Source: a virus. From it: a DNA stretch of 64,000 bases. The notes beneath the pieces are model-generated. The model was not told where the DNA came from, searched no databases, and saw only the letters and a program-made list of their open reading frames with translations. Below are positions 1-64,000 of this stretch, in pieces. The position numbers and the translations under genes are program-made. The DNA is taken from the IMG/VR virus record IMGVR_UViG_3300028025_006190, positions 1 through 64,000 of that record; one strand, given 5' to 3'. Numbering within the stretch: position 1 is the stretch's first letter; each line of letters starts with the position of its first letter.

Positions 1-2
1 GA

Positions 3-3000
3 TCTGGAGGAGGCGGAGGAACACCTCCACCGCCCCCACCACCCGGAGGAGGGGGAGGGGAGACCCCTCCCGACGGTGGCGGAGGCACGGGACCGACTGA
101 CTCCGGAACTGGCGAGGCTTCATACCGTACGGGTACCCCTGGGGACGTAAATTTTCCTGAAACCGTAATTGTCAAAGATGAGTTCACTGGTGAAGCAGAG
201 CTTTATGACTACATTGACGGTGTTGGTTACGTTGGTCGTGACTCGGGACTCGTGATTAGTGATGAAGATCTCCGTGCTGAGGCGATCTTTGGTAATGTCA
301 CCGACACAAAGAACAACGATGTCACCGTAGGAGACACAGACACAACGTCTACAGAAGATGAAGAGGCCAAAAAGAGAGCCGCAGCCGATGAAGCTAAGGC
401 CGAGGCTGAGAGACAGGCTGCAGAAGCCGAAAGAGCCGCTGAGTCAGAAAGACAGCTCGAAGAAGACCGCAAAAGGAGAGCAGAAAAACTCGAAGCGGAG
501 CGTCAGCGTAATGCCAAGCAGCTTGACATGCCTGTCGATGAGTCTAAGTACGACGTAGAGGGGTGGGAGCGACCAGACCACGATCCGAACCTTGCTCAGG
601 AGCTTGTAGATAATTCCCAAGCCGAGACAGAAAAAATTATAGAAAAGTACGGCATTACTTCACCCGAATATAGAGACCAAGACGACAGAGCAAAGGCACT
701 ACTTACTGCTGCAGGCACTATTAAGAAACTTGCGGAGGCTGTTAAGTTTGAATATCTAACCTCAAGAATCTATCGACTAGGCAACATCGAAGTTGTTTTT
801 TCGAGGGACTACACCCCCGAGGCAATCAAAAAAGTACTGGCGCAGGTAAAAGAACTTCAAGAAAAGTTCCCCATCAACAAGCCCGACGGATCAGTTACCC
901 GTATCTGGGTCCACGACGGCGATGCCAAAGATCTGGCAGGAGGTCTTACTACTGCAAATGGAGACATCATTCTCCCACTTAAGGCTAGTAACCTAAACAA
1001 CCCCGACTTCATCCCCGCACAAAGTCTCCCCTCACGGCAGAATCTGATGCCAGCATTTGTTGAGCTGGCGGACCGGGGCGAGTGGTTCAAGTACCCGCTC
1101 ACACACGAGTGGGGTCACGCTCTCGCTATGGTGCCTGGTGGTCCGTACATCTACAACAACGTTGTACAAGAATTTTATCAATTCCTCAAAGACAACCCAG
1201 ACTTTGCAGAAACTCTTGAGGGCTACGCCAAGAAAAATATTACTGAAGCAACAGCAGAAGTATTTGCTCAGTGGTACCTCCAAAATAATGGCGTCTCGGC
1301 CAGTATGGATATTCCACAAGAAGCCATTGACATCATTCTTAGCAATAAAAAGAAAGCACCCGAAGGCGCTGGAGACCTATCTACCGTTACGCTACCTGCT
1401 GGCTGGGAAATTGGCGATGAGAAAGATATAGACGTACATATCGGTGGCCTGAAGAATCTTATTAAGCTCCAGGAAGACAGGCTAGAAAACCTATCTGGTG
1501 CAGAGCCAGACGCTGTTGTCGCCATCAGTATGGATGTTGGAGAGAAGATTATCGAGCTTGAGGCAATCATCTCGACAATTGAGGACAATAAAGAGTACCT
1601 AAAACCAATAAGTGTCGTGTCATTCAGTGGCGGTCCGATCGCAAAAATAGCCCCAAGATATGGAAGATGGGAATCCAAAAAAGATGGTGTTTTGTTGCTT
1701 GTCGATTCTCGGATGTCAGTTGATCAAATCAACGAGTTCCTTCAAAATGTAGATAACTTACGTAGTAGATTTGCTTTGACTTTCATCAGACCAGAAGACT
1801 CAACCGTATTCATCACTCTCATAGATGCTAAATCACCTGCAAGTGTGGACGCAAACAAGCTCTCCCCAACAGAGGGGACAATCCCATCTATAGGAAACCC
1901 GCTTACTAGTAATCTAGTAATTTTTGCAGATGGTGCATCTACCCTTAGAGATCAACTACGCCTGTCTGCCAATGTTAGAGAAGAGAATCCCTCACATGGT
2001 GACTCTTTTGCTGCACTAAATGAGCAAGGTAAGTGGTATCTGCACGAACTTGTAACCACCTGGGCCCGGAACCTGCCAAACAATGGCAACAGAAGAACAA
2101 TCTCTTCTGACCTGATCAACTCATACATAGTACAAAACGATCTCCCATATGCAGACAAGATAAATAAGAGCATGTCTACTGCAAATGTTTTTGATGAAAT
2201 TTTTGCTGACGCATTCTTCTCTGGTGTGGTTCCCGAGTGGATGCCTAGGATCTTTAATGAAGCATCTATTGCTGCACTCACAGCAGATCACGAAACTTAT
2301 GTACAAAAATCTGTAAAAATATTGCTAAGACTTTCTAACGGTCGTACTGTCCCGAGCCCAACTTCATCCGTACTCAGTAGCAGAGCTAGAAGACTTGTTG
2401 GTGCACTCCCCGGATTTATAGATGTGAGCGAGATTATCCCACGATCCACCACATGGACTCTAGGTATTGATAGCAATGAAATCGAGAAACTCCAGAAGGC
2501 GGCAGTCGAAAGAGAACTGGAAAGATGGAAAAACTACCCAGGAAACTTTAATAGTGGTATTAACATCAATACCATTCGACGTTGGATGAATGAAGAACAT
2601 GAAAAGTTTCATAGAGAAGTAATAAAAACTAGAAACAGATATTCTAGCCCCGGCGGCTCCGTTGTCTCCTTCCCCCCAGAAACTAATCAGGCAGTCGTTG
2701 ATCGGATGCTTAATCTGATCTCGTTCTTGGAAGAAAAAATGCCTATCTCGACGGGCCAAAAAGTTGTATTTTTGAATAGAGAAAGTAAATCAGAGCTGGC
2801 CCACTCATTCTATGGCCCCACCATCGAGGCATATCAAGATGTACACATGTTTGATTCTCAATTTGTGCTCGGTAATACTCTGCCACTACTTGGAGAAACT
2901 GAAAAAACTCCCTTCCACCCGCCGTCTAACTTTGTCCTGCCACAGGACATAACAACAATAATCCATGAGTGGATACACGCAAAAGACACAGACATGCCGG

Positions 3001-6000
3001 GGTCAGCAGACTATGCCTACAGGCCACCAAGATCTAGAAGAGAAAGAGTACTTAGAGCGCAATCAAATAAGTTGCGCAAACTCCTTAATGATAATAGGGG
3101 GTGGGCGAGTAAGTACCTTCCCTCGCGATATTCAGAAAAAACATACATGGAGTTCCTCGCTGAGCTAGGTCAGCAAGTTTTTGCTGAAGACTTCTTTGGA
3201 GCACCTAGAATTAGTCGTCCGCAGGAGCTTACGGACATAATCCGTGAGATGTACTCTCCAGAGGCTCGTGCCGAGGTTGAGGCTGCTCAGGCGCAAGGCA
3301 ATTTGCCAGACCCCGACTCAGAGATGAACATGCCGGGACTTGACAGCACTGCAACTCACTACGTTGCCACAGACGGTAATTATGGGGACGCTAGGGATAT
3401 TGCAATAGTGGATGCGTCTAAGTTTACTAATGACGACTGGGAGACAGTAGAAGCAGCTGACCCAGAAGAGCGCCCCGGTGTGGCTAGCATGCTTGCTTAC
3501 ATGCTCGGCTCTACCGGTACTCCAACACACTACGTGTCTCGGGATGGGAGTTATGGAGACGCTCGCAATATTGTATTTGTTGATGCTTCCATGTTCACCG
3601 AAGGCGACTGGGAAACAATTAATGAAGTGGATCCCAACCTAAGAGGCGAAAGAGCCACACTGCTCGAACAGATGTACAACAATGGGGGCCTCCCATCACC
3701 CGACGACGAGATGAACATGCTCAACGTTGAAGATGAAGATAGTGCCGACACGAACATCTGGGAACCAGTCTGGGAAGAGGTCGGCAGTTCAGAGATCCCC
3801 ACACTTGACCGCACTAGAGGGCAGATTATAAAAGAGTACGCGTCTAAGGTTCTTGGCGAGTCTCTTGTTGAAAAGGGAATTACTCAGGAGCAGCTTGGTG
3901 AGTTCCTCTACCTCAAAGTTATGCCTACGGATGGACTAGATCTTGAGGATATCTACAGACCCCAGGAGGGTGACACAGTTGATGCTGATCTTTCTGCAGT
4001 TATTAAGGTAGATTCCGAAGGTAACTGGAAAATTGAAAAACTGAGTAGATTCCTAGATCGAAACGGTCTAGACACAGGATACGATTTCGGAGCTGTTCCT
4101 CGTGATTTTGTTGATTCCGTGATTGAGGAAAATGCAAAACCAAATGAGACACTGGCTCTCTCTGGAACACCAGACGGACTTCGAGCTCTCGCTATTGCAG
4201 CAGCATCCATTGAGCTAAAAGATTGGGCACAGATTCTTAGTGGATCTGGTCAGGCACTCAGAAAAGACATTCAGCGTGCTGTCATAGAAATGTTCCCGGG
4301 GACTCTCAATGACCCAGACCTAATTAGAGAGTTCAACAACTTTAATATGTCTGCAAAAGAGATTGACCCAGTGACGATGGCTCTTGCCGAGTCTATGTAT
4401 GACATGACCCAAGAGTTTTTCCGTAGCCGGGGCATCTCGAACGTTACTATTTATCGTGGTGCCGGGAACATCCCAGAAGATATTCTTGACAATCTTGATG
4501 ACGCTAATGGAGTTCTTGCCAACCAGCAGCTTGTCACATTCCCGATCTCTTCTTGGACCACGGATCAGGACATGGCCTGGGACTTTGCACAGAGCTCGAG
4601 CGACTCCGTTGTGATGAGACGTAACGTTCCCGTTTCTGAGATCTTTGCCATTCCACTTAACGGTGTTGGAACATACGGCGAGCAGGAGCTTGTCACACTA
4701 GGTGGCACAATCAACGCTGACATCCAGGATTCTTCTCTATTTAGTGAGAACAACTGGCCAGAAGATGTCCCGGTATCGCCAGATGCCGAGATGAATATGC
4801 CTAGCGTTGATGGCGAAGAGCCCTACACGATGTCCTCTAAGTCATTTGATCGGCTGCTCCCACCAGACAGCCTTAACGAAGATGATGATGTTAATCCATA
4901 TCTTATGGAGGTCCCTGAGGCAGAAGAACTTATTCGCACACTCAAAAGTAACCTAGAAGGAAAAACTTTTGGACGGGATGGTCTCACTGTTGGAGAAATA
5001 ACGGTAGAACCATTTGAGTCTGTTGACCGAGATGTTGATGAGCTGGTACAAGGTATTAGGTACTCTTTTGAGGTGCTACAGAACGGAGCACGTGTCGGCT
5101 ATGTTTCTGAGGAAATTTATAGATATGAAGCATTCCCCGAAAAAATATATGAATCATTTAGTGTATTCCTAGAGGCAAAAAGTACTGGATTCACCACCGA
5201 GTGGCGTAAAGCAGCAGATAAGCTACACCGCCAGCTTGGGGTAGATGTGTCTGAAATATATGCTGTGGATGATGGATCTTGGTATTGGGCAATGAACGGC
5301 TATGGGTGGGTCGGAAGCGAAGAAACTCCTAGTCAGCTAGTAACATCTACAAGCGTTATTGATGCTGTTGAACAAGAAATGGACCTAGCAGAAAAAGCTG
5401 GAAGACTCGAAGACTTTAGAGCATTAAAAGAAATTAATGATCAACTTCTTGAAATGAATGGGACTAAACCATTTAACAAGGGAGAATACGTAACTCCTAG
5501 AGATATTGCTTCTCTAGTGTCAGAGGATGGTTCTAGTCTCGGTAGAACTATTATGCTTAACACGCCCTGGAATGCCGTCCTTAATATCCAAGAGGATCTC
5601 CCAGATCCCGGTGCAGAAATGAACATGCCTGACGTTCAGGGTCAAAGCAGCGAGTCAGTTAGTAAATCAAATGCTCCCGAGCCCGCGAGTGATCGCCAGT
5701 CAAAGGATGTCGCTCCTAGAAATGATGGATCCTCAAAGAGCATCGACAAGATTGATGAAATCTACCCAGCCGATATCAAAGACCCGGCCATTCAGATGAT
5801 CTATAACGACGGTGGAGACCAGGTTTTTGGTGAAGAGTCGTTTAGACAGATCAATGAAGTATTTGGTAATCCGAGACACCCAGTAATTATCTATAAAGCT
5901 GTGTCGGACAATGTGAACTCTATTGTCAGAGGAAACTCAGTTACTCTATCTAAGTCCCTCGCTGAGCAACAAGCTAAAGATATGTTTTTTTCAGATTTAG

Positions 6001-7358
6001 ATGAAGAAGAACGGATGTACCCTTTTGGGACAAAAGTTATATCTCGACAGGTTGAAGCTAGAGATGTGTTCACAGATGGCAACTCAATCCTTAACTGGGG
6101 ATATGACCCGATTGACACGCTAGAGCTCCCCGATCAGGTGCCCGCTGAAACACCGGCTGCCGGTACAGTAGACAATTTCCAGGACGGAATCGAACGTATC
6201 TACGATCCTGCATCTGAGCTAGTCCTTGAGGGCGAGTCAGACGTCATGAATGACAGCGCAATTCTTAAGCAAAGTGTTGCTGATCGAATCAGAGACATCA
6301 TGCGTGAGAAAGGCATCACGTGGACTCAGGCACGTGAACTACTACTAAATATGGTACTTGCAGATAAATTAAATATGAGTCAAGGCTCATTTGACGACAG
6401 CTGGCCAGATTTCGAGGACTTCCTTATGGGTGTCTCCCCAGACTATGACGCACAGAATGCCCAATTTGATGATCTAAATGTAGTCACCGCCCAATGGGGA
6501 GAGCCGCAAGTTTGGTCCGTAGATGAGTACACTAGCTGGGCCAAGCGTGCATACAACCTAGATATAGACGAGCGGACTCTAGATGGTCTTAGAGATCTTA
6601 TAAAAAGAGTAGAAGCTGCCTTTAATAAACAAGAATCAGAAAATGATCAACGTATAGGAAGAACCACCACACCAAACTATCGAGGTGCCGTCTACGGAAC
6701 ACCAGAGGCGGAAGATGTTCTTTTCTCTCTGGCAACCTCTGGCCTACTATCTACCTGGGCCTACACCTCGGTAGATGGGGTGATTGCTCCGGCTATGCAA
6801 AGCATTGTTGCAGATATGTTTGGAGTCGAGAACAAAATAGAAGCAGACAATATTGACCGTGATTTTTATGATGAGTATATGGATTTTAAGAATGCAAATC
6901 TAACAACACTCACCGCAGCAATAGAAGCCATGTATGAGTCCACTCAAGAGTTCTTCCGTAGCCAAGGAATTACGCATGTACGGGCGCATCGAGGGATTCA
7001 ACTCTCCCTAGACTCAATGGAAAATGAAGATTTGACTGATTCGGATAAGAAAATACTTGAAGATATAAAACAAGCACAAGCTAATCCCGAGTCCTTTGAT
7101 TTCACACACTATCCGCTCTCGTCTTGGTCATTTGATCCAGACCAGGCAGTTAGATTTGCCAACATGGATCTGACTAAGTTTCTGAGAAGACGTGGTGTAG
7201 TCATGGTAACTATCGTCCCAATCGAAGACATTTTTTCTCTTCCCTATTTCGGCCTCGGGGCCCTAGATGAGTATGAACTTGTTCTTGTTGGAAACCAACT
7301 CAGGCTTGTCCAGATCGTAGATGTCACCCCAGACGAGTACAGAGACTACGAGAACTAA
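3..7358 (+). CDS. Giant polyvalent protein: three zincin-like and three ADP-ribosyltransferase-like domains (5' partial)
   Basis: The reading frame is open from the window edge, so the gene starts upstream. Residues here count from the GTG at 252. A Gly/Pro-rich stretch (before 120) leads into an Ala/Glu/Arg coiled coil (about 30-95). Three metallopeptidase-like domains follow with HEWGH at 285-289, a degenerate HELVT at 598-602 and HEWIH at 905-909. A duplicated THYV...GDAR module (about 1035-1140) comes next. Two complete-looking ADP-ribosyltransferase domains have R1402, S-S-W at 1433-1435 and E1477-x-E1479, and R2247, S-S-W at 2290-2292 and E2340-x-E2342. A more diverged ART-like segment (about 1880-1950) has Lys in the Arg position. 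Four P-x-x-EMNM linkers separate blocks. Known family context: polyvalent phage proteins are packaged or injected with DNA and act on host defences or host proteins. Location just before the head genes fits a virion protein. The individual targets are unknown. Confidence 0.8.
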   Translation, partial: SGGGGGTPPPPPPPGGGGGETPPDGGGGTGPTDSGTGEASYRTGTPGDVNFPETVIVKDEFTGEAELYDYIDGVGYVGRDSGLVISDEDLRAEAIFGNVTDTKNNDVTVGDTDTTSTEDEEAKKRAAADEAKAEAERQAAEAERAAESERQLEEDRKRRAEKLEAERQRNAKQLDMPVDESKYDVEGWERPDHDPNLAQELVDNSQAETEKIIEKYGITSPEYRDQDDRAKALLTAAGTIKKLAEAVKFEYLTSRIYRLGNIEVVFSRDYTPEAIKKVLAQVKELQEKFPINKPDGSVTRIWVHDGDAKDLAGGLTTANGDIILPLKASNLNNPDFIPAQSLPSRQNLMPAFVELADRGEWFKYPLTHEWGHALAMVPGGPYIYNNVVQEFYQFLKDNPDFAETLEGYAKKNITEATAEVFAQWYLQNNGVSASMDIPQEAIDIILSNKKKAPEGAGDLSTVTLPAGWEIGDEKDIDVHIGGLKNLIKLQEDRLENLSGAEPDAVVAISMDVGEKIIELEAIISTIEDNKEYLKPISVVSFSGGPIAKIAPRYGRWESKKDGVLLLVDSRMSVDQINEFLQNVDNLRSRFALTFIRPEDSTVFITLIDAKSPASVDANKLSPTEGTIPSIGNPLTSNLVIFADGASTLRDQLRLSANVREENPSHGDSFAALNEQGKWYLHELVTTWARNLPNNGNRRTISSDLINSYIVQNDLPYADKINKSMSTANVFDEIFADAFFSGVVPEWMPRIFNEASIAALTADHETYVQKSVKILLRLSNGRTVPSPTSSVLSSRARRLVGALPGFIDVSEIIPRSTTWTLGIDSNEIEKLQKAAVERELERWKNYPGNFNSGININTIRRWMNEEHEKFHREVIKTRNRYSSPGGSVVSFPPETNQAVVDRMLNLISFLEEKMPISTGQKVVFLNRESKSELAHSFYGPTIEAYQDVHMFDSQFVLGNTLPLLGETEKTPFHPPSNFVLPQDITTIIHEWIHAKDTDMPGSADYAYRPPRSRRERVLRAQSNKLRKLLNDNRGWASKYLPSRYSEKTYMEFLAELGQQVFAEDFFGAPRISRPQELTDIIREMYSPEARAEVEAAQAQGNLPDPDSEMNMPGLDSTATHYVATDGNYGDARDIAIVDASKFTNDDWETVEAADPEERPGVASMLAYMLGSTGTPTHYVSRDGSYGDARNIVFVDASMFTEGDWETINEVDPNLRGERATLLEQMYNNGGLPSPDDEMNMLNVEDEDSADTNIWEPVWEEVGSSEIPTLDRTRGQIIKEYASKVLGESLVEKGITQEQLGEFLYLKVMPTDGLDLEDIYRPQEGDTVDADLSAVIKVDSEGNWKIEKLSRFLDRNGLDTGYDFGAVPRDFVDSVIEENAKPNETLALSGTPDGLRALAIAAASIELKDWAQILSGSGQALRKDIQRAVIEMFPGTLNDPDLIREFNNFNMSAKEIDPVTMALAESMYDMTQEFFRSRGISNVTIYRGAGNIPEDILDNLDDANGVLANQQLVTFPISSWTTDQDMAWDFAQSSSDSVVMRRNVPVSEIFAIPLNGVGTYGEQELVTLGGTINADIQDSSLFSENNWPEDVPVSPDAEMNMPSVDGEEPYTMSSKSFDRLLPPDSLNEDDDVNPYLMEVPEAEELIRTLKSNLEGKTFGRDGLTVGEITVEPFESVDRDVDELVQGIRYSFEVLQNGARVGYVSEEIYRYEAFPEKIYESFSVFLEAKSTGFTTEWRKAADKLHRQLGVDVSEIYAVDDGSWYWAMNGYGWVGSEETPSQLVTSTSVIDAVEQEMDLAEKAGRLEDFRALKEINDQLLEMNGTKPFNKGEYVTPRDIASLVSEDGSSLGRTIMLNTPWNAVLNIQEDLPDPGAEMNMPDVQGQSSESVSKSNAPEPASDRQSKDVAPRNDGSSKSIDKIDEIYPADIKDPAIQMIYNDGGDQVFGEESFRQINEVFGNPRHPVIIYKAVSDNVNSIVRGNSVTLSKSLAEQQAKDMFFSDLDEEERMYPFGTKVISRQVEARDVFTDGNSILNWGYDPIDTLELPDQVPAETPAAGTVDNFQDGIERIYDPASELVLEGESDVMNDSAILKQSVADRIRDIMREKGITWTQARELLLNMVLADKLNMSQGSFDDSWPDFEDFLMGVSPDYDAQNAQFDDLNVVTAQWGEPQVWSVDEYTSWAKRAYNLDIDERTLDGLRDLIKRVEAAFNKQESENDQRIGRTTTPNYRGAVYGTPEAEDVLFSLATSGLLSTWAYTSVDGVIAPAMQSIVADMFGVENKIEADNIDRDFYDEYMDFKNANLTTLTAAIEAMYESTQEFFRSQGITHVRAHRGIQLSLDSMENEDLTDSDKKILEDIKQAQANPESFDFTHYPLSSWSFDPDQAVRFANMDLTKFLRRRGVVMVTIVPIEDIFSLPYFGLGALDEYELVLVGNQLRLVQIVDVTPDEYRDYEN

Positions 7359-7401
7359 ATATGTTGCTAGACTTATACATAACTGATTTAGGAGAACTTT
7401 A

Positions 7402-7668
7402 GTGGTTTACAATATTGACTCAGATCCAGTCAACGCCAATTGGCTACGGAGAAAGCAGCGCTGGAGTATTCCTGCGGAAAACATCGCTCAGCTTTTTGAG
7501 TATCTAGGTGTCCTCGATCAGCCACGGGAAGTTCAGTACGAAACTCTACAAAAGTTTATGGCTACAGATACATACGGACCATCCCCACTACTCCTCAAGC
7601 AGCAGGCTGACGAGTTTATTAATGGCTTTGAGCTAGAAGACGTATCACAGGAGTTGAAGGAAAAATGA
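7402..7668 (+). CDS. Small protein of unknown function
   Basis: This encodes 88 residues from a GTG start with AGGAG about 8 bases upstream. No signal peptide, membrane segment or recognised motif is visible. It is a soluble, probably helical protein with an acidic C-terminus. It sits 43 bases after the giant polyvalent protein gene and overlaps the next gene by ATGA, so the two are probably translationally coupled. Its position among head genes suggests a virion or assembly role, but that is inference only. Confidence 0.65.
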   Translation: MVYNIDSDPVNANWLRRKQRWSIPAENIAQLFEYLGVLDQPREVQYETLQKFMATDTYGPSPLLLKQQADEFINGFELEDVSQELKEK

Positions 7669-7970
7669 TCCCCGCAGAGTATTTCTATGACCCCGACGAG
7701 AACGAGGCACGGGCAGCCGAGGAGAGCACTCCGCTAAGCGAGCTCTCTGACGGCATCATCTCCATCGGTGCTGCGTATGGCATCCCTTCGCACGTGCGAG
7801 AGTTCATTCGTCGGAACATCCCCGATTCCGGGATGCCTACCGAAGAACAAATTGACCTTCAGTATGAAGGCGCACGAGAGATGTTCAATGAACGATTTAA
7901 TCAAGCAATTGGTGCTGAACTAGACCCAGAAGTTGTCAACAATGGTGAAGAAATTGATCCGGAGCAATAA
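7665..7970 (+). CDS. Small acidic protein of unknown function
   Basis: This encodes 101 residues, starts at the ATG overlapping the previous stop codon, and has AAGGA just upstream. The product is strongly acidic (many Asp/Glu, ending in DPEQ) with no membrane segment or known motif. Acidic small proteins between portal-type and protease genes are often head-assembly helpers, but nothing in the sequence proves that. It ends about 90 bases before the next gene, leaving room for a promoter. Confidence 0.65.
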   Translation: MIPAEYFYDPDENEARAAEESTPLSELSDGIISIGAAYGIPSHVREFIRRNIPDSGMPTEEQIDLQYEGAREMFNERFNQAIGAELDPEVVNNGEEIDPEQ

Positions 7971-7980
7971 ATACTCAATG

Positions 7981-8062
7981 TTATATAAAAAGGGTAAGAT
8001 AGAAAGATACAACAACACCTTTGTAGCGCCTGTTCTCATGAGTTTCGGAGACACTAAAGTCA
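7981..8062 (+). promoter_or_regulatory. Candidate promoter/leader before the head-protein gene at 8063
   Basis: An A/T-rich stretch (TATATAAAAAGGGTAAGATAG, about 7981-8000) interrupts otherwise tightly packed genes. TAAGAT could serve as a -10 box; no convincing -35 box is seen. GGAG at 8047-8050 is a somewhat distant ribosome binding site for the ATG at 8063. This is inference from base composition and position. Confidence 0.25.
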
Positions 8063-11000
8063 ATGGCTAATTTTGTTGGCAGATCTGGATCACTTCTGCT
8101 TTTCGTCCTAGACGACAGAGGTGTAGTTGTCGATTCTGATGTAAACCTTATTGTTGCATCCGGCAAGGCTGAGCCTCTGCAAAGCTCTCGCAGCTGGGCC
8201 CCCGGAGAGTTCTCCGAAGAATCCCATGACCTAGCAGACTCGGGTCTTTCTTTTGTTGACCTATCTATTACAGCAGACGGTAGTCGGATGTACACCATCC
8301 CCAAAGCCGCCCAAGCTGAAGCTAAGAAAGCTCTTGAGTGGAGAAAAGAAGAAGGCCGTGGCGGTACGTCTGTCGGTATCAACACTGCTCGTACGCTTGC
8401 TAAGGGTGGACAGATCGGTATCGAGAAGGTCCGCCACATTTCAAAGTATTTTGCTCGTCACGAAGTTGACAAAAAGGGCAAGGGCTGGAAACCAGCTCAA
8501 GACGGGTTCCCATCCAACGGCCGTATCGCGTGGGCACTCTGGGGTGGTGACGCTGCATGGCGTTGGGCCCGTGCCATCGTTGAGCGTGAAAACAAAAAAT
8601 CCATTACAGCAGACGGATACGGCATTGCCGAGGGTAGATATGACTATGGCTACCCCACAGCTCCATACGAGCTTGATGACTTTAAGGTCGCCCAAGAGGC
8701 CGAAGACATGGTCATACCAGAGTTCCTTGCTCGAGTTCGCCTCGACGGATCTGGTTTTGATCGACTCTACAAAATTGATCTCGACGGCAATGTCTATGTC
8801 TGGGATGACGGTGTTTGGGATAATCTCGGCTACAGCGGAAAAGATATCTGGGTCTATGACAATGAGCTCGACGACCCCGCAGATGCCAGAGTAGAGAAGT
8901 CGCACATTGTTATTGACCCGTCCTCTGCTATTACGATTGCAGCTCGACTCCTCAATAACCCGTATAGATTTGTTACACTGGAACAAATTGACGCAGCGGA
9001 AGCAGATCTTGCTAACGAAGCAATCCCACACATTGACTGGGAGATCGTTGAGCGCGGAATGCTCGCTGCCGGTGAAATAGATCCGGGGGACGGCATCTAC
9101 ACCGAAGAGGAGCGTTCCGCGAACGCCTCGAAACAGGTCCGTGACGCCACGGGCAAGTTTACAACAACCGGTTCTAGAGTTATGATCGGCGGCGACGCAA
9201 GAAGAGGTCTCGGTCAGATCACTAAAATAAATCCCGGACAAAATACCGTTGAGGTCAAACTAGATAACGGCAAGACCGTCACTGTTCCCGGTAACGCTGT
9301 AGAGGACGCTCCTGATGAGCAGTTTGACTCAACGGCTGGCGGACCAGCTGTGTCGTCTAGAATTGATACGAGCGGAATTCTTGGTGAGCCTAGAACACCA
9401 ATTAATAGCGTTAAAGCTCAGCTACCTGGGACTCTCCCAGCTATGACTGACGGTGACCTAAAAGAGATGCTCTCCAATTGGCCAGCATGGGTAAACAAGC
9501 AACGATCTGAGTTCAAGCCGGCATCTTCGAGAGGGCCTGTCCCGGTTCAAGGCAAGAACAGCCTTGATATCGGTAACTGGGGTCGTTCTTTCGAGAAAGA
9601 GACTGGTAAGCAGCTCATCAAGAATGCCTACGACCACCCGCTACTGAACAGATGGCTGAATAGTCAAAATACTGCCGGCGAGTACCCAAACAGAGCTTGG
9701 TACAACCCAATTACGGCAGCTGTTAAGGGAGAGCCCGAAAAGGCTGTATCGCCAGAGACAACAGATGTTCAACCTATTTACATGGCCGTTGTTGACAAGG
9801 ATGACCCTAGAGCAGTTCTCGAGCTCGTAGCTATTGTTCCTGCTAGCGACAAGTCTAGCTCCGCGATGACGTACAAGCGAAATGAAGGTAAGTGGGTCCG
9901 CGACACAAAGACCCTTCAGGATCTTAAGTCGGCTACACCACCACCAGTTGTTCCTCTTGACACAGACACACTCCAGGATGTCCTCAAGCAGGTTGACCAG
10001 ACTCAAGGTGTAACAGCTTCTCTCATTATGTCTGTCCTCTTTGGGCCAACGCTTCTCGCTGCTGGCGGCCTAGACCGCAACCGTGGGAACGCAGAGAAGC
10101 TTAGAAGATATTGGACAGTTGGTAAGGGTGCTGCAAAGATTCGCTGGGGCACACCTGGAGACTGGAAGCGTTGCGTACGTCACCTATCTAAGTACATGGG
10201 TGTTCGCTCGAAGGGCTACTGCCAGCTACGCCACAAGGAAGTTACTGGTGTCTACACGGGCAGCAAACTTAACCCCGGTAACGAGAACTCGATCAACGAA
10301 GCTGGCTCTGGTATTCCCGAAGAAGTACTGTACGGGATGCCCGAGAGCATGATTCAATATGAAATCCCCAAGATCGATCTTGAGATGACTCTGGATGAGA
10401 TTATCCGAGAAGAAGATGATCTATATGACGACAGCTGGGACCCCGAGGAAGAAATTGTAGAACAGCTCAGGGTTCTTGGATCATGCGATGACAGGCAGTA
10501 CGCACTTCTTGCAGCTGGTGGCCTAGATCGTAACCAAGGCAAGGCCGAGGAGCTTCGTCGGTATTGGACTGTCGGCAAGGGTGGAGCAAAAATCCGCTGG
10601 GGAACTCCAGGGGATTGGACTCGTTGTGTTCGGAACCTGTCTAAGTACCTAGGAACACGCTCGAAGGGGTATTGCGCCCTCCGACACAAAGAGGTTAATG
10701 GAGTCTGGCCAGGAGAGCAGAACACGAACGAGTATGTCATCATGGCATCCGGCACACGAGTCTCCGCTGATCAAGTTCTTCGCAGTGAAGAGGAGTTCAT
10801 TGCGCTCTCCGAACTGTCTGTCCGATCTGACGTACTAAAGGCTCGAGTAGCTGGTGCATACGGCTTTGTAAAGAGGGCCGGACAAGATGTAAATATCCCA
10901 ACAAACTCCTTCTTCTTCCACAACAGAGCTGAAGTCCCTAGTGGGATGGAAAACACCCTGAAGAGGGAAGAGCCGTTTGATGAGGGTGAGGTTTACATTG

Positions 11001-11197
11001 AGGACCTTATTCCATCGCAGAAAACAGTAAACATGCGCAGAGTATCGTCCGTCTCCGGAGCAGATAAGCCAGTCATGGTTCTTATTACTGAAAACGGCCC
11101 GGTACTGATTGATGGTCACCACAGGACGGTATCTCGGATGATGTCCGGATCCAACACTATCCCCGCAAAGATATACAAGATGAGTGAGACCTACTGA
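8063..11197 (+). CDS. Head-associated multidomain protein with duplicated Cys module and ParB-like C-terminus
   Basis: This protein has 1,044 residues. About 85-180 match a conserved phage segment found near capsid protease genes (an RTLAKGG...ARHEVD...GRIAWALWGGD...W pattern). Residues about 350-415 contain a small beta-rich KOW-like stretch (GQITKINPGQNTVEVKLDNG). A roughly 70-residue module (AAGGLDRN...RYWTVGKG...IRWGTPGDW...CV..LSKY...SKGYC.LRHKE) occurs twice, near 670-735 and 815-880. Each copy has two conserved Cys and an RHKE. The last 90 residues resemble a ParB/sulfiredoxin-like domain with D1017-G-H-H-R1021. The gene overlaps the capsid protease gene by one base. A head-assembly or co-packaged effector role is likely; the exact function is not established. 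Confidence 0.6.
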   Translation: MANFVGRSGSLLLFVLDDRGVVVDSDVNLIVASGKAEPLQSSRSWAPGEFSEESHDLADSGLSFVDLSITADGSRMYTIPKAAQAEAKKALEWRKEEGRGGTSVGINTARTLAKGGQIGIEKVRHISKYFARHEVDKKGKGWKPAQDGFPSNGRIAWALWGGDAAWRWARAIVERENKKSITADGYGIAEGRYDYGYPTAPYELDDFKVAQEAEDMVIPEFLARVRLDGSGFDRLYKIDLDGNVYVWDDGVWDNLGYSGKDIWVYDNELDDPADARVEKSHIVIDPSSAITIAARLLNNPYRFVTLEQIDAAEADLANEAIPHIDWEIVERGMLAAGEIDPGDGIYTEEERSANASKQVRDATGKFTTTGSRVMIGGDARRGLGQITKINPGQNTVEVKLDNGKTVTVPGNAVEDAPDEQFDSTAGGPAVSSRIDTSGILGEPRTPINSVKAQLPGTLPAMTDGDLKEMLSNWPAWVNKQRSEFKPASSRGPVPVQGKNSLDIGNWGRSFEKETGKQLIKNAYDHPLLNRWLNSQNTAGEYPNRAWYNPITAAVKGEPEKAVSPETTDVQPIYMAVVDKDDPRAVLELVAIVPASDKSSSAMTYKRNEGKWVRDTKTLQDLKSATPPPVVPLDTDTLQDVLKQVDQTQGVTASLIMSVLFGPTLLAAGGLDRNRGNAEKLRRYWTVGKGAAKIRWGTPGDWKRCVRHLSKYMGVRSKGYCQLRHKEVTGVYTGSKLNPGNENSINEAGSGIPEEVLYGMPESMIQYEIPKIDLEMTLDEIIREEDDLYDDSWDPEEEIVEQLRVLGSCDDRQYALLAAGGLDRNQGKAEELRRYWTVGKGGAKIRWGTPGDWTRCVRNLSKYLGTRSKGYCALRHKEVNGVWPGEQNTNEYVIMASGTRVSADQVLRSEEEFIALSELSVRSDVLKARVAGAYGFVKRAGQDVNIPTNSFFFHNRAEVPSGMENTLKREEPFDEGEVYIEDLIPSQKTVNMRRVSSVSGADKPVMVLITENGPVLIDGHHRTVSRMMSGSNTIPAKIYKMSETY

Positions 11198-14196
11198 TGA
11201 CAACAAACTACAACATCTCCCAAAAAGTGCTTGACGCACTAATTGCTTCAGGAAGTATCTCTGGGTCAAAGTTTGTCATTCCCCTTGTTATCCCTGAGGG
11301 AGTTGAGTCTGGTGACGGACGCATGTTCAAGAAGGGCTCGATCTCTATGCGGGATCTTCCTCTTCCACTTTTGTGGCAGGTCAAGACCGGAGCTGGCCAC
11401 GACGGCTCTGTTGTTGTGGGTCGGATCGATCATATGGAAAGAACTGACGAAGGCATTGGTAATGCCTACGGCTACTTTGATTCCGGAGAATATGGTCAAG
11501 AAGCCGAAAGACTAGTCAGAGAAGGATTCATCCGGGGAGTTTCTGCGGACATGGATCAGTTCGAGGCGCAAGAAACAGAAGACGAAATTACTGCCGCTGA
11601 GCTTGCAAAAAACGAAAAACCCAAAAAAATTGAAAAAGAAAAACTTACCATAAATAAGGCCCGCGTAATGGCGGTTACAATAGTACCTAAGCCCGCATTT
11701 CAAGAATGCAGTATTTCGCTTGCAAACGATGACGGGGACGTTTCTCAGGAGGAAACTATGATTCCAGATGGAATTTACATCGAAGATGTAGACCCAAATG
11801 AAGCCGAAGCAGTTGTTGCTAGTGGCATGATTGCTGGTGCAATCCCCACAGAGCCACCTGCTGATTGGTTCAACAACCCCAAGCTCAGTGAGCCGACCCC
11901 TCTTACGGTTGACAACCAGGGCCGTGTGTTTGGTCACATCGCTGCTTGGCACGTTGATCACATTGGCATGGCATTCGGAACCCGCCCACCTCGTAGCCGT
12001 AGCAACTACGGATACTTCCACACAGGCGTCTGCCGTACCGCCGAGGGTGCAGACATCCCTGTTGGCCAGCTAACTCTCGCCGGTGGTCACGCTGATATTA
12101 CAGCATCTGCCGCTGAGGCCGTCAAGCACTACGATGACACAGCATCCGCTGTAGCCGATGTTCACGCTGGTGAAGATCAGTATGGTATCTGGGTTGCCGG
12201 TGCACTTCGACCTGGTGTATCTCCTGAGCAGGTACGCGCACTTCGTGCCTCGGCTCCTTCCGGTGACTGGCGTCCAATTAAGGGTGGCCTCGAGCTTGTT
12301 GCTGTTTGTCAGGTAAACGTTCCTGGGTTCCCGATCGCACGCGCACGTGTTGCTTCTGGTCAGGTTATGGCTCTGGTTGCAGCTGGTGCCCACGCACTTG
12401 CCAAGCTTCGGACTAGCCCACTAGACGAACTCTCTGCCCGCATCCAGAAGCTGGAGACAGACAAGACTCAGGCTCTAGCTACTCAGCAGGATGAGCTCCG
12501 TGCTCGCTTTGCATCGATGACAGCAGAGTTCTCAGCCAAGCCAGAGCCAGTAGTTGCTGGTGGATCTCCCGACATGGCAGCAGCCTTAGAGCAGTTGCTT
12601 GCAGATAGCGTTGCGTACTCGTTCAAGGCTCAGGGCTACCACTGGAACGTCAAGGGTCAGGACTTCGCTCAGTACCACGAACTATTCGGTGAGGTCTACT
12701 CAGACGTTTACGGATCCATCGACTCAATTGCCGAGAGCATGCTCAAGCTAGGGTACGACGCTCCATTTAATATTGGACAGTGGGCCTCGCAAAACAGCAT
12801 CGGTAACGGTGGGGTAACCTCCACATCTTGCCAGGCCATGGCTTATGACCTCTACATAGGTAGCGAGCAGATGGTTGCACTTCTCAAGGGTGTGTTCGAC
12901 ATTGCTAACGCAATGAACGAGCAAGGGGTTGCTAACTTCCTCGCCGAGAGAATTGAATCTCAGCAGAGATGGTCATGGCAGCTTGGTGCTTCTTCTGCAG
13001 AGTACAAGCAAGAAAAAGAAGAGTACATGGAGATGGAAGCCGCCGAGTACGAGCCTGGTGGCTACGAGTATGGCGAAGATATGGATGCCTACGAGTATGC
13101 ATTCTCTAACCTAGAGAAGAATGGTGTGTACGAGGCATCAATCATTGCCAGTGCTTCGGACCCCCAGACCCGTGTAGATGCATTCTTTGCTGTCGCTGAG
13201 TTCGCTAAATTCACTGACGATGAGCGTAAAGAATTGGCAAAGAAAGGTTGGGCTATGCCAGATGGTGCATACCCGATCCGTAACGAGTCTGATCTAAAGA
13301 ATGCAATCAAAGCTTACGGCCGTGCATCGCTCAAGGAGCAGGTCGCCACTAAGAAGCACATCATCAAGCGTGCGCGGGCTCTTGGCCTTGTTGCCATGCT
13401 CCCCGATGTGTGGCACATCAAGAATGCATCCACTTCGGAGTTCAGCATCGACAACATGCGTGAAGCTGCAGCCAAGCGGTCTAAAGACCTTAGTGATCCT
13501 GTCTTCCAGCTCCGTGCTCGCGTTGCTTCTGCCAAGTCAGATCTAGAAGATGCCCTAGAAGTGGCTCGAAAGTCTGGAAATCTAGAAGCTGTTCGTCAGG
13601 CTGAGAAGGACATCAGGGAGATCAACAAAGATCAAACTGAGATACCAACTACGCCAGGTGTAGTTGAGCGTGATGAATTTGGTCGTATCAAGTTCACCGC
13701 AAAGACTCAGCCGAGAGACGCTCGTGGTCGATTCCGCGACGTTCTTGCACGCCTCAAGTCTAATCTCGGTACCTCTGGTAGCCAGAATGTTGTTGCCAAG
13801 ATTAAGGCCGCTGAGAACCTAGACAACACCGGAAACTATGCCGGAGCCGTTGAGGCAGTTGCTGACCTCATTAATACAATTGACCGCCTAGATACTGGTG
13901 CTCTAAACAAGGAATCCCTTGAGAACATCACACGTACCACTACCGATCTCGGTAAGGTCATTGCAAATCTTCCCCTCCCATTCTCTAACCAAGCACAGAA
14001 GGTTCGTTACAGTGACCTACCTCCTGCGCTCCAAGACCTGATGAAAAACATGATCACTAAGGTCGAGGAAAAGATTGGACAGGAAGACGCGGATATTGCA
14101 ACGCAAGAGCTCCGTGGATTTATGTCAGGGTCTGACGTTTATAGTCAGGGCGAGGTTTCGTCCCAGATGAATAAATTGCTCAGATTGCTTACATAA
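11197..14196 (+). CDS. Capsid maturation protease with embedded Dps/ferritin-like domain
   Basis: This protein has 999 residues. The N-terminus (about 20-180) looks like an HK97-type prohead protease: LPLPLLWQ, a candidate catalytic H68 in GHDGS, the GNAYGYFD strand and candidate S116 in RGVSADM. An actinophage-type second domain follows (about 215-400; FGHIAAWHVDHIG...GVCRTAEG). Residues about 460-600 are a clear Dps-like four-helix domain with HWNVKG at 482. H482, H494, D509 and E513 keep the exact spacing of the E. coli Dps ferroxidase residues H51, H63, D78 and E82, but the D67 position is Gly498. A final conserved phage segment (about 660-750) has MPDGAYPIRNE..LKNAI.AYGR. The family role is to cleave scaffold and capsid precursors inside the prohead. 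The Dps part could bind iron or DNA in the virion (inference). It lies directly upstream of the major capsid gene. Confidence 0.75.
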   Translation: MTTNYNISQKVLDALIASGSISGSKFVIPLVIPEGVESGDGRMFKKGSISMRDLPLPLLWQVKTGAGHDGSVVVGRIDHMERTDEGIGNAYGYFDSGEYGQEAERLVREGFIRGVSADMDQFEAQETEDEITAAELAKNEKPKKIEKEKLTINKARVMAVTIVPKPAFQECSISLANDDGDVSQEETMIPDGIYIEDVDPNEAEAVVASGMIAGAIPTEPPADWFNNPKLSEPTPLTVDNQGRVFGHIAAWHVDHIGMAFGTRPPRSRSNYGYFHTGVCRTAEGADIPVGQLTLAGGHADITASAAEAVKHYDDTASAVADVHAGEDQYGIWVAGALRPGVSPEQVRALRASAPSGDWRPIKGGLELVAVCQVNVPGFPIARARVASGQVMALVAAGAHALAKLRTSPLDELSARIQKLETDKTQALATQQDELRARFASMTAEFSAKPEPVVAGGSPDMAAALEQLLADSVAYSFKAQGYHWNVKGQDFAQYHELFGEVYSDVYGSIDSIAESMLKLGYDAPFNIGQWASQNSIGNGGVTSTSCQAMAYDLYIGSEQMVALLKGVFDIANAMNEQGVANFLAERIESQQRWSWQLGASSAEYKQEKEEYMEMEAAEYEPGGYEYGEDMDAYEYAFSNLEKNGVYEASIIASASDPQTRVDAFFAVAEFAKFTDDERKELAKKGWAMPDGAYPIRNESDLKNAIKAYGRASLKEQVATKKHIIKRARALGLVAMLPDVWHIKNASTSEFSIDNMREAAAKRSKDLSDPVFQLRARVASAKSDLEDALEVARKSGNLEAVRQAEKDIREINKDQTEIPTTPGVVERDEFGRIKFTAKTQPRDARGRFRDVLARLKSNLGTSGSQNVVAKIKAAENLDNTGNYAGAVEAVADLINTIDRLDTGALNKESLENITRTTTDLGKVIANLPLPFSNQAQKVRYSDLPPALQDLMKNMITKVEEKIGQEDADIATQELRGFMSGSDVYSQGEVSSQMNKLLRLLT

Positions 14197-14326
14197 AAAT
14201 AATGTAATATTAGTTATTGGGTGTAGTGCCTCCACATAAAAGTGTGCGGAAGTCCCTATATCTCAGACTAACCAAAGATGTGCGGAAAGGTTCCGTGCAT
14301 ACTTACTGGCCCTAAGGAGAGGTACA
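14197..14326 (+). promoter_or_regulatory. Leader region before the major capsid gene
   Basis: This is 130 bases without a gene. It is A/T-rich just after the protease stop (AATAATGTAATATTAGTTATTGG) and contains two copies of TGTGCGGAA, at about 14242-14250 and 14279-14287. It ends in a strong ribosome binding site (AAGGAGAGG) for the GTG at 14327. A long leader ahead of the most highly expressed structural gene is consistent with a late promoter. The promoter boxes themselves are not clear. Confidence 0.3.
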
Positions 14327-16273
14327 GTGGACCACATCAAATCACAGCTGGACATGCTAGCTGAGCTCGACGACACACAGGTCGAAGATCTTCAGAACAG
14401 TATTGTCACTGAGTTTGAGTCGATGGAACAAAGCGACCCCACTCCAGAGTCAGTAGATGCCATGACAACCCTAGCGGACATGCTTGAAACAGTCCGTGGC
14501 GAGGTGTCACGTCGTGAAGTTGAGGCGCAGGAGCTTGCTGCTCGTGCGTCCGAGGCTGCCGACCGTGTACACAACGCAGAGGGAACAGAACAGGAGGAGG
14601 CTCCTATGGAGGAGACCCCAATGGAGGAAGAGACAGAAGCTCCGATGACCGAAGACATGCCTGAAGAGGACATGATGGAGGAAGACGAGAAGAAGGTTGT
14701 TCCTGCGGAAGCATCGACTGACGTGGAGGAGGCAGCCGAGTTTGCATCGGACTCCGAATCTGCAGAAGTAGAGAGCGTTGAACCAGTGACCGAAACAACA
14801 ACTGAGGTTGTTGTTGAAGACGCTGTAGAGCTTTCTACCGAAACAACAGAGGCTGAGGCTGAGGTAGTAGAGGAGACAATTGTCGCCGCTATCGAGGCCG
14901 AGGTTGACACACCAGCTGAAGCAGAAGCTTCAGTTGTAGAAGAAACAACTATTGAGCCTGAATCGGCTCAGGAAGAGGCACCCGTGACCGCCGCAGCAGA
15001 AGAGGCCTTCGAGGCCCCAGCTGACCGTCGTTTCGTAGCACAGGTTGTCGAGACACCCGTGGCAATCACTGCGGGTGCTGACATTCCAGGCTACACAGCT
15101 GGCAGCACAATTGAATCAATGAGCGACGTTGCAGTTGCGATGGAGAAGCGTCTCCACTCGCTACGCCGCGTCAACGGTGGAGATGGTGAGCAGCACATTG
15201 TTGCTTCTATCGCTACCCAGTACCCTTCGGATCGTATCCTTGGTACTGACCCAGAAGAGAACCGTCAGAAGATTGAGAACGTTGTTGGAGCAGAGGCGCT
15301 TGTCGCTTCGGGTGGTTACGCCACTCCGCTTCAGGTTCGTTACGATGTCTTTGGTCTCGGTACAGCAGCACGTCCCGTTCGTGACGCGCTTCCTCGTTTC
15401 CAGGCAGACCGTGGTGGTATCCGCTACGTAACTCCTCCAGTACTTAGCTCATACGCTAACGCTGTTGGTGTCTGGACAAACGCGACCGATACAACACCTG
15501 AAGCAAACACCAAGACAAGCCTTACTGTTACGGCAGCCCAGGAGCAGACAGCATACACAGACGCTGTTACTCTGCAGATGCAGTTCGGTAACTTGTTTAG
15601 CCGTGCGTACCCAGAGCTTCTGGCCCGCCACAACGAGCTTGGTCTAATCCAGCACGCTCGTGAGGCAGAGCAGAACATCCTGAGCCGCATCGGTACTGCT
15701 TCGACGGCTGTTACAACCACAAGCCTCATCGGCTTTGGTCGTGACTTCCTCGTTCAGATCAAGCGGGCCGCGTCGGCTTACCGTACGCGTCACCGTATCG
15801 ACCCAAACACACAGCTTCGTGCGATCATCCCTTCGTGGGTGTACGACGCTATGTCGGCTGACTTGACCCTGGCTATGCCTGGTGACTCAACAATCAGCGT
15901 GGGTGCTTCGGAGATCAACGGCTACCTCGCTTCGTCGAACGTATCGCTCGTTGCTTCGCTCGATGGTACGCAGTTCGCTTCGCAGTCGGGTTCGGGTGCT
16001 GCTCTCCAGGAGTTCCCAGACTCGTTCGTTTGGTACCTCTTCGCTGAGGGTTCGTTCATCTTCCTCGATGGTGGAACACTTGACCTCGGAATCATCCGTG
16101 ACTCCGGTCTTGTCGGCACCAACGACTACAAGATGTTCGTTGAGACCTTCGAGGGCGTTGCCTTCGTCGGTACCGAGTCGCTTGCTATTACGTCGACCAT
16201 CTCGGTCAACGGTGTAGCTGCAGCTCTCCGCGACACAACTGGTGGCGCTACTGCTGCCGCCGTCGAGTACTAA
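14327..16273 (+). CDS. Major capsid protein with long acidic scaffold-like N-terminal region
   Basis: This protein has 648 residues from a GTG start with AAGGAGAGG upstream. Residues about 1-90 are helical. About 90-245 are extremely acidic low-complexity sequence (E/A/T/V-rich, repeated MEE and TTE runs). About 250-648 look like an HK97-fold major capsid protein: GGYATPLQVRYDVFGLG, RPVRDALPRFQADRGG, an SRAYPELLARH helix, an IPSWVYDAM segment and an FVWYLFAEGSFIFLDGG strand near the end. The N-terminal half probably acts as a built-in scaffolding (delta) domain removed by the upstream protease; this is known for HK97-like systems and inferred here. A hairpin terminator follows at 16297. Codon use (many GCT, CGT, TCG) suggests high expression. 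Confidence 0.8.
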   Translation: MDHIKSQLDMLAELDDTQVEDLQNSIVTEFESMEQSDPTPESVDAMTTLADMLETVRGEVSRREVEAQELAARASEAADRVHNAEGTEQEEAPMEETPMEEETEAPMTEDMPEEDMMEEDEKKVVPAEASTDVEEAAEFASDSESAEVESVEPVTETTTEVVVEDAVELSTETTEAEAEVVEETIVAAIEAEVDTPAEAEASVVEETTIEPESAQEEAPVTAAAEEAFEAPADRRFVAQVVETPVAITAGADIPGYTAGSTIESMSDVAVAMEKRLHSLRRVNGGDGEQHIVASIATQYPSDRILGTDPEENRQKIENVVGAEALVASGGYATPLQVRYDVFGLGTAARPVRDALPRFQADRGGIRYVTPPVLSSYANAVGVWTNATDTTPEANTKTSLTVTAAQEQTAYTDAVTLQMQFGNLFSRAYPELLARHNELGLIQHAREAEQNILSRIGTASTAVTTTSLIGFGRDFLVQIKRAASAYRTRHRIDPNTQLRAIIPSWVYDAMSADLTLAMPGDSTISVGASEINGYLASSNVSLVASLDGTQFASQSGSGAALQEFPDSFVWYLFAEGSFIFLDGGTLDLGIIRDSGLVGTNDYKMFVETFEGVAFVGTESLAITSTISVNGVAAALRDTTGGATAAAVEY

Positions 16274-16296
16274 ACCTCGACAAATCCCTGTGGAAT

Positions 16297-16320
16297 CCTG
16301 GGGGGCTTCGGCCCCCCAGG
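16297..16320 (+). terminator. Hairpin after the major capsid gene
   Basis: This is a perfect stem, CCTGGGGGGC closed by a TTCG loop and followed by GCCCCCCAGG. No run of T follows immediately, though ATTTTTA lies about 10 bases further on. It is probably a partial terminator or mRNA stabiliser at the 3' end of the capsid message. Confidence 0.6.
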
Positions 16321-16352
16321 TATCCCTCAAATTTTTACCTAAGGAATAACAC

Positions 16353-17228
16353 ATGGCTTTCCCCAAGACTGGCGTTGTACCAGCTCCAAAGATTGTACCT
16401 TCTGCTTTTGGTCTTCTTGTTGTAGCTAAGCCAGAGAACTCGGCTGATGAGGACATGTGGACCCGTGGATTCTCTCAAGAGTGGGAGACCGAGCTGTCTG
16501 CAGGAACAAACTGGGACGATACAGACACCACAGACGACGAAATTTTTTCTGAAGCAACACCAACTCGCCACACATTTATCAAGCCATTCTTTATTGAAGC
16601 AACTGAAGACATCTCCACGCTGGGGTTTCGTGGTCTAGATCGTATTGGTCGCATCTCGCGTCAGCTTGAGGGGATCACTCAAAAGGCTATGGAGCAGGAG
16701 CTCTGGAGCGGTGTTATTCGTCGCACAGAGACCCACGAAAACCTGAGCCTCAACGATGCTTCTGCCACGCTCGTAAATGGAACGACAGCACTTACCGCAA
16801 GGCGTGCACTTGCTACTCTCGAACAGCTCATTGCTGAGACCTCCCCCGCTGGCGAGCAGGGAATCATTCACATGACACGTGACATGGCTGCTCTTCTCTC
16901 GAGCAGCAGTCAAATGTTGTTCCACAACAAAGAAATTGACCACCTACAGACAATGGGCGGAACCCCCGTCATTATTGGTAGTGGCTACTCTGGAGCTGGT
17001 CCAGTAGGTGTCACAGGTGAGACTGCGAGTCTTACCAACAAATGGATGTACGCCACAGGCACTGTCAAGACCTATCTTGGCAAGGTCGATGTCGTCAACG
17101 ACAATCTAGCGCAAGCATATGATGTGTCGGGTAATCAGAATGACATGAAGCTCAAGGCGATCCGCTCCGCTGCGGTTTACTTTGATTCTTCGATACACCT
17201 CGCAGTACGAGTCGACCTAACGACTTAG
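16353..17228 (+). CDS. Putative minor capsid/head protein (capsid-like)
   Basis: This protein has 291 residues, from an ATG with AAGGAAT upstream. It has the features of a second capsid-like or head protein of actinophages: a THTFIKPFFIEA strand segment, a long charged helix (RIGRISRQLEGITQKAMEQELWSG), a GIIHMTRDMAALL segment that resembles the spine-helix/A-domain pattern of HK97 folds, and a hydrophobic C-terminus with VYFDSSIHLAVRVDL. It has no membrane segment. Position between the major capsid and major tail genes supports a head role such as minor capsid, pentamer or decoration protein. I cannot choose among these from sequence. Confidence 0.5.
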   Translation: MAFPKTGVVPAPKIVPSAFGLLVVAKPENSADEDMWTRGFSQEWETELSAGTNWDDTDTTDDEIFSEATPTRHTFIKPFFIEATEDISTLGFRGLDRIGRISRQLEGITQKAMEQELWSGVIRRTETHENLSLNDASATLVNGTTALTARRALATLEQLIAETSPAGEQGIIHMTRDMAALLSSSSQMLFHNKEIDHLQTMGGTPVIIGSGYSGAGPVGVTGETASLTNKWMYATGTVKTYLGKVDVVNDNLAQAYDVSGNQNDMKLKAIRSAAVYFDSSIHLAVRVDLTT

Positions 17229-17273
17229 ACTGTATAATAATAATAACCACCAACCCAAAAGGAGAATAGCTTC
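17229..17273 (+). promoter_or_regulatory. Candidate promoter and RBS before the major tail gene
   Basis: TGTATAATAATAATA at 17230-17244 contains a perfect -10 box (TATAAT, 17232-17237) with an upstream TG. No good -35 box is visible. AAAAGGAGAAT lies shortly before the ATG at 17274 as a strong ribosome binding site. This supports separate late transcription of the major tail gene. Confidence 0.4.
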
Positions 17274-18566
17274 ATGGCTACTCAAGATTATGCTGCTAGC
17301 ATCCAGGGTGTATCCATTCGTGTTACTCGCCTGGACGCAAACGGCAACCTACTAAACGGAGCCGGTGATTCATACACCACATCCGCATTCATGCGTGTTT
17401 CTTTCACGCCTGAATATGAAGAAGGCGACGAAATTACCGAAAAGTCGGCTAACGGCTCGGTCTGCGTTACCTACAAGTCCCCCGACACTCTCAAGCGTAT
17501 TACCATGGAGCTCGCTATCTGTGAGCCCGATCCAGAGCTCACAAACCTGATCTCCGGTGGTCTTCTTCTTCGTAAGAACCTTGGTACATTCGCATCTCCC
17601 GACAACAAGTCAATCGGTTGGGCTGCCCCCGCCGTTGGTGATGACCCCGCCGGTTACGGTGTGGCCATTGAGACATGGTCGCACGCAGTCAAGGATGGAA
17701 AGCGTGCCAGCACACTTCCCTACTTCCACTGGGTATTCCCATACGTCAAGCTTCGTCAGTCGGGTGACCGCGTCATTGAGAACGGTCTTCTCGCTAACAC
17801 ATTCGAAGGCTATGGACTGGGCAACCTTCTGTTCGGTGATGGCCTCGACGATCGCTGGGAGTTCCCAACGGCTGCCGGACGCCCCTACTCGTACGCACGT
17901 ACAAACTGGGCACCGACCGGTCGCAACGGTTTCTACACCTGGCACGGTGAGCTAAGTTCTTCTGTTTCAAACAAGTTGAGAGAAGATGGCCTGGTTACAC
18001 TTACCACTGCACAAGCTCACAACTATGCTGCAGGAGAGACTGTAACAGTCACTGGTGGAACCAAGACAGTGACTATCACAGGTGCTACTGCAGGGTCCCC
18101 AACAACTGGGTCGGTTACATATGCTGCTGCCAACACCAGCACTAACGCTCTTGTAGTCGGAGACACTGTTGTTGTGACCGGAGTCACGCCAGCTGGCTAC
18201 AGTGGAACATTTGTAGTCACTGGTCGGACAAACTCTGACTTCACTGTAGCTAATGCAACAACTGGTGTGGCAACCGCTACGTCTGCCACTGGTGTGGTTA
18301 ACACGTTGGTCGGTCTGACTGGAACATTTGAGATTGCTGATGTCCCAACAGACACAACCTTTACATATGTATTGGCTGGATCCGCCATTAGTACAACAGC
18401 AGTTAGCCCGGTTGGTACAGCGGTCGTCGCACCGGACAGCCGTGCTGTTAGTGTCCTGCCAAACCCAGATGACCCAGGAACATACAACGTTCCCGGTAAC
18501 ATCAACTACAACGCAGATGACGCTATTGACTACGTCATCCTATCGACTGAGAACCCTTCGTCGTAG
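17274..18566 (+). CDS. Major tail protein with C-terminal beta-repeat extension
   Basis: This protein has 430 residues. The first 240 or so form the tail-tube protein: beta-rich, with FTPEYEEGDEITEKSANGSVCVTYKSPDTLKRITMELAICEPDPELTNLI near the start, a pattern of actinophage tube proteins. From residue 241 there are about 190 residues made of the shared beta-repeat (AHNYAAGETVTVTG ... YSGTFVVTG ... TGTFEIADVPTDTTFTYVLAG), which recurs in later tail genes. Such extensions on tube proteins usually project from the tail surface and may bind glycans (known for Ig-like tube extensions; inferred here). A strong hairpin follows the gene. Confidence 0.75.
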   Translation: MATQDYAASIQGVSIRVTRLDANGNLLNGAGDSYTTSAFMRVSFTPEYEEGDEITEKSANGSVCVTYKSPDTLKRITMELAICEPDPELTNLISGGLLLRKNLGTFASPDNKSIGWAAPAVGDDPAGYGVAIETWSHAVKDGKRASTLPYFHWVFPYVKLRQSGDRVIENGLLANTFEGYGLGNLLFGDGLDDRWEFPTAAGRPYSYARTNWAPTGRNGFYTWHGELSSSVSNKLREDGLVTLTTAQAHNYAAGETVTVTGGTKTVTITGATAGSPTTGSVTYAAANTSTNALVVGDTVVVTGVTPAGYSGTFVVTGRTNSDFTVANATTGVATATSATGVVNTLVGLTGTFEIADVPTDTTFTYVLAGSAISTTAVSPVGTAVVAPDSRAVSVLPNPDDPGTYNVPGNINYNADDAIDYVILSTENPSS

Positions 18567-18582
18567 TAGATACATAAGGAGG

Positions 18583-18614
18583 ACGGGTGGCGCAACAATA
18601 GGTGTGCCACCCGT
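18583..18614 (+). terminator. Hairpin after the major tail gene
   Basis: A nine-base stem (ACGGGTGGC paired with GCCACCCGT) has a 14-base loop and is followed by only a short T-containing stretch (TCTTAC). It lies between the major tail gene and the next connector gene. It is likely a weak terminator or a processing hairpin that raises tube mRNA relative to downstream genes. Confidence 0.5.
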
Positions 18615-18639
18615 TCTTACGTAAGAGAGAGACATACAA

Positions 18640-19695
18640 ATGCCATCATCAGGACTTTGGGTTACCGTAGCTGAGCTAGGCCCCGAATGGGAAAATTCTG
18701 ACTACGCTGAACAAGCAGTTCAGTCGGCTTCTTATGTGATGTGGGCGCTCTCAGGACGGAAGTACTCTGGGGTAACTACAGTCACTGAGCGATATGTTCG
18801 GTTTGCTCCACTCATTAATACTCGACTGATCCAAGAAGCAGCGATCATCAACTCAAGAATTAATAAGGCTCTTCAAATTGTTGAGCCATGGGTTTCAGCT
18901 GAGACACGAATCCGACTCAGAGGCCAGCCCGTACAAGAAGTTGTAACTGTAAGAAATGTTGGCGGAGAGATTGTAAACCCGAGCGCCTACTATTTGGTGG
19001 ATCACTCAACTGTACAGTTCTCTGAGGGAGCTCTTATTGTCCCCGCAGATATCGAGGTCAGCTACACATACGGCACAAACCCGCCTCCCCTGGGCAAGAT
19101 GGCTGCACGCCGTGTGGCCATCGAGTTTGTCAAGCTCTGGGAAGGCGACGAAGACTGTGCTCTTCCTCAGCGAGTAACCTCAGTCACTCGACAGGGTGTC
19201 ACGTACACACTTCTTGATTCTCAAGACTTCCTACAAGAGATGCGTCTTGGTATCTACGAAATTGACCTTTTCCTGAAGGTAATTAACCCTAATAAAGCTC
19301 AGAAGAGATCTAAGGTCTTTTCTCCCGACATTCCTAAGGCTCGTCGTTACACCCCGAAGCCGCCTGTTTTTGCGGCAAGTGCTCGGGACATGGTGGTAGC
19401 TAAATCTGGTGTAACTACAAAAACAATAACCAAGGCTTCCATATCTGCTGAGTTTTTGACTTCCCCTTGGACTCTAGAGCTCGTAATTAGAAACTGGGGC
19501 GAGTCTAAGTCAAAAACAATAGCGGCTGGCGCAACATACGACGCCACAAATATCACCTTGACTGTTTCTTATACTGACGCTCAAGGCGTTCTCGGATTCT
19601 CAGATCCTGGCTCATATGATCTATATGCGATTAATGGGGCCACTACGTCTCATCTAGCGTCTGGTAACCTTACGATAGATATGACTAGTTATTAA
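18640..19695 (+). CDS. Head-to-tail connector (adaptor) protein with C-terminal beta domain
   Basis: This protein has 351 residues. The first 210 or so match the siphophage head-tail adaptor pattern: an N-terminal helix (WENSDYAEQAVQSASYVMWALSGRKYSG), a central beta region with IRLRGQPVQEVVTVRNVGGEIVNPSAYYL, and a helical MAARRVAIEFVKLWEGDEDC segment. The final 100 residues or so (from about 250) are a separate beta-rich domain (KTITKASISAEF...SYDLYAINGATTSHLASGNLTI) that is not usual for adaptors. It is followed by other neck genes, consistent with the connector role. Confidence 0.6.
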   Translation: MPSSGLWVTVAELGPEWENSDYAEQAVQSASYVMWALSGRKYSGVTTVTERYVRFAPLINTRLIQEAAIINSRINKALQIVEPWVSAETRIRLRGQPVQEVVTVRNVGGEIVNPSAYYLVDHSTVQFSEGALIVPADIEVSYTYGTNPPPLGKMAARRVAIEFVKLWEGDEDCALPQRVTSVTRQGVTYTLLDSQDFLQEMRLGIYEIDLFLKVINPNKAQKRSKVFSPDIPKARRYTPKPPVFAASARDMVVAKSGVTTKTITKASISAEFLTSPWTLELVIRNWGESKSKTIAAGATYDATNITLTVSYTDAQGVLGFSDPGSYDLYAINGATTSHLASGNLTIDMTSY

Positions 19696-19703
19696 GGGAC
19701 ACC

Positions 19704-20213
19704 ATGGTAAACAAAAATATTGACGTATATGACATTGATCCAGATGCATTTAGCCTAAGTAACATGATGCAGGGCGTCCTGGATCGAGTAATTTCTCTCT
19801 ACGAGTCGTACGGTATGCCGCTGCCTACTAGACGCTATTGGACTATGGGTACCCCCGCGGTGGACTGCGAGCAACTAGTTGTGAGTTTTGTTCAGATGTA
19901 CCTCGGTGCTCCGGGGGATGAAGCAGCTACACCACAGAGGTGTCACGTCCCGAGAAGTGCTGTTGTTACTGTTTCTGTTGTACGACAGATCCCCGTAATA
20001 GGGACAAGTGGCCGCACTCCGGCTGGAGAAAAGATTCAAGACTATTCTGTATGGTCTGCCCTAGATGCGTGGATCCTTATGGCTTCCGTAAATCTTCTAG
20101 ATCAGTGGGAAGAAGGTGGCTATGGACCAGGTGTTATTGCCACACTTAACTCCGTCGAGCCTCAGGGTGGATATCAAACTATCAACCTACAAATCACGAT
20201 GGCAGTCCCCTAG
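19704..20213 (+). CDS. Putative neck/tail terminator protein
   Basis: This protein has 169 residues from ATG, with AAGGGA upstream and eight bases after the adaptor gene. It contains a C-E-Q-L-V-V-S-F helix, a CHVPRSAVVTVSVVRQIPV strand pair and a C-terminal beta strand (YQTINLQITMAVP). That is the usual pattern of the small neck protein found in this slot of actinophage genomes. Whether it is the tail terminator or another connector cannot be settled from sequence. Confidence 0.5.
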   Translation: MVNKNIDVYDIDPDAFSLSNMMQGVLDRVISLYESYGMPLPTRRYWTMGTPAVDCEQLVVSFVQMYLGAPGDEAATPQRCHVPRSAVVTVSVVRQIPVIGTSGRTPAGEKIQDYSVWSALDAWILMASVNLLDQWEEGGYGPGVIATLNSVEPQGGYQTINLQITMAVP

Positions 20214-20221
20214 GAGATCTG

Positions 20222-20623
20222 ATGATAGAAATTGAAAGAACACTATTAGTTCAAAACAAACCAGATCTAGATAATTTTCTAAATAATCCCCAGGGTGAAG
20301 TTGGTCAGTGGCTCAGGAAACGTGGCCACATGATGATGATGGCTGCCAAAGCTCAGGTCCCAACAGGAACTGGAAAACTAAGGGCCTCTATTAAAATGAT
20401 CCACAGCCGAAATGGGTTGGGTCAATATATTGACATAGGGTCAAATCTTAATTACGCCCTGTACGTTCATGAAGGCACCCGGCCCCATGAAATTGTCCCC
20501 GAGAATAATAAAGTTTTAAGGTTTTCTGGCGGAGGTCGGGTTATCTATACGCACAAAGTAGAGCACCCCGGGACACGTCCTAATAAATATTTGTCGGACC
20601 AACTCTGGATGTTGAAAATCTAG
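20222..20623 (+). CDS. HK97 gp10-like neck/tail completion protein
   Basis: This protein has 133 residues, with AGGAG six bases before the ATG. It has the HK97-gp10-like signature: AKAQVPTGTGKLRASIKMI (the conserved Pro-x-Thr-G-x-L-R/K-x-S-I segment), YALYVHEGTRPHEI and HPGTRPNKYLSDQLW. Proteins of this family sit at the head-tail interface and complete tail joining. It lies in the expected place, between the adaptor and the chaperone genes. Confidence 0.75.
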   Translation: MIEIERTLLVQNKPDLDNFLNNPQGEVGQWLRKRGHMMMMAAKAQVPTGTGKLRASIKMIHSRNGLGQYIDIGSNLNYALYVHEGTRPHEIVPENNKVLRFSGGGRVIYTHKVEHPGTRPNKYLSDQLWMLKI

Positions 20624-20635
20624 TACAATAAATAT

Positions 20636-20677
20636 GAGGAAACTCCTCAATGACATTACTAGAAAGAAACTAAAAAG
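20636..20677 (+). promoter_or_regulatory. Short hairpin and leader before the chaperone gene
   Basis: TGAGGA-AAC-TCCTCA forms a six-base-pair hairpin at 20635-20649, after a TACAATAAATATG stretch (20624-20636) that could hold a -10 box. The ribosome binding site before the ATG at 20678 (AGAAAG/AAAAAG) is weak, so translation of the chaperone may be limited. The regulatory role is inference. Confidence 0.25.
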
Positions 20678-21016
20678 ATGGCTAGATTTAAAGACTTTGG
20701 ATCTTCTGTTGGTGTAGATCTTGACGCAGAACCAGTAAAGTTTAAGCTTTACGACGAAGAATTCACTTGTGTACCTCAGGTACAGGGGAAGGTTCTTCTC
20801 GAGCTTGTCGCCGAGTCCTCGAGCGAAGACGCTGTTCGTTCTTCTGCTGTTATCGACAAGTTCTTTAAGTATGTCCTAGAAGCGGAAAGCTACACTCGAT
20901 TTGACGCACTTGTGCACGATAAGCACAAAATTGTTTCGGTTGAGACCCTAGCGGAGATCACTGGCTGGCTTGTCGAGGAGTACACGAACCGCCCGGAACA
21001 GCAGCCAGAGGCTTAG
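20678..21016 (+). CDS. Tail assembly chaperone, short product (gpG-like)
   Basis: This protein has 112 residues. A small acidic protein immediately upstream of a second overlapping-frame ORF and the tape measure gene is the classic lambda gpG/gpGT arrangement. It coats the tape measure protein during tail assembly. The N-terminus is beta-rich (VKFKLYDEEFTCVPQVQGKVLLEL) and the rest helical. The stop is TAG at 21014-21016. The -1 frame is open from 20944 through 21429, which permits a frameshifted fusion. Confidence 0.75.
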   Translation: MARFKDFGSSVGVDLDAEPVKFKLYDEEFTCVPQVQGKVLLELVAESSSEDAVRSSAVIDKFFKYVLEAESYTRFDALVHDKHKIVSVETLAEITGWLVEEYTNRPEQQPEA

Positions 21017-21429
21017 TCACTTGGGCTATTGACCTCTGGCCATACGTAAACGGAAAAGCTCTTGTGCACGGACTAAATTTATTACAGATGAATGCATCAA
21101 ATATGGTAGACGTCCTGCACTACTTTTTCGAAGAAGACATGTTTTATTCCAGTGCCGAACAGGCCGAGGCTCGTGATGAGACTCGAAAGAAGATGTACTC
21201 CCAGATGTACGGGATGACATATAAATATGCTGGAACAAAGTCAAACCGTTCCGGTTCTACAACATATGGGGGAGAAGCTTATGACTTCTCTGACGATGTA
21301 CCGGTGACTGAAGACATTAAGCCGTTCAACCCCAAGAAGAACCCCACAAAATCATTTATTCCGCCTACGCAGATGGATCCCGAGTCATCAAGACCATTTG
21401 GCATTGATCTAGACGCCCCCCTGAGATAA
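20944..21429 (+). CDS. Tail assembly chaperone frameshift extension (gpT-like part of gpGT)
   Basis: This is the frame -1 relative to the preceding gene, open from just after a TGA at 20941 to the TAA at 21429. Translation near 21019 gives TWAIDLWPYVNGKALVHGLNL, clearly coding in character, so the conserved part begins before any good start codon. The C-terminus is charged and ends in PFGIDLDAPLR. By analogy with siphophages the product is made only by a programmed -1 slip between 20944 and 21016. No perfect slippery heptamer is visible. The separate GTG at 21064 is possible but would cut into the conserved segment. Confidence 0.65.
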   Translation, partial: DPSGDHWLACRGVHEPPGTAARGLVTWAIDLWPYVNGKALVHGLNLLQMNASNMVDVLHYFFEEDMFYSSAEQAEARDETRKKMYSQMYGMTYKYAGTKSNRSGSTTYGGEAYDFSDDVPVTEDIKPFNPKKNPTKSFIPPTQMDPESSRPFGIDLDAPLR

Positions 21430-21444
21430 GAGAGAAGGTGAGCC

Positions 21445-24400
21445 ATGGCTGTTGTTGGTAGCGCTAATCTTATAGCGCGAGTACTTACCGACCGAATAGA
21501 TGAAGATCTACGTCGTGGCTTTTCCGACTCTAATCTCAAGGGGACGCACATCCAGGTCCGTCGTGCCGGAGAACGAATAAATAAGTCACTCATGGACACC
21601 TTTAGAAATGCTAGAGGTAGAAATCCATTTGAAAAGATCGCTAATGGACTCAGGGAACTAGCCCCGGGGGCAGAAGCGGCTGCGCTTAAGTTTAGATCTT
21701 TGACAAGAGCAAACCTTACCCTAGGAACTGCCCTAAACGTACTACTTGGTGGTCTATTTAGCGTACTCGGCGGGTTAACGTCTCTAGCAGGTGCGGCAGG
21801 AGGTGCGGCCGCTTCGTTAGGTGTTGTAGCAAATGGGGCATTTGCCTTAGTCGCTGGAATGATAGCAGCCTCGGTGGCCCTCCGAGGGGTTGGTAGGGCT
21901 CTTGGGGCCCTTAATAGGCAGTCTGCAGGGGCAGCTGACAATACTAGACAGGTGCAGCAAGCCGAGCAGGCTCTCGCACAGACTATTGAACGTAACCGAG
22001 AAACATTAATCAATGCAAATAACGAGGTTCGTAGATCTCAGCTTGCCCTGAATGAAGCAATTAAACAGGGCCAAGAAGAAATCCAACAACTTGGGTTCGA
22101 TGCCGAAGAAGCTGCTCTTTCTGAGAGCAGAGCTGCCCTCGAGCTAGACAAGGCTCGAGAGATACTTGCTCGTACCCAGGACCTTCCGCCAAACTCTCGT
22201 GCCCGCAAAGAAGCCGAGCTCGCTTTCCAAGAAGCAGAGCTAAATCTTCGAAGAGCAAAAGACAGATCTTCTGATCTCAATGAAGAGCAGGATCGTCTCG
22301 CTAAGACTGGAGTCTCTGGTACCCAGGTAGTTATTGACGCGACGAACGACTTAGCAGAGGCAGAAGCCAACAAAGCAAGAGTTGTTAGAGATGGAATTAG
22401 GGATCAGATCGCGGCTCTTGATGCACTCACCGCTGCGCAGGAGAGAGCAGCTGGTGGGGGTGGAGCAAACCCACTTGAAGGACTCAATGAGGCTCAAATA
22501 ACTTTTGTTCGGTTCTTGCAGTCAATTCAGCCTAGGCTCAAGGAACTTAAAGCCGCCATTTCTGGTGCGTTTCTCGTTCCTCTGCAAGAGGCAATTACAG
22601 TCTTAGTAGACAAAGCACTTCCCACCATTGAAACAGGAATGGTAAGGGTGGCCGGAGCAACCGGAACTGCAGCGAAGTATTTTGCGAATGCTGTGGCCGA
22701 TGGTACAAACCTAGCTAACTTAGGAAAAGTTTTCGAGAGCTCGGGAAAAATTATTGAGATCTTCGGTAAAGCTGCCGGAAGCCTATACGGGGCTCTTCTC
22801 TCTGTAATGGTAAATCTAATACCTGCTGCAGAACAATTTGCAAACTTCCTAGACTCTACGTTTGGAAAATTTGACGCCTACATGAAGGACGTCAAAAATC
22901 AGCCAGCTATTACAGACTTTTTTGAGCGGTCCAAAAATGCTCTTGCAGACTTCGGTGAGATTTTCGGCAACATCTTTGGTGGCTTTGGGAAGATCATTAA
23001 CGCCAACCTGGGTCCAGGTACTGGCGGTCAACTTCTTCTTGATTGGCTAAAAGAGTCAACTCAAAGGTTCCAGGATATGGACTCCACATTTGATGGAGCC
23101 GGCGGTATGCGCCAGTTTTTCCGAGATGTTGCTCAAAATACTAAGTCCATTATGCAGTCGATCGGTGCCCTGCTTGGGGAACTGATCAAACTCGGGGCTA
23201 ATCCGGCTATCGGCGAGACTTTTGACATTTTAAAGGCCGGGGCACCCTTTATTGGCATAATGGCAAAAGAAGCCGTTGAATCAGGCCCGGCAATGGCAAA
23301 CTTGATTGTTGTTTTGTCCGAAATCGGATCACTTCTTGCTGATTCCTCGGTGGCCGATGCTTTCTTCCAACCAATGATTTTCCTTGCGGAAAAAGTCAGA
23401 GATGTCTTAAAGAACGAGACAGTCCAAGCAATTCTGGATGTGCTAGGGCCCATATTTGGATTTATAGCTGGTGTCGGCGTTATGGCCCAGTTGGCTGGAT
23501 TTCTTGCTTTAGTTGTTGTTGGGAAAGTTATTCCCGCGTTTGCCGCCCTAGGCAAGGTGTTTGCTTTCATAGCTGCAAACCCAATAATTGTTGTTCTTGC
23601 TGCTCTTGCTGCTTTAATGGTTTATTTGTATACCACCAACGAAGAGTTTGCTGCGTCACTCAATCAAGTATTTAGCGAAATCTCTGCAGCATTTAGTGGG
23701 GTAATGTCAGAAATTGGTCCGCAAATAGCAGCGGCTTTCTCTGAGCTAGGCCCAATTCTGGCTGATCTTGCCCTCGCACTTGGAGAGGTAATACTAACTA
23801 TTCTCCCGCTTCTGATCCCGCTTATTCAAATAATTGCCCCGCTAATTGGCTCACTAGTCGAGCTGTTCGGTGGGCTAGTTACTATTTTGGCTGGCGTTCT
23901 TCTCGATACGATCAATGCGCTATTGCCGACCCTTGAGCTTCTCGTCAAGTCATTTGGAGACATAGTAGTTGCCATTATGCCTCTAGTTAAGGATTTACTT
24001 GATGCACTGGTTCCGGCCTTCCTTGAAATCGTTGAGGCTATCCTGCCACTTATCCCAATTCTTCTTGACGCTCTTCTTCCCGTATTTAATCAATTGGTGG
24101 AAGCTATTGTTCCAGTAGTTCTTCAATTGGCTGAGCATCTTATTCCGGTGATCCAACAATTAGCAGAATTTATAGGACCAGTAGCTGCGATAGTTGCTGA
24201 AGCGATTGGACAGCTAGCTCCAATATTCCTCGGTCTTATTCAACAGATGATGCCACTTGTTGGGGTTATTATTGACACACTTATTCCGGCATTTATGGCA
24301 ATAGTAGATGCTGTTATGCCTGTAGCTTTGAGTATCATAGAAGCGTTGCTTCCGGTAATTATTCAGCTTATGGACGCTCTTCTTCCACTAATAACTATGA

Positions 24401-25110
24401 TTATTGAAGCCCTAGTACCTGTATTTTTGATGCTCGCAGAGGCAATTGTTCCACTAATCGAATTGATTCTTCCGCCACTAGTTAGCCTAATTGAGATGCT
24501 TATGCCAGTTATTCAATTGCTTGCTGATCTTCTAATAGGGCCCCTCTCCTTCGCCATCGGAATTCTATCTGGGCTGTTCAAACTCCTGACTGGAGACTTT
24601 GAGGGTGCCGGTAAGGTATTTGGTGACGTATTCCAGGGGATGCTCGACTTTGGTAAAAAAATTGTTAATGACCTCATTGGTATCTTTGAGGGAATGATCA
24701 ACTTCGTCATTGACGGATTCAATAGAATGATCGACTTTATTAATAGTCTAAAAATTGAAGTACCCGACTGGGTCCCCCTTATTGGCGGTCAGACCCTGAG
24801 CCTAAATATCCCTCGTATTGGGAGGGTGTCAATCCCGCGTCTTGCTGAGGGTGGAGTGGTCCCCGCCCGCGCCGGAGGCACCCTTGCTCAGGTTGCCGAA
24901 GCGGGTCGCCCAGAGCGGATCGAGCCCCTCGATGCAAACGGTATGTCTAAGCGTGACCGATTCATTGTCGATCTGATTAAATCTCAACAGGGTGACCAAA
25001 AAGGTATTAATATTACAGTAAACCCATCACCGGGTATGGACGAACAAGCACTGGCACAGGCCGTGTCTCGTCAATTGGCTTTCGAGATGCGTAGAGGTTC
25101 GGTTTACTAA
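21445..25110 (+). CDS. Tape measure protein
   Basis: This protein has 1,221 residues, starting at an ATG with GAAGGTGAG upstream. It sets tail length and is ejected with DNA. The N-terminal region is charged helix, then Gly/Ala-rich hydrophobic segments (about 105-155) and a long coiled coil (about 165-335) with many E/A/R. From about 780 to 1035 there are hydrophobic hendecad repeats with consensus A-I/L-V/L-P-x4-L/I-x-E/D (for example ALLPVFNQLVE, AIVPVVLQLAE, ALVPVFLMLAE). The C-terminus has a GVVPARAGG segment and a charged helix. At the usual 1.5 Angstrom per residue the tail would be near 180 nm (inference). Its stop overlaps the next start (TAATG). Confidence 0.9.
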   Translation: MAVVGSANLIARVLTDRIDEDLRRGFSDSNLKGTHIQVRRAGERINKSLMDTFRNARGRNPFEKIANGLRELAPGAEAAALKFRSLTRANLTLGTALNVLLGGLFSVLGGLTSLAGAAGGAAASLGVVANGAFALVAGMIAASVALRGVGRALGALNRQSAGAADNTRQVQQAEQALAQTIERNRETLINANNEVRRSQLALNEAIKQGQEEIQQLGFDAEEAALSESRAALELDKAREILARTQDLPPNSRARKEAELAFQEAELNLRRAKDRSSDLNEEQDRLAKTGVSGTQVVIDATNDLAEAEANKARVVRDGIRDQIAALDALTAAQERAAGGGGANPLEGLNEAQITFVRFLQSIQPRLKELKAAISGAFLVPLQEAITVLVDKALPTIETGMVRVAGATGTAAKYFANAVADGTNLANLGKVFESSGKIIEIFGKAAGSLYGALLSVMVNLIPAAEQFANFLDSTFGKFDAYMKDVKNQPAITDFFERSKNALADFGEIFGNIFGGFGKIINANLGPGTGGQLLLDWLKESTQRFQDMDSTFDGAGGMRQFFRDVAQNTKSIMQSIGALLGELIKLGANPAIGETFDILKAGAPFIGIMAKEAVESGPAMANLIVVLSEIGSLLADSSVADAFFQPMIFLAEKVRDVLKNETVQAILDVLGPIFGFIAGVGVMAQLAGFLALVVVGKVIPAFAALGKVFAFIAANPIIVVLAALAALMVYLYTTNEEFAASLNQVFSEISAAFSGVMSEIGPQIAAAFSELGPILADLALALGEVILTILPLLIPLIQIIAPLIGSLVELFGGLVTILAGVLLDTINALLPTLELLVKSFGDIVVAIMPLVKDLLDALVPAFLEIVEAILPLIPILLDALLPVFNQLVEAIVPVVLQLAEHLIPVIQQLAEFIGPVAAIVAEAIGQLAPIFLGLIQQMMPLVGVIIDTLIPAFMAIVDAVMPVALSIIEALLPVIIQLMDALLPLITMIIEALVPVFLMLAEAIVPLIELILPPLVSLIEMLMPVIQLLADLLIGPLSFAIGILSGLFKLLTGDFEGAGKVFGDVFQGMLDFGKKIVNDLIGIFEGMINFVIDGFNRMIDFINSLKIEVPDWVPLIGGQTLSLNIPRIGRVSIPRLAEGGVVPARAGGTLAQVAEAGRPERIEPLDANGMSKRDRFIVDLIKSQQGDQKGINITVNPSPGMDEQALAQAVSRQLAFEMRRGSVY

Positions 25111-28100
25111 TGGCTAGGCAAAATCTACTTACCAACCCCAACTTCTCCCTTAGTACTGGGTGGAGGGGGCGTGAAGGTGCCACAATCCTCTTTACTCACT
25201 TCCTCGGTCGAACCTGCGTAGAGGTGACAAAGAAAGATACCCCCAAATCTGGCGTCGAGACAATTGACTACATTCCTATATTACAAAATCCAGCAAATCT
25301 TCCATATGCATATTCTGCCTATATCTATATTCCAACAGGTCAGCCCTCAGGAGAGTTTGTTGTCTCTATTGAGTGGTACACGTTTAGCTCTGGCACATAC
25401 ACCTCAATCCTAGAGACACAGTCTGATCCAACAGAACTCAGCTCCGGGATTGGTGAGTGGACCAGACTAACTCAGGTGACTGCAGCACCTAACAACGCGA
25501 CCCATGCAAAGTTCCGCATCTACCAAACACAGACGGGGACAAATGAAGCAAAGTTCCTAGCGGACTACGCCCTATTTGAGCAGTCAAGCTTTGTTGGTGG
25601 ATTTATTGATAATCTTACCCAGGCACAAGAGACGCAGATTGTTGACCGAGCACTTTCGATATATGAAGACGACTCTCACATAACTAAATTGCAGCTCAAT
25701 GCTGATGTTCAGATTGGGGATTTTGTCTTCAATACGATTGATGAAGATCAGATTATCTGGATTTGCACAGACATTGAGGGATGGTGGAATACTGCCACAC
25801 CCGAGACACCCAACATTCCTCGAGGTTTCCAAGACGGATCTTACGACGTATCCGGGAGATACGCTGCAAGAGATCTCACTCTAACGGGAGTATTCATTCC
25901 ACAAGGGCCAGGCGATGTGGGAGTTGGACGACAGAAACTGTTGGCGGCAATTGATCTAGTTCGTCAAGGTGCTTGGCTGCGGACAAGTGAGGAGCCAACA
26001 AGAGCATCTTTTGTTCGCCTCACCGGTAGACCGCAAATTCAGACAGTAAATGCTCGAGGCCGAACAGAGTTCTCGATTGCTCTTCGTGCGGGTGACCCAA
26101 TTAAATACAAGTGGGATGACACCAAAATTGATGGAATTAGTTCTCAAGAAATAGATCTTGCGTCGGAAGCTCCAGACGATTTTGGAACTTTGAGCATCAT
26201 CAATGAAGGCGATGCTACGGTAACGGCAAAGCTAATTTTTACCGGCCCGCTAGGTTCTGGGTCTACTGTAGAGGTCTATCACGAAAACAGTGGTACAACT
26301 GAGGTGATGACACTCATCGAGCCTCTCCGCAGTAACGGTGCCGTCGCTACAGTGACTGACGTCGAGATCACAAACAATGTTGCTCTTGTTACTACAGAAG
26401 AAGCTCACGGTCTATCTATTGGTGAGGTTGTGTCTATTGTTTCTACAATAAATGACGATGTTAACGTCAGTTCAGCCACAATTTCTTCAGTTACGGACAC
26501 ACTTCCATACACTCTGAGCTACACAATCACACATCCCGTCGATGACTTCCCCAAAGAAACTTCTGGCGGGACCGTTAATCTAGTATCAAAAGACGTGATG
26601 GTAGTGGACAACTACCACAGAAATGTCACACTAAATGGCGATGAAACAGGCTACAGATCAAAGCTAGATACTTTGACTGATTGGATAACACTCGAGCCTG
26701 GTCTAAATACTTTTACCTTCACTGACAGTATTGATCCGGATTCTGTAAGACTTAAATACTATGACGGAACTACAAATAAAATTACGCTAACAACAACAGA
26801 TTCTCATTTTCTTACTCAAAATAATGTTATATCTATTGAGTTTCCTACATATGCAGAAATTGCATTTAAAGAAGTTACTAGCAATATAGTCACTATTACC
26901 ACAGCTAACTCACACGGATTTTCTGTCGGAGATCAAATAGAGGTGAGTACAACCCTAAGTACCACCGTCACACAAAAAGAGATAACTTCTAATACTGCCA
27001 CCCTTACCGTGGCAGATGGCTCAGCAATTTCTGACAATGATGTTGTCTCTGTGTCGATCCCTGCTACTGCTCAGGTTATAGCAAAGAGTCGTTCGGGGGA
27101 CTTGATAACTCTTACTACCTCAAATGCCGCCACTGGCCACGGATTCTCCAATGGAGACGAGGTGACAGTTGGATTCCCGCTAAGTGCACTAGCGACAAAT
27201 AAGCAACTTATTGACAATGTGGCAACTATTACTACGGCCCAGAACCATAACTTTGTGCTGAATGATGAAATAAATGTAGCATTTCCGGAGACAACCAGTG
27301 TCAACCAGAAAACTGTATCTGACACCCAGGTAACCCTCAGGACCGCCACGGATCATGGGTTTTCTGTGGGGGACAGAATCACTGTTGCACTCCCCACGGG
27401 ATCAGCGGTCACACTAAGTGACTCTAGAAAATATGGTGGTGCAGCATATCTAGGTGTGACGTTTATACAGTCCTCGGGTGTAACTAGAACTCTAACTACA
27501 ACTGATCCCCACAACTTTGCAGCAGGAGATCAAATTTACGTTGCAAGTATAAATACCGACTACAACGGAACACACACCATCATCAATACCCCCACCACCA
27601 CGACACTTACATATGATGTGACTGGTGGAACTTCTATAACTAATGCGTCACCGATCTCCACTGACGGAATAGGTACCGTAACAAACACCACTACGAGCTA
27701 CCGAGTAACACTCAATACCGCAGCAGCACACAACTTTTCAGTTGGAGACTCGATCTTGGTGGGTGTTGGACTCCCGACTACAGCCACTATAACCAACAGA
27801 CTAGCCAGCTCTACTGAGTGCACACTCACATCAGCTGCGCACAAATACAGCGTTGGTGAAGTGATCACTGTGGCCCTGACGGGTTCTGGTGTAGATAGGT
27901 ACAACGGAACATTTGCTATCTCTGCTGTGGCCACCGACACGTTTACTTATGTGTTTGCTGGAGCTAGTGAATCATCTATCGCGGCCACTGGCTCGGTAAC
28001 TAACTTGACGATCCAAAATATCTACAATGGAACAAAAGTTATTGATACGGTCCCGACTAATAGTTCTTTCACCTATTTGGTTTATGGACAAGACTCGTAC

Positions 28101-28226
28101 ACAACGAGTACAAAGGCAGGATCTAGTGCATCTATCTCTAATCTGACGAATACTGCACTTAATGGAACAAATTTAGTTCTTACGGCAGCTTCCGGTACGA
28201 CTCTTCAATACACAAGGACGGTTTAG
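25110..28226 (+). CDS. Distal tail (Dit-like) protein with N-terminal binding domain and beta-repeats
   Basis: This protein has 1,038 residues, overlapping the tape measure stop. Residues 1-165 resemble a carbohydrate-binding-type beta sandwich (NLLTNPNFSLSTGWRG... opening and LADYALFEQ end). About 190-330 match phage Dit proteins (GRYAARDLTLTGVFI...GVGRQKLLAAIDLV...ARGRTEFSIALRAGDP). From about 410 to the end there are some nine copies of the H-G/N-F-x-V-G-D beta-repeat, some followed by YNGT and TFTY strands. Dit forms the ring joining the tube to the tip. The C-terminal repeats probably extend as an array of small beta domains. Confidence 0.7.
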   Translation: MARQNLLTNPNFSLSTGWRGREGATILFTHFLGRTCVEVTKKDTPKSGVETIDYIPILQNPANLPYAYSAYIYIPTGQPSGEFVVSIEWYTFSSGTYTSILETQSDPTELSSGIGEWTRLTQVTAAPNNATHAKFRIYQTQTGTNEAKFLADYALFEQSSFVGGFIDNLTQAQETQIVDRALSIYEDDSHITKLQLNADVQIGDFVFNTIDEDQIIWICTDIEGWWNTATPETPNIPRGFQDGSYDVSGRYAARDLTLTGVFIPQGPGDVGVGRQKLLAAIDLVRQGAWLRTSEEPTRASFVRLTGRPQIQTVNARGRTEFSIALRAGDPIKYKWDDTKIDGISSQEIDLASEAPDDFGTLSIINEGDATVTAKLIFTGPLGSGSTVEVYHENSGTTEVMTLIEPLRSNGAVATVTDVEITNNVALVTTEEAHGLSIGEVVSIVSTINDDVNVSSATISSVTDTLPYTLSYTITHPVDDFPKETSGGTVNLVSKDVMVVDNYHRNVTLNGDETGYRSKLDTLTDWITLEPGLNTFTFTDSIDPDSVRLKYYDGTTNKITLTTTDSHFLTQNNVISIEFPTYAEIAFKEVTSNIVTITTANSHGFSVGDQIEVSTTLSTTVTQKEITSNTATLTVADGSAISDNDVVSVSIPATAQVIAKSRSGDLITLTTSNAATGHGFSNGDEVTVGFPLSALATNKQLIDNVATITTAQNHNFVLNDEINVAFPETTSVNQKTVSDTQVTLRTATDHGFSVGDRITVALPTGSAVTLSDSRKYGGAAYLGVTFIQSSGVTRTLTTTDPHNFAAGDQIYVASINTDYNGTHTIINTPTTTTLTYDVTGGTSITNASPISTDGIGTVTNTTTSYRVTLNTAAAHNFSVGDSILVGVGLPTTATITNRLASSTECTLTSAAHKYSVGEVITVALTGSGVDRYNGTFAISAVATDTFTYVFAGASESSIAATGSVTNLTIQNIYNGTKVIDTVPTNSSFTYLVYGQDSYTTSTKAGSSASISNLTNTALNGTNLVLTAASGTTLQYTRTV

Positions 28227-28229
28227 TAA

Positions 28230-31211
28230 ATGCCTAGTTTTGTTTTTGGTGCTGGCGGCACAAGTAACAATGGTGCTAGCTATACGGGTGATGTCTGGGT
28301 TCGCTCATTTGCTGGATATGCATCTGGGTTCAACAACAACATCTCTGGTGCTGGTGTGGTTGTCTATGACAGCATTACTATTAACGGCACCTACAGTAAT
28401 GCCTACCCCACGTACTCGGATGGCTATGCGTATTTGAACAGGGCCGGCGGCGGCTTTATGTACTTTAGCCGTTTTCAGGGTAACGGCGGGGTGGTTACAG
28501 ACAATACAGGGTATTCGTGGACCAATGGTGGGCTCCAAGGCACCGTCACATGGTCGACAGTCCCCGCTGTAATTAGCGCCCCAACCGCTACAGCAAGCAC
28601 TACGGCTCAAGGTACTGTTGCTCTTTCGTGGACCGCTCCCAACAACGGTGGCGCTACAATCACGAACTACAGAATTTTCTTCGAGACAAGTGCTAATGGT
28701 TCTACTGGCTGGTCTGGTAAAACAGAGGTAACAAAATCAACAAGTACGTCCACAAGCCATACGGTCACCGGTCTAACAGTCGGAACTTACTATCGATTTT
28801 ATGTAAATGCCGTAAACTCGCGCGGCACAGCAAACTACTCGACAGTTTCTGCTGTCCGCCAAGCCCCCGGTAACCCGGGAGCACCGACTGCTCTTACGGC
28901 CACAAAAAGTACTGCCGCTGTTGGGTCAGTGGTTCTCGGCTGGACCGCCCCGTCAGTGGTATCGAGCGGTATCACTGGCTATAACGTCTACGCCAGACTT
29001 TCTACTGGATCTAGAACAAGGATAGCTACTCTCACAGGGCCAACAACCTCTTTTACTGCAACAGGCCTAGTGCAGCGTGGCAGCTATACATTCGATGTGG
29101 CCGCTCGAAGCGCATTCTCAGACACCAATGCAACTGAGAGTACGGCATCGGCCACGGCCACCGCCCAGGCATCTGGTGTTTCGTCCCCGCCACTGAACTT
29201 GGTTGTTACTACTGGTGGTCTGGAAAATCAGCTTGTACTCAACTGGAGTGCCCCCACTGATACGGCAAGTGACCTCCAAGGATATTATGTGTACCGATCT
29301 ACGGGGACCTTGGCTGCAACAATCTCTGGTTCAACAACAACAGCTACTATCACTGGGCTGATTCCCGGGCAAAGCTATGGTTGGGATGTTCGTGCAAGAA
29401 CGACGCTTTCGGAGACACTTTCTACATTTGGTGAAGCATCGACAATCATATATGGTGTCCCCCTAGGAGAGCCAGACGCACCCACAATGACGTCCCTAAC
29501 GGTACTGTCAACTGTTGCCGGAGCAGCCAGACTTGTTTGGATCCCAAGCCCAGCGGCTGTTTACGCCAAAATCTACCGCACCTACCCGGATGGCAGCGCC
29601 TCGGACTCACTAGTTGCATCAGTCAAAGGGACAAGCTACGTCTTCTACGGCCTAAACCCCAATACTACGTACTACTACAAGATGTCGTCTGTCAGCTCTA
29701 CTAGTGAGGGACCGAAAACCTCGTCCTCTTTGTCTGTCACTCCGCTATCTACATCAGTACAAACCATTACCACCGCCTCGACTGTCACTAATACATCAAA
29801 CTCGGCAGTTTTTAATGGGACATATTTTGTTTCAAGTATTTTGGATGCTCAGCGATTTTCATATCTTCGAACAGCTTCAAATTTGTCCTCTACAGCAATT
29901 CCCGAATCATTTGGTGTACTGAGCAACCGAACAGGTGATGATCTTAGTGGAACATTTACAATATCTACGGGATCTCCAACAAGTAATCAATTTACTTACA
30001 CAAGCACACCTTCCTGGGGCACTCAGAACATCCCTACAACCCCCGTGAGTGTGTCGGTCACTAATAACACCAGTGCGAGATTTAATGGTGTATATACCGC
30101 ACAGTCTGACGCAAGCACAATTACGTACTCGGTAGCCGCGGGGTCTAATGTCTCGAGCAGGGCTGCTTCCGGGTCTGTAGTAAATCAAAGTAACAGCACA
30201 TATAACGGTGTATTTACCATTACGGAGGCAACAGAGACCACCTTTACATACCCAGCGGCTGCAAGCGGCTCCGATCAAGAAACTACCGCATCGGCGGGGG
30301 CGGTGGATAATCTCACCAACAGGACCATCTACAATACTGACGAGACTCTTGTTACAAGTGTCCCAGCGTACAACAGGCTGGTATATGACGCAAAACCTTC
30401 ATTTGTAAACAGATCATATGATTTTGCGACTAGCACTGCGGACTCCGATCCTGGAGATGGGAAGATTAGATTTAACAACGCCACTCTTGGGTCCGTGTCT
30501 TCGATCTATATCAGCAACAAGGACACCAGCCTTGCTAGCCAAGTAGCTTGGTATCAAATGTGGAATGATGGGCTATCTGTCACCAATAAGGGTAAGTTGA
30601 TTGTCGCGAACTCTTCTGGGCTGTGGAGCTTTACCGTATCCGGAACAGTAGTTTCAGCTAATGGCTACTACAGAATCCCGGTGTCCTCTCCGGTGGGAAC
30701 TTCTGTCCCCGCTGCTGGGGCCGTAGCCGTGGCTTTTGTTCCATTTGGATTCACGGATGCCCCCTACAAGTTCAGTACCAGCACAACTGTTGGCGACCCA
30801 GGTAGCGGGTACATCAGATATAACCAATCTTCTATACAAAGTGTTACTCAGTTGATCATCGACAGATATTCCAGTGAAACTAGCCCGGTTGATAGATTGA
30901 ACTGGATCAATAGTTGGTATAATCCGCTGTTCTCATCAACACAAACAGGGCGAATCTTTATTAGAAGTCGCAATACTATGGCGGAGTTCGCCCTGACTGG
31001 GGATGCTGTTTATAACTCCGGAGGATCCTACTTTACTGCCCCCGTCACTTGGAAAGCAGGAGATGCGGGAATTTTGGCAGCTGATTTCCCTGTATTGATT
31101 ACTTTTGTTCAAAGTAAAAATGCGGAGCTATATCAGCCGTACGGGGACGTACGAAAAGCTAATAGTATTGCAAACCTGGAGATACAATACCGCTCCGGTT
31201 GGCTTGGCTAG
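28230..31211 (+). CDS. Minor tail protein with fibronectin type III domains
   Basis: This protein has 993 residues. The N-terminus (1-110) is Gly/Asn/Tyr-rich. About 110-520 contain four fibronectin III-like domains (VALSWTAPNNGG...YRFYVNAVNSRG; VVLGWTAP...; LVLNWSAP...; ARLVWIPSP...YYYKMSSVS). About 520-720 hold four diverged copies of the FNGT..TF.Y beta-repeat. About 725-980 hold two copies of a module common in tail fibres (TSTADSDPGDGKIRFNN...VAWYQMWND; TSTTVGDPGSGYIRYNQ...LNWINSWYN). It lies between Dit and the hub gene. A cell-surface contact role is likely (inference). Confidence 0.7.
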   Translation: MPSFVFGAGGTSNNGASYTGDVWVRSFAGYASGFNNNISGAGVVVYDSITINGTYSNAYPTYSDGYAYLNRAGGGFMYFSRFQGNGGVVTDNTGYSWTNGGLQGTVTWSTVPAVISAPTATASTTAQGTVALSWTAPNNGGATITNYRIFFETSANGSTGWSGKTEVTKSTSTSTSHTVTGLTVGTYYRFYVNAVNSRGTANYSTVSAVRQAPGNPGAPTALTATKSTAAVGSVVLGWTAPSVVSSGITGYNVYARLSTGSRTRIATLTGPTTSFTATGLVQRGSYTFDVAARSAFSDTNATESTASATATAQASGVSSPPLNLVVTTGGLENQLVLNWSAPTDTASDLQGYYVYRSTGTLAATISGSTTTATITGLIPGQSYGWDVRARTTLSETLSTFGEASTIIYGVPLGEPDAPTMTSLTVLSTVAGAARLVWIPSPAAVYAKIYRTYPDGSASDSLVASVKGTSYVFYGLNPNTTYYYKMSSVSSTSEGPKTSSSLSVTPLSTSVQTITTASTVTNTSNSAVFNGTYFVSSILDAQRFSYLRTASNLSSTAIPESFGVLSNRTGDDLSGTFTISTGSPTSNQFTYTSTPSWGTQNIPTTPVSVSVTNNTSARFNGVYTAQSDASTITYSVAAGSNVSSRAASGSVVNQSNSTYNGVFTITEATETTFTYPAAASGSDQETTASAGAVDNLTNRTIYNTDETLVTSVPAYNRLVYDAKPSFVNRSYDFATSTADSDPGDGKIRFNNATLGSVSSIYISNKDTSLASQVAWYQMWNDGLSVTNKGKLIVANSSGLWSFTVSGTVVSANGYYRIPVSSPVGTSVPAAGAVAVAFVPFGFTDAPYKFSTSTTVGDPGSGYIRYNQSSIQSVTQLIIDRYSSETSPVDRLNWINSWYNPLFSSTQTGRIFIRSRNTMAEFALTGDAVYNSGGSYFTAPVTWKAGDAGILAADFPVLITFVQSKNAELYQPYGDVRKANSIANLEIQYRSGWLG

Positions 31212-31243
31212 TGTAGAATAGAAATATCCACTAGGAAAGACTT
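31212..31243 (+). promoter_or_regulatory. Candidate extended -10 promoter before the hub gene
   Basis: TGTAGAATAGAA at 31212-31223 contains a TG-extended TAGAAT box, and TAGAATAGAA recurs at 56704-56713 before another gene. No clear -35 box is present. AGGAAAG at 31233-31239 is the ribosome binding site for the ATG at 31244. Confidence 0.3.
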
Positions 31244-41003
<9,760 letters not shown>

Positions 41004-41012
41004 GATATAGAT

Positions 41013-41774
41013 ATGGCACTCGACTTTCCCTCCAGCCCCACCAACGGGCAAGTATTTGGCGACTACACGTATGACTCCACCGCTGGAGGATGGCGTAGCA
41101 GTAAGCTGGAGGCCACAGGAGTACCCGCTGGAGGAACTGCCAACCAGCTGCTGTCTAAAGTAAACAGCACAGACTACAACACTCAGTGGATCACAGCTGT
41201 CCCCATTGCTAACGGCGGGACTGGCGTAGAGACTGGTGCTGGGATTACTCCGATCATCCCAACTAGCGCTACAACAGGCTCTGTTGGAGCAACAGGTACA
41301 GTAACGTTTTCTGCCCAGACAAGCATCAGCGTAAACGGGTGTTTTACATCTGCCTACACCCGTTACCGTGTTTTTGTAGATTTCACAACTACCAACATGA
41401 CTGGTACAAATACGACGTGGGTCTTACGGTCTAGTGGGTCGAATAATACAACTTCAAACTATAGTTACAACGGTTACAGGTTCATTGACTGGGCGGCTGC
41501 CCAGTTAAACGCAGCCGCTGCGGCTAGCTGGCTATTCATCGACTCAAATTCTCAAACAGGGACATCCTATTTGCAGGGGTACACCGATATTATGTACCCG
41601 CAACAGACAAGCCGAACATATATGAACCACGTGGCTAATATGTACGGTGCAGGTGGCTTCGACGGGTCCAACTATTTGGCGGGAATGTTTAACGGAACTA
41701 CGTCCTTTGATGGCTTCTCTATTATTTTTTCCGCTTCCTCAACAGGAACTATCAAGATTTATGGGTATAACTAA
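41013..41774 (+). CDS. Tail fibre-associated protein
   Basis: This protein has 253 residues. The N-terminus (LDFPSSPTNGQVFGDYTYDSTAGGWRSSK) is the short motif that recurs in phage fibre proteins as an attachment or spacer element. It is followed by PIANGGTGVETG, another fibre motif, and a beta-rich C-terminal domain of about 150 residues (WLFIDSNSQTGTSYLQGYTDIMYP...). It follows the main fibre gene by nine bases and overlaps the next gene by one base. It is probably a second, shorter receptor-binding or fibre-tip protein. Confidence 0.65.
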   Translation: MALDFPSSPTNGQVFGDYTYDSTAGGWRSSKLEATGVPAGGTANQLLSKVNSTDYNTQWITAVPIANGGTGVETGAGITPIIPTSATTGSVGATGTVTFSAQTSISVNGCFTSAYTRYRVFVDFTTTNMTGTNTTWVLRSSGSNNTTSNYSYNGYRFIDWAAAQLNAAAAASWLFIDSNSQTGTSYLQGYTDIMYPQQTSRTYMNHVANMYGAGGFDGSNYLAGMFNGTTSFDGFSIIFSASSTGTIKIYGYN

Positions 41775-41971
41775 TGGATGAACTTACAGACGAAGAAATT
41801 GCGGCAATGCCTTCGGTTACCGAAGAAGACCTACAAGCTATACAAGCGTCTCAAGCAGAGTTAGACGCACAGCTTGAAGTTCAACGAGCAATTAAAGAAT
41901 CTGCTTTGGCTAAACTTGCCTTGTTGGGATTGACTGAAGAAGAAGCCCGCGCTGTAATCGGTATCATCTAA
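41774..41971 (+). CDS. Small acidic helical protein downstream of the fibre genes
   Basis: This protein has 65 residues, its ATG overlapping the previous TAA. The sequence is almost entirely helical (LTDEEIAAMPSVTEEDLQAIQASQAEL...) and ends in KLALLGLTEEEARAVIGI, a motif found in small proteins next to phage fibre genes. It may help fibre folding or assembly; this is inference from position. Confidence 0.6.
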   Translation: MDELTDEEIAAMPSVTEEDLQAIQASQAELDAQLEVQRAIKESALAKLALLGLTEEEARAVIGII

Positions 41972-41984
41972 ATTAAGAGACAAT

Positions 41985-42464
41985 ATGACACAAACATATG
42001 AAGTAAAAGATGGGGCAAGAACGCTCCAATTTGATGGTGTCCTTTTGGGCTCATCAACATCTAGAAAACGTGGATCTATTCGATGGATTGAGTTTGAGAT
42101 CTATAAAACAGAGAGTGGTTCATACATCCTGTCAAGGATTGGTGTATCTCTCGTTTATCACTCTGGGGCCTGTAATTTAGTCGATAAATATAAACTTCGT
42201 GAAGTTGACTCTGAAGATTTAGTCGATGGATCTATGCCTTGCGAGTTGTGTCAGCCCACATTCGAAGCACCTTTTCTTTTCCCGGAAAAACTGCGCTACT
42301 GGGCCCAGGTATCAGACGATCCGCAAGCTGTCTTAGATGCTCTCTATAAATACGATGAAAAGGGTGCCAGGTATTTGACCTGGGTTGCTAGTAGAGTGCT
42401 GGAAGAGGCTGCTGACAATGATCCAGAAATAGATTCCATCTATAGAGTTGAATATATTCCGTGA
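41985..42464 (+). CDS. Conserved-looking phage protein of unknown function
   Basis: This protein has 159 residues. The N-terminus is beta-rich (LQFDGVLLGSSTSRKRGSIRWIEFEIYKTESGSYILSR...), followed by a paired-Cys segment (MPCELCQPTF, C-x2-C with an earlier Cys in HSGACNL), then a C-terminal helical region (DDPQAVLDALYKYDEKGARYLTWVASRVLEEA). The Cys pair may bind metal. It opens the replication region and overlaps the next gene by GTGA. No function is recognised. Confidence 0.6.
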   Translation: MTQTYEVKDGARTLQFDGVLLGSSTSRKRGSIRWIEFEIYKTESGSYILSRIGVSLVYHSGACNLVDKYKLREVDSEDLVDGSMPCELCQPTFEAPFLFPEKLRYWAQVSDDPQAVLDALYKYDEKGARYLTWVASRVLEEAADNDPEIDSIYRVEYIP

Positions 42465-42715
42465 GTGACGAAGAAAATAGTGAAGCCCCCGCTCGAGCCG
42501 AGTATCCAAGCCCACTACGTTCTCTGATCACAGAGCTCCACGAGGTATATCAAGAGCTCCGTATCGTGGGGTTTTCTCGTCAGACTGCAGATAGCATTGT
42601 TGCCAACATTCTTTTTGATGCTATGCTTAGTCGTCCCCTAGACGAGAATGACGATGACTATGACGACGATGATGAAGATAATGACAAAGAAGACAATAAT
42701 GACATTGGAGTTTAA
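42461..42715 (+). CDS. Small protein with poly-acidic tail
   Basis: This protein has 84 residues from a GTG overlapping the previous stop. A helical N-terminal part (SPLRSLITELHEVYQELRIVGFSRQTADSIVANILFDAML) precedes an almost pure Asp/Glu tail. It lies immediately before the DNA polymerase gene. Its acidic tail could mimic DNA or bind a basic partner, but this is speculation from composition. Confidence 0.6.
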   Translation: MSDEENSEAPARAEYPSPLRSLITELHEVYQELRIVGFSRQTADSIVANILFDAMLSRPLDENDDDYDDDDEDNDKEDNNDIGV

Positions 42716-42717
42716 TA

Positions 42718-44538
42718 ATGACTAATGGACTAGACGGAGTTAGTGTCCACTTTGTAGATAGCTCTGAAAAAGCCGCACAATTTATGACCTGGCTCAGCGA
42801 GCGTCGCCCCATGAGTGCTGTGGGTGTGGACATTGAGACAGGAGAATATCCGGGCACCGACAAGAAGGGTGCCCTTTCTCCTTGGCACGGTGATATCCGT
42901 CTTGTCCAGATCGGTGACGGTATGGATGGGTGGTCAATTCCCTGGGATGAGTGGAAGGGGGTCTTCTATGAGGCTATGGAACGTTTTGATGGCCCGATCG
43001 TCTGCCACAACATTGCTTTTGAGGCTCGTTGGTTCGCTGTAAAGTCTCACTGGGAGCTTCCGTGGCACCGAGCACATGACACCATGCTTATGGCAAAGAT
43101 TATCGATCCTCTTGGTTCTGGTGCACTTAAAGAATTGGCTCGTCGACACGTAGACACTGACGCCATTGCACTCCAAGACACCTTGGATCTGCAATTTCGA
43201 GACAACGGCTGGACTTGGGGCACTGTCCCAGTCAATTTTCAGCCTTACTGGTCATATGGTGCTCTCGATACCGTCTTGACTATGCGTCTTTTCGAGCAGT
43301 TTTATAGAATGTGTGGCCCCGGGGCTGCCTACAGCATGCCATACGAGATTGAAATGCAGACTCGTAAAATTGCCACTCGCATGGAGATCAACGGGGCTCG
43401 CGTAGACCTTCAATACTCACAAAAAAAGCTTGATGAACTCACTCAATACACCGAGACAGTGAAGAAGTGGGCAAAAGATACATACAACACCTCGATTACG
43501 AGCAATCTCCAGCTTGCTAAGACATTTGAGGATCTTGGTGGCATCATTAATGAGCGTACGAGAACTGGTGCCCCCTCTATGACTAAAGAGCAGCTTGAGA
43601 TTCTCTATATCAATGGGAATAACGAAGTAAAAATCTTGGCCGATGCTGCTTTGAAGCAACGTAAGGCTGACAAACTTGCTAGTTCATACTTCAGCAACTT
43701 CCTCAAGGACAACATTGATGGATTAGTTCATCCATCTATTGGCACGCTGACAGCAAGAACGGGTCGTATGTCAATTACCGAGCCGGCCCTACAAACTCTA
43801 CCTTCCGGGGACTCTACGGTCCGTCGAGCGTTTATCCCACGTAATGAAGACAACGTAATCATCTCCTCTGACCTCGATCAAGTCGAGTTCCGACTCACTG
43901 CTGCTTTTTCTCAGGATGAGAAACTTATCCAGCTATTTCACGACGCAGATGCGACCGGCGGTGATGTGTTTACGTCTATCATGCAACAGGTCTATCAGGA
44001 CAACACACTTCAAAAGTCTGATCCTCGACGCAAACTTATCAAAGGTGTCGTCTACGGAAAGCTCTACGGTGCTGGTGTAGACAAAATGGCTCTCACGGCT
44101 GGTGTTCAGACCCATGTGATGAAAGATGTTGTGGATGCATTTGACAGCAACTACCCCGGAGTAAAGGGACTACAACGCGGTATTGAAGATGCAGGTATGC
44201 GTCGTCTTCGAGAGGAGGGACTGGGGTACGTCCAGACTCGAACGGGTCGTCGTCTCCCCTGTGACTCGGATCGTGTCTACTCATTGACTAACTACCTTAT
44301 TCAGGCAACGGCTGCCGAGGTATTCAAACAAAACCTCATTAAGCTTGATCAGGCTGACCTGACGGAATATTTGATTGTTCCTGTGCACGATGAGATCGTT
44401 CTTGAAGCCCCACGTGATGAGGCTCAGGAAGTTATGAGAGTTGTACAACAATGTATGACTACAACCGAGGGATGGACTGTGCCACTGACTGCTGGTGTGG
44501 ATGGCCCGTTTGATAACTGGGGGGCAAAGTATGACTAA
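42718..44538 (+). CDS. DNA polymerase I (family A) with 3'-5' exonuclease domain
   Basis: This protein has 606 residues. The N-terminal 200 residues form a DEDDy-type 3'-5' exonuclease (VGVDIETGEYPG exo I, CHNIAFEARWF exo II, YGALDTVLTMRLFEQ exo III). The polymerase part has motif A as SSDLDQVEFRLTA (near 385), motif B/O-helix as RRKLIKGVVYGKLYGAG (near 440) and motif C as VPVHDEIVLEAP (near 558). No 5' nuclease domain is present, as usual for phage enzymes. It replicates the phage genome together with the primase-helicase and SNF2 helicase downstream. Confidence 0.92.
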   Translation: MTNGLDGVSVHFVDSSEKAAQFMTWLSERRPMSAVGVDIETGEYPGTDKKGALSPWHGDIRLVQIGDGMDGWSIPWDEWKGVFYEAMERFDGPIVCHNIAFEARWFAVKSHWELPWHRAHDTMLMAKIIDPLGSGALKELARRHVDTDAIALQDTLDLQFRDNGWTWGTVPVNFQPYWSYGALDTVLTMRLFEQFYRMCGPGAAYSMPYEIEMQTRKIATRMEINGARVDLQYSQKKLDELTQYTETVKKWAKDTYNTSITSNLQLAKTFEDLGGIINERTRTGAPSMTKEQLEILYINGNNEVKILADAALKQRKADKLASSYFSNFLKDNIDGLVHPSIGTLTARTGRMSITEPALQTLPSGDSTVRRAFIPRNEDNVIISSDLDQVEFRLTAAFSQDEKLIQLFHDADATGGDVFTSIMQQVYQDNTLQKSDPRRKLIKGVVYGKLYGAGVDKMALTAGVQTHVMKDVVDAFDSNYPGVKGLQRGIEDAGMRRLREEGLGYVQTRTGRRLPCDSDRVYSLTNYLIQATAAEVFKQNLIKLDQADLTEYLIVPVHDEIVLEAPRDEAQEVMRVVQQCMTTTEGWTVPLTAGVDGPFDNWGAKYD

Positions 44539-45001
44539 GCATGTAATTGTTGCAGTAGATCCTGGTAAGGCTACTGGAGTGGCTGTATTTGAATTTGTCA
44601 AGGGTGAAGAGCCAGTGATGATTGAAACAGCAGAAGTTCAGTTTGAGACTTTCGCCCCCTGGGTGCGTAAGTGGCTTAATCACTACGTAATGGAGGACGT
44701 GTCTCTACATATCGTTTGTGAGAGGTTTACCATTAATGCTCAGACGGTGAAAAATTCCCAGGCTCCATTCTCTCTTGAAGAGATTGGTGTGCTCAAGCAG
44801 ACCATGCTTGATTGTGGGTTGGAAGTGGGAGATCTAAAATTTCAATCTCCAGCTGACGCAAAAGCAATGTTTGACAACACTAAGCTCAAGAAACTGGAAT
44901 ACTGGAGCAGAGGCGGAGAAGGCCACGCACTAGATGCTATTAGGCATGGACTGCTGTATATGGTAAAGTTAGGCTGGAATCCGCTGCCAAAACTTCGGTA
45001 G
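44531..45001 (+). CDS. RuvC-like Holliday junction resolvase
   Basis: This protein has 156 residues. I chose the ATG at 44531 because it gives the expected RuvC-type start (MTKHVIVAVDPGKATGVAVFE). The ATG overlaps the end of the polymerase gene. Acidic residues expected for the RNase H fold are the Asp in VDPGKATG, the Glu in IVCERF and the Asp in HALDAIRHGL. It would resolve recombination or replication intermediates before packaging. Placement in the replication operon agrees. Confidence 0.75.
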   Translation: MTKHVIVAVDPGKATGVAVFEFVKGEEPVMIETAEVQFETFAPWVRKWLNHYVMEDVSLHIVCERFTINAQTVKNSQAPFSLEEIGVLKQTMLDCGLEVGDLKFQSPADAKAMFDNTKLKKLEYWSRGGEGHALDAIRHGLLYMVKLGWNPLPKLR

Positions 45002-45027
45002 ATTCTAAAAACAAACTAAGGACAAAA

Positions 45028-46854
45028 ATGACAATCATTGCAGAACTCAATGAGTCCGGCGATCAGATTATTATTGACGCCGAGTGGCGTTATAAAGAGC
45101 TGTGTAAGAGCATCCCCGGTGCTACCTGGTCTGCCAAAGACAGTCAGTGGCGTATGCCCGTGTCTTGGTCTGGCTGCTTGGCTCTTCGGTCTACTTTTAA
45201 GACTCAGCTAGAGATTGGTCCAGCACTGTCTGCTTGGGCTATGTCTGAAAAAACTACACGGGTGGATCCGTCAAACGCTCTACGAGAACTTACCGAGATC
45301 GAGGGCGGATATGAAGACCTCTTCCCCCATCAGCGTGCTGGTGTTGAGTTCTTGGCAACTGCGCGTCGTGCTCTTCTCGCTGACGAGCCTGGGCTAGGTA
45401 AGACTGCTCAAGCTATCCGAGCTCTCGCCCATCTAAGCGAGCAGGGTGAGGATGTCTTCCCGGCTCTTATTGTTTGCCCCAACACTCTGAAGAAGAACTG
45501 GGAACGTGAGTTCGCTCAGTGGTGGCCAGGTATTCGTGTTCAGGTTATTGGCGGGACTGCCACAGTTCGACGTAAGCAGTTCGACACCCTCATTGACCCC
45601 GAAGACGGAGATCCGAGGCCTCATGTTTTAGTCATCAACTGGGAATCTCTCCGCAGCCACTCGCGACTTGCCCCCTATGGGTCTGTTGCCTTAGCACGCT
45701 GCCCTGAATGTGGTGGCCACAATGACAGCGTCAGCCCTGCTCGGTGTGAGGTACATGAGCGGGAACTCAACAAGATAGATTTCAAGTCGGTCATTGCTGA
45801 CGAGATTCACCGATCTAAAGATCCCAAGGCTAAGCAAACTCGTGCTCTGTGGTCGGCCACGGGAGATGCAGACATTCGTTTTGCACTCACTGGTACTCCT
45901 ATTGCCAACAATGTTCTTGACATCTGGACTATCCTCCACTGGCTCTCTCCCGAAGAGTGGCCGTCGAAGACTCGTTGGATTGACCGCATGGTAGACACGA
46001 TGCTTAATGCATTCGGAGGTCTCATGGTTATGGGAGTCAAGTCTCACATGAATGATGAGTTCTACGCCTCTATCAACCCTCGTATGCGTCGTATGCTCAA
46101 GCAGGTGGTGCTTCCGTGGCTTCCTGAGGTGATGGTAGATCGCCGTGACGTTGAGATGTCTGCCAAGCAGAAAAAGGCATACAACGACATGCGAGACCTC
46201 ATGATAGCTGAGTTGGAGAATGGAGAGGTTGTCACGGCACCGAGTGTTTTGACTCAGACTCTTCGATTGCTTCAGTTTGCAAGTTCTTACGCAACTATTG
46301 AGATTGATGAAAATACCGGAGAGCCTAAGACTCTATTGTCGGAGCCTTCTTGTAAGATCGATGCTCTAATGAATGATATTCAAGGTGGAGATTTTGGCGA
46401 TGACTCAGTTGCAGTATCCGCCGTGTCACGTCAGTTAATTGAACTACTCAGTGCTCGGCTCACTAAAGCCGGAATTCCTCATGGATTGATTACTGGAAAG
46501 CAGAGTGCTGATGAGCGTCAAGATGCTGTCGATGACTTCCAATCTGGCCGTACAAAGTGGATTCTATTTACAGCCCAGGCTGGTGGTGTCGGTATTACGC
46601 TGACTGCTGCTCGCCGTCTCATTCGCCTTCAGCGTCCTTGGTCACTCGTGGACGACAAGCAGGTCAATGACCGCGTCCACCGCATTGGTTCCGAAATACA
46701 TGACTCGATCATCATCACAGATTATGTGACTGAGGGAACTATCGAGGAGCGTGTACGTCAAGTACTCGAAAGCAAGGCAGATAACTTTGAACAAATAGTT
46801 AAGGACAAGGACCAACTTCTTGCCCTTCTTAAGCAGGAAAAGGAGAAAAAGTAG
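45028..46854 (+). CDS. SNF2-family DNA helicase
   Basis: This protein has 608 residues. After about 95 N-terminal residues of a small beta-rich accessory region (HARP-like in appearance), the SF2 motifs appear: FPHQRAGVEFLATARRALLADEPGLGKTAQ (motifs Q and I, Walker A near 119), DEIH at 258 (motif II), LTGTPIANN (III), FTAQAGGVGITLTAARRLIRLQRPWSLVDDKQVNDRVHRIGS (V-VI). An insertion just before motif II carries ARCPECGGH...ARCEVHE, a possible zinc site. The likely role is remodelling of recombination or replication forks. Confidence 0.88.
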   Translation: MTIIAELNESGDQIIIDAEWRYKELCKSIPGATWSAKDSQWRMPVSWSGCLALRSTFKTQLEIGPALSAWAMSEKTTRVDPSNALRELTEIEGGYEDLFPHQRAGVEFLATARRALLADEPGLGKTAQAIRALAHLSEQGEDVFPALIVCPNTLKKNWEREFAQWWPGIRVQVIGGTATVRRKQFDTLIDPEDGDPRPHVLVINWESLRSHSRLAPYGSVALARCPECGGHNDSVSPARCEVHERELNKIDFKSVIADEIHRSKDPKAKQTRALWSATGDADIRFALTGTPIANNVLDIWTILHWLSPEEWPSKTRWIDRMVDTMLNAFGGLMVMGVKSHMNDEFYASINPRMRRMLKQVVLPWLPEVMVDRRDVEMSAKQKKAYNDMRDLMIAELENGEVVTAPSVLTQTLRLLQFASSYATIEIDENTGEPKTLLSEPSCKIDALMNDIQGGDFGDDSVAVSAVSRQLIELLSARLTKAGIPHGLITGKQSADERQDAVDDFQSGRTKWILFTAQAGGVGITLTAARRLIRLQRPWSLVDDKQVNDRVHRIGSEIHDSIIITDYVTEGTIEERVRQVLESKADNFEQIVKDKDQLLALLKQEKEKK

Positions 46855-46973
46855 TGGCTGCAAAAAAGACAACTACCACAAATGCGGATCGCAAGGGTGG
46901 TAAAGCGTGGAAGAAGCACCCAAAGGTGTTTGATAAGACCAAACGCCGACTTGTCCCCGATGTACCTAAATAA
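46854..46973 (+). CDS. 39-residue highly basic protein
   Basis: The GTG start overlaps the SNF2 stop codon (TAGTG) and AAAGGAGAAAAAG lies just upstream inside the helicase gene. The product is rich in Lys/Arg (AAKKTTTT..., GGKAWKKHPKVF, KTKRRLVPDVPK) with a single Trp and His. It is followed 10 bases later by the nuclease gene. It may bind nucleic acid, or simply resemble the short ribosomal-protein-like tails found in phages; no family is recognised. Confidence 0.6.
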   Translation: MAAKKTTTTNADRKGGKAWKKHPKVFDKTKRRLVPDVPK

Positions 46974-46983
46974 GGAATGACAA

Positions 46984-47934
46984 ATGACACTTCACAATAA
47001 TACTGACGAGGTTTATACCCTCTCCAACTCCGAGATTCAGACGTTCAAGGACTGTCGCCGTAAGTGGTGGCTGACGTACTACCGTCGTCTCAAGCCAAAG
47101 CAGCAGAAGTTTACCGGGCCTTTGGCTCTTGGTTCTCGTGTTCATGAGGCCCTCGATCAGTACTACACAACCGGTACTCCTCTCCTGGACGCCCACGCTA
47201 ACTTGGTGGAGCTTGATCGAATCAAGCTTGCTGACGATATGCGTGATCCTAGTGAGATCGACGGAGAGGCTGACCTCGGGCGGATTATGCTCGAAGGCTA
47301 TCTTCAGTGGGTCGAAGAGGAGGGAATCGATGCTGAGCTCGAGATGATCTCTACTGAAGAGATTCTCTCTATGCCTATGTTTGATGGGTCAATCGAGCTT
47401 CAGGGAAAGATCGACATGCGAGTCCGTCGCAAGATTGACGGTGTCCGTATGTTCCGTGACTTCAAGACTGTTGGTGGTTCGTTCTCGGACTTCTCGTCAA
47501 CGGCCCACATGAACGAGCAGATCCTTACCTACATGCTGCTTGAGAATGCCAAGAACGAAGGAACCGATGAGCGTTCTGAGGGCGGAATCTTTACCTTGCT
47601 CAAGAAGGTAAAGCGCACGGCTAACGCCAAGCCTCCCTTCTTCGAGCAGTTCGAAGTTCGCCACAACCTGTTCTCGCTACGATCGTTCTGGCAGCGTCTC
47701 CACGGAACTGTGTCGGACTTGATGCGAGTGAAGAAGTCACTTGATGACGGCGTATCTCACCTGGCCGTTGCGTACCCACGGCCTAGTCGTGACTGCACAT
47801 GGAAGTGCCCGTTCTTTTCTGTATGCCCATTGATCGACGATGGTAGTGCTGCGGAACAGGCAATTCAAGAGATGTTTGTGGAATCCAACCCATATGAGTA
47901 TTATGGGATAGAAGAGAAGAAAGGTACTGAATAG
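46984..47934 (+). CDS. RecB/Cas4-like PD-(D/E)XK nuclease
   Basis: This protein has 316 residues. The N-terminus (TLSNSEIQTFKDCRRKWWLTYYRRL) is the usual start of RecB-like nucleases with a conserved Cys. LALGSRVHEALDQY supplies the motif His; LQGKIDMRV and MFRDFKTVGG supply the D and D-x-K catalytic residues; and NEQILTYMLL is the QxxxY helix. The C-terminus has CTWKCPFFSVCPL, completing a likely 4Fe-4S cluster with the N-terminal Cys. It lies directly before the Sak4-like ATPase, a typical recombination module. Its last bases overlap the next GTG. Confidence 0.8.
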   Translation: MTLHNNTDEVYTLSNSEIQTFKDCRRKWWLTYYRRLKPKQQKFTGPLALGSRVHEALDQYYTTGTPLLDAHANLVELDRIKLADDMRDPSEIDGEADLGRIMLEGYLQWVEEEGIDAELEMISTEEILSMPMFDGSIELQGKIDMRVRRKIDGVRMFRDFKTVGGSFSDFSSTAHMNEQILTYMLLENAKNEGTDERSEGGIFTLLKKVKRTANAKPPFFEQFEVRHNLFSLRSFWQRLHGTVSDLMRVKKSLDDGVSHLAVAYPRPSRDCTWKCPFFSVCPLIDDGSAAEQAIQEMFVESNPYEYYGIEEKKGTE

Positions 47935-48701
47935 TGTCAGAAGTTCAGCGTTCGCTGACGATGCTTGTCTACGGTGAGTCTAAGGTGGGTAAGTCCACCT
48001 TCGCCGTAACAGCACCGTATCCACGTCTGATGCTTGATGTTGAGGGTGGGCACCGCTTCCTCCCTATTAATGTCAAGTATTGGGACCCGCTTCGGGAGGA
48101 ACCCCCTCTTGCAGACGGAACTTGGGATACCTGTGTAGTTGTCGTTCACGACTACGACACGGTCCTCAAGGCTTACCAATGGCTCCAAGCCGGTAAGCAC
48201 CAGTTCAAGTCTTTGATCATTGACTCCATCTCGGAGTTGCAGGTCAAGTGCATGGACAATATCGCAGGTGTCGAAGCCATGAAGATGCAGCAGTGGGGCG
48301 AATTGCTTCGCCACATGGGTGCACTTCTTCGTGATCTTCGTGACCTCACAATGCACCCGACAGCACCACTGGAAGCAGTTGTGTTGACGGCCATGGCTAC
48401 TCCGGATCGGGATGGTCGATACCACCCCTATCTCCAGGGTCAGCTAAAGGTTCAGGCTCCCTACTTTTATGACATCCTTGGTGCCATCTCAGTAGAGACT
48501 GTTCCTAACCCAGATCCAATGCAACCGCCATACAAGGTTCGCCGTATGTATGTCGAGCGCACGGATAAGTACGAAGCTGGTGAACGCGTCCAGGGGCGTC
48601 TTGGTCAGATTGTTGAGCAAGAGAACTTGGGCATTGAGCGTATGCTAGACTTGGTCTTCGGATCAAAACCCAATCCACTACAAAACGAAGGAATGAACTA
48701 G
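47934..48701 (+). CDS. Sak4-like RecA-fold ATPase (recombinase)
   Basis: This protein has 255 residues from a GTG overlapping the nuclease stop. It has Walker A GESKVGKST near residues 14-22, a LMLDVEGG strand, a Walker B-like LIIDSISEL, and ends of a compact single-domain RecA fold. Phage Sak4 proteins pair with an SSB-like partner for single-strand annealing, and that partner follows here directly. The family can also be annotated AAA_24. I judge the Sak4 group most likely from size, motif spacing and context. Confidence 0.75.
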   Translation: MSEVQRSLTMLVYGESKVGKSTFAVTAPYPRLMLDVEGGHRFLPINVKYWDPLREEPPLADGTWDTCVVVVHDYDTVLKAYQWLQAGKHQFKSLIIDSISELQVKCMDNIAGVEAMKMQQWGELLRHMGALLRDLRDLTMHPTAPLEAVVLTAMATPDRDGRYHPYLQGQLKVQAPYFYDILGAISVETVPNPDPMQPPYKVRRMYVERTDKYEAGERVQGRLGQIVEQENLGIERMLDLVFGSKPNPLQNEGMN

Positions 48702-49265
48702 ATGAGTACGCTTAACTGGGGCGAACTTATGCGGGAAGCTAAGGCTTCTGGAGGCGTAAGTAGCTACGAGCCACTTCCAGATGGTGACTATGAGTTGAAG
48801 GTGCTTGAGTCTGTTATTAAGACGACCAGCACCGGCAAGCTCATGTTCAGCACCAAGAATGAAATTCAGGGCGGTGCGCATGCTCGCCGTCTTGTTTGGG
48901 ATAACTTGGTTGTCTCAAACGACAACTCAAGCGCAATGGGTATCTTCTTTGGCAAGATGGGTTCTCTTGGTCTTGGACAGCCGTTCTTCGATCAGGAGCC
49001 ATCGACTGAGCAGATCGCTGCTGCGATGGTTGGTCGTACGTTCCGAGGTACTTTGGGCACCAAGGAGTACCAAGGTAAGAAGAGCAACGAGATTCGTCGG
49101 TACATGCCGGCTGGTCTCGCGGTAGGCTCCCCTACACCCGCGGTTGCTTCGGCTCCTGCACCCGCACCTGCACCCGCACCTGCACCCGCACCTGCGTCTG
49201 CTGTAGAGCAGCCAATGGCATTTGCAAGCGCTCCTGCAGCCGTACCTCCGGCTCCTCCGTTCTAA
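48702..49265 (+). CDS. SSB-like single-stranded DNA-binding protein (DUF669-like)
   Basis: This protein has 187 residues and begins immediately after the Sak4-like gene. The first 140 residues form an OB-fold-like region (PDGDYELKVLESVIKTTSTGKLMFSTKNEIQ..., RTFRGTLGTKEYQGKKSNEIRRYMP). The tail is an Ala-Pro repeat, coded by a 12-base DNA repeat, and ends in PPAPPF, which recalls the flexible tail with a terminal Phe of SSB proteins. It probably protects ssDNA and works with the ATPase upstream. A strong terminator follows. Confidence 0.7.
   Translation: MSTLNWGELMREAKASGGVSSYEPLPDGDYELKVLESVIKTTSTGKLMFSTKNEIQGGAHARRLVWDNLVVSNDNSSAMGIFFGKMGSLGLGQPFFDQEPSTEQIAAAMVGRTFRGTLGTKEYQGKKSNEIRRYMPAGLAVGSPTPAVASAPAPAPAPAPAPAPASAVEQPMAFASAPAAVPPAPPF
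49155..49196 (+). repeat. 12-base tandem repeat encoding Ala-Pro linker
   Basis: CCTGCACCCGCA is repeated three and a half times with near-perfect identity, encoding the (Ala-Pro)n linker of the SSB-like protein. It is a likely slippage site that would change linker length in-frame. Confidence 0.85.
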
Positions 49266-49279
49266 ACAATAATCTCGAC

Positions 49280-49315
49280 GGGGGCTAGGATAATACCTAG
49301 CCCCCAATTTTATTT
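49280..49315 (+). terminator. Terminator after the recombination operon
   Basis: A perfect ten-base stem GGGGGCTAGG / CCTAGCCCCC with loop ATAATA is followed by AATTTTATTT. This is a good intrinsic terminator after the SSB-like gene. Confidence 0.85.
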
Positions 49316-49326
49316 AGGTAGGAAAA

Positions 49327-49776
49327 ATGGCAGAACACATTGGCAGAAATGTCGACAAAACATGGGTTATCTCTCAGCTTGATGAAGCCGGAATAAAGGA
49401 TCCCCTAGTTAGGAGTGAGGTTGGTAGGATCTTAGACGCCTGGGAGAGTATTGGAACTACGGTAGATCCAGGTGTTGCAGAGAAGGCACTTTCCCTCGTT
49501 TCTCGTCTTGCTCTGGGTCACACGTTGGTGGAGCCTGAAGCAGACGAAGAAGAAGTATGGGTTGACGTTATTCCCGGACAAATTAAAGTTGCAGATACCG
49601 TTCGCATCAAGGCCCAAGCTTTTTCTGGTAAAACAGGTCAGATCCACAATGGTCGAGTAGGAAAAATTGTTGCAATTAGATATGGAGATATCATCTTCAA
49701 ATCTACTGACAACAAGAACCCGGTCCTCGATGGGACTCACTATTCTCCGTATAATTTAGAGAAAAGAGTCAAGTAA
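49327..49776 (+). CDS. Small protein with C-terminal beta region, unknown function
   Basis: This protein has 149 residues from ATG, with TAGGTAGG upstream inside the terminator tail region. The N-terminus is helical (VISQLDEAGIKDPLVRSEVGRILDAWES). The C-terminus (VWVDVIPGQIKVADTVRIKAQAFSGKTGQIHNGRVGKIVAIRYGDIIFK) resembles a small SH3/KOW-like barrel and ends in DGTHYSPYNLEKRVK. This is similar to small hypothetical proteins of actinophages. It may bind nucleic acid; no enzyme motif is seen. Confidence 0.6.
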   Translation: MAEHIGRNVDKTWVISQLDEAGIKDPLVRSEVGRILDAWESIGTTVDPGVAEKALSLVSRLALGHTLVEPEADEEEVWVDVIPGQIKVADTVRIKAQAFSGKTGQIHNGRVGKIVAIRYGDIIFKSTDNKNPVLDGTHYSPYNLEKRVK

Positions 49777-49791
49777 TACAACTTCTCACAT

Positions 49792-49836
49792 AATTAGGTC
49801 ATCTTTAAAAAAACTAAAGATGACCTAATTTTTTGT
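49792..49836 (+). terminator. Strong terminator with 16-base-pair stem
   Basis: AATTAGGTCATCTTTA pairs perfectly with TAAAGATGACCTAATT across an AAAAAAC loop and is followed by TTTT. It isolates the following regulator genes from upstream transcription. Confidence 0.9.
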
Positions 49837-49858
49837 TATTTTTCTATATACTAAATGT
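49834..49858 (+). promoter_or_regulatory. Promoter with -10 box TATACT placed for a leaderless transcript
   Basis: TATACT at 49847-49852 lies six bases before the ATG at 49859, where the first transcribed base would fall. There is no ribosome binding site upstream. The -35 region falls inside the terminator's T-rich tail and is not clear. Confidence 0.5.
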
Positions 49859-50209
49859 ATGGATATTAGTAGAAAAGGTGAAAGCCTCTGGTCCGAGTGG
49901 ACTGGAGTGGGTGGATCTGCAAAGTTAACATATGCGTGTGTTTTGTATTACACAGTGGGGCATATAGATCTTGAGAACGAGGTAGTTCGAAGGGCTCTAG
50001 CCTCTGCCATTCAAAGAGATGGCGTAGCTGACGGCCTAGGCCAGGCATATAGAGCCATTAATGACTGGACAATGCTGCAGGGATGGGCCGGAGAAGTTGA
50101 CGGATCCTATGAATTATTTGCATGCGATCAGTCTGGAGAGACTGAGTACGGGGAAGCAGTAGACGAAGTTCAGCCCATCACATGGGTGGAGGTATCAACG
50201 CTTGCTTAG
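49859..50209 (+). CDS. Small protein of unknown function, probably translated from a leaderless message
   Basis: This protein has 116 residues. The ATG has no Shine-Dalgarno sequence and sits at the predicted transcription start. The protein has a helical core (SAKLTYACVLYYTVGHIDLENEVVRRALASAIQRDGVADGLGQAYRAINDW) and an acidic C-terminus. It precedes and overlaps the WhiB gene, so the two are likely co-expressed, perhaps early. No function is recognised. Confidence 0.65.
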   Translation: MDISRKGESLWSEWTGVGGSAKLTYACVLYYTVGHIDLENEVVRRALASAIQRDGVADGLGQAYRAINDWTMLQGWAGEVDGSYELFACDQSGETEYGEAVDEVQPITWVEVSTLA

Positions 50210-50684
50210 TGACGACAATAATTCATTAGATTGGCAGAGAGACGGGACCTGCGCTAGCCCAGATTTTATTGAATATAGAGACTACTTTTTCTCTGAGGTT
50301 CCCGAAGAAATAGAGGATGCCAAAGAGGTCTGCACCCACTGCCCTGTTCGCAGCCAGTGTCTCGCTTGGGCCCTCAACAATAAAGAAATCTGGGGAGTGT
50401 GGGGTGGCAAAGATGAAAATGAAATTAGAGAGGCACTATCTATCTCTGAAGAGGGTCAGGAAGTTAGAAGAACTAAAGAAGGCATAGCTCCGACATGTCT
50501 CAACTGTGAGGCAAAGACCGAAGATCTACGGACTAAAGAAGTAGACATCCCTGGTGGTGGGCGATGGACAACAAAGAAGGTTGTCACATGCAGCAGCTGT
50601 GGCTTCTACTGGACAAGTAGAACTAGTGCAAATGCTATTGAGGCTTACATGGCCCTACAGGCCAAAATTAAAGAGCTGGAATAA
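50202..50684 (+). CDS. WhiB-family Fe-S transcription regulator with C-terminal zinc ribbon
   Basis: This protein has 160 residues. I use the TTG at 50202 because GGAGG lies nine bases upstream (50188-50192) and no better start exists. It has the WhiB Cys set C17, C44, C47, C53 (C-x2-C-x5-C), binding a 4Fe-4S cluster, and the GVWGG turn at 65-69. Residues beyond 95 are an addition: C99-x2-C102 and C130-x2-C133 form a probable zinc ribbon. WhiB proteins control transcription with the host's sigma factor and are confined to actinobacteria and their phages. The last 17 bases overlap the convergent minus-strand gene. Confidence 0.85.
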   Translation: MLSDDNNSLDWQRDGTCASPDFIEYRDYFFSEVPEEIEDAKEVCTHCPVRSQCLAWALNNKEIWGVWGGKDENEIREALSISEEGQEVRRTKEGIAPTCLNCEAKTEDLRTKEVDIPGGGRWTTKKVVTCSSCGFYWTSRTSANAIEAYMALQAKIKELE

Positions 50685-51870
50685 CGCCAATAAATTCTCG
50701 TGGATCATAAGAGCCACCTATAACCAATGTGAGAACTCCCGGCCTTGACTGATCTCCAGCCCGGTCACGGAACCAATCTGAGCCGGGGTCAACTGTAGGA
50801 GCCTGTACCCAGAAACGATGTCCCACGTCGAGACTCTTGAAGTGGTGGTAGTGTCCGGAGATCCAAACATCACAACCTCCAAGAGCAGTCTGACCGAGCA
50901 TCTGACCTGATAGGTATTTCTTCACATCGGTGGTGAATTGGTGCCCGTGGAAAAGACCTAGCATTGTGCCATTAATGTCTACAGCAAGAGTCTGGTGGCC
51001 GGCCGCGGGGTAACGAAACTCCACGTGGGCAAGATCAGAATTTTCCCGGCAAGCATCTTCTACTGCCGAGGCAATCTCTACGTTCCACCCATCTGCGGGA
51101 TCTGCAGCCACCTGACGAGTTACTTCATCGTGATTACCATTCACCACAGGCACAACAATACGCTCAGCGAGTGGAGCAAAAGTTTTAATTTGCTGAAGCA
51201 AAAGACGACGGCCTACGCGGACCTGTTCCGTCTGTCCGAGGTCTGAAGCTGCCTGGCCCTGGAGTCGTCCGTTCTGTGAAACGTTTCCTTCGACGTGGTC
51301 TCCAACTTCTGGAATTACAATGGTTCCCAGAGAGAGCCCGTATCGTCGAAGTCCTTCAAGCCGGAGAACAGACCCTTCTGTGCCCCTGAGGATCCGCTCA
51401 ACAGTTTGCGCAGTTCCTCCAGATCCGGCTCTCTTTCCAAGCTGCTTATCAGCTCCGACATGGAGATAGGCTCCATCTCCTCCGACATTTTTTATTCCCT
51501 TCCCTGGCTTCCACTTTTTAATTTCATCTACAAGCTGCTCGAGATCGAAATCACGCCCGTTGGGGTTGTGAGTTGCTGGAGAGATATTGATACGCGATGA
51601 CTCAAGCCAATCCCCGTTGAATGTTTGCCACTTACCGTGGCGTGCTGAGGTAACTACCCACTCAGCGGGGTCTAGGCCGTGCTCGACGAGAATTTCTTCT
51701 GCCCCCGGGGTATTTCCAAGTGGCCGAGGAGATGAGATGGCAAATCCACCGTCAGACCCAATCTCGGATCGAGGACGCCAATTCTCTGGAGTATTAGACA
51801 TTCGAGTATCTGACCCGGAGGTACCTGGACTGGCCAGTTCTTCCAGTTTCTTTTTGATGTCGTCACTCAT
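50668..51870 (-). CDS. Metallophosphoesterase
   Basis: This protein has 400 residues, on the minus strand. An N-terminal variable part (1-150) precedes a calcineurin-like phosphoesterase core: a VGGDGAYLHVGADKQLG strand, VIPEVGDHVEG (degenerate GD-x-H), VPVVNGNHDE (GNHD/E), GLFHGHQ and SGHYHH (GHxH). These are the metal-binding motifs in order. Substrate cannot be told; phage members may act on DNA ends or nucleotides. It starts within the end of the small HTH gene (overlap of eight bases) and forms a minus-strand operon with it. Confidence 0.8.
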   Translation of the reverse strand: MSDDIKKKLEELASPGTSGSDTRMSNTPENWRPRSEIGSDGGFAISSPRPLGNTPGAEEILVEHGLDPAEWVVTSARHGKWQTFNGDWLESSRINISPATHNPNGRDFDLEQLVDEIKKWKPGKGIKNVGGDGAYLHVGADKQLGKRAGSGGTAQTVERILRGTEGSVLRLEGLRRYGLSLGTIVIPEVGDHVEGNVSQNGRLQGQAASDLGQTEQVRVGRRLLLQQIKTFAPLAERIVVPVVNGNHDEVTRQVAADPADGWNVEIASAVEDACRENSDLAHVEFRYPAAGHQTLAVDINGTMLGLFHGHQFTTDVKKYLSGQMLGQTALGGCDVWISGHYHHFKSLDVGHRFWVQAPTVDPGSDWFRDRAGDQSRPGVLTLVIGGSYDPREFIGVIPAL

Positions 51871-52138
51871 TAGTTTCGTCTTCCCATGCGCAGGTACAGT
51901 GTCTGTTGTAGTGCAGACCTATCGCCGTGGAGCCGATGTTGTGATCTTCGGAGGACAAGACTCGAGATAGCGACGCGTAGCTAAGTTTTCTCGGGTGTCG
52001 CTGAGGTAGATTAATGCACTCAGCAATATATGTTTTTGTCTCTTCGTCTAGCTTGTCTAGGATCAGCTGGTATTTGCATCGATCCGACTTTTTCCGAGCC
52101 GAGACACTCTGCAGCTTTTCTAGTAGTGGTGATGTCAT
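51863..52138 (-). CDS. Small helix-turn-helix protein
   Basis: This protein has 91 residues. I chose the ATG whose first base is 52138 (MTSPLLEKLQ...) because GGAGAAG lies directly upstream on the minus strand; a longer version reaching 52174 is possible. The C-terminal half (LSYASLSRVLSSEDHNIGSTAIGLHYNRHCTC) has the pattern of a small HTH DNA-binding protein, with the recognition helix before NRHC. It may regulate the island or act in DNA end recognition. It is cotranscribed with the phosphoesterase. Confidence 0.6.
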   Translation of the reverse strand: MTSPLLEKLQSVSARKKSDRCKYQLILDKLDEETKTYIAECINLPQRHPRKLSYASLSRVLSSEDHNIGSTAIGLHYNRHCTCAWEDETNE

Positions 52139-52169
52139 TTCTTCTCCAATCGGCAAGGATGTGCCTCTG

Positions 52170-52187
52170 AACATACTAACGTATGTT
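52170..52187. promoter_or_regulatory. Inverted repeat between two minus-strand genes
   Basis: AACATAC-TAAC-GTATGTT is a perfect seven-base inverted repeat just upstream of the small HTH gene (on its coding strand). It could be an operator for that HTH protein or a processing hairpin after the upstream gene. No T-run follows on either strand. Confidence 0.35.
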
Positions 52188-52203
52188 TGGAGAGAAGTCT
52201 CTA

Positions 52204-52635
52204 CTAAGGGATGAGACTATTAATGACTACTGCGGAGATAATACTGACTAAGAGAGATAGGCCGGCACCAACCATAGAGAGAGTAATAGCAAGTGTTCTC
52301 GACCTCTTGTGCTTGTCTAGCTCCAGCTTCGCTGCTTCAATCTCATTAATCCTGGTGTGGAGATCTGCGTGCTCTTCGGTGTTATCTTGCTTGTGGTCTC
52401 TAATGTTATTGAGAAGCTCTTGACGAAGATTACTTTGACTCTTAGATGACTCGAGTTCCCACTTTTTTAGGTCACTCTCGAGACGCCCCATGCGCTCATT
52501 GTACGTGTCAAATTTAGCGTTAACAAACTCTTTTGTGGCCATAGTTTCTTTTACTTCACGTAAACTAGACATGATGGTTTCGAACATAATTCGAAGTTCC
52601 CCGGGCGTGGGGTCGCGATCAACGGGGAAAGTCAT
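52204..52635 (-). CDS. Coiled-coil protein with C-terminal membrane anchor
   Basis: This protein has 143 residues, choosing the ATG at 52635 (MTFPVDRDPTPGELRIMF) because AGGA precedes it; a longer form to 52701 would overlap the divergent primase start region. The middle is a long coiled coil (ETIMSSLREVKETMATKEF... through EIEAAKLELDKHKRSR). The C-terminus is one membrane helix (TLAITLSMVGAGLSLLVSIISAVVINSLI) with positive charges before it. The shape resembles phage Rz/Rcs-like or holin-associated membrane proteins, but it is not next to the lysin here. Function unknown. Confidence 0.65.
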   Translation of the reverse strand: MTFPVDRDPTPGELRIMFETIMSSLREVKETMATKEFVNAKFDTYNERMGRLESDLKKWELESSKSQSNLRQELLNNIRDHKQDNTEEHADLHTRINEIEAAKLELDKHKRSRTLAITLSMVGAGLSLLVSIISAVVINSLIP

Positions 52636-52771
52636 GAACTCGGTCCTATGAGAATGTGGAAAACAGCTAATACAATAATAACTTATTTTGGGCTTGCTCA
52701 CTTGGGGCTGCAGCGTGCTACGATGGTCGAACCAGATTTTTACCCACTCCTACTCACCAACAGGACACTAC
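52636..52771. promoter_or_regulatory. Divergent promoter region between minus-strand island and primase gene
   Basis: An A/T-rich core (CTAATACAATAATAACTTATTTTGG, 52668-52691) lies between divergent genes, so two back-to-back promoters are expected. TACGAT at 52719-52724 is a candidate -10 for the rightward gene, and the A/T core could hold the leftward -10. Neither -35 box is convincing. Confidence 0.35.
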
Positions 52772-55435
52772 GTGAATGACGAAAATAAGCTTCTAAAAGG
52801 AGCATCATGGTACGCCTCTCAGGGGTGGAAACTTCTGAAATGCTACGGAATTAGCTCCGATGGGTCGTGTACATGCCACGGGACTCACACCGACCCCAAA
52901 GACATTGGAAAGCATGCAGCACTTAAAGAGTGGCAAAATCTTGCAACTGATGATCAAGTAACTATTGAAAATTGGTGGCGGGCGCAACCAGAAAATAACG
53001 TAGCTGTCAACTGCAGTCTGTCGGGATTTTTTGTTATCGACATTGATCCGCGAAATGGCGGTTTTGAGTCATTCGAAATTATGATGCAGCGCGTCAACGG
53101 AGAGATACCCGAGACAGTCGAAGCAATCACTGGCGCATACTCCGATAAAAAGAAAAAAATTGCCCGTGGTCGTCACCTCTTCTTTAGGTGCCCTCCGGGG
53201 GTTGCCCTCAAGGGAAGATTCACAAAAGAAGACAACCTGCCGGGAATTGACATTAAACATGTGGGGTATGTCCTACTTGCTCCATCTAGACACCAGTCGG
53301 GCGTTGAGTACGAGTGGAAGCCTGGCCACGCTCCGTGGGAAATGGAGATGGCCGAAATCACAGAAGAGATGTTGGAGTTTCTGAGAGATCGAAGAAGAAG
53401 CGGTCGAACATCGTCTGACGGAATTGCCGGCTCGTATAGCACGGAACTTGGTGAAACGGACTGGTCCGCATTTGACGGTCTGTCTTATAAAGGACAGAAG
53501 TTCAACATCCAAGAAATTCTTGAAGAAGGTATTGAAGAAGGTAGCCGTGCAGTAACGGTATACGCTCTTGCCTGCGCTCTTGCAAATAAGTATGGGACTG
53601 ACTCGATGTCTCAGACTTTTATCGAGACGATGATGATTCGCTTCAATCACGAGAAGATCAATCCTCCCATGGAACTGGAGGGATCAAACAGTCTCTTGAT
53701 GCATGTTCGCCGTGCTATTCAGTTTGTTGACGAAAATCCCAAGCATCTGAGAGGGAATCCCGAGCTTGCTGAGTGGCAAAAACGAACCGCAGAAAATATG
53801 GGAAAGGAGTCGTTTCGATCTCCCGGATCTTCAACATCATCGGTAGATACTGCTGATCGTGATGATGACATTGAAATTACATCTGAACCGGGGACCATCG
53901 GTAATGCTGTCGAATACGGAGTAAAAGCCGGATCATCCATCATGGATGCATCATCTTTTCGAAACATGGACATTCCCCTTGACCCGGATGCCATATCTTC
54001 GGACGACGGTGGAAATAAAAAGCAGCGATCGCTCACAGATGTCGGTAACGGACGTCGTCTTGTAGATAGTTTTGTAGCCGGCATTCGATACACGCCGGTG
54101 CTGGGGTGGCATGTGTGGGACGGCACACATTGGCGTCGTGATCCAGAAAATCTCCAAATCCGAGAATTGTCGAAAAAGCTCTCGTCCATGATTGCTAGCG
54201 AGACTATTGAATATGAAGACATCGACAAGAAGAACGAGATTATCTCTTTCTCAAAACAAGCAAAGTCTGCTGCAAGAATGAAATCAGCAATTGATAATGC
54301 CACGTCCGATACTCGTATTCAGGTACCTGTCTCTCAGTGGGACAGTAATGTAGAGCTTTTTGGTGTTGCCAACGGAGTTGTGAATCTCCGTACTGGTGAG
54401 CTGATGCGGGGTGTACCAGAGCTCCACATCACTCGACACTCCCCCGTGGCGTACACCCCAGGATTGACCCACCCTCGGTGGCAGGAGTTCTTGGACTTTG
54501 CTACATATGGCGACAAAGAATATCAAGCGTACTTGCAGCGTGCTGTTGGATACAGCATGACTGGTCTTAATGATCTTGACATTATGTTTTTGATTCACGG
54601 CCGTCCAGGGTCGGGTAAGAACACATTTATTGAGTCATTCTGCAAGGCTCTTGGAATGTCTGAATACGCCTATCCGATGGAGTCCACGGTACTTGCTCAA
54701 GACGATGGTCGCAGCACCAACACAGACTCGTATCACTACGCTGAACTTCGTGGTAAGCGTGTTGTGTGGGTTGACGAATTGCCTGAGACTGAGCGACTCA
54801 AGGAGAACGCGATTAAGCGTCTTACTGGTTCGGCAACGATCTCGGCTCGCTCCCCTGGAGAAAAGCCAATTAACTTTGAGTCACAGGCCAAGTTGTGGAT
54901 TACTACAAACCACCGTCCGATTATTACTGACGATGCCATGTGGCGACGTATGCGTGCTCTCCCATGGGACCGCATCCCCGAGAAGTCTGACCCCACACTC
55001 AAGGCATTTTTGTCAGACCCAGAGATAGGTCTCCGGGTGCTGCTGTCTTGGGCTGTCCAGGGTGCAGTAGATTTTTTTGCATCCAAAGAGCTTGATCCAC
55101 TGGCTCCCGAGACATGCACTGTTGTGCTCAACGCAACAAACTCATACCGAAGCGATGAAGACCGTATGGCAATGTTTATCCGTGAAGAGCTTGTTGAGGC
55201 TCCTGGAAAAATTACAAGTGTTAAAAAAGCGCGTACAATCTATTCTTGGTGGTCTGAAGAACGCGGTGAAAGGCCGATGACTCAGATTTCCTTTACTCGT
55301 AAGCTACGAGACCGAGGAGTCCACATCGAAGGTGTTGGATCTGACGCTCAAATTTATGGGTATGAAATTAAAACTAAGACACCGTCATCTCTTAGTGGAG
55401 ACGACTGGTCCTCGCTTAGTCAGATGGCTAGATAG
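52772..55435 (+). CDS. Primase-polymerase fused to D5-like SF3 helicase
   Basis: This protein has 887 residues from the GTG at 52772, which has AGGA six bases upstream; a longer frame begins at 52688 without a good site. The N-terminus is a PrimPol domain (CTCHGTHTDPKDIGKHA zinc-type segment, FFVIDIDPRNGG catalytic D-x-D near 88, ARGRHLFFRCP). The C-terminal half is an SF3 helicase: HGRPGSGKNTF Walker A near 609, VVWVDELPETERL Walker B, KLWITTNHRPII motif C, then a D5-type C-terminal helix bundle. It opens the origin or fork and primes replication alongside DNA polymerase I. Confidence 0.87.
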   Translation: MNDENKLLKGASWYASQGWKLLKCYGISSDGSCTCHGTHTDPKDIGKHAALKEWQNLATDDQVTIENWWRAQPENNVAVNCSLSGFFVIDIDPRNGGFESFEIMMQRVNGEIPETVEAITGAYSDKKKKIARGRHLFFRCPPGVALKGRFTKEDNLPGIDIKHVGYVLLAPSRHQSGVEYEWKPGHAPWEMEMAEITEEMLEFLRDRRRSGRTSSDGIAGSYSTELGETDWSAFDGLSYKGQKFNIQEILEEGIEEGSRAVTVYALACALANKYGTDSMSQTFIETMMIRFNHEKINPPMELEGSNSLLMHVRRAIQFVDENPKHLRGNPELAEWQKRTAENMGKESFRSPGSSTSSVDTADRDDDIEITSEPGTIGNAVEYGVKAGSSIMDASSFRNMDIPLDPDAISSDDGGNKKQRSLTDVGNGRRLVDSFVAGIRYTPVLGWHVWDGTHWRRDPENLQIRELSKKLSSMIASETIEYEDIDKKNEIISFSKQAKSAARMKSAIDNATSDTRIQVPVSQWDSNVELFGVANGVVNLRTGELMRGVPELHITRHSPVAYTPGLTHPRWQEFLDFATYGDKEYQAYLQRAVGYSMTGLNDLDIMFLIHGRPGSGKNTFIESFCKALGMSEYAYPMESTVLAQDDGRSTNTDSYHYAELRGKRVVWVDELPETERLKENAIKRLTGSATISARSPGEKPINFESQAKLWITTNHRPIITDDAMWRRMRALPWDRIPEKSDPTLKAFLSDPEIGLRVLLSWAVQGAVDFFASKELDPLAPETCTVVLNATNSYRSDEDRMAMFIREELVEAPGKITSVKKARTIYSWWSEERGERPMTQISFTRKLRDRGVHIEGVGSDAQIYGYEIKTKTPSSLSGDDWSSLSQMAR

Positions 55436-55444
55436 GAAAATAAA

Positions 55445-55657
55445 GTGAGTGCGATTTTTGATAGTGAAGATCTACCAGAGATTGTCGTTGAAGAAAAATC
55501 AGGCAACTTTACCTACGTAAAAGTAGGCAGCTGGTCTTTCTGTGTAGAAGATGATCTTGATAGAACACCAGAACAACTAATGGAGGATGCACGAGCATTT
55601 ACTGCTTATGCGGTCTACCACGAAAAACTTAGGGCTGTCCAGGAACAAGATCAGTGA
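55445..55657 (+). CDS. Small protein of unknown function
   Basis: This protein has 70 residues, GTG start with AGGAAAATAAA upstream, overlapping the next gene by GTGA. Beta-rich N-terminus (EIVVEEKSGNFTYVKVGSWSFCVEDD) and helical C-terminus. It is coupled to the glycosyltransferase gene. No family is recognised. Confidence 0.6.
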   Translation: MSAIFDSEDLPEIVVEEKSGNFTYVKVGSWSFCVEDDLDRTPEQLMEDARAFTAYAVYHEKLRAVQEQDQ

Positions 55658-56706
55658 AGATCGCGGTATACACAATTGCTCTCAACGAGGAAAACCATGT
55701 GGAGCGATGGTATGAATCTTCTAAAGAGGCCGACTACCATCTAATTTTAGATACCGGATCTACAGACAGCACCGTTGAGATTGCCGAGCGTCTTGGCATA
55801 GCGATCCACAAGGCGCATATCAATCCATGGAGATTTGATGTTGCCCGAAATACTGCTATGGCATTGCTGCCAGCAGATATTGATTTTTGTATCTCTATGG
55901 ACGCTGATGAGATCTTGATGCCGGGATGGAGAGAAGAGCTCGAGAAGATCGAAGGATCGAATATAACTACACCTCGACACACATTTACCTTCTCATTTAA
56001 TCCTGACGGCACTCCGGCCTTTCAATTTGGTGGGAACCGTATCCACGCTCGTAACGGTTTTGTGTGGAAACACCCTATACACGAACTTCTGGTACCGACC
56101 GGGATCGAGGATGTTCAGGGGTGGGTAAATCTAGAAATGCAACACCACCCGGACCGGACTAAGTCTCGTGATCAGTACTTATCTCTCCTGGAGAGGGCGG
56201 TAAAAGACGAACCTACTGATGCGCGTATGTCTTTCTACTACGGTAGAGAGCTTTACTACCGGAGTCGATTTAAAGAAGCAGCCAAGCAACTCAGCGATTT
56301 TCTTGCTCTTCCCGGGGCTACTTGGGCTGGCGATCGTTCTGACGCTTATATTCTTATTTCTAGGTGCGTAGATGATCTAGTAGAGGCCAGGCAGTGGGCT
56401 TCGCTGGCAATTCAAGAGGCCCCGGAGCGAAGAGAGGGGTATGTCAGAATGGCCACCCTTTGTTATCACTCCGAAAGCTTTGAACAAGGTTTAATGTATG
56501 CCGAACAGGCACTTACCATTACCGAGCGTCCTCTGCAATATATGTGTGAAGACTGGGCCTGGGGGTGGGAAATTTTAGATGTGGCCGGTATTTGTGCGTG
56601 GGTGCTTGGTGATGTCGAGAGGGCTCGTAAATATGGGCTTGAAGCTTTAAATTTGAATCCTGAACATGAGAGACTAAAAAAGAACGTTGAGTACTATCTC
56701 GGGTAG
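55654..56706 (+). CDS. Family 2 glycosyltransferase with TPR-like tail
   Basis: This protein has 350 residues. The N-terminal 180 residues are a GT2 (SunS/PgaC-like) fold: IAVYTIALNEENHVERW, LDTGSTDSTVEIA (nucleotide-sugar binding), the D-x-D-type SMDADEIL, and a conserved RIHARNGFVWKHPIHELL. The C-terminus (about 190-350) has TPR-like helical repeats (DARMSFYYGRELYYRSRFKEAAKQL..., EGYVRMATLCYHSESFEQGLMYAEQAL..., NPEHERLKKNVEYYL). It probably transfers sugar to a phage protein, phage DNA or a host surface component; the acceptor is unknown. Confidence 0.8.
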   Translation: MKIAVYTIALNEENHVERWYESSKEADYHLILDTGSTDSTVEIAERLGIAIHKAHINPWRFDVARNTAMALLPADIDFCISMDADEILMPGWREELEKIEGSNITTPRHTFTFSFNPDGTPAFQFGGNRIHARNGFVWKHPIHELLVPTGIEDVQGWVNLEMQHHPDRTKSRDQYLSLLERAVKDEPTDARMSFYYGRELYYRSRFKEAAKQLSDFLALPGATWAGDRSDAYILISRCVDDLVEARQWASLAIQEAPERREGYVRMATLCYHSESFEQGLMYAEQALTITERPLQYMCEDWAWGWEILDVAGICAWVLGDVERARKYGLEALNLNPEHERLKKNVEYYLG

Positions 56707-56741
56707 AATAGAACATATAGTTTTCTAATCCTGGAGCTTCC
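56707..56741 (+). promoter_or_regulatory. Leader before the tail-associated gene, with TAGAATAGAA element
   Basis: GGTAGAATAGAAC at 56702-56714 repeats the TAGAATAGAA element found at 31214-31223. It may be a phage promoter -10 region. TGGAG at 56732-56736 is the ribosome binding site for the ATG at 56742. Confidence 0.3.
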
Positions 56742-57461
56742 ATGCCCGTTATCAACTTGAGCACACTGAAAGATATTCTCGGTGGTACAACTCCGGTCAA
56801 TGCCACCGTATCTGCTTACGTATATCGAGGTACCCAAAGGGCCGTTCGTTATTCTGGCGAAGATGTAATTTTCCCTGCTCCAGTAACAATAGACATTATT
56901 AATGGGACTCCACAGCCTGATCTTCAGCTTGCTGCCATCCCAGCCGATTGTTACTGGAAAATTATTATTTGGTCAGACAGCAGATCCCCTCTTCGTAGAG
57001 ATGTGATTCTTCCGGCTGGGGCGGGTCCATTTGATTTCGATGAACTAGTAGATGTCGACTCGACGACAAATTTGCCTGATGCCGGTACTGCACTTGCAGA
57101 CGCCTACCTTGCTGAAATTGAGGCTGCTGCCGATAGAGCAGAGGCTGCAACAATACGAGAGACTGTTTATGCATTGACGTATGCAGCAACTCTTGCCCCG
57201 AATGCGATTAACGGTCCAATCCAGACCACAACATTGACTGGCAATGTCACCATCAATGGATTTACTTCTCCTCTTAGTGGACAGACAATCAAACTTGTGC
57301 TCACTCAAGATGGGACGGGTGGTCGTCTTTTAACCTCTACTATGAAGTTTGCTGGTGGTGTAAAGACACTGTCTACGGCTGGTGGCGCTACTGACATTCT
57401 TACAATTTCTTACATTGGCACTACTTACTATGCGACCCTCGATAAAGGCTACGCTTCGTAG
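56742..57461 (+). CDS. Putative fibre/adhesin-type protein
   Basis: This protein has 239 residues. The N-terminal half (VINLSTLKDILGGTTPVNATVSAYVYRG...DCYWKIIIWSDSRSPLRRDVILPAG) resembles phage tail-adhesin upper-domain modules. A helical middle (ADAYLAEIEAAADRAEAATIRE) is typical of fibre coiled stems. The beta-rich end (TTLTGNVTINGFTSPLSGQTIKLVLTQDGTGGRLLTS) resembles C-terminal fibre modules. It is likely a small structural or receptor-binding protein placed beside the lysis gene. Confidence 0.5.
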   Translation: MPVINLSTLKDILGGTTPVNATVSAYVYRGTQRAVRYSGEDVIFPAPVTIDIINGTPQPDLQLAAIPADCYWKIIIWSDSRSPLRRDVILPAGAGPFDFDELVDVDSTTNLPDAGTALADAYLAEIEAAADRAEAATIRETVYALTYAATLAPNAINGPIQTTTLTGNVTINGFTSPLSGQTIKLVLTQDGTGGRLLTSTMKFAGGVKTLSTAGGATDILTISYIGTTYYATLDKGYAS

Positions 57462-57561
57462 ATTTTACAGTTACTCCAGACAGGTGTGTTTTTACTGGTG
57501 ATACACTGGTATTACACAAGATAAAACATACCTAACTAACACAATAAATAGATTGGAAAAT

Positions 57562-58719
57562 ATGAGCTACATTAATACCCTTTCCGGGTATCGCATGAGC
57601 GATGACTGGGCCGACCATATTGCCCGTGGATCGCGGGGCGGTATTGACTATGCCACTGGAATGAATACCCCAATTCCTGCCCCGATTGCTGGTCGCCTGG
57701 AGAACCGCCCCGATAACGGTAATGGGTTTGGAAACTACATTCGCTTCCACCACGGCAACGGGTTCATTGACGAGTATTTGCACCTCAACAGTTTTGTTGC
57801 CGAAGGAAACTACGCTCAGGGGCAGGTTATTGGGTACACGGGAAATACCGGAAATAGCACCGGACCCCACGTACACTGGCACCTTATTGATCCAAGTGGT
57901 CGTCGGGTAAACCCTCTTGACTATGTTCAGGGTGGTTCAGGTGGAAGCACGACTTCCTCTGGAATCGGTGCGAGTATGGCAGCTGCTCAGCAGATACTTG
58001 CAAATGTTGGACTCTATAGCGGTGTTGTTGATGGTATTTTTGGTCCTAAGTCTTGGAGAGCCACTCAGACGTGGTTGGCCAAGTATGGACTATATGACGG
58101 AGCAATTGATGGAATTCCTGGACCGAAGACCTACCGAGGGGTGCAGCTATACGGTCAAAAGAATGGTAACTACGGCCCTCCCGGGGTAGTTGATGGAGTT
58201 CTTGGTCCCCTGTCGTGGGCTGGATTTGTTCAGTCTTTGAAAGAAGATACGGCGGCACCTGCCCCAACCCCACCACCAGCGCCAGTAAAGCCAGAGCCTG
58301 TAAAGCCTGAGCCTGTTGTGCCTCCTGTAGTGCCAACTCCACCAGTCCCGGAAAAACCAGAGGTTGTTGTCCCAGAAAAACCTGAAAAGCCCGCAAAACC
58401 CACTCGCCCTACACGACCATCTAAGCCCACTAAACCTGTAAAGGATCCAGTAATGCCAGAAGTAAAGCCACTCCCTGATGCCGCAAATACTGCCGCTCAC
58501 GACGCTCTTGGGATCTTGATCCCGAAGGCAAAAAACCGCAAGATTGCATATGCCGTCTACGGTCTGATCTCTCTAGTTGTAAGCAACGCTGCAGTTGGTG
58601 TTGTTGCTTCTGGAACGGAAGCTCCCCTGTGGCTTATCATAGGTCTTGCCGTTGTCGGTAACCTGGGTGCCCCGTTCGCAACACTCGCTATCGCGAATGC
58701 CGGCAACAGCCAGAAGTAA
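57562..58719 (+). CDS. M23-type endolysin with peptidoglycan-binding repeats and C-terminal holin-like membrane domain
   Basis: This protein has 385 residues from the ATG at 57562 (GGAAAA five bases before; an upstream TTG at 57553 is less likely). Residues 1-120 are an M23/LytM-like domain: D29 in GGIDYATG, FIDEYLHLNSF and H103-V-H105-W-H107. The first zinc-ligand His expected before GID is Arg. About 130-230 carry peptidoglycan-binding repeats (VDGIFGPKSWRATQTWL, IDGIPGPKTYRGVQLY, VDGVLGPLSWAGFV). A Pro/Lys-rich linker (230-310) leads to two membrane helices (IAYAVYGLISLVVSNAAVGVVA, PLWLIIGLAVVGNLGAPFATLAIA) that look like an actinophage holin. It cleaves wall peptidoglycan and may anchor or release itself through the membrane part (inference). 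Confidence 0.82.
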   Translation: MSYINTLSGYRMSDDWADHIARGSRGGIDYATGMNTPIPAPIAGRLENRPDNGNGFGNYIRFHHGNGFIDEYLHLNSFVAEGNYAQGQVIGYTGNTGNSTGPHVHWHLIDPSGRRVNPLDYVQGGSGGSTTSSGIGASMAAAQQILANVGLYSGVVDGIFGPKSWRATQTWLAKYGLYDGAIDGIPGPKTYRGVQLYGQKNGNYGPPGVVDGVLGPLSWAGFVQSLKEDTAAPAPTPPPAPVKPEPVKPEPVVPPVVPTPPVPEKPEVVVPEKPEKPAKPTRPTRPSKPTKPVKDPVMPEVKPLPDAANTAAHDALGILIPKAKNRKIAYAVYGLISLVVSNAAVGVVASGTEAPLWLIIGLAVVGNLGAPFATLAIANAGNSQK

Positions 58720-58731
58720 GCTAAAATAAAA

Positions 58732-58776
58732 AAGCAGACCCGACCACATTCGTGACCATCGGGTCTGCTTCTTTTT
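58732..58776 (+). terminator. Terminator after the lysin gene
   Basis: A perfect 12-base stem AAGCAGACCCGA / TCGGGTCTGCTT with a 15-base loop is followed by CTTTTTG. This is a strong intrinsic terminator, one base before the first tRNA. Confidence 0.9.
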
Positions 58777-58847
58777 GTCGCTCAAGTGTTACGGTAGCAC
58801 GACGGTCTCCAAAACCGTGAGACTAGGTTCAATTCCTAGGAGCGGCG
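58777..58847 (+). tRNA. tRNA-Trp (CCA anticodon)
   Basis: The acceptor GTCGCTC pairs with GAGCGGC. The anticodon stem ACGGT/ACCGT encloses loop CTCCAAA (anticodon CCA). The T-arm is CTAGG-TTCAATT-CCTAG. It has a small D-arm and no encoded CCA. It begins immediately after the lysin terminator, so its transcript must come from read-through or processing. Confidence 0.85.
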
Positions 58848-59064
58848 CAATTTGACTACATTGTTTCTAAATTTGTGCTAAAGTATTTATAACGCAAGAT
58901 CGACGGATCAAGCGGAGTGATGGCTGAATGTGTCTTTCCAGTAAGGACCTAAAGCACACCTCGGGTTAGCGCCCTGCCTTAGCGGGTAAAAGAGGTGGTC
59001 GGGTGCGGTACATACTGTATTGCTGGGACCCCGTGGTGGTAAAACGCAATCCACCCACTCAACT
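58848..59064 (+). ncRNA. Unassigned, apparently structured transcript region between tRNA genes
   Basis: This is about 215 bases without a convincing gene, ending in a strong terminator. TTGACT at 58852-58857 could be a -35 box. Hairpins visible: GTCTTT/AAGGAC, CACCTC/GAGGTG and GGTGG/CCACC (near 59035-59055). A tiny frame ATG at about 58920 (MAECVFPVRT, with GGAG upstream) could be a leader peptide. It is not a recognisable tRNA, tmRNA or 6S RNA. A small phage RNA is inferred from structure plus its own terminator. Confidence 0.35.
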
Positions 59065-59100
59065 AAAAACCCCCGGGATCTTTTCCTCCGGGGGTTTTTT
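59065..59100 (+). terminator. Terminator before the tRNA-Pro gene
   Basis: CCCCCGG pairs with CCGGGGG across an 11-base loop, flanked by AAAAA and TTTTTT. The A/T flanks extend the stem and allow termination in both directions. Confidence 0.9.
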
Positions 59101-59122
59101 ATGTGTGTTACTGTTTACAGAA

Positions 59123-59196
59123 CGGGATGTAGCTCAGCTTGGTAGAGCGCTGCGTTTGGGACGCAGAAGTCGCAGGTTCAAATCCTGTCGTCCCGA
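59123..59196 (+). tRNA. tRNA-Pro (TGG anticodon)
   Basis: The acceptor CGGGATG pairs with CGTCCCG (one G-U pair). The D-arm is GCTC/GAGC, the anticodon arm CTGCG-TTTGGGA-CGCAG (anticodon TGG), the T-arm GCAGG-TTCAAAT-CCTGT, and the discriminator is A. No CCA is encoded. It is separated from the next tRNA by one base. Confidence 0.92.
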
Positions 59197-59197
59197 C

Positions 59198-59273
59198 GGC
59201 GGTGTAGCCCAATGGCAGAGGCACACGGTTTAGGTCCGTGCCAGTGTGAGTTCGAATCTCATCACCGCTACCA
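59198..59273 (+). tRNA. tRNA-Leu (TAG anticodon) with a short variable arm
   Basis: The acceptor GGCGGTG pairs with CACCGCT. The anticodon arm is CACGG-TTTAGGT-CCGTG (anticodon TAG), the T-arm GTGAG-TTCGAAT-CTCAT, the discriminator A, and CCA is encoded at 59271-59273. The variable region is only five bases, whereas leucine tRNAs normally have a long variable arm. All stems pair well, so it is unlikely to be a pseudogene. Confidence 0.8.
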
Positions 59274-59297
59274 AAAGTCTTATGTTAGACTTCTGCC

Positions 59298-59462
59298 ATG
59301 CAGGAGAACGCTATTAAGATCCTTATTCGAGATGAGATGGTTGAGGCCGGGATTGTCGTTGCAGAGGGGACAATGCTCACCTATCTATATGAGGGTCGAG
59401 AATATCTAGTCATGATGAGCGTCGTAGACATTACGGATTGGGACAATCAAGATGACGAATGA
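59298..59462 (+). CDS. Small acidic protein of unknown function
   Basis: This protein has 54 residues (starts MQENAIKILIRDEMVEAGIV, ends DWDNQDDE). No ribosome binding site is visible; TATGTT at 59281-59286 could be a -10 box for a very short leader. Its last bases overlap the DUF3310-like gene. The coding character is reasonable (alternating hydrophobic pattern, beta strand TMLTYLYEGREYLVMMSVV). It looks like a small phage accessory protein. Confidence 0.5.
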   Translation: MQENAIKILIRDEMVEAGIVVAEGTMLTYLYEGREYLVMMSVVDITDWDNQDDE

Positions 59463-59670
59463 TCCGGTACGCCAACCATCTCATTACTTTCACCCAAGTG
59501 GTATTGAAGTTATTGAGATCACAAAACACGAGTCTTTCCTCCGGGGGAACATCATCAAATACATTCTCCGTGCCCCATTTAAGGGCAGAGAGTTAGAAGA
59601 TTTACGTAAAGCTCAGATGTATCTTGAGTGGGAAATTGCCAGAGTTGAAAAGGAAATAGAAGACAAGTGA
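59452..59670 (+). CDS. DUF3310-like protein
   Basis: This protein has 72 residues. The signature is PVRQPSHYFHPSGIEVIEITKHESFLRGNIIKYILRA followed by a KG-x-ELEDLRKAQMYLEWEI helix, the pattern of the short DUF3310 proteins that accompany nucleotide-metabolism genes in many phages. The biochemical role is not settled in the family. It overlaps both its neighbours and sits directly before thyX, in agreement with a nucleotide-linked role. Confidence 0.8.
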   Translation: MTNDPVRQPSHYFHPSGIEVIEITKHESFLRGNIIKYILRAPFKGRELEDLRKAQMYLEWEIARVEKEIEDK

Positions 59671-60365
59671 TTTTTACCAGTGAACTAGAAGTAGAGCTTG
59701 TTCAATACTCCGGAAGCGATAAAATAATTGCAGATGCTGCTCGAGTATCTACTGGCGCTGTGGCCGATGCATACACTGAAGAAGAGAATGCCAAACTACT
59801 TGGGTATCTTGTAAAGAATCGCCACGGCTCACCCTTTGAGCACAACTCGATGACCTTCAAGATCTCTGCTCCTATATTTGTATTCCGTGAGTTCCAACGT
59901 CACCGTATTGGCTGGTCCTATAACGAGGTCTCTGCGCGATACAAAGAGATGGATCCGGTTTTCTATGCGTACCCACCAACGAGGCCTCTAGTCCAGGAAG
60001 GATCCTCTGCCCATCCGAAGCTTGTTGACGGGCACCCGTCTATGACTACGATGGTAAATCACGAAATGATGACTGCATACTCTCACTCCTGGGGGATCTA
60101 CAAAGCTCTTCTGCGTGAGGGTGCTGCTAACGAAGTTGCTCGATCTGTGCTCCCTGTTGGTCTCTACAGTCAGATGTATGCGACATGCAATGCTCGAAGC
60201 TTGATGGCATTCCTGTCATTACGAGTTGATGCTGAGAACGCCCAGTTTGAGACCAAGCCCCAGTGGGAGATCGAACAGGTCGCTCGCAAGATGGAAGAGT
60301 ACTTTTCTCTAATGTTCCCGGACACACACTACTTTTTTAACAAGAATGGTAGAATTGCTCCATAG
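59667..60365 (+). CDS. thyX: FAD-dependent thymidylate synthase (ThyX)
   Basis: This protein has 232 residues. It makes dTMP from dUMP using methylene-tetrahydrofolate and NADPH with FAD. The signature RHRIGWSYNEVSARY lies near 84-98, following FVFREFQ. HGSPFEHNSMTF and the C-terminal AQFETKPQWEIEQVARKMEEYF helix are typical. The RHR-to-Ser spacing is eight residues, one more than the usual RHRX7S. It overlaps the DUF3310-like gene and precedes a tRNA cluster. With ribonucleotide reductase it supplies DNA precursors. Confidence 0.92.
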   Translation: MIFTSELEVELVQYSGSDKIIADAARVSTGAVADAYTEEENAKLLGYLVKNRHGSPFEHNSMTFKISAPIFVFREFQRHRIGWSYNEVSARYKEMDPVFYAYPPTRPLVQEGSSAHPKLVDGHPSMTTMVNHEMMTAYSHSWGIYKALLREGAANEVARSVLPVGLYSQMYATCNARSLMAFLSLRVDAENAQFETKPQWEIEQVARKMEEYFSLMFPDTHYFFNKNGRIAP

Positions 60366-60430
60366 GTAAAATTAGCTAAGTTACCTGCCGACAGTCGGCC
60401 GCCCCCAGGGTAAGCGATATCCCTGGTCCA
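60366..60430 (+). other. Two short hairpins between thyX and the second tRNA cluster
   Basis: GCCGA-CAG-TCGGC (60387-60399) and CCAGGG / CCCTGG with a ten-base loop (60405-60426) lie in tandem with no T-run. They may be processing sites for tRNA maturation or weak terminators. Confidence 0.35.
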
Positions 60431-60503
60431 GCCTCCTTAGCTCAGTTGGTAGAGCGCGATACTTGTAATATCGATGTCATCGGTTCGATTCCGGTAGGGG
60501 GCC
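60431..60503 (+). tRNA. tRNA-Thr (TGT anticodon)
   Basis: The acceptor GCCTCCT pairs with AGGGGGC. The anticodon arm is CGATA-CTTGTAA-TATCG (anticodon TGT), the T-arm ATCGG-TTCGATT-CCGGT. No CCA is encoded in full. It lies five bases upstream of tRNA-Arg. Confidence 0.9.
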
Positions 60504-60507
60504 CAGA

Positions 60508-60579
60508 CCCCTCGTAGCTCAGCGGAAGAGCGTATGGTTTCTACCCATCCGGCCGGGAGTTCGAATCTCTCCGAGGGGA
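60508..60579 (+). tRNA. tRNA-Arg (TCT anticodon)
   Basis: The acceptor CCCCTCG pairs perfectly with CGAGGGG. The anticodon loop TTTCTAC gives anticodon TCT, in a stem with one mismatch at its base. The T-arm is GGGAG-TTCGAAT-CTCTC and the discriminator is A. It reads AGA/AGG codons, which are used often in the tape measure and polyvalent genes. Confidence 0.88.
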
Positions 60580-60582
60580 CAC

Positions 60583-60656
60583 CGGGAGTTAGCTCAGCCG
60601 GTTAGAGCAGCGGACTCATAATCCGTCGGTCGCGGGTTCAAGTCCCGCACTCCTGA
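60583..60656 (+). tRNA. tRNA with CAT anticodon (Met, or Ile if the C is modified to lysidine)
   Basis: The acceptor CGGGAGT pairs with ACTCCTG (one G-U). The anticodon arm is GCGGA-CTCATAA-TCCGT (anticodon CAT), the T-arm GCGGG-TTCAAGT-CCCGC. The first acceptor pair is C-G rather than the mismatch of initiator tRNA, so it is an elongator Met or an Ile2 tRNA; sequence alone does not decide. Confidence 0.88.
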
Positions 60657-60662
60657 CAACAC

Positions 60663-60696
60663 AAAACCCCCTGGCCGATATATGCCGGGGGGTTTG
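60663..60696 (+). terminator. Terminator after the second tRNA cluster
   Basis: AAACCCCCTGGC pairs with GCCGGGGGGTTT across a short A/T-rich loop (stem with one G-T pair). It ends in GTTTGG with a modest T content. Confidence 0.8.
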
Positions 60697-60947
60697 GTGT
60701 CAGATTCTGGATCACCGCCTATGTAGTTGCCAGTTAACCTTTCGTTGGGTGAGTTTGAACATTGGAATCATTCAGCTCCTAACTGGCCTCGCGGCCATCT
60801 CATACAAGATACTTCTATTTTAGAAGCTATTAAACTGTTCTAGATCTTCTACTGTGACGATGAGATCCCGGTGATTTAGAATAGAAGTAGCCAAGGCGCA
60901 GCTCCCCTGCTGCCCGGCATTGTGAATTTCGCTACCTCACAAAAGCT
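60697..60947 (+). ncRNA. Unassigned structured region downstream of the tRNA cluster
   Basis: This is 250 bases without a credible gene, bounded by terminators on both sides. Long-range complementarity: TACTTCTATT (about 60809-60818) with AATAGAAGTA (about 60880-60890), ten perfect pairs, and CCAGTTA (about 60729-60735) with TAACTGG (about 60779-60786). Local hairpins are TGGCC-TCGC-GGCCA and CTTCTA-TTT-TAGAAG; the latter competes with the long-range stem. The pattern suggests a folded phage RNA that may switch conformations. No known RNA family is recognised. Confidence 0.4.
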
Positions 60948-60982
60948 AAGCCCCCTCTTGAAAATATATTGGAGGGGGTTTA
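60948..60982 (+). terminator. Terminator after the structured region
   Basis: AAGCCCCCTC pairs with GAGGGGGTTT across a 12-base A/T-rich loop. It closes the putative RNA transcript. Confidence 0.85.
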
Positions 60983-61140
60983 GTGTTACTAAATCTATAT
61001 GAGAAGTTGGCAGTATATAATAACAATTTTTATAATAGCTCGCAAGATTTTACGAGGTGCTACACTAGATAAAACCCAATAAATATCAGCAAAATGGCCA
61101 AGTTTCCTTGGTCAATTTTCATCTCACCTGGAGGTCATAT
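60983..61140 (+). promoter_or_regulatory. A/T-rich leader with attenuator-like hairpin before the reductase island
   Basis: About 150 bases rich in A/T, with several possible -10 boxes (for example TACACTAGATA near 61063). Near its end TGGCCAAG-TTTC-CTTGGTCA (61095-61114) forms an eight-base-pair hairpin followed by ATTTTC. That is terminator-like and stands only some 17 bases before a strong Shine-Dalgarno (TGGAGG, 61129-61134). This suggests regulation of the downstream nucleotide-reductase genes. Confidence 0.4.
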
Positions 61141-61224
61141 ATGAACGAAAAAATAACAACCCTTGGCGAATACCAGGTCCCAATCGACCCGATGGATGAG
61201 TTCCAGTGCGAGGGGTGCCAATAG
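61141..61224 (+). CDS. 27-residue peptide ending C-E-G-C-Q
   Basis: ATG with an excellent ribosome binding site (GGAGG seven bases upstream). The product MNEKITTLGEYQ... ends in DEFQCEGCQ, recalling the redox-active C-terminal tail of ribonucleotide reductase large subunits, and R2 is encoded just downstream. It may be a relic of an nrdA 3' end or a free small thiol peptide. Two hairpins follow immediately. The similarity is by eye and short, so the functional call is tentative. Confidence 0.5.
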   Translation: MNEKITTLGEYQVPIDPMDEFQCEGCQ

Positions 61225-61228
61225 GCAC

Positions 61229-61288
61229 GACCCCGAAACGGGTCCGGCCCGGTGCTCCTCGATCGTTGCTAGAGTCGAGCGCCGGGCC
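61229..61288 (+). other. Tandem hairpins, including a 12-base-pair G+C-rich stem
   Basis: GACCC/GGGTC (61229-61244) is followed by GGCCCGGTGCTC (61246-61257) pairing with GAGCGCCGGGCC (61277-61288), with further inner pairing CTCGA/TCGAG. There is no T-run, so it is not a standard terminator; it may separate or stabilise the small peptide message, or control the next gene. Confidence 0.6.
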
Positions 61289-61311
61289 AACTAATCTTAT
61301 AAAATGACTAT

Positions 61312-62262
61312 ATGACAGGCGTAACTCCGGAGACCTTAGTTCTTACTTCTGAAGGTTATCGGGAGATTTTATCACTAACTGGTTCTCCATTTTTAGTGTG
61401 GAATGGCGGGGAATACACTCCAGCAGTTGCGCAAAAACTAGCTGAACAACAAAAAGTTATTCGGATAGAGCTTGTTTCTGGTACTGAAATTGAGTGTGCA
61501 GCAGACTTTGAATTTCGGATCCAACGTGACTACTACGTCACTGCAGTGCATAACCAGGAAGCGAGATACCTGGCTCCCGGTGATCGACTCATCAAGGGTT
61601 GGTATCCAGTAGTTCCGGGTGGGGCTGAAGAGTTTCCCTACTCATATACACACGGCTACTACTCCGGAGCTGAGAAGTTTCGACTGGGAGACAAAGTTCT
61701 TGCAAGATCTGCAGTCTACGGAGTTAGGCGGCAGTCTCTACAACTTCTACAACTAAATACAGAACTAGATCAAAAAAGAAGTCTTAAGTTTTTAGACAGT
61801 ATGCCTGAAGACTATGAAATCCCCCTCGATTTTAGATACTCACTCGAGACAAAGCTGGAGTGGCTAGCTGGACTTTTTGATTCTGGTCTTATCAAAAGAA
61901 AAGTGGGAATCAGGCCGATCTGGGATATTTACTCAGAAAATTATGACTTCCTAAAAAGACTGAAACTATTCAGTCATACGCTTGGCGGAGACGCTCGAGT
62001 AATAAAAAATAGTGATCTTGGAAGAGCTCACTACACTTTTCGTTTGGCCAATACGTGGGTGCAGAACCTAAGAAAAATGAATATCCCCGTAGTTAACCAC
62101 TCGTTCCCCGAGATCAACTACACCAGAAGAAGCATTGATTATCCGAAGATAGCTCAAGTAATTGATGACTACAGATACTCAGACATATACAACATCACAC
62201 AAGAAAACAAAGACACGGTTGTCCTCAACGGCATCCTTGTTCCAAACAACTCAGAAAGGTAA
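61312..62262 (+). CDS. Free-standing intein-like (Hint + LAGLIDADG) protein lacking splicing residues
   Basis: This protein has 316 residues and no good ribosome binding site (a TATAAA box ends nine bases upstream). The N-terminus TGVTPETLVLTSEGYREI is an intein block A with Gly where Cys1 should be. Block B reads ECAADFEF (61-68), so the usual T-x-x-H is A63/F66. DOD endonuclease motif 1 is degenerate (GYYSGAE at 115-121, its acidic residue missing), while motif 2 is LAGLFDSG (185-192), shortened. The C-terminus (SDIYNITQENKDTVVLNGILVPNNSER) is blocks F/G with Pro for the penultimate His. There is no extein on either side. It is a likely relic or domesticated RNR intein located just before nrdB. 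Confidence 0.72.
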   Translation: MTGVTPETLVLTSEGYREILSLTGSPFLVWNGGEYTPAVAQKLAEQQKVIRIELVSGTEIECAADFEFRIQRDYYVTAVHNQEARYLAPGDRLIKGWYPVVPGGAEEFPYSYTHGYYSGAEKFRLGDKVLARSAVYGVRRQSLQLLQLNTELDQKRSLKFLDSMPEDYEIPLDFRYSLETKLEWLAGLFDSGLIKRKVGIRPIWDIYSENYDFLKRLKLFSHTLGGDARVIKNSDLGRAHYTFRLANTWVQNLRKMNIPVVNHSFPEINYTRRSIDYPKIAQVIDDYRYSDIYNITQENKDTVVLNGILVPNNSER

Positions 62263-62266
62263 CACC

Positions 62267-63256
62267 ATGGGAATCCTCGGAAAAGGAATCCAGGAGGGCC
62301 TCCTCCTCAAGCCAGTCAAATACCAGTGGGCAATGGATCTGTACGACCAGGCCGTAGCGAACACGTGGTTCCCTAACGAAATTCAGCTCGGAGAAGATAT
62401 TGCCGACTTCAAGAAGATGTCTGAGGAAGAGCAGCACGCCATCACATTCTTGATGTCGTTCTTTAACCCCTCGGAGCTGATTGTAAACAAGGCTCTTGCC
62501 TTTGGCGTGTACCCATATCTGAACGCACCCGAGTGCCACCTGTACCTCGCGAAGCAGATGTGGGAAGAAGCAAACCACTGCATGTCGTTCGAGTACGTTC
62601 TCGAAACCTTCCCCGTTGATCGCGCAGAAATCTACAACCAACACGTCTCGGTTCCCAGCATCAAAGCCAAGGAAGACTTTGAGGTCAAGTTCATCACGCG
62701 CATGACCGAAGAGACTCTTGACATTGAGACCGTAGAAGGCAAGCAGGACTTCGTCCGTAACCTTGTCGCTTACTCGGTCATCATGGAGGGCATCTGGTTC
62801 TACTCGGGCTTCATGGTGGCGCTCAGCTTCCGCCAGCGCAACCTGCTGCGTAACTTTGGTTCGCTCGTTGACTGGATTGTTCGTGACGAGAGTCTGCACC
62901 TCAAGTTTGGTGTCAACCTTGTTGTGACCATCCTGGACGAGAACCCCGACATCGTGACTGAAGAATTTGCTGCTGAGATCAAGCAAATGATTTTGGACGC
63001 TGTCGACATGGAGACGGCGTACAACAAGGATCAGTTCCCCAATGGAATCCTCGGTCTAAATGCTGACTACGCTACGCAGTACACCAAGTACCTTGCAGAC
63101 CGTCGTCTTGAGGAGCTCGGCTTTGGCCCGCACTACAACGTGACAAACCCCGCAAAGTGGATGGCAGCAGCCAACGATACTTTGCAGTTGGTCAACTTCT
63201 TTGAATCAACAAACACTTCTTACGAAGTTAACGCTACATCATCTAGCAAGCACTAG
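62267..63256 (+). CDS. nrdB: Ribonucleotide reductase small subunit (R2), Phe in the radical-tyrosine position
   Basis: This protein has 329 residues from the ATG at 62267 (AGGTAACACC upstream, start MGILGKGIQE). It forms the di-metal radical subunit that works with R1 to make deoxynucleotides. Metal ligands are present with expected spacing: E70, E101, H104, E174, E208, H211. The residue four after H104 (the E. coli Tyr122 position) is F108, and the first ligand is Glu rather than Asp. Both traits mark class Ic-like (tyrosyl-radical-independent, typically Mn/Fe) enzymes. No R1 gene occurs in the window. An intein relic and small Cys peptides flank it. Confidence 0.88.
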   Translation: MGILGKGIQEGLLLKPVKYQWAMDLYDQAVANTWFPNEIQLGEDIADFKKMSEEEQHAITFLMSFFNPSELIVNKALAFGVYPYLNAPECHLYLAKQMWEEANHCMSFEYVLETFPVDRAEIYNQHVSVPSIKAKEDFEVKFITRMTEETLDIETVEGKQDFVRNLVAYSVIMEGIWFYSGFMVALSFRQRNLLRNFGSLVDWIVRDESLHLKFGVNLVVTILDENPDIVTEEFAAEIKQMILDAVDMETAYNKDQFPNGILGLNADYATQYTKYLADRRLEELGFGPHYNVTNPAKWMAAANDTLQLVNFFESTNTSYEVNATSSSKH

Positions 63257-63264
63257 GAGCAGTT

Positions 63265-63306
63265 ATGTGTTGCTGCACAGAATGCAAGTGCGGTCTTAAA
63301 GACTAG
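63265..63306 (+). CDS. 13-residue Cys-rich peptide
   Basis: ATG with AGGAG five bases upstream; product MCCCTECKCGLKD, five Cys in thirteen residues. The C-C-C-x-x-C-x-C spacing resembles short metallothionein-like metal-binding motifs. It starts eight bases after nrdB and just before a terminator, so it is in the same message. A translated micro-peptide is plausible but unproven; it could deliver or buffer metal for R2 (inference). Confidence 0.45.
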   Translation: MCCCTECKCGLKD

Positions 63307-63321
63307 TCCGCAAAAAGAAAA

Positions 63322-63351
63322 CCCCCTCTTAGGAGGGGGCTCTCTTTTTTT
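63322..63351 (+). terminator. Bidirectional terminator after the reductase island
   Basis: CCCCCTC-TTAG-GAGGGGG is followed by CTCTCTTTTTTT on the plus strand. On the minus strand the stem is followed by TTTTCTTTTTG, so it also serves the convergent gene. Confidence 0.9.
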
Positions 63352-63362
63352 ACAAAGCTCTG

Positions 63363-63950
63363 TTAGCGAGTTTCGTATCTACAAAGAATTCTGTGGAGCT
63401 CTTCTTTAACTTCTACTGGTCGATAGGGGAATCCAATAATTTCCCAAATCATGTCACCTTTGTGAAAAGAGATGTCCATGACATAAATTTCCCAGCCGTG
63501 CTCAGAATAGATGGGGATGGAGATGTGATCCCCCCGATGCGAATTATCAGTAATTCCGGGGTTTCCATTGTCGTAGGACCTATAGTGTTGGATTAGCGGG
63601 AAGACGGGATGCCATCCATAAATTTCTGTCTGCCCGATAATAGTGTCTTCATAGTACTCGTCTGTAATTTCAGACTCTGACACATTCCATTTTTTGCTCC
63701 AAGGCTCCCTCACGTTTGGGTTTTCTTTTTCGTAGGTAAGAGTATCTACCTTGTGTCTAATGCTGCTGGACATTAAAAAGAAAAGCCAGGAAATATCTTT
63801 GTCATCGAAACTAGACGAGTCTTTACCTATGGCATTTACTTTTTCTGGCTTGCCCATCATCTTGAAAAGTTCTGTCATTCTCTCAAGATCTGACTCAACT
63901 TCTTCTTTGATAATGTTTTTCATCATTACTGATGTTTCTAAAATAGACAT
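63363..63950 (-). CDS. Protein of unknown function
   Basis: This protein has 195 residues, choosing the ATG at 63950 (MSILETSVMMKNIIKEEV) because AGGA lies upstream on the minus strand; a longer in-frame start near 63995 is possible. The N-terminus is helical; the rest is mixed, with acidic patches and a C-terminal segment (SHRGDHISIPIYSEHGWEIYVMDISFHKGDMIWEIIGFPYRP) rich in beta strands. No recognised domain. It converges with the reductase island across a shared terminator. Confidence 0.6.
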   Translation of the reverse strand: MSILETSVMMKNIIKEEVESDLERMTELFKMMGKPEKVNAIGKDSSSFDDKDISWLFFLMSSSIRHKVDTLTYEKENPNVREPWSKKWNVSESEITDEYYEDTIIGQTEIYGWHPVFPLIQHYRSYDNGNPGITDNSHRGDHISIPIYSEHGWEIYVMDISFHKGDMIWEIIGFPYRPVEVKEELHRILCRYETR

Positions 63951-64000
63951 AGCTATCCTGCTTTCTGTTGTAGGAAGGGCCGTGCTCGGGCCCACTACGA

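What the first reader, a model, noticed from the sequence alone, without database searches (positions are those of the whole stretch)
3..7358. A giant polyvalent protein with three protease-like and three ADP-ribosyltransferase-like domains
Seen in sequence: zincin motifs HEWGH (285-289), a broken HELVT and HEWIH (905-909), and two ART domains with the full R, S-S-W and E-x-E set (1402/1433/1477-1479 and 2247/2290/2340-2342), plus a third diverged one. Known: polyvalent phage proteins combine such effector domains and are delivered with the genome. Inference: this is a delivered anti-host or anti-defence weapon.
Basis: partly seen in the sequence, partly recalled or inferred. Interest (0 to 1): 0.78.

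Follow-up and report, generated by a model that had tools for sequence, protein, structure and literature searches.

The report
Giant phage-head effector protein, 5'-truncated
A virus of (probably) freshwater actinobacteria carries, among its head-building genes, one huge protein made of several enzyme-like modules, two of them convincing ADP-ribosyltransferases and two likely proteases, which most likely rides in the virus head and is released into the host with the DNA; it is a new example of the known 'polyvalent protein' strategy.

Summary
The ORF is cut off by the contig start, so its N-terminus is missing.

ART1 and ART3 are paralogues. With homologues in Bacillus phage SP-15 and actinobacterial plasmids they keep an invariant R, S and [E/Q]xE; ART1 also gives a sub-threshold Pfam DRAT match. 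The middle ART-like domain belongs to another family in which R and E are almost invariant, but here both are replaced: it is probably dead.

The three zincin-like domains are related by alignment. No profile or structural match confirms the zincins; both AlphaFold models failed.

Context is the strongest support. The gene lies just before the capsid protease and capsid genes. Nearly all inspected relatives have a 2,087-4,511-aa protein there, with exchangeable domains (ArdC-N/MPTase, ART, UvrD, exonuclease, zeta toxin). Most share an N-terminal QxRDxxG[RK]F motif with the neighbouring head proteins.

Best reading: a head-packaged, injected polyvalent effector with two ARTs and probable self-processing proteases. 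New member of a known kind; delivery and targets are inferred.

The parts
3..7358 (+). Giant multidomain ORF, 2,451+ aa, open at its 5' end because the contig starts here
3..110 (+). Pro/Gly-rich low-complexity linker at the contig edge, the likely reason for the assembly break (inference)
690..1412 (+). Zincin-like domain 1 (res 230-470), HEWGH at 368-372 plus EATAE downstream; predicted active
1620..2282 (+). Zincin-like domain 2 (res 540-760), homologous to domain 1 but TTWAR at the HExxH position; predicted dead
2523..3332 (+). Zincin-like domain 3 (res 841-1110), HEWIH at 988-992 plus EFLAE downstream; predicted active
3312..3341 (+). Repeated linker motif copy 1, PDPDSEMNMP
3354..3686 (+). 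Two tandem ~60-aa repeats (THYVxxDGxYGDARxI...), sub-threshold match to DUF5784; homologous to a small ORF of phage DSL-LC01
3699..3728 (+). Repeated linker motif copy 2, PSPDDEMNML
4122..4721 (+). ART1 (res 1374-1573): R1485, S1517, E1560/E1562; predicted active
4779..4808 (+). Repeated linker motif copy 3, SPDAEMNMP
4962..5531 (+). GNAT-like domain (res 1654-1843), shared with giant proteins of the closest relatives and with a GNAT-annotated protein of a Nocardia plasmid
5607..5636 (+). Repeated linker motif copy 4, PDPGAEMNMP
5688..6125 (+). ART-like domain 2 (res 1896-2041), family annotated 'ParB C-terminal domain' in PHROGs; catalytic R and E replaced by K and N; predicted dead
6627..7355 (+). 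ART3 (res 2209-2451): R2330, S2374, E2423/E2425; paralogue of ART1; predicted active
8063..11197 (+). Neighbour, 1,044 aa, head-module protein with motif QVRDATGKF at residue 358
11197..14196 (+). Neighbour, 999 aa, head maturation protease-like protein with an embedded ferritin/Dps-like domain and motif QPRDARGRF at residue 838
14327..16273 (+). Major capsid protein; anchor for synteny

Best explanation
The ORF is the C-terminal part (2,451 aa) of a polyvalent effector. In this phage group one giant protein is encoded between portal and capsid maturation protease/capsid genes, made with the head proteins, taken into the prohead through an N-terminal region (absent from this contig), and released into the host with the DNA. 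Inside the host the two intact ART domains would ADP-ribosylate host proteins; the ExE form of their active site points to arginine as acceptor. The zincin domains 1 and 3 most likely cut the chain at its linkers or cut a host protein. Zincin 2 and ART 2 have lost catalytic residues and would act as binding or spacer modules. Shown: domains, homology, residue conservation or loss, gene position. Inferred: packaging, delivery, enzyme activity, targets.
For: Reading frame and motifs. ART1 and ART3 are paralogues (phmmer 1e-17) and with SP-15 and six actinobacterial plasmid homologues keep R, S, G-x-G and [E/Q]xE; DRAT match E 2.2e-4, 20.9 bits against a cut-off of 25. Zincin 1 is homologous to 2 and 3 (z 6.1 and 5.6; 4.2 and 3.6 with HExxH masked). 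The ART2 family keeps R in 37/39 and E in 36/39, while this copy has K and N. Synteny: portal, giant, protease, MCP in the closest relatives and in DSL-LC01. Relatives' slot proteins carry ADPrib_exo_Tox, ArdC-N + MPTase-PolyVal, UvrD helicase, RNase_T, zeta toxin, PI3/4-kinase at shifting positions. The ART2-type domain also occurs inside a MuF + Alt-like protein next to a portal gene. The motif QxR[DN]xxG[RKQ][FW] is in 24 of 26 giants (22 of 24 tested within the first 300 aa, none in shuffles) and in flanking head proteins, and in none of 200 ORFs from MCP onward.
Against: No Pfam, PHROG or NCBIfam match above cut-off for the zincins or for ART1/ART3; no PDB profile match to an ART. AlphaFold models unusable (pLDDT 40 and 35). 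The N-terminus that should hold the head motif is off the contig and could not be recovered. No experimental data on this phage group were found.
Confidence: 0.66

Rival explanations
1. A polyvalent protein made late that acts inside the producing cell (for example on capsid assembly or host takeover) and is never packaged.
For: Packaging was not observed; the gene is in the late head module, so the protein is present in the producing cell in any case.
Against: Relatives fill the slot with early-infection domains such as ArdC-N antirestriction, which make most sense on incoming DNA; the N-terminal motif is shared with head proteins.
Confidence: 0.15
2. Mainly a structural or scaffolding head protein whose enzyme-like domains are decaying leftovers.
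For: One of three zincins and one of three ARTs have lost catalytic residues; size and position resemble head-interior proteins.
Against: Two ARTs and two zincins keep complete active sites although sequence around them has diverged to about 30% identity; domain content changes completely between relatives, unlike a structural protein.
Confidence: 0.1
3. ART1/ART3 are real ARTs, but the HExxH domains are not zincin peptidases and bind something else.
For: No metallopeptidase profile match; assignment rests on a short motif.
Against: HExxH plus downstream ExxAE twice, homologous domains in tandem with the motif in register; zincins are the commonest domain in polyvalent proteins (PMC5512222).
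Confidence: 0.15

Closest known systems
Polyvalent proteins of phages and conjugative elements (Iyer et al. 2017, PMC5512222)
   Same: Giant chain of unrelated effector-type domains, several zincins and ARTs per chain, encoded among portal/head genes
   Different: The prototype ART of that set is the HYD2 type (H-Y-D); here it is R-S-ExE. No ArdC-N, MuF or primase domain in the part seen; zincins match none of the Pfam polyvalent peptidase models
Phage T4 Alt (head-packaged ART)
   Same: ART proposed to be carried in the head and injected
   Different: Alt is a single-enzyme protein; no sequence similarity detected here; packaging not shown
Phage P1 DarB / Dar system (PMC9024508)
   Same: Very large head protein; DarB's first 30 residues direct cargo to the capsid, as proposed here for the N-terminal motif
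   Different: DarB is an antirestriction protein; no comparison of its sequence with the motif here was made
DraT (Pfam DRAT, PF07357)
   Same: Sub-threshold profile match across ART1's R-S-ExE region
   Different: Score below the curated cut-off; ART3 and plasmid homologues do not match; no nitrogenase context
Mycobacteriophage 'ParB C-terminal domain' proteins (PHROG 2579)
   Same: Homologous to ART-like domain 2 (about 32% identity)
   Different: Stand-alone 129-aa proteins with R and E intact; the window copy has lost both
Giant slot protein WJZ48510.1 of Actinomycetia phage DSL-LC01 (OQ999401)
   Same: Same place before the capsid protease genes, same size class, with repeated linker motifs
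   Different: No domain in common with the window protein was detected; not discussed in its paper (PMC10611076)

Membership tests
Phage polyvalent proteins | Several unrelated effector-type domains in one polypeptide | tested here: met
   ART, GNAT-like, zincin-like and repeat modules in one frame
Phage polyvalent proteins | Encoded with portal/head-packaging genes | tested here: met
   Protease and MCP downstream; portal upstream in relatives; the window's own upstream side is missing
Phage polyvalent proteins | Packaged in the virion and delivered | not testable with these tools
   Needs virion proteomics; only indirect motif evidence from relatives
ADP-ribosyltransferases, R-S-E class (ART1, ART3) | Conserved R, S and [E/Q]xE in order | tested here: met
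   R, S and the final E invariant over nine diverse homologues, E or Q two residues before it
ADP-ribosyltransferases, R-S-E class (ART1, ART3) | ART fold or profile match above cut-off | tested here: inconclusive
   DRAT 20.9 of 25 bits for ART1 only; AlphaFold failed; no PDB match to an ART
ADP-ribosyltransferase (ART-like domain 2) | Catalytic R and E present | tested here: not met
   K and N instead; R 37/39 and E 36/39 in the family
Zincin-like metallopeptidases (domains 1 and 3) | HExxH plus a downstream glutamate | tested here: met
   HEWGH...EATAE and HEWIH...EFLAE
Zincin-like metallopeptidases (domains 1 and 3) | Zincin fold or profile match | tested here: inconclusive
   No Pfam match; model confidence too low
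Zincin-like metallopeptidase (domain 2) | HExxH | tested here: not met
   TTWAR at the aligned position
MPTase-PolyVal / ArdC-N | Pfam PF18818 or PF08401 match | tested here: not met
   None in the window protein; present in relatives' slot proteins
MuF fusion proteins | MuF head-morphogenesis domain | tested here: inconclusive
   None in the 2,451 aa seen; the N-terminus is missing

The most novel reading that the evidence does not exclude
This phage group uses one interchangeable cargo slot: any effector chain behind an N-terminal GGNS..ARS.RAR.Q.RD..G[RK]F region is loaded into the head, because that motif is shared with the maturation protease/scaffold and the adjacent head protein and acts as a common capsid-targeting (or protease-cleavage) signal. 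The giant protein would then be a swappable injected payload, of which the window's dual-ART, dual-zincin chain is one version.
Probability: 0.35. Interest if true: 0.66.

Novelty: new member of a known kind. Interest (0 to 1): 0.46.

Why it matters
It shows a whole lineage of (probably) freshwater actinobacterial phages keeping a dedicated gene position for injected multi-enzyme payloads of 2,000-4,500 residues, adds an R-S-ExE ART family shared by phages and actinobacterial plasmids, and offers a simple, testable candidate for the signal that loads such giants into a phage head.

Tried and rejected
Profile searches of the whole ORF and of each segment (Pfam, PHROGs, NCBIfam) gave almost nothing above cut-off. 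PDB profile searches of the ART alignments hit only human MRE11's C-terminal region, rejected as spurious: it is not an ART and the match does not include the E-x-E motif. AlphaFold on the zincin stretch and on ART1 gave pLDDT 35 and 40; no fold search was run because matches of such models are meaningless. Viral and genome collection scans with zincin and ART peptides found no relatives; no homologue of the zincin-like domains was found outside this protein. Profile-profile comparison of the two ART families with each other and with a relative's ADPrib_exo_Tox domain was not significant. Genome-level scans for DRAT and ADPrib_exo_Tox in the window's record were negative. The missing N-terminus was sought in other contigs by an exact pattern near the contig start: none. 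The idea that the EMNMP linkers are sites for the capsid protease was considered and not adopted: the motif occurs nowhere else in the record and not in the capsid protein. The contig is not circular by end overlap.

Full report
What is there. The window is bases 1-64000 of a 76,977-base IMG/VR record. A single frame runs from base 3 to a stop at 7358. It has no upstream stop because the contig itself starts there, inside a Pro/Gly-rich low-complexity stretch. The protein is therefore longer than 2,451 residues and its N-terminus is unknown.

Are the motifs more than chance? In 2,000 shuffles of the protein, HExxH followed by ExxAE never occurred twice (observed 2), and the loose ART triad reached the observed count in 2 of 2,000. 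An [ASDG]EMN[ML] linker motif occurs four times (shuffle mean 0.001), each time between recognisable modules, and nowhere else in the record.

ART1 and ART3. Residues 1374-1570 and 2218-2433 are paralogues (phmmer 1e-17; about 33% identity). tblastn found a homologue in Bacillus phage SP-15 (E 1e-3) and more in Streptomyces, Verrucosispora, Rhodococcus and Euzebya plasmids (best E 1e-8), in two cases fused to a Nudix domain, in one near a type IV coupling-protein gene. In the nine-sequence alignment the invariant columns include the R of the YRG-type motif, the second S of SSW, G-x-G, and the final E of [E/Q]xE. ART1 alone matches Pfam DRAT at E 2.2e-4, 20.9 bits against a cut-off of 25. This is the R-S-E class; it differs from the H-Y-D type that Iyer et al. 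describe as the prototype in polyvalent proteins (PMC5512222). The ExE form suggests arginine as acceptor; that rests on general knowledge of ARTs and was not tested.

ART-like domain 2. Residues 1896-2039 match PHROG 2579, 'ParB C-terminal domain' (1.7e-13), small mycobacteriophage proteins, a relative's giant protein, and 43 IMG/VR loci. In a 39-sequence alignment the YRA arginine is present in 37 and the E of NE[FW]G in 36; the window copy has K and N and also lacks the conserved GDW. One such domain lies in a 2,023-aa protein after a portal gene, together with a MuF-type head-morphogenesis region and an Alt-like ADP-ribosyltransferase match; another lies in a 1,311-aa protein with two ADPrib_exo_Tox domains, next to a terminase gene. 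That the family is an ART family is inferred from R-S-E and context; profile comparison with ART1/ART3 was not significant.

Zincin-like domains. Three stretches (about 230-470, 540-760, 841-1110) align with each other: Smith-Waterman z 6.1 (1 with 2) and 5.6 (1 with 3) against 500 shuffles, still 4.2 and 3.6 with HExxH masked; 2 with 3 is not significant directly. Hidden Markov alignment puts HEWGH and HEWIH in register. In domain 2 the ungapped alignment places TTWAR at the HExxH position, so the quoted HELVT lies a few residues upstream of the active-site position. No profile library recognises these domains and no homologue was found elsewhere. They are zincin-like by motif, spacing and tandem homology, not by proven fold.

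Other modules. Residues about 1654-1843 are shared with the giant proteins of the closest relatives, L085 and L099, and with a Nocardia plasmid protein annotated as GNAT acetyltransferase that itself gives only sub-threshold GNAT matches. Two tandem repeats at about 1118-1228 give a sub-threshold DUF5784 match and match a small ORF of phage DSL-LC01.

Surroundings. Downstream come two small ORFs, a 1,044-aa head-module protein, a 999-aa head maturation protease-like protein with an embedded ferritin-like domain, and the major capsid protein. The capsid gene matches that of Actinomycetia phage DSL-LC01 (71.6% DNA identity), which carries a 3,289-aa protein in the same slot, not discussed in its paper (PMC10611076).

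Relatives. A scan with the capsid protein found 321 relatives, 80 kept. Twenty-nine upstream regions were fetched. Most carry one complete ORF of 2,087-4,511 aa between a ~530-600-aa ORF (portal by profile in L085) and the protease; a few have smaller or split versions. Their Pfam matches include RNase_T, UvrD helicase, ArdC-N with MPTase-PolyVal, zeta toxin, PI3/4-kinase, ADPrib_exo_Tox and sigma-70 region 4. Pairwise coverage between giants ranges from 0 to 100%, and shared segments shift in position (119 such alignments), i.e. modules are exchanged.

A shared N-terminal signal. 24 of 26 giants hold Q-x-R-[DN]-x-x-G-[RKQ]-[FW]; 22 of 24 tested have it in the first 300 residues, against none in shuffles, mostly embedded in GGNSxxARSxRARxQxRDxxGRF. 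The same motif occurs in 39 of 74 ORFs downstream of the giant in these loci (the 1,044-like and protease proteins), and in none of 200 ORFs from the capsid gene onward. It also lies near the start of the smaller slot ORFs of L089 and L091 and of the 1,311-aa multi-ART protein of L144. In P1, the first 30 residues of DarB are enough to send a reporter to the capsid (PMC9024508). By analogy the motif is a candidate loading or processing signal. In the window record it is seen only in the two neighbours, since the giant's N-terminus is missing.

Mechanism, with steps marked. Shown: modules, homology, conservation and loss of catalytic residues, gene position, family-wide slot. Inferred: co-synthesis with the head, loading through the N-terminal region, release with the DNA, ADP-ribosylation of host proteins, self-cleavage or host cleavage by the zincins. 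Iyer et al. propose autoprocessing or effector roles for such peptidases (PMC5512222). The inactive copies probably serve as binding or spacer modules.

Verdict. A new member of the polyvalent protein kind.

Noticed in passing
window 11197-14196: The head maturation protease-like ORF (999 aa) carries an embedded ferritin/Dps-like domain (PF00210, E 7.8e-13, residues 462-598), a possible DNA-binding cargo fused to the protease.
   Followed up: partly
window 8063-11197: The 1,044-aa head-module ORF has a duplicated phrog_6439 module (two stretches) and, by eye, a ParB-like C-terminal end with DGHHRT; it looks like a second polyvalent-type protein.
   Followed up: no
L085-L113 slot ORFs, window 8063-14196: Motif QxR[DN]xxG[RK]F shared by giant slot proteins, the 1,044-like protein and the protease; absent from 200 ORFs from the capsid gene onward.
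   Followed up: yes
L164 4375-7953, L168 2342-5752: Actinobacterial plasmids encode ~1,150-aa proteins with an N-terminal Nudix domain fused to the ART1/ART3-type domain, each shortly downstream of a CehA/McbA metallohydrolase gene.
   Followed up: partly
L004 1998-2387: Mycobacteriophage proteins annotated 'ParB C-terminal domain' (e.g. Pumpkin gp129) look like stand-alone R-S-E ART-like domains; the name may be misleading.
   Followed up: partly
L003 3231-13100: DSL-LC01's 3,289-aa slot protein has its own repeated linker, DDAEMARYGEDDEDRTP, twice, echoing the EM-type linkers of the window protein.
   Followed up: no
L002 15374-16711 (record 75373-76710): An ORF near the far contig end looks by eye like an M23-type peptidase with a membrane segment.
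   Followed up: no
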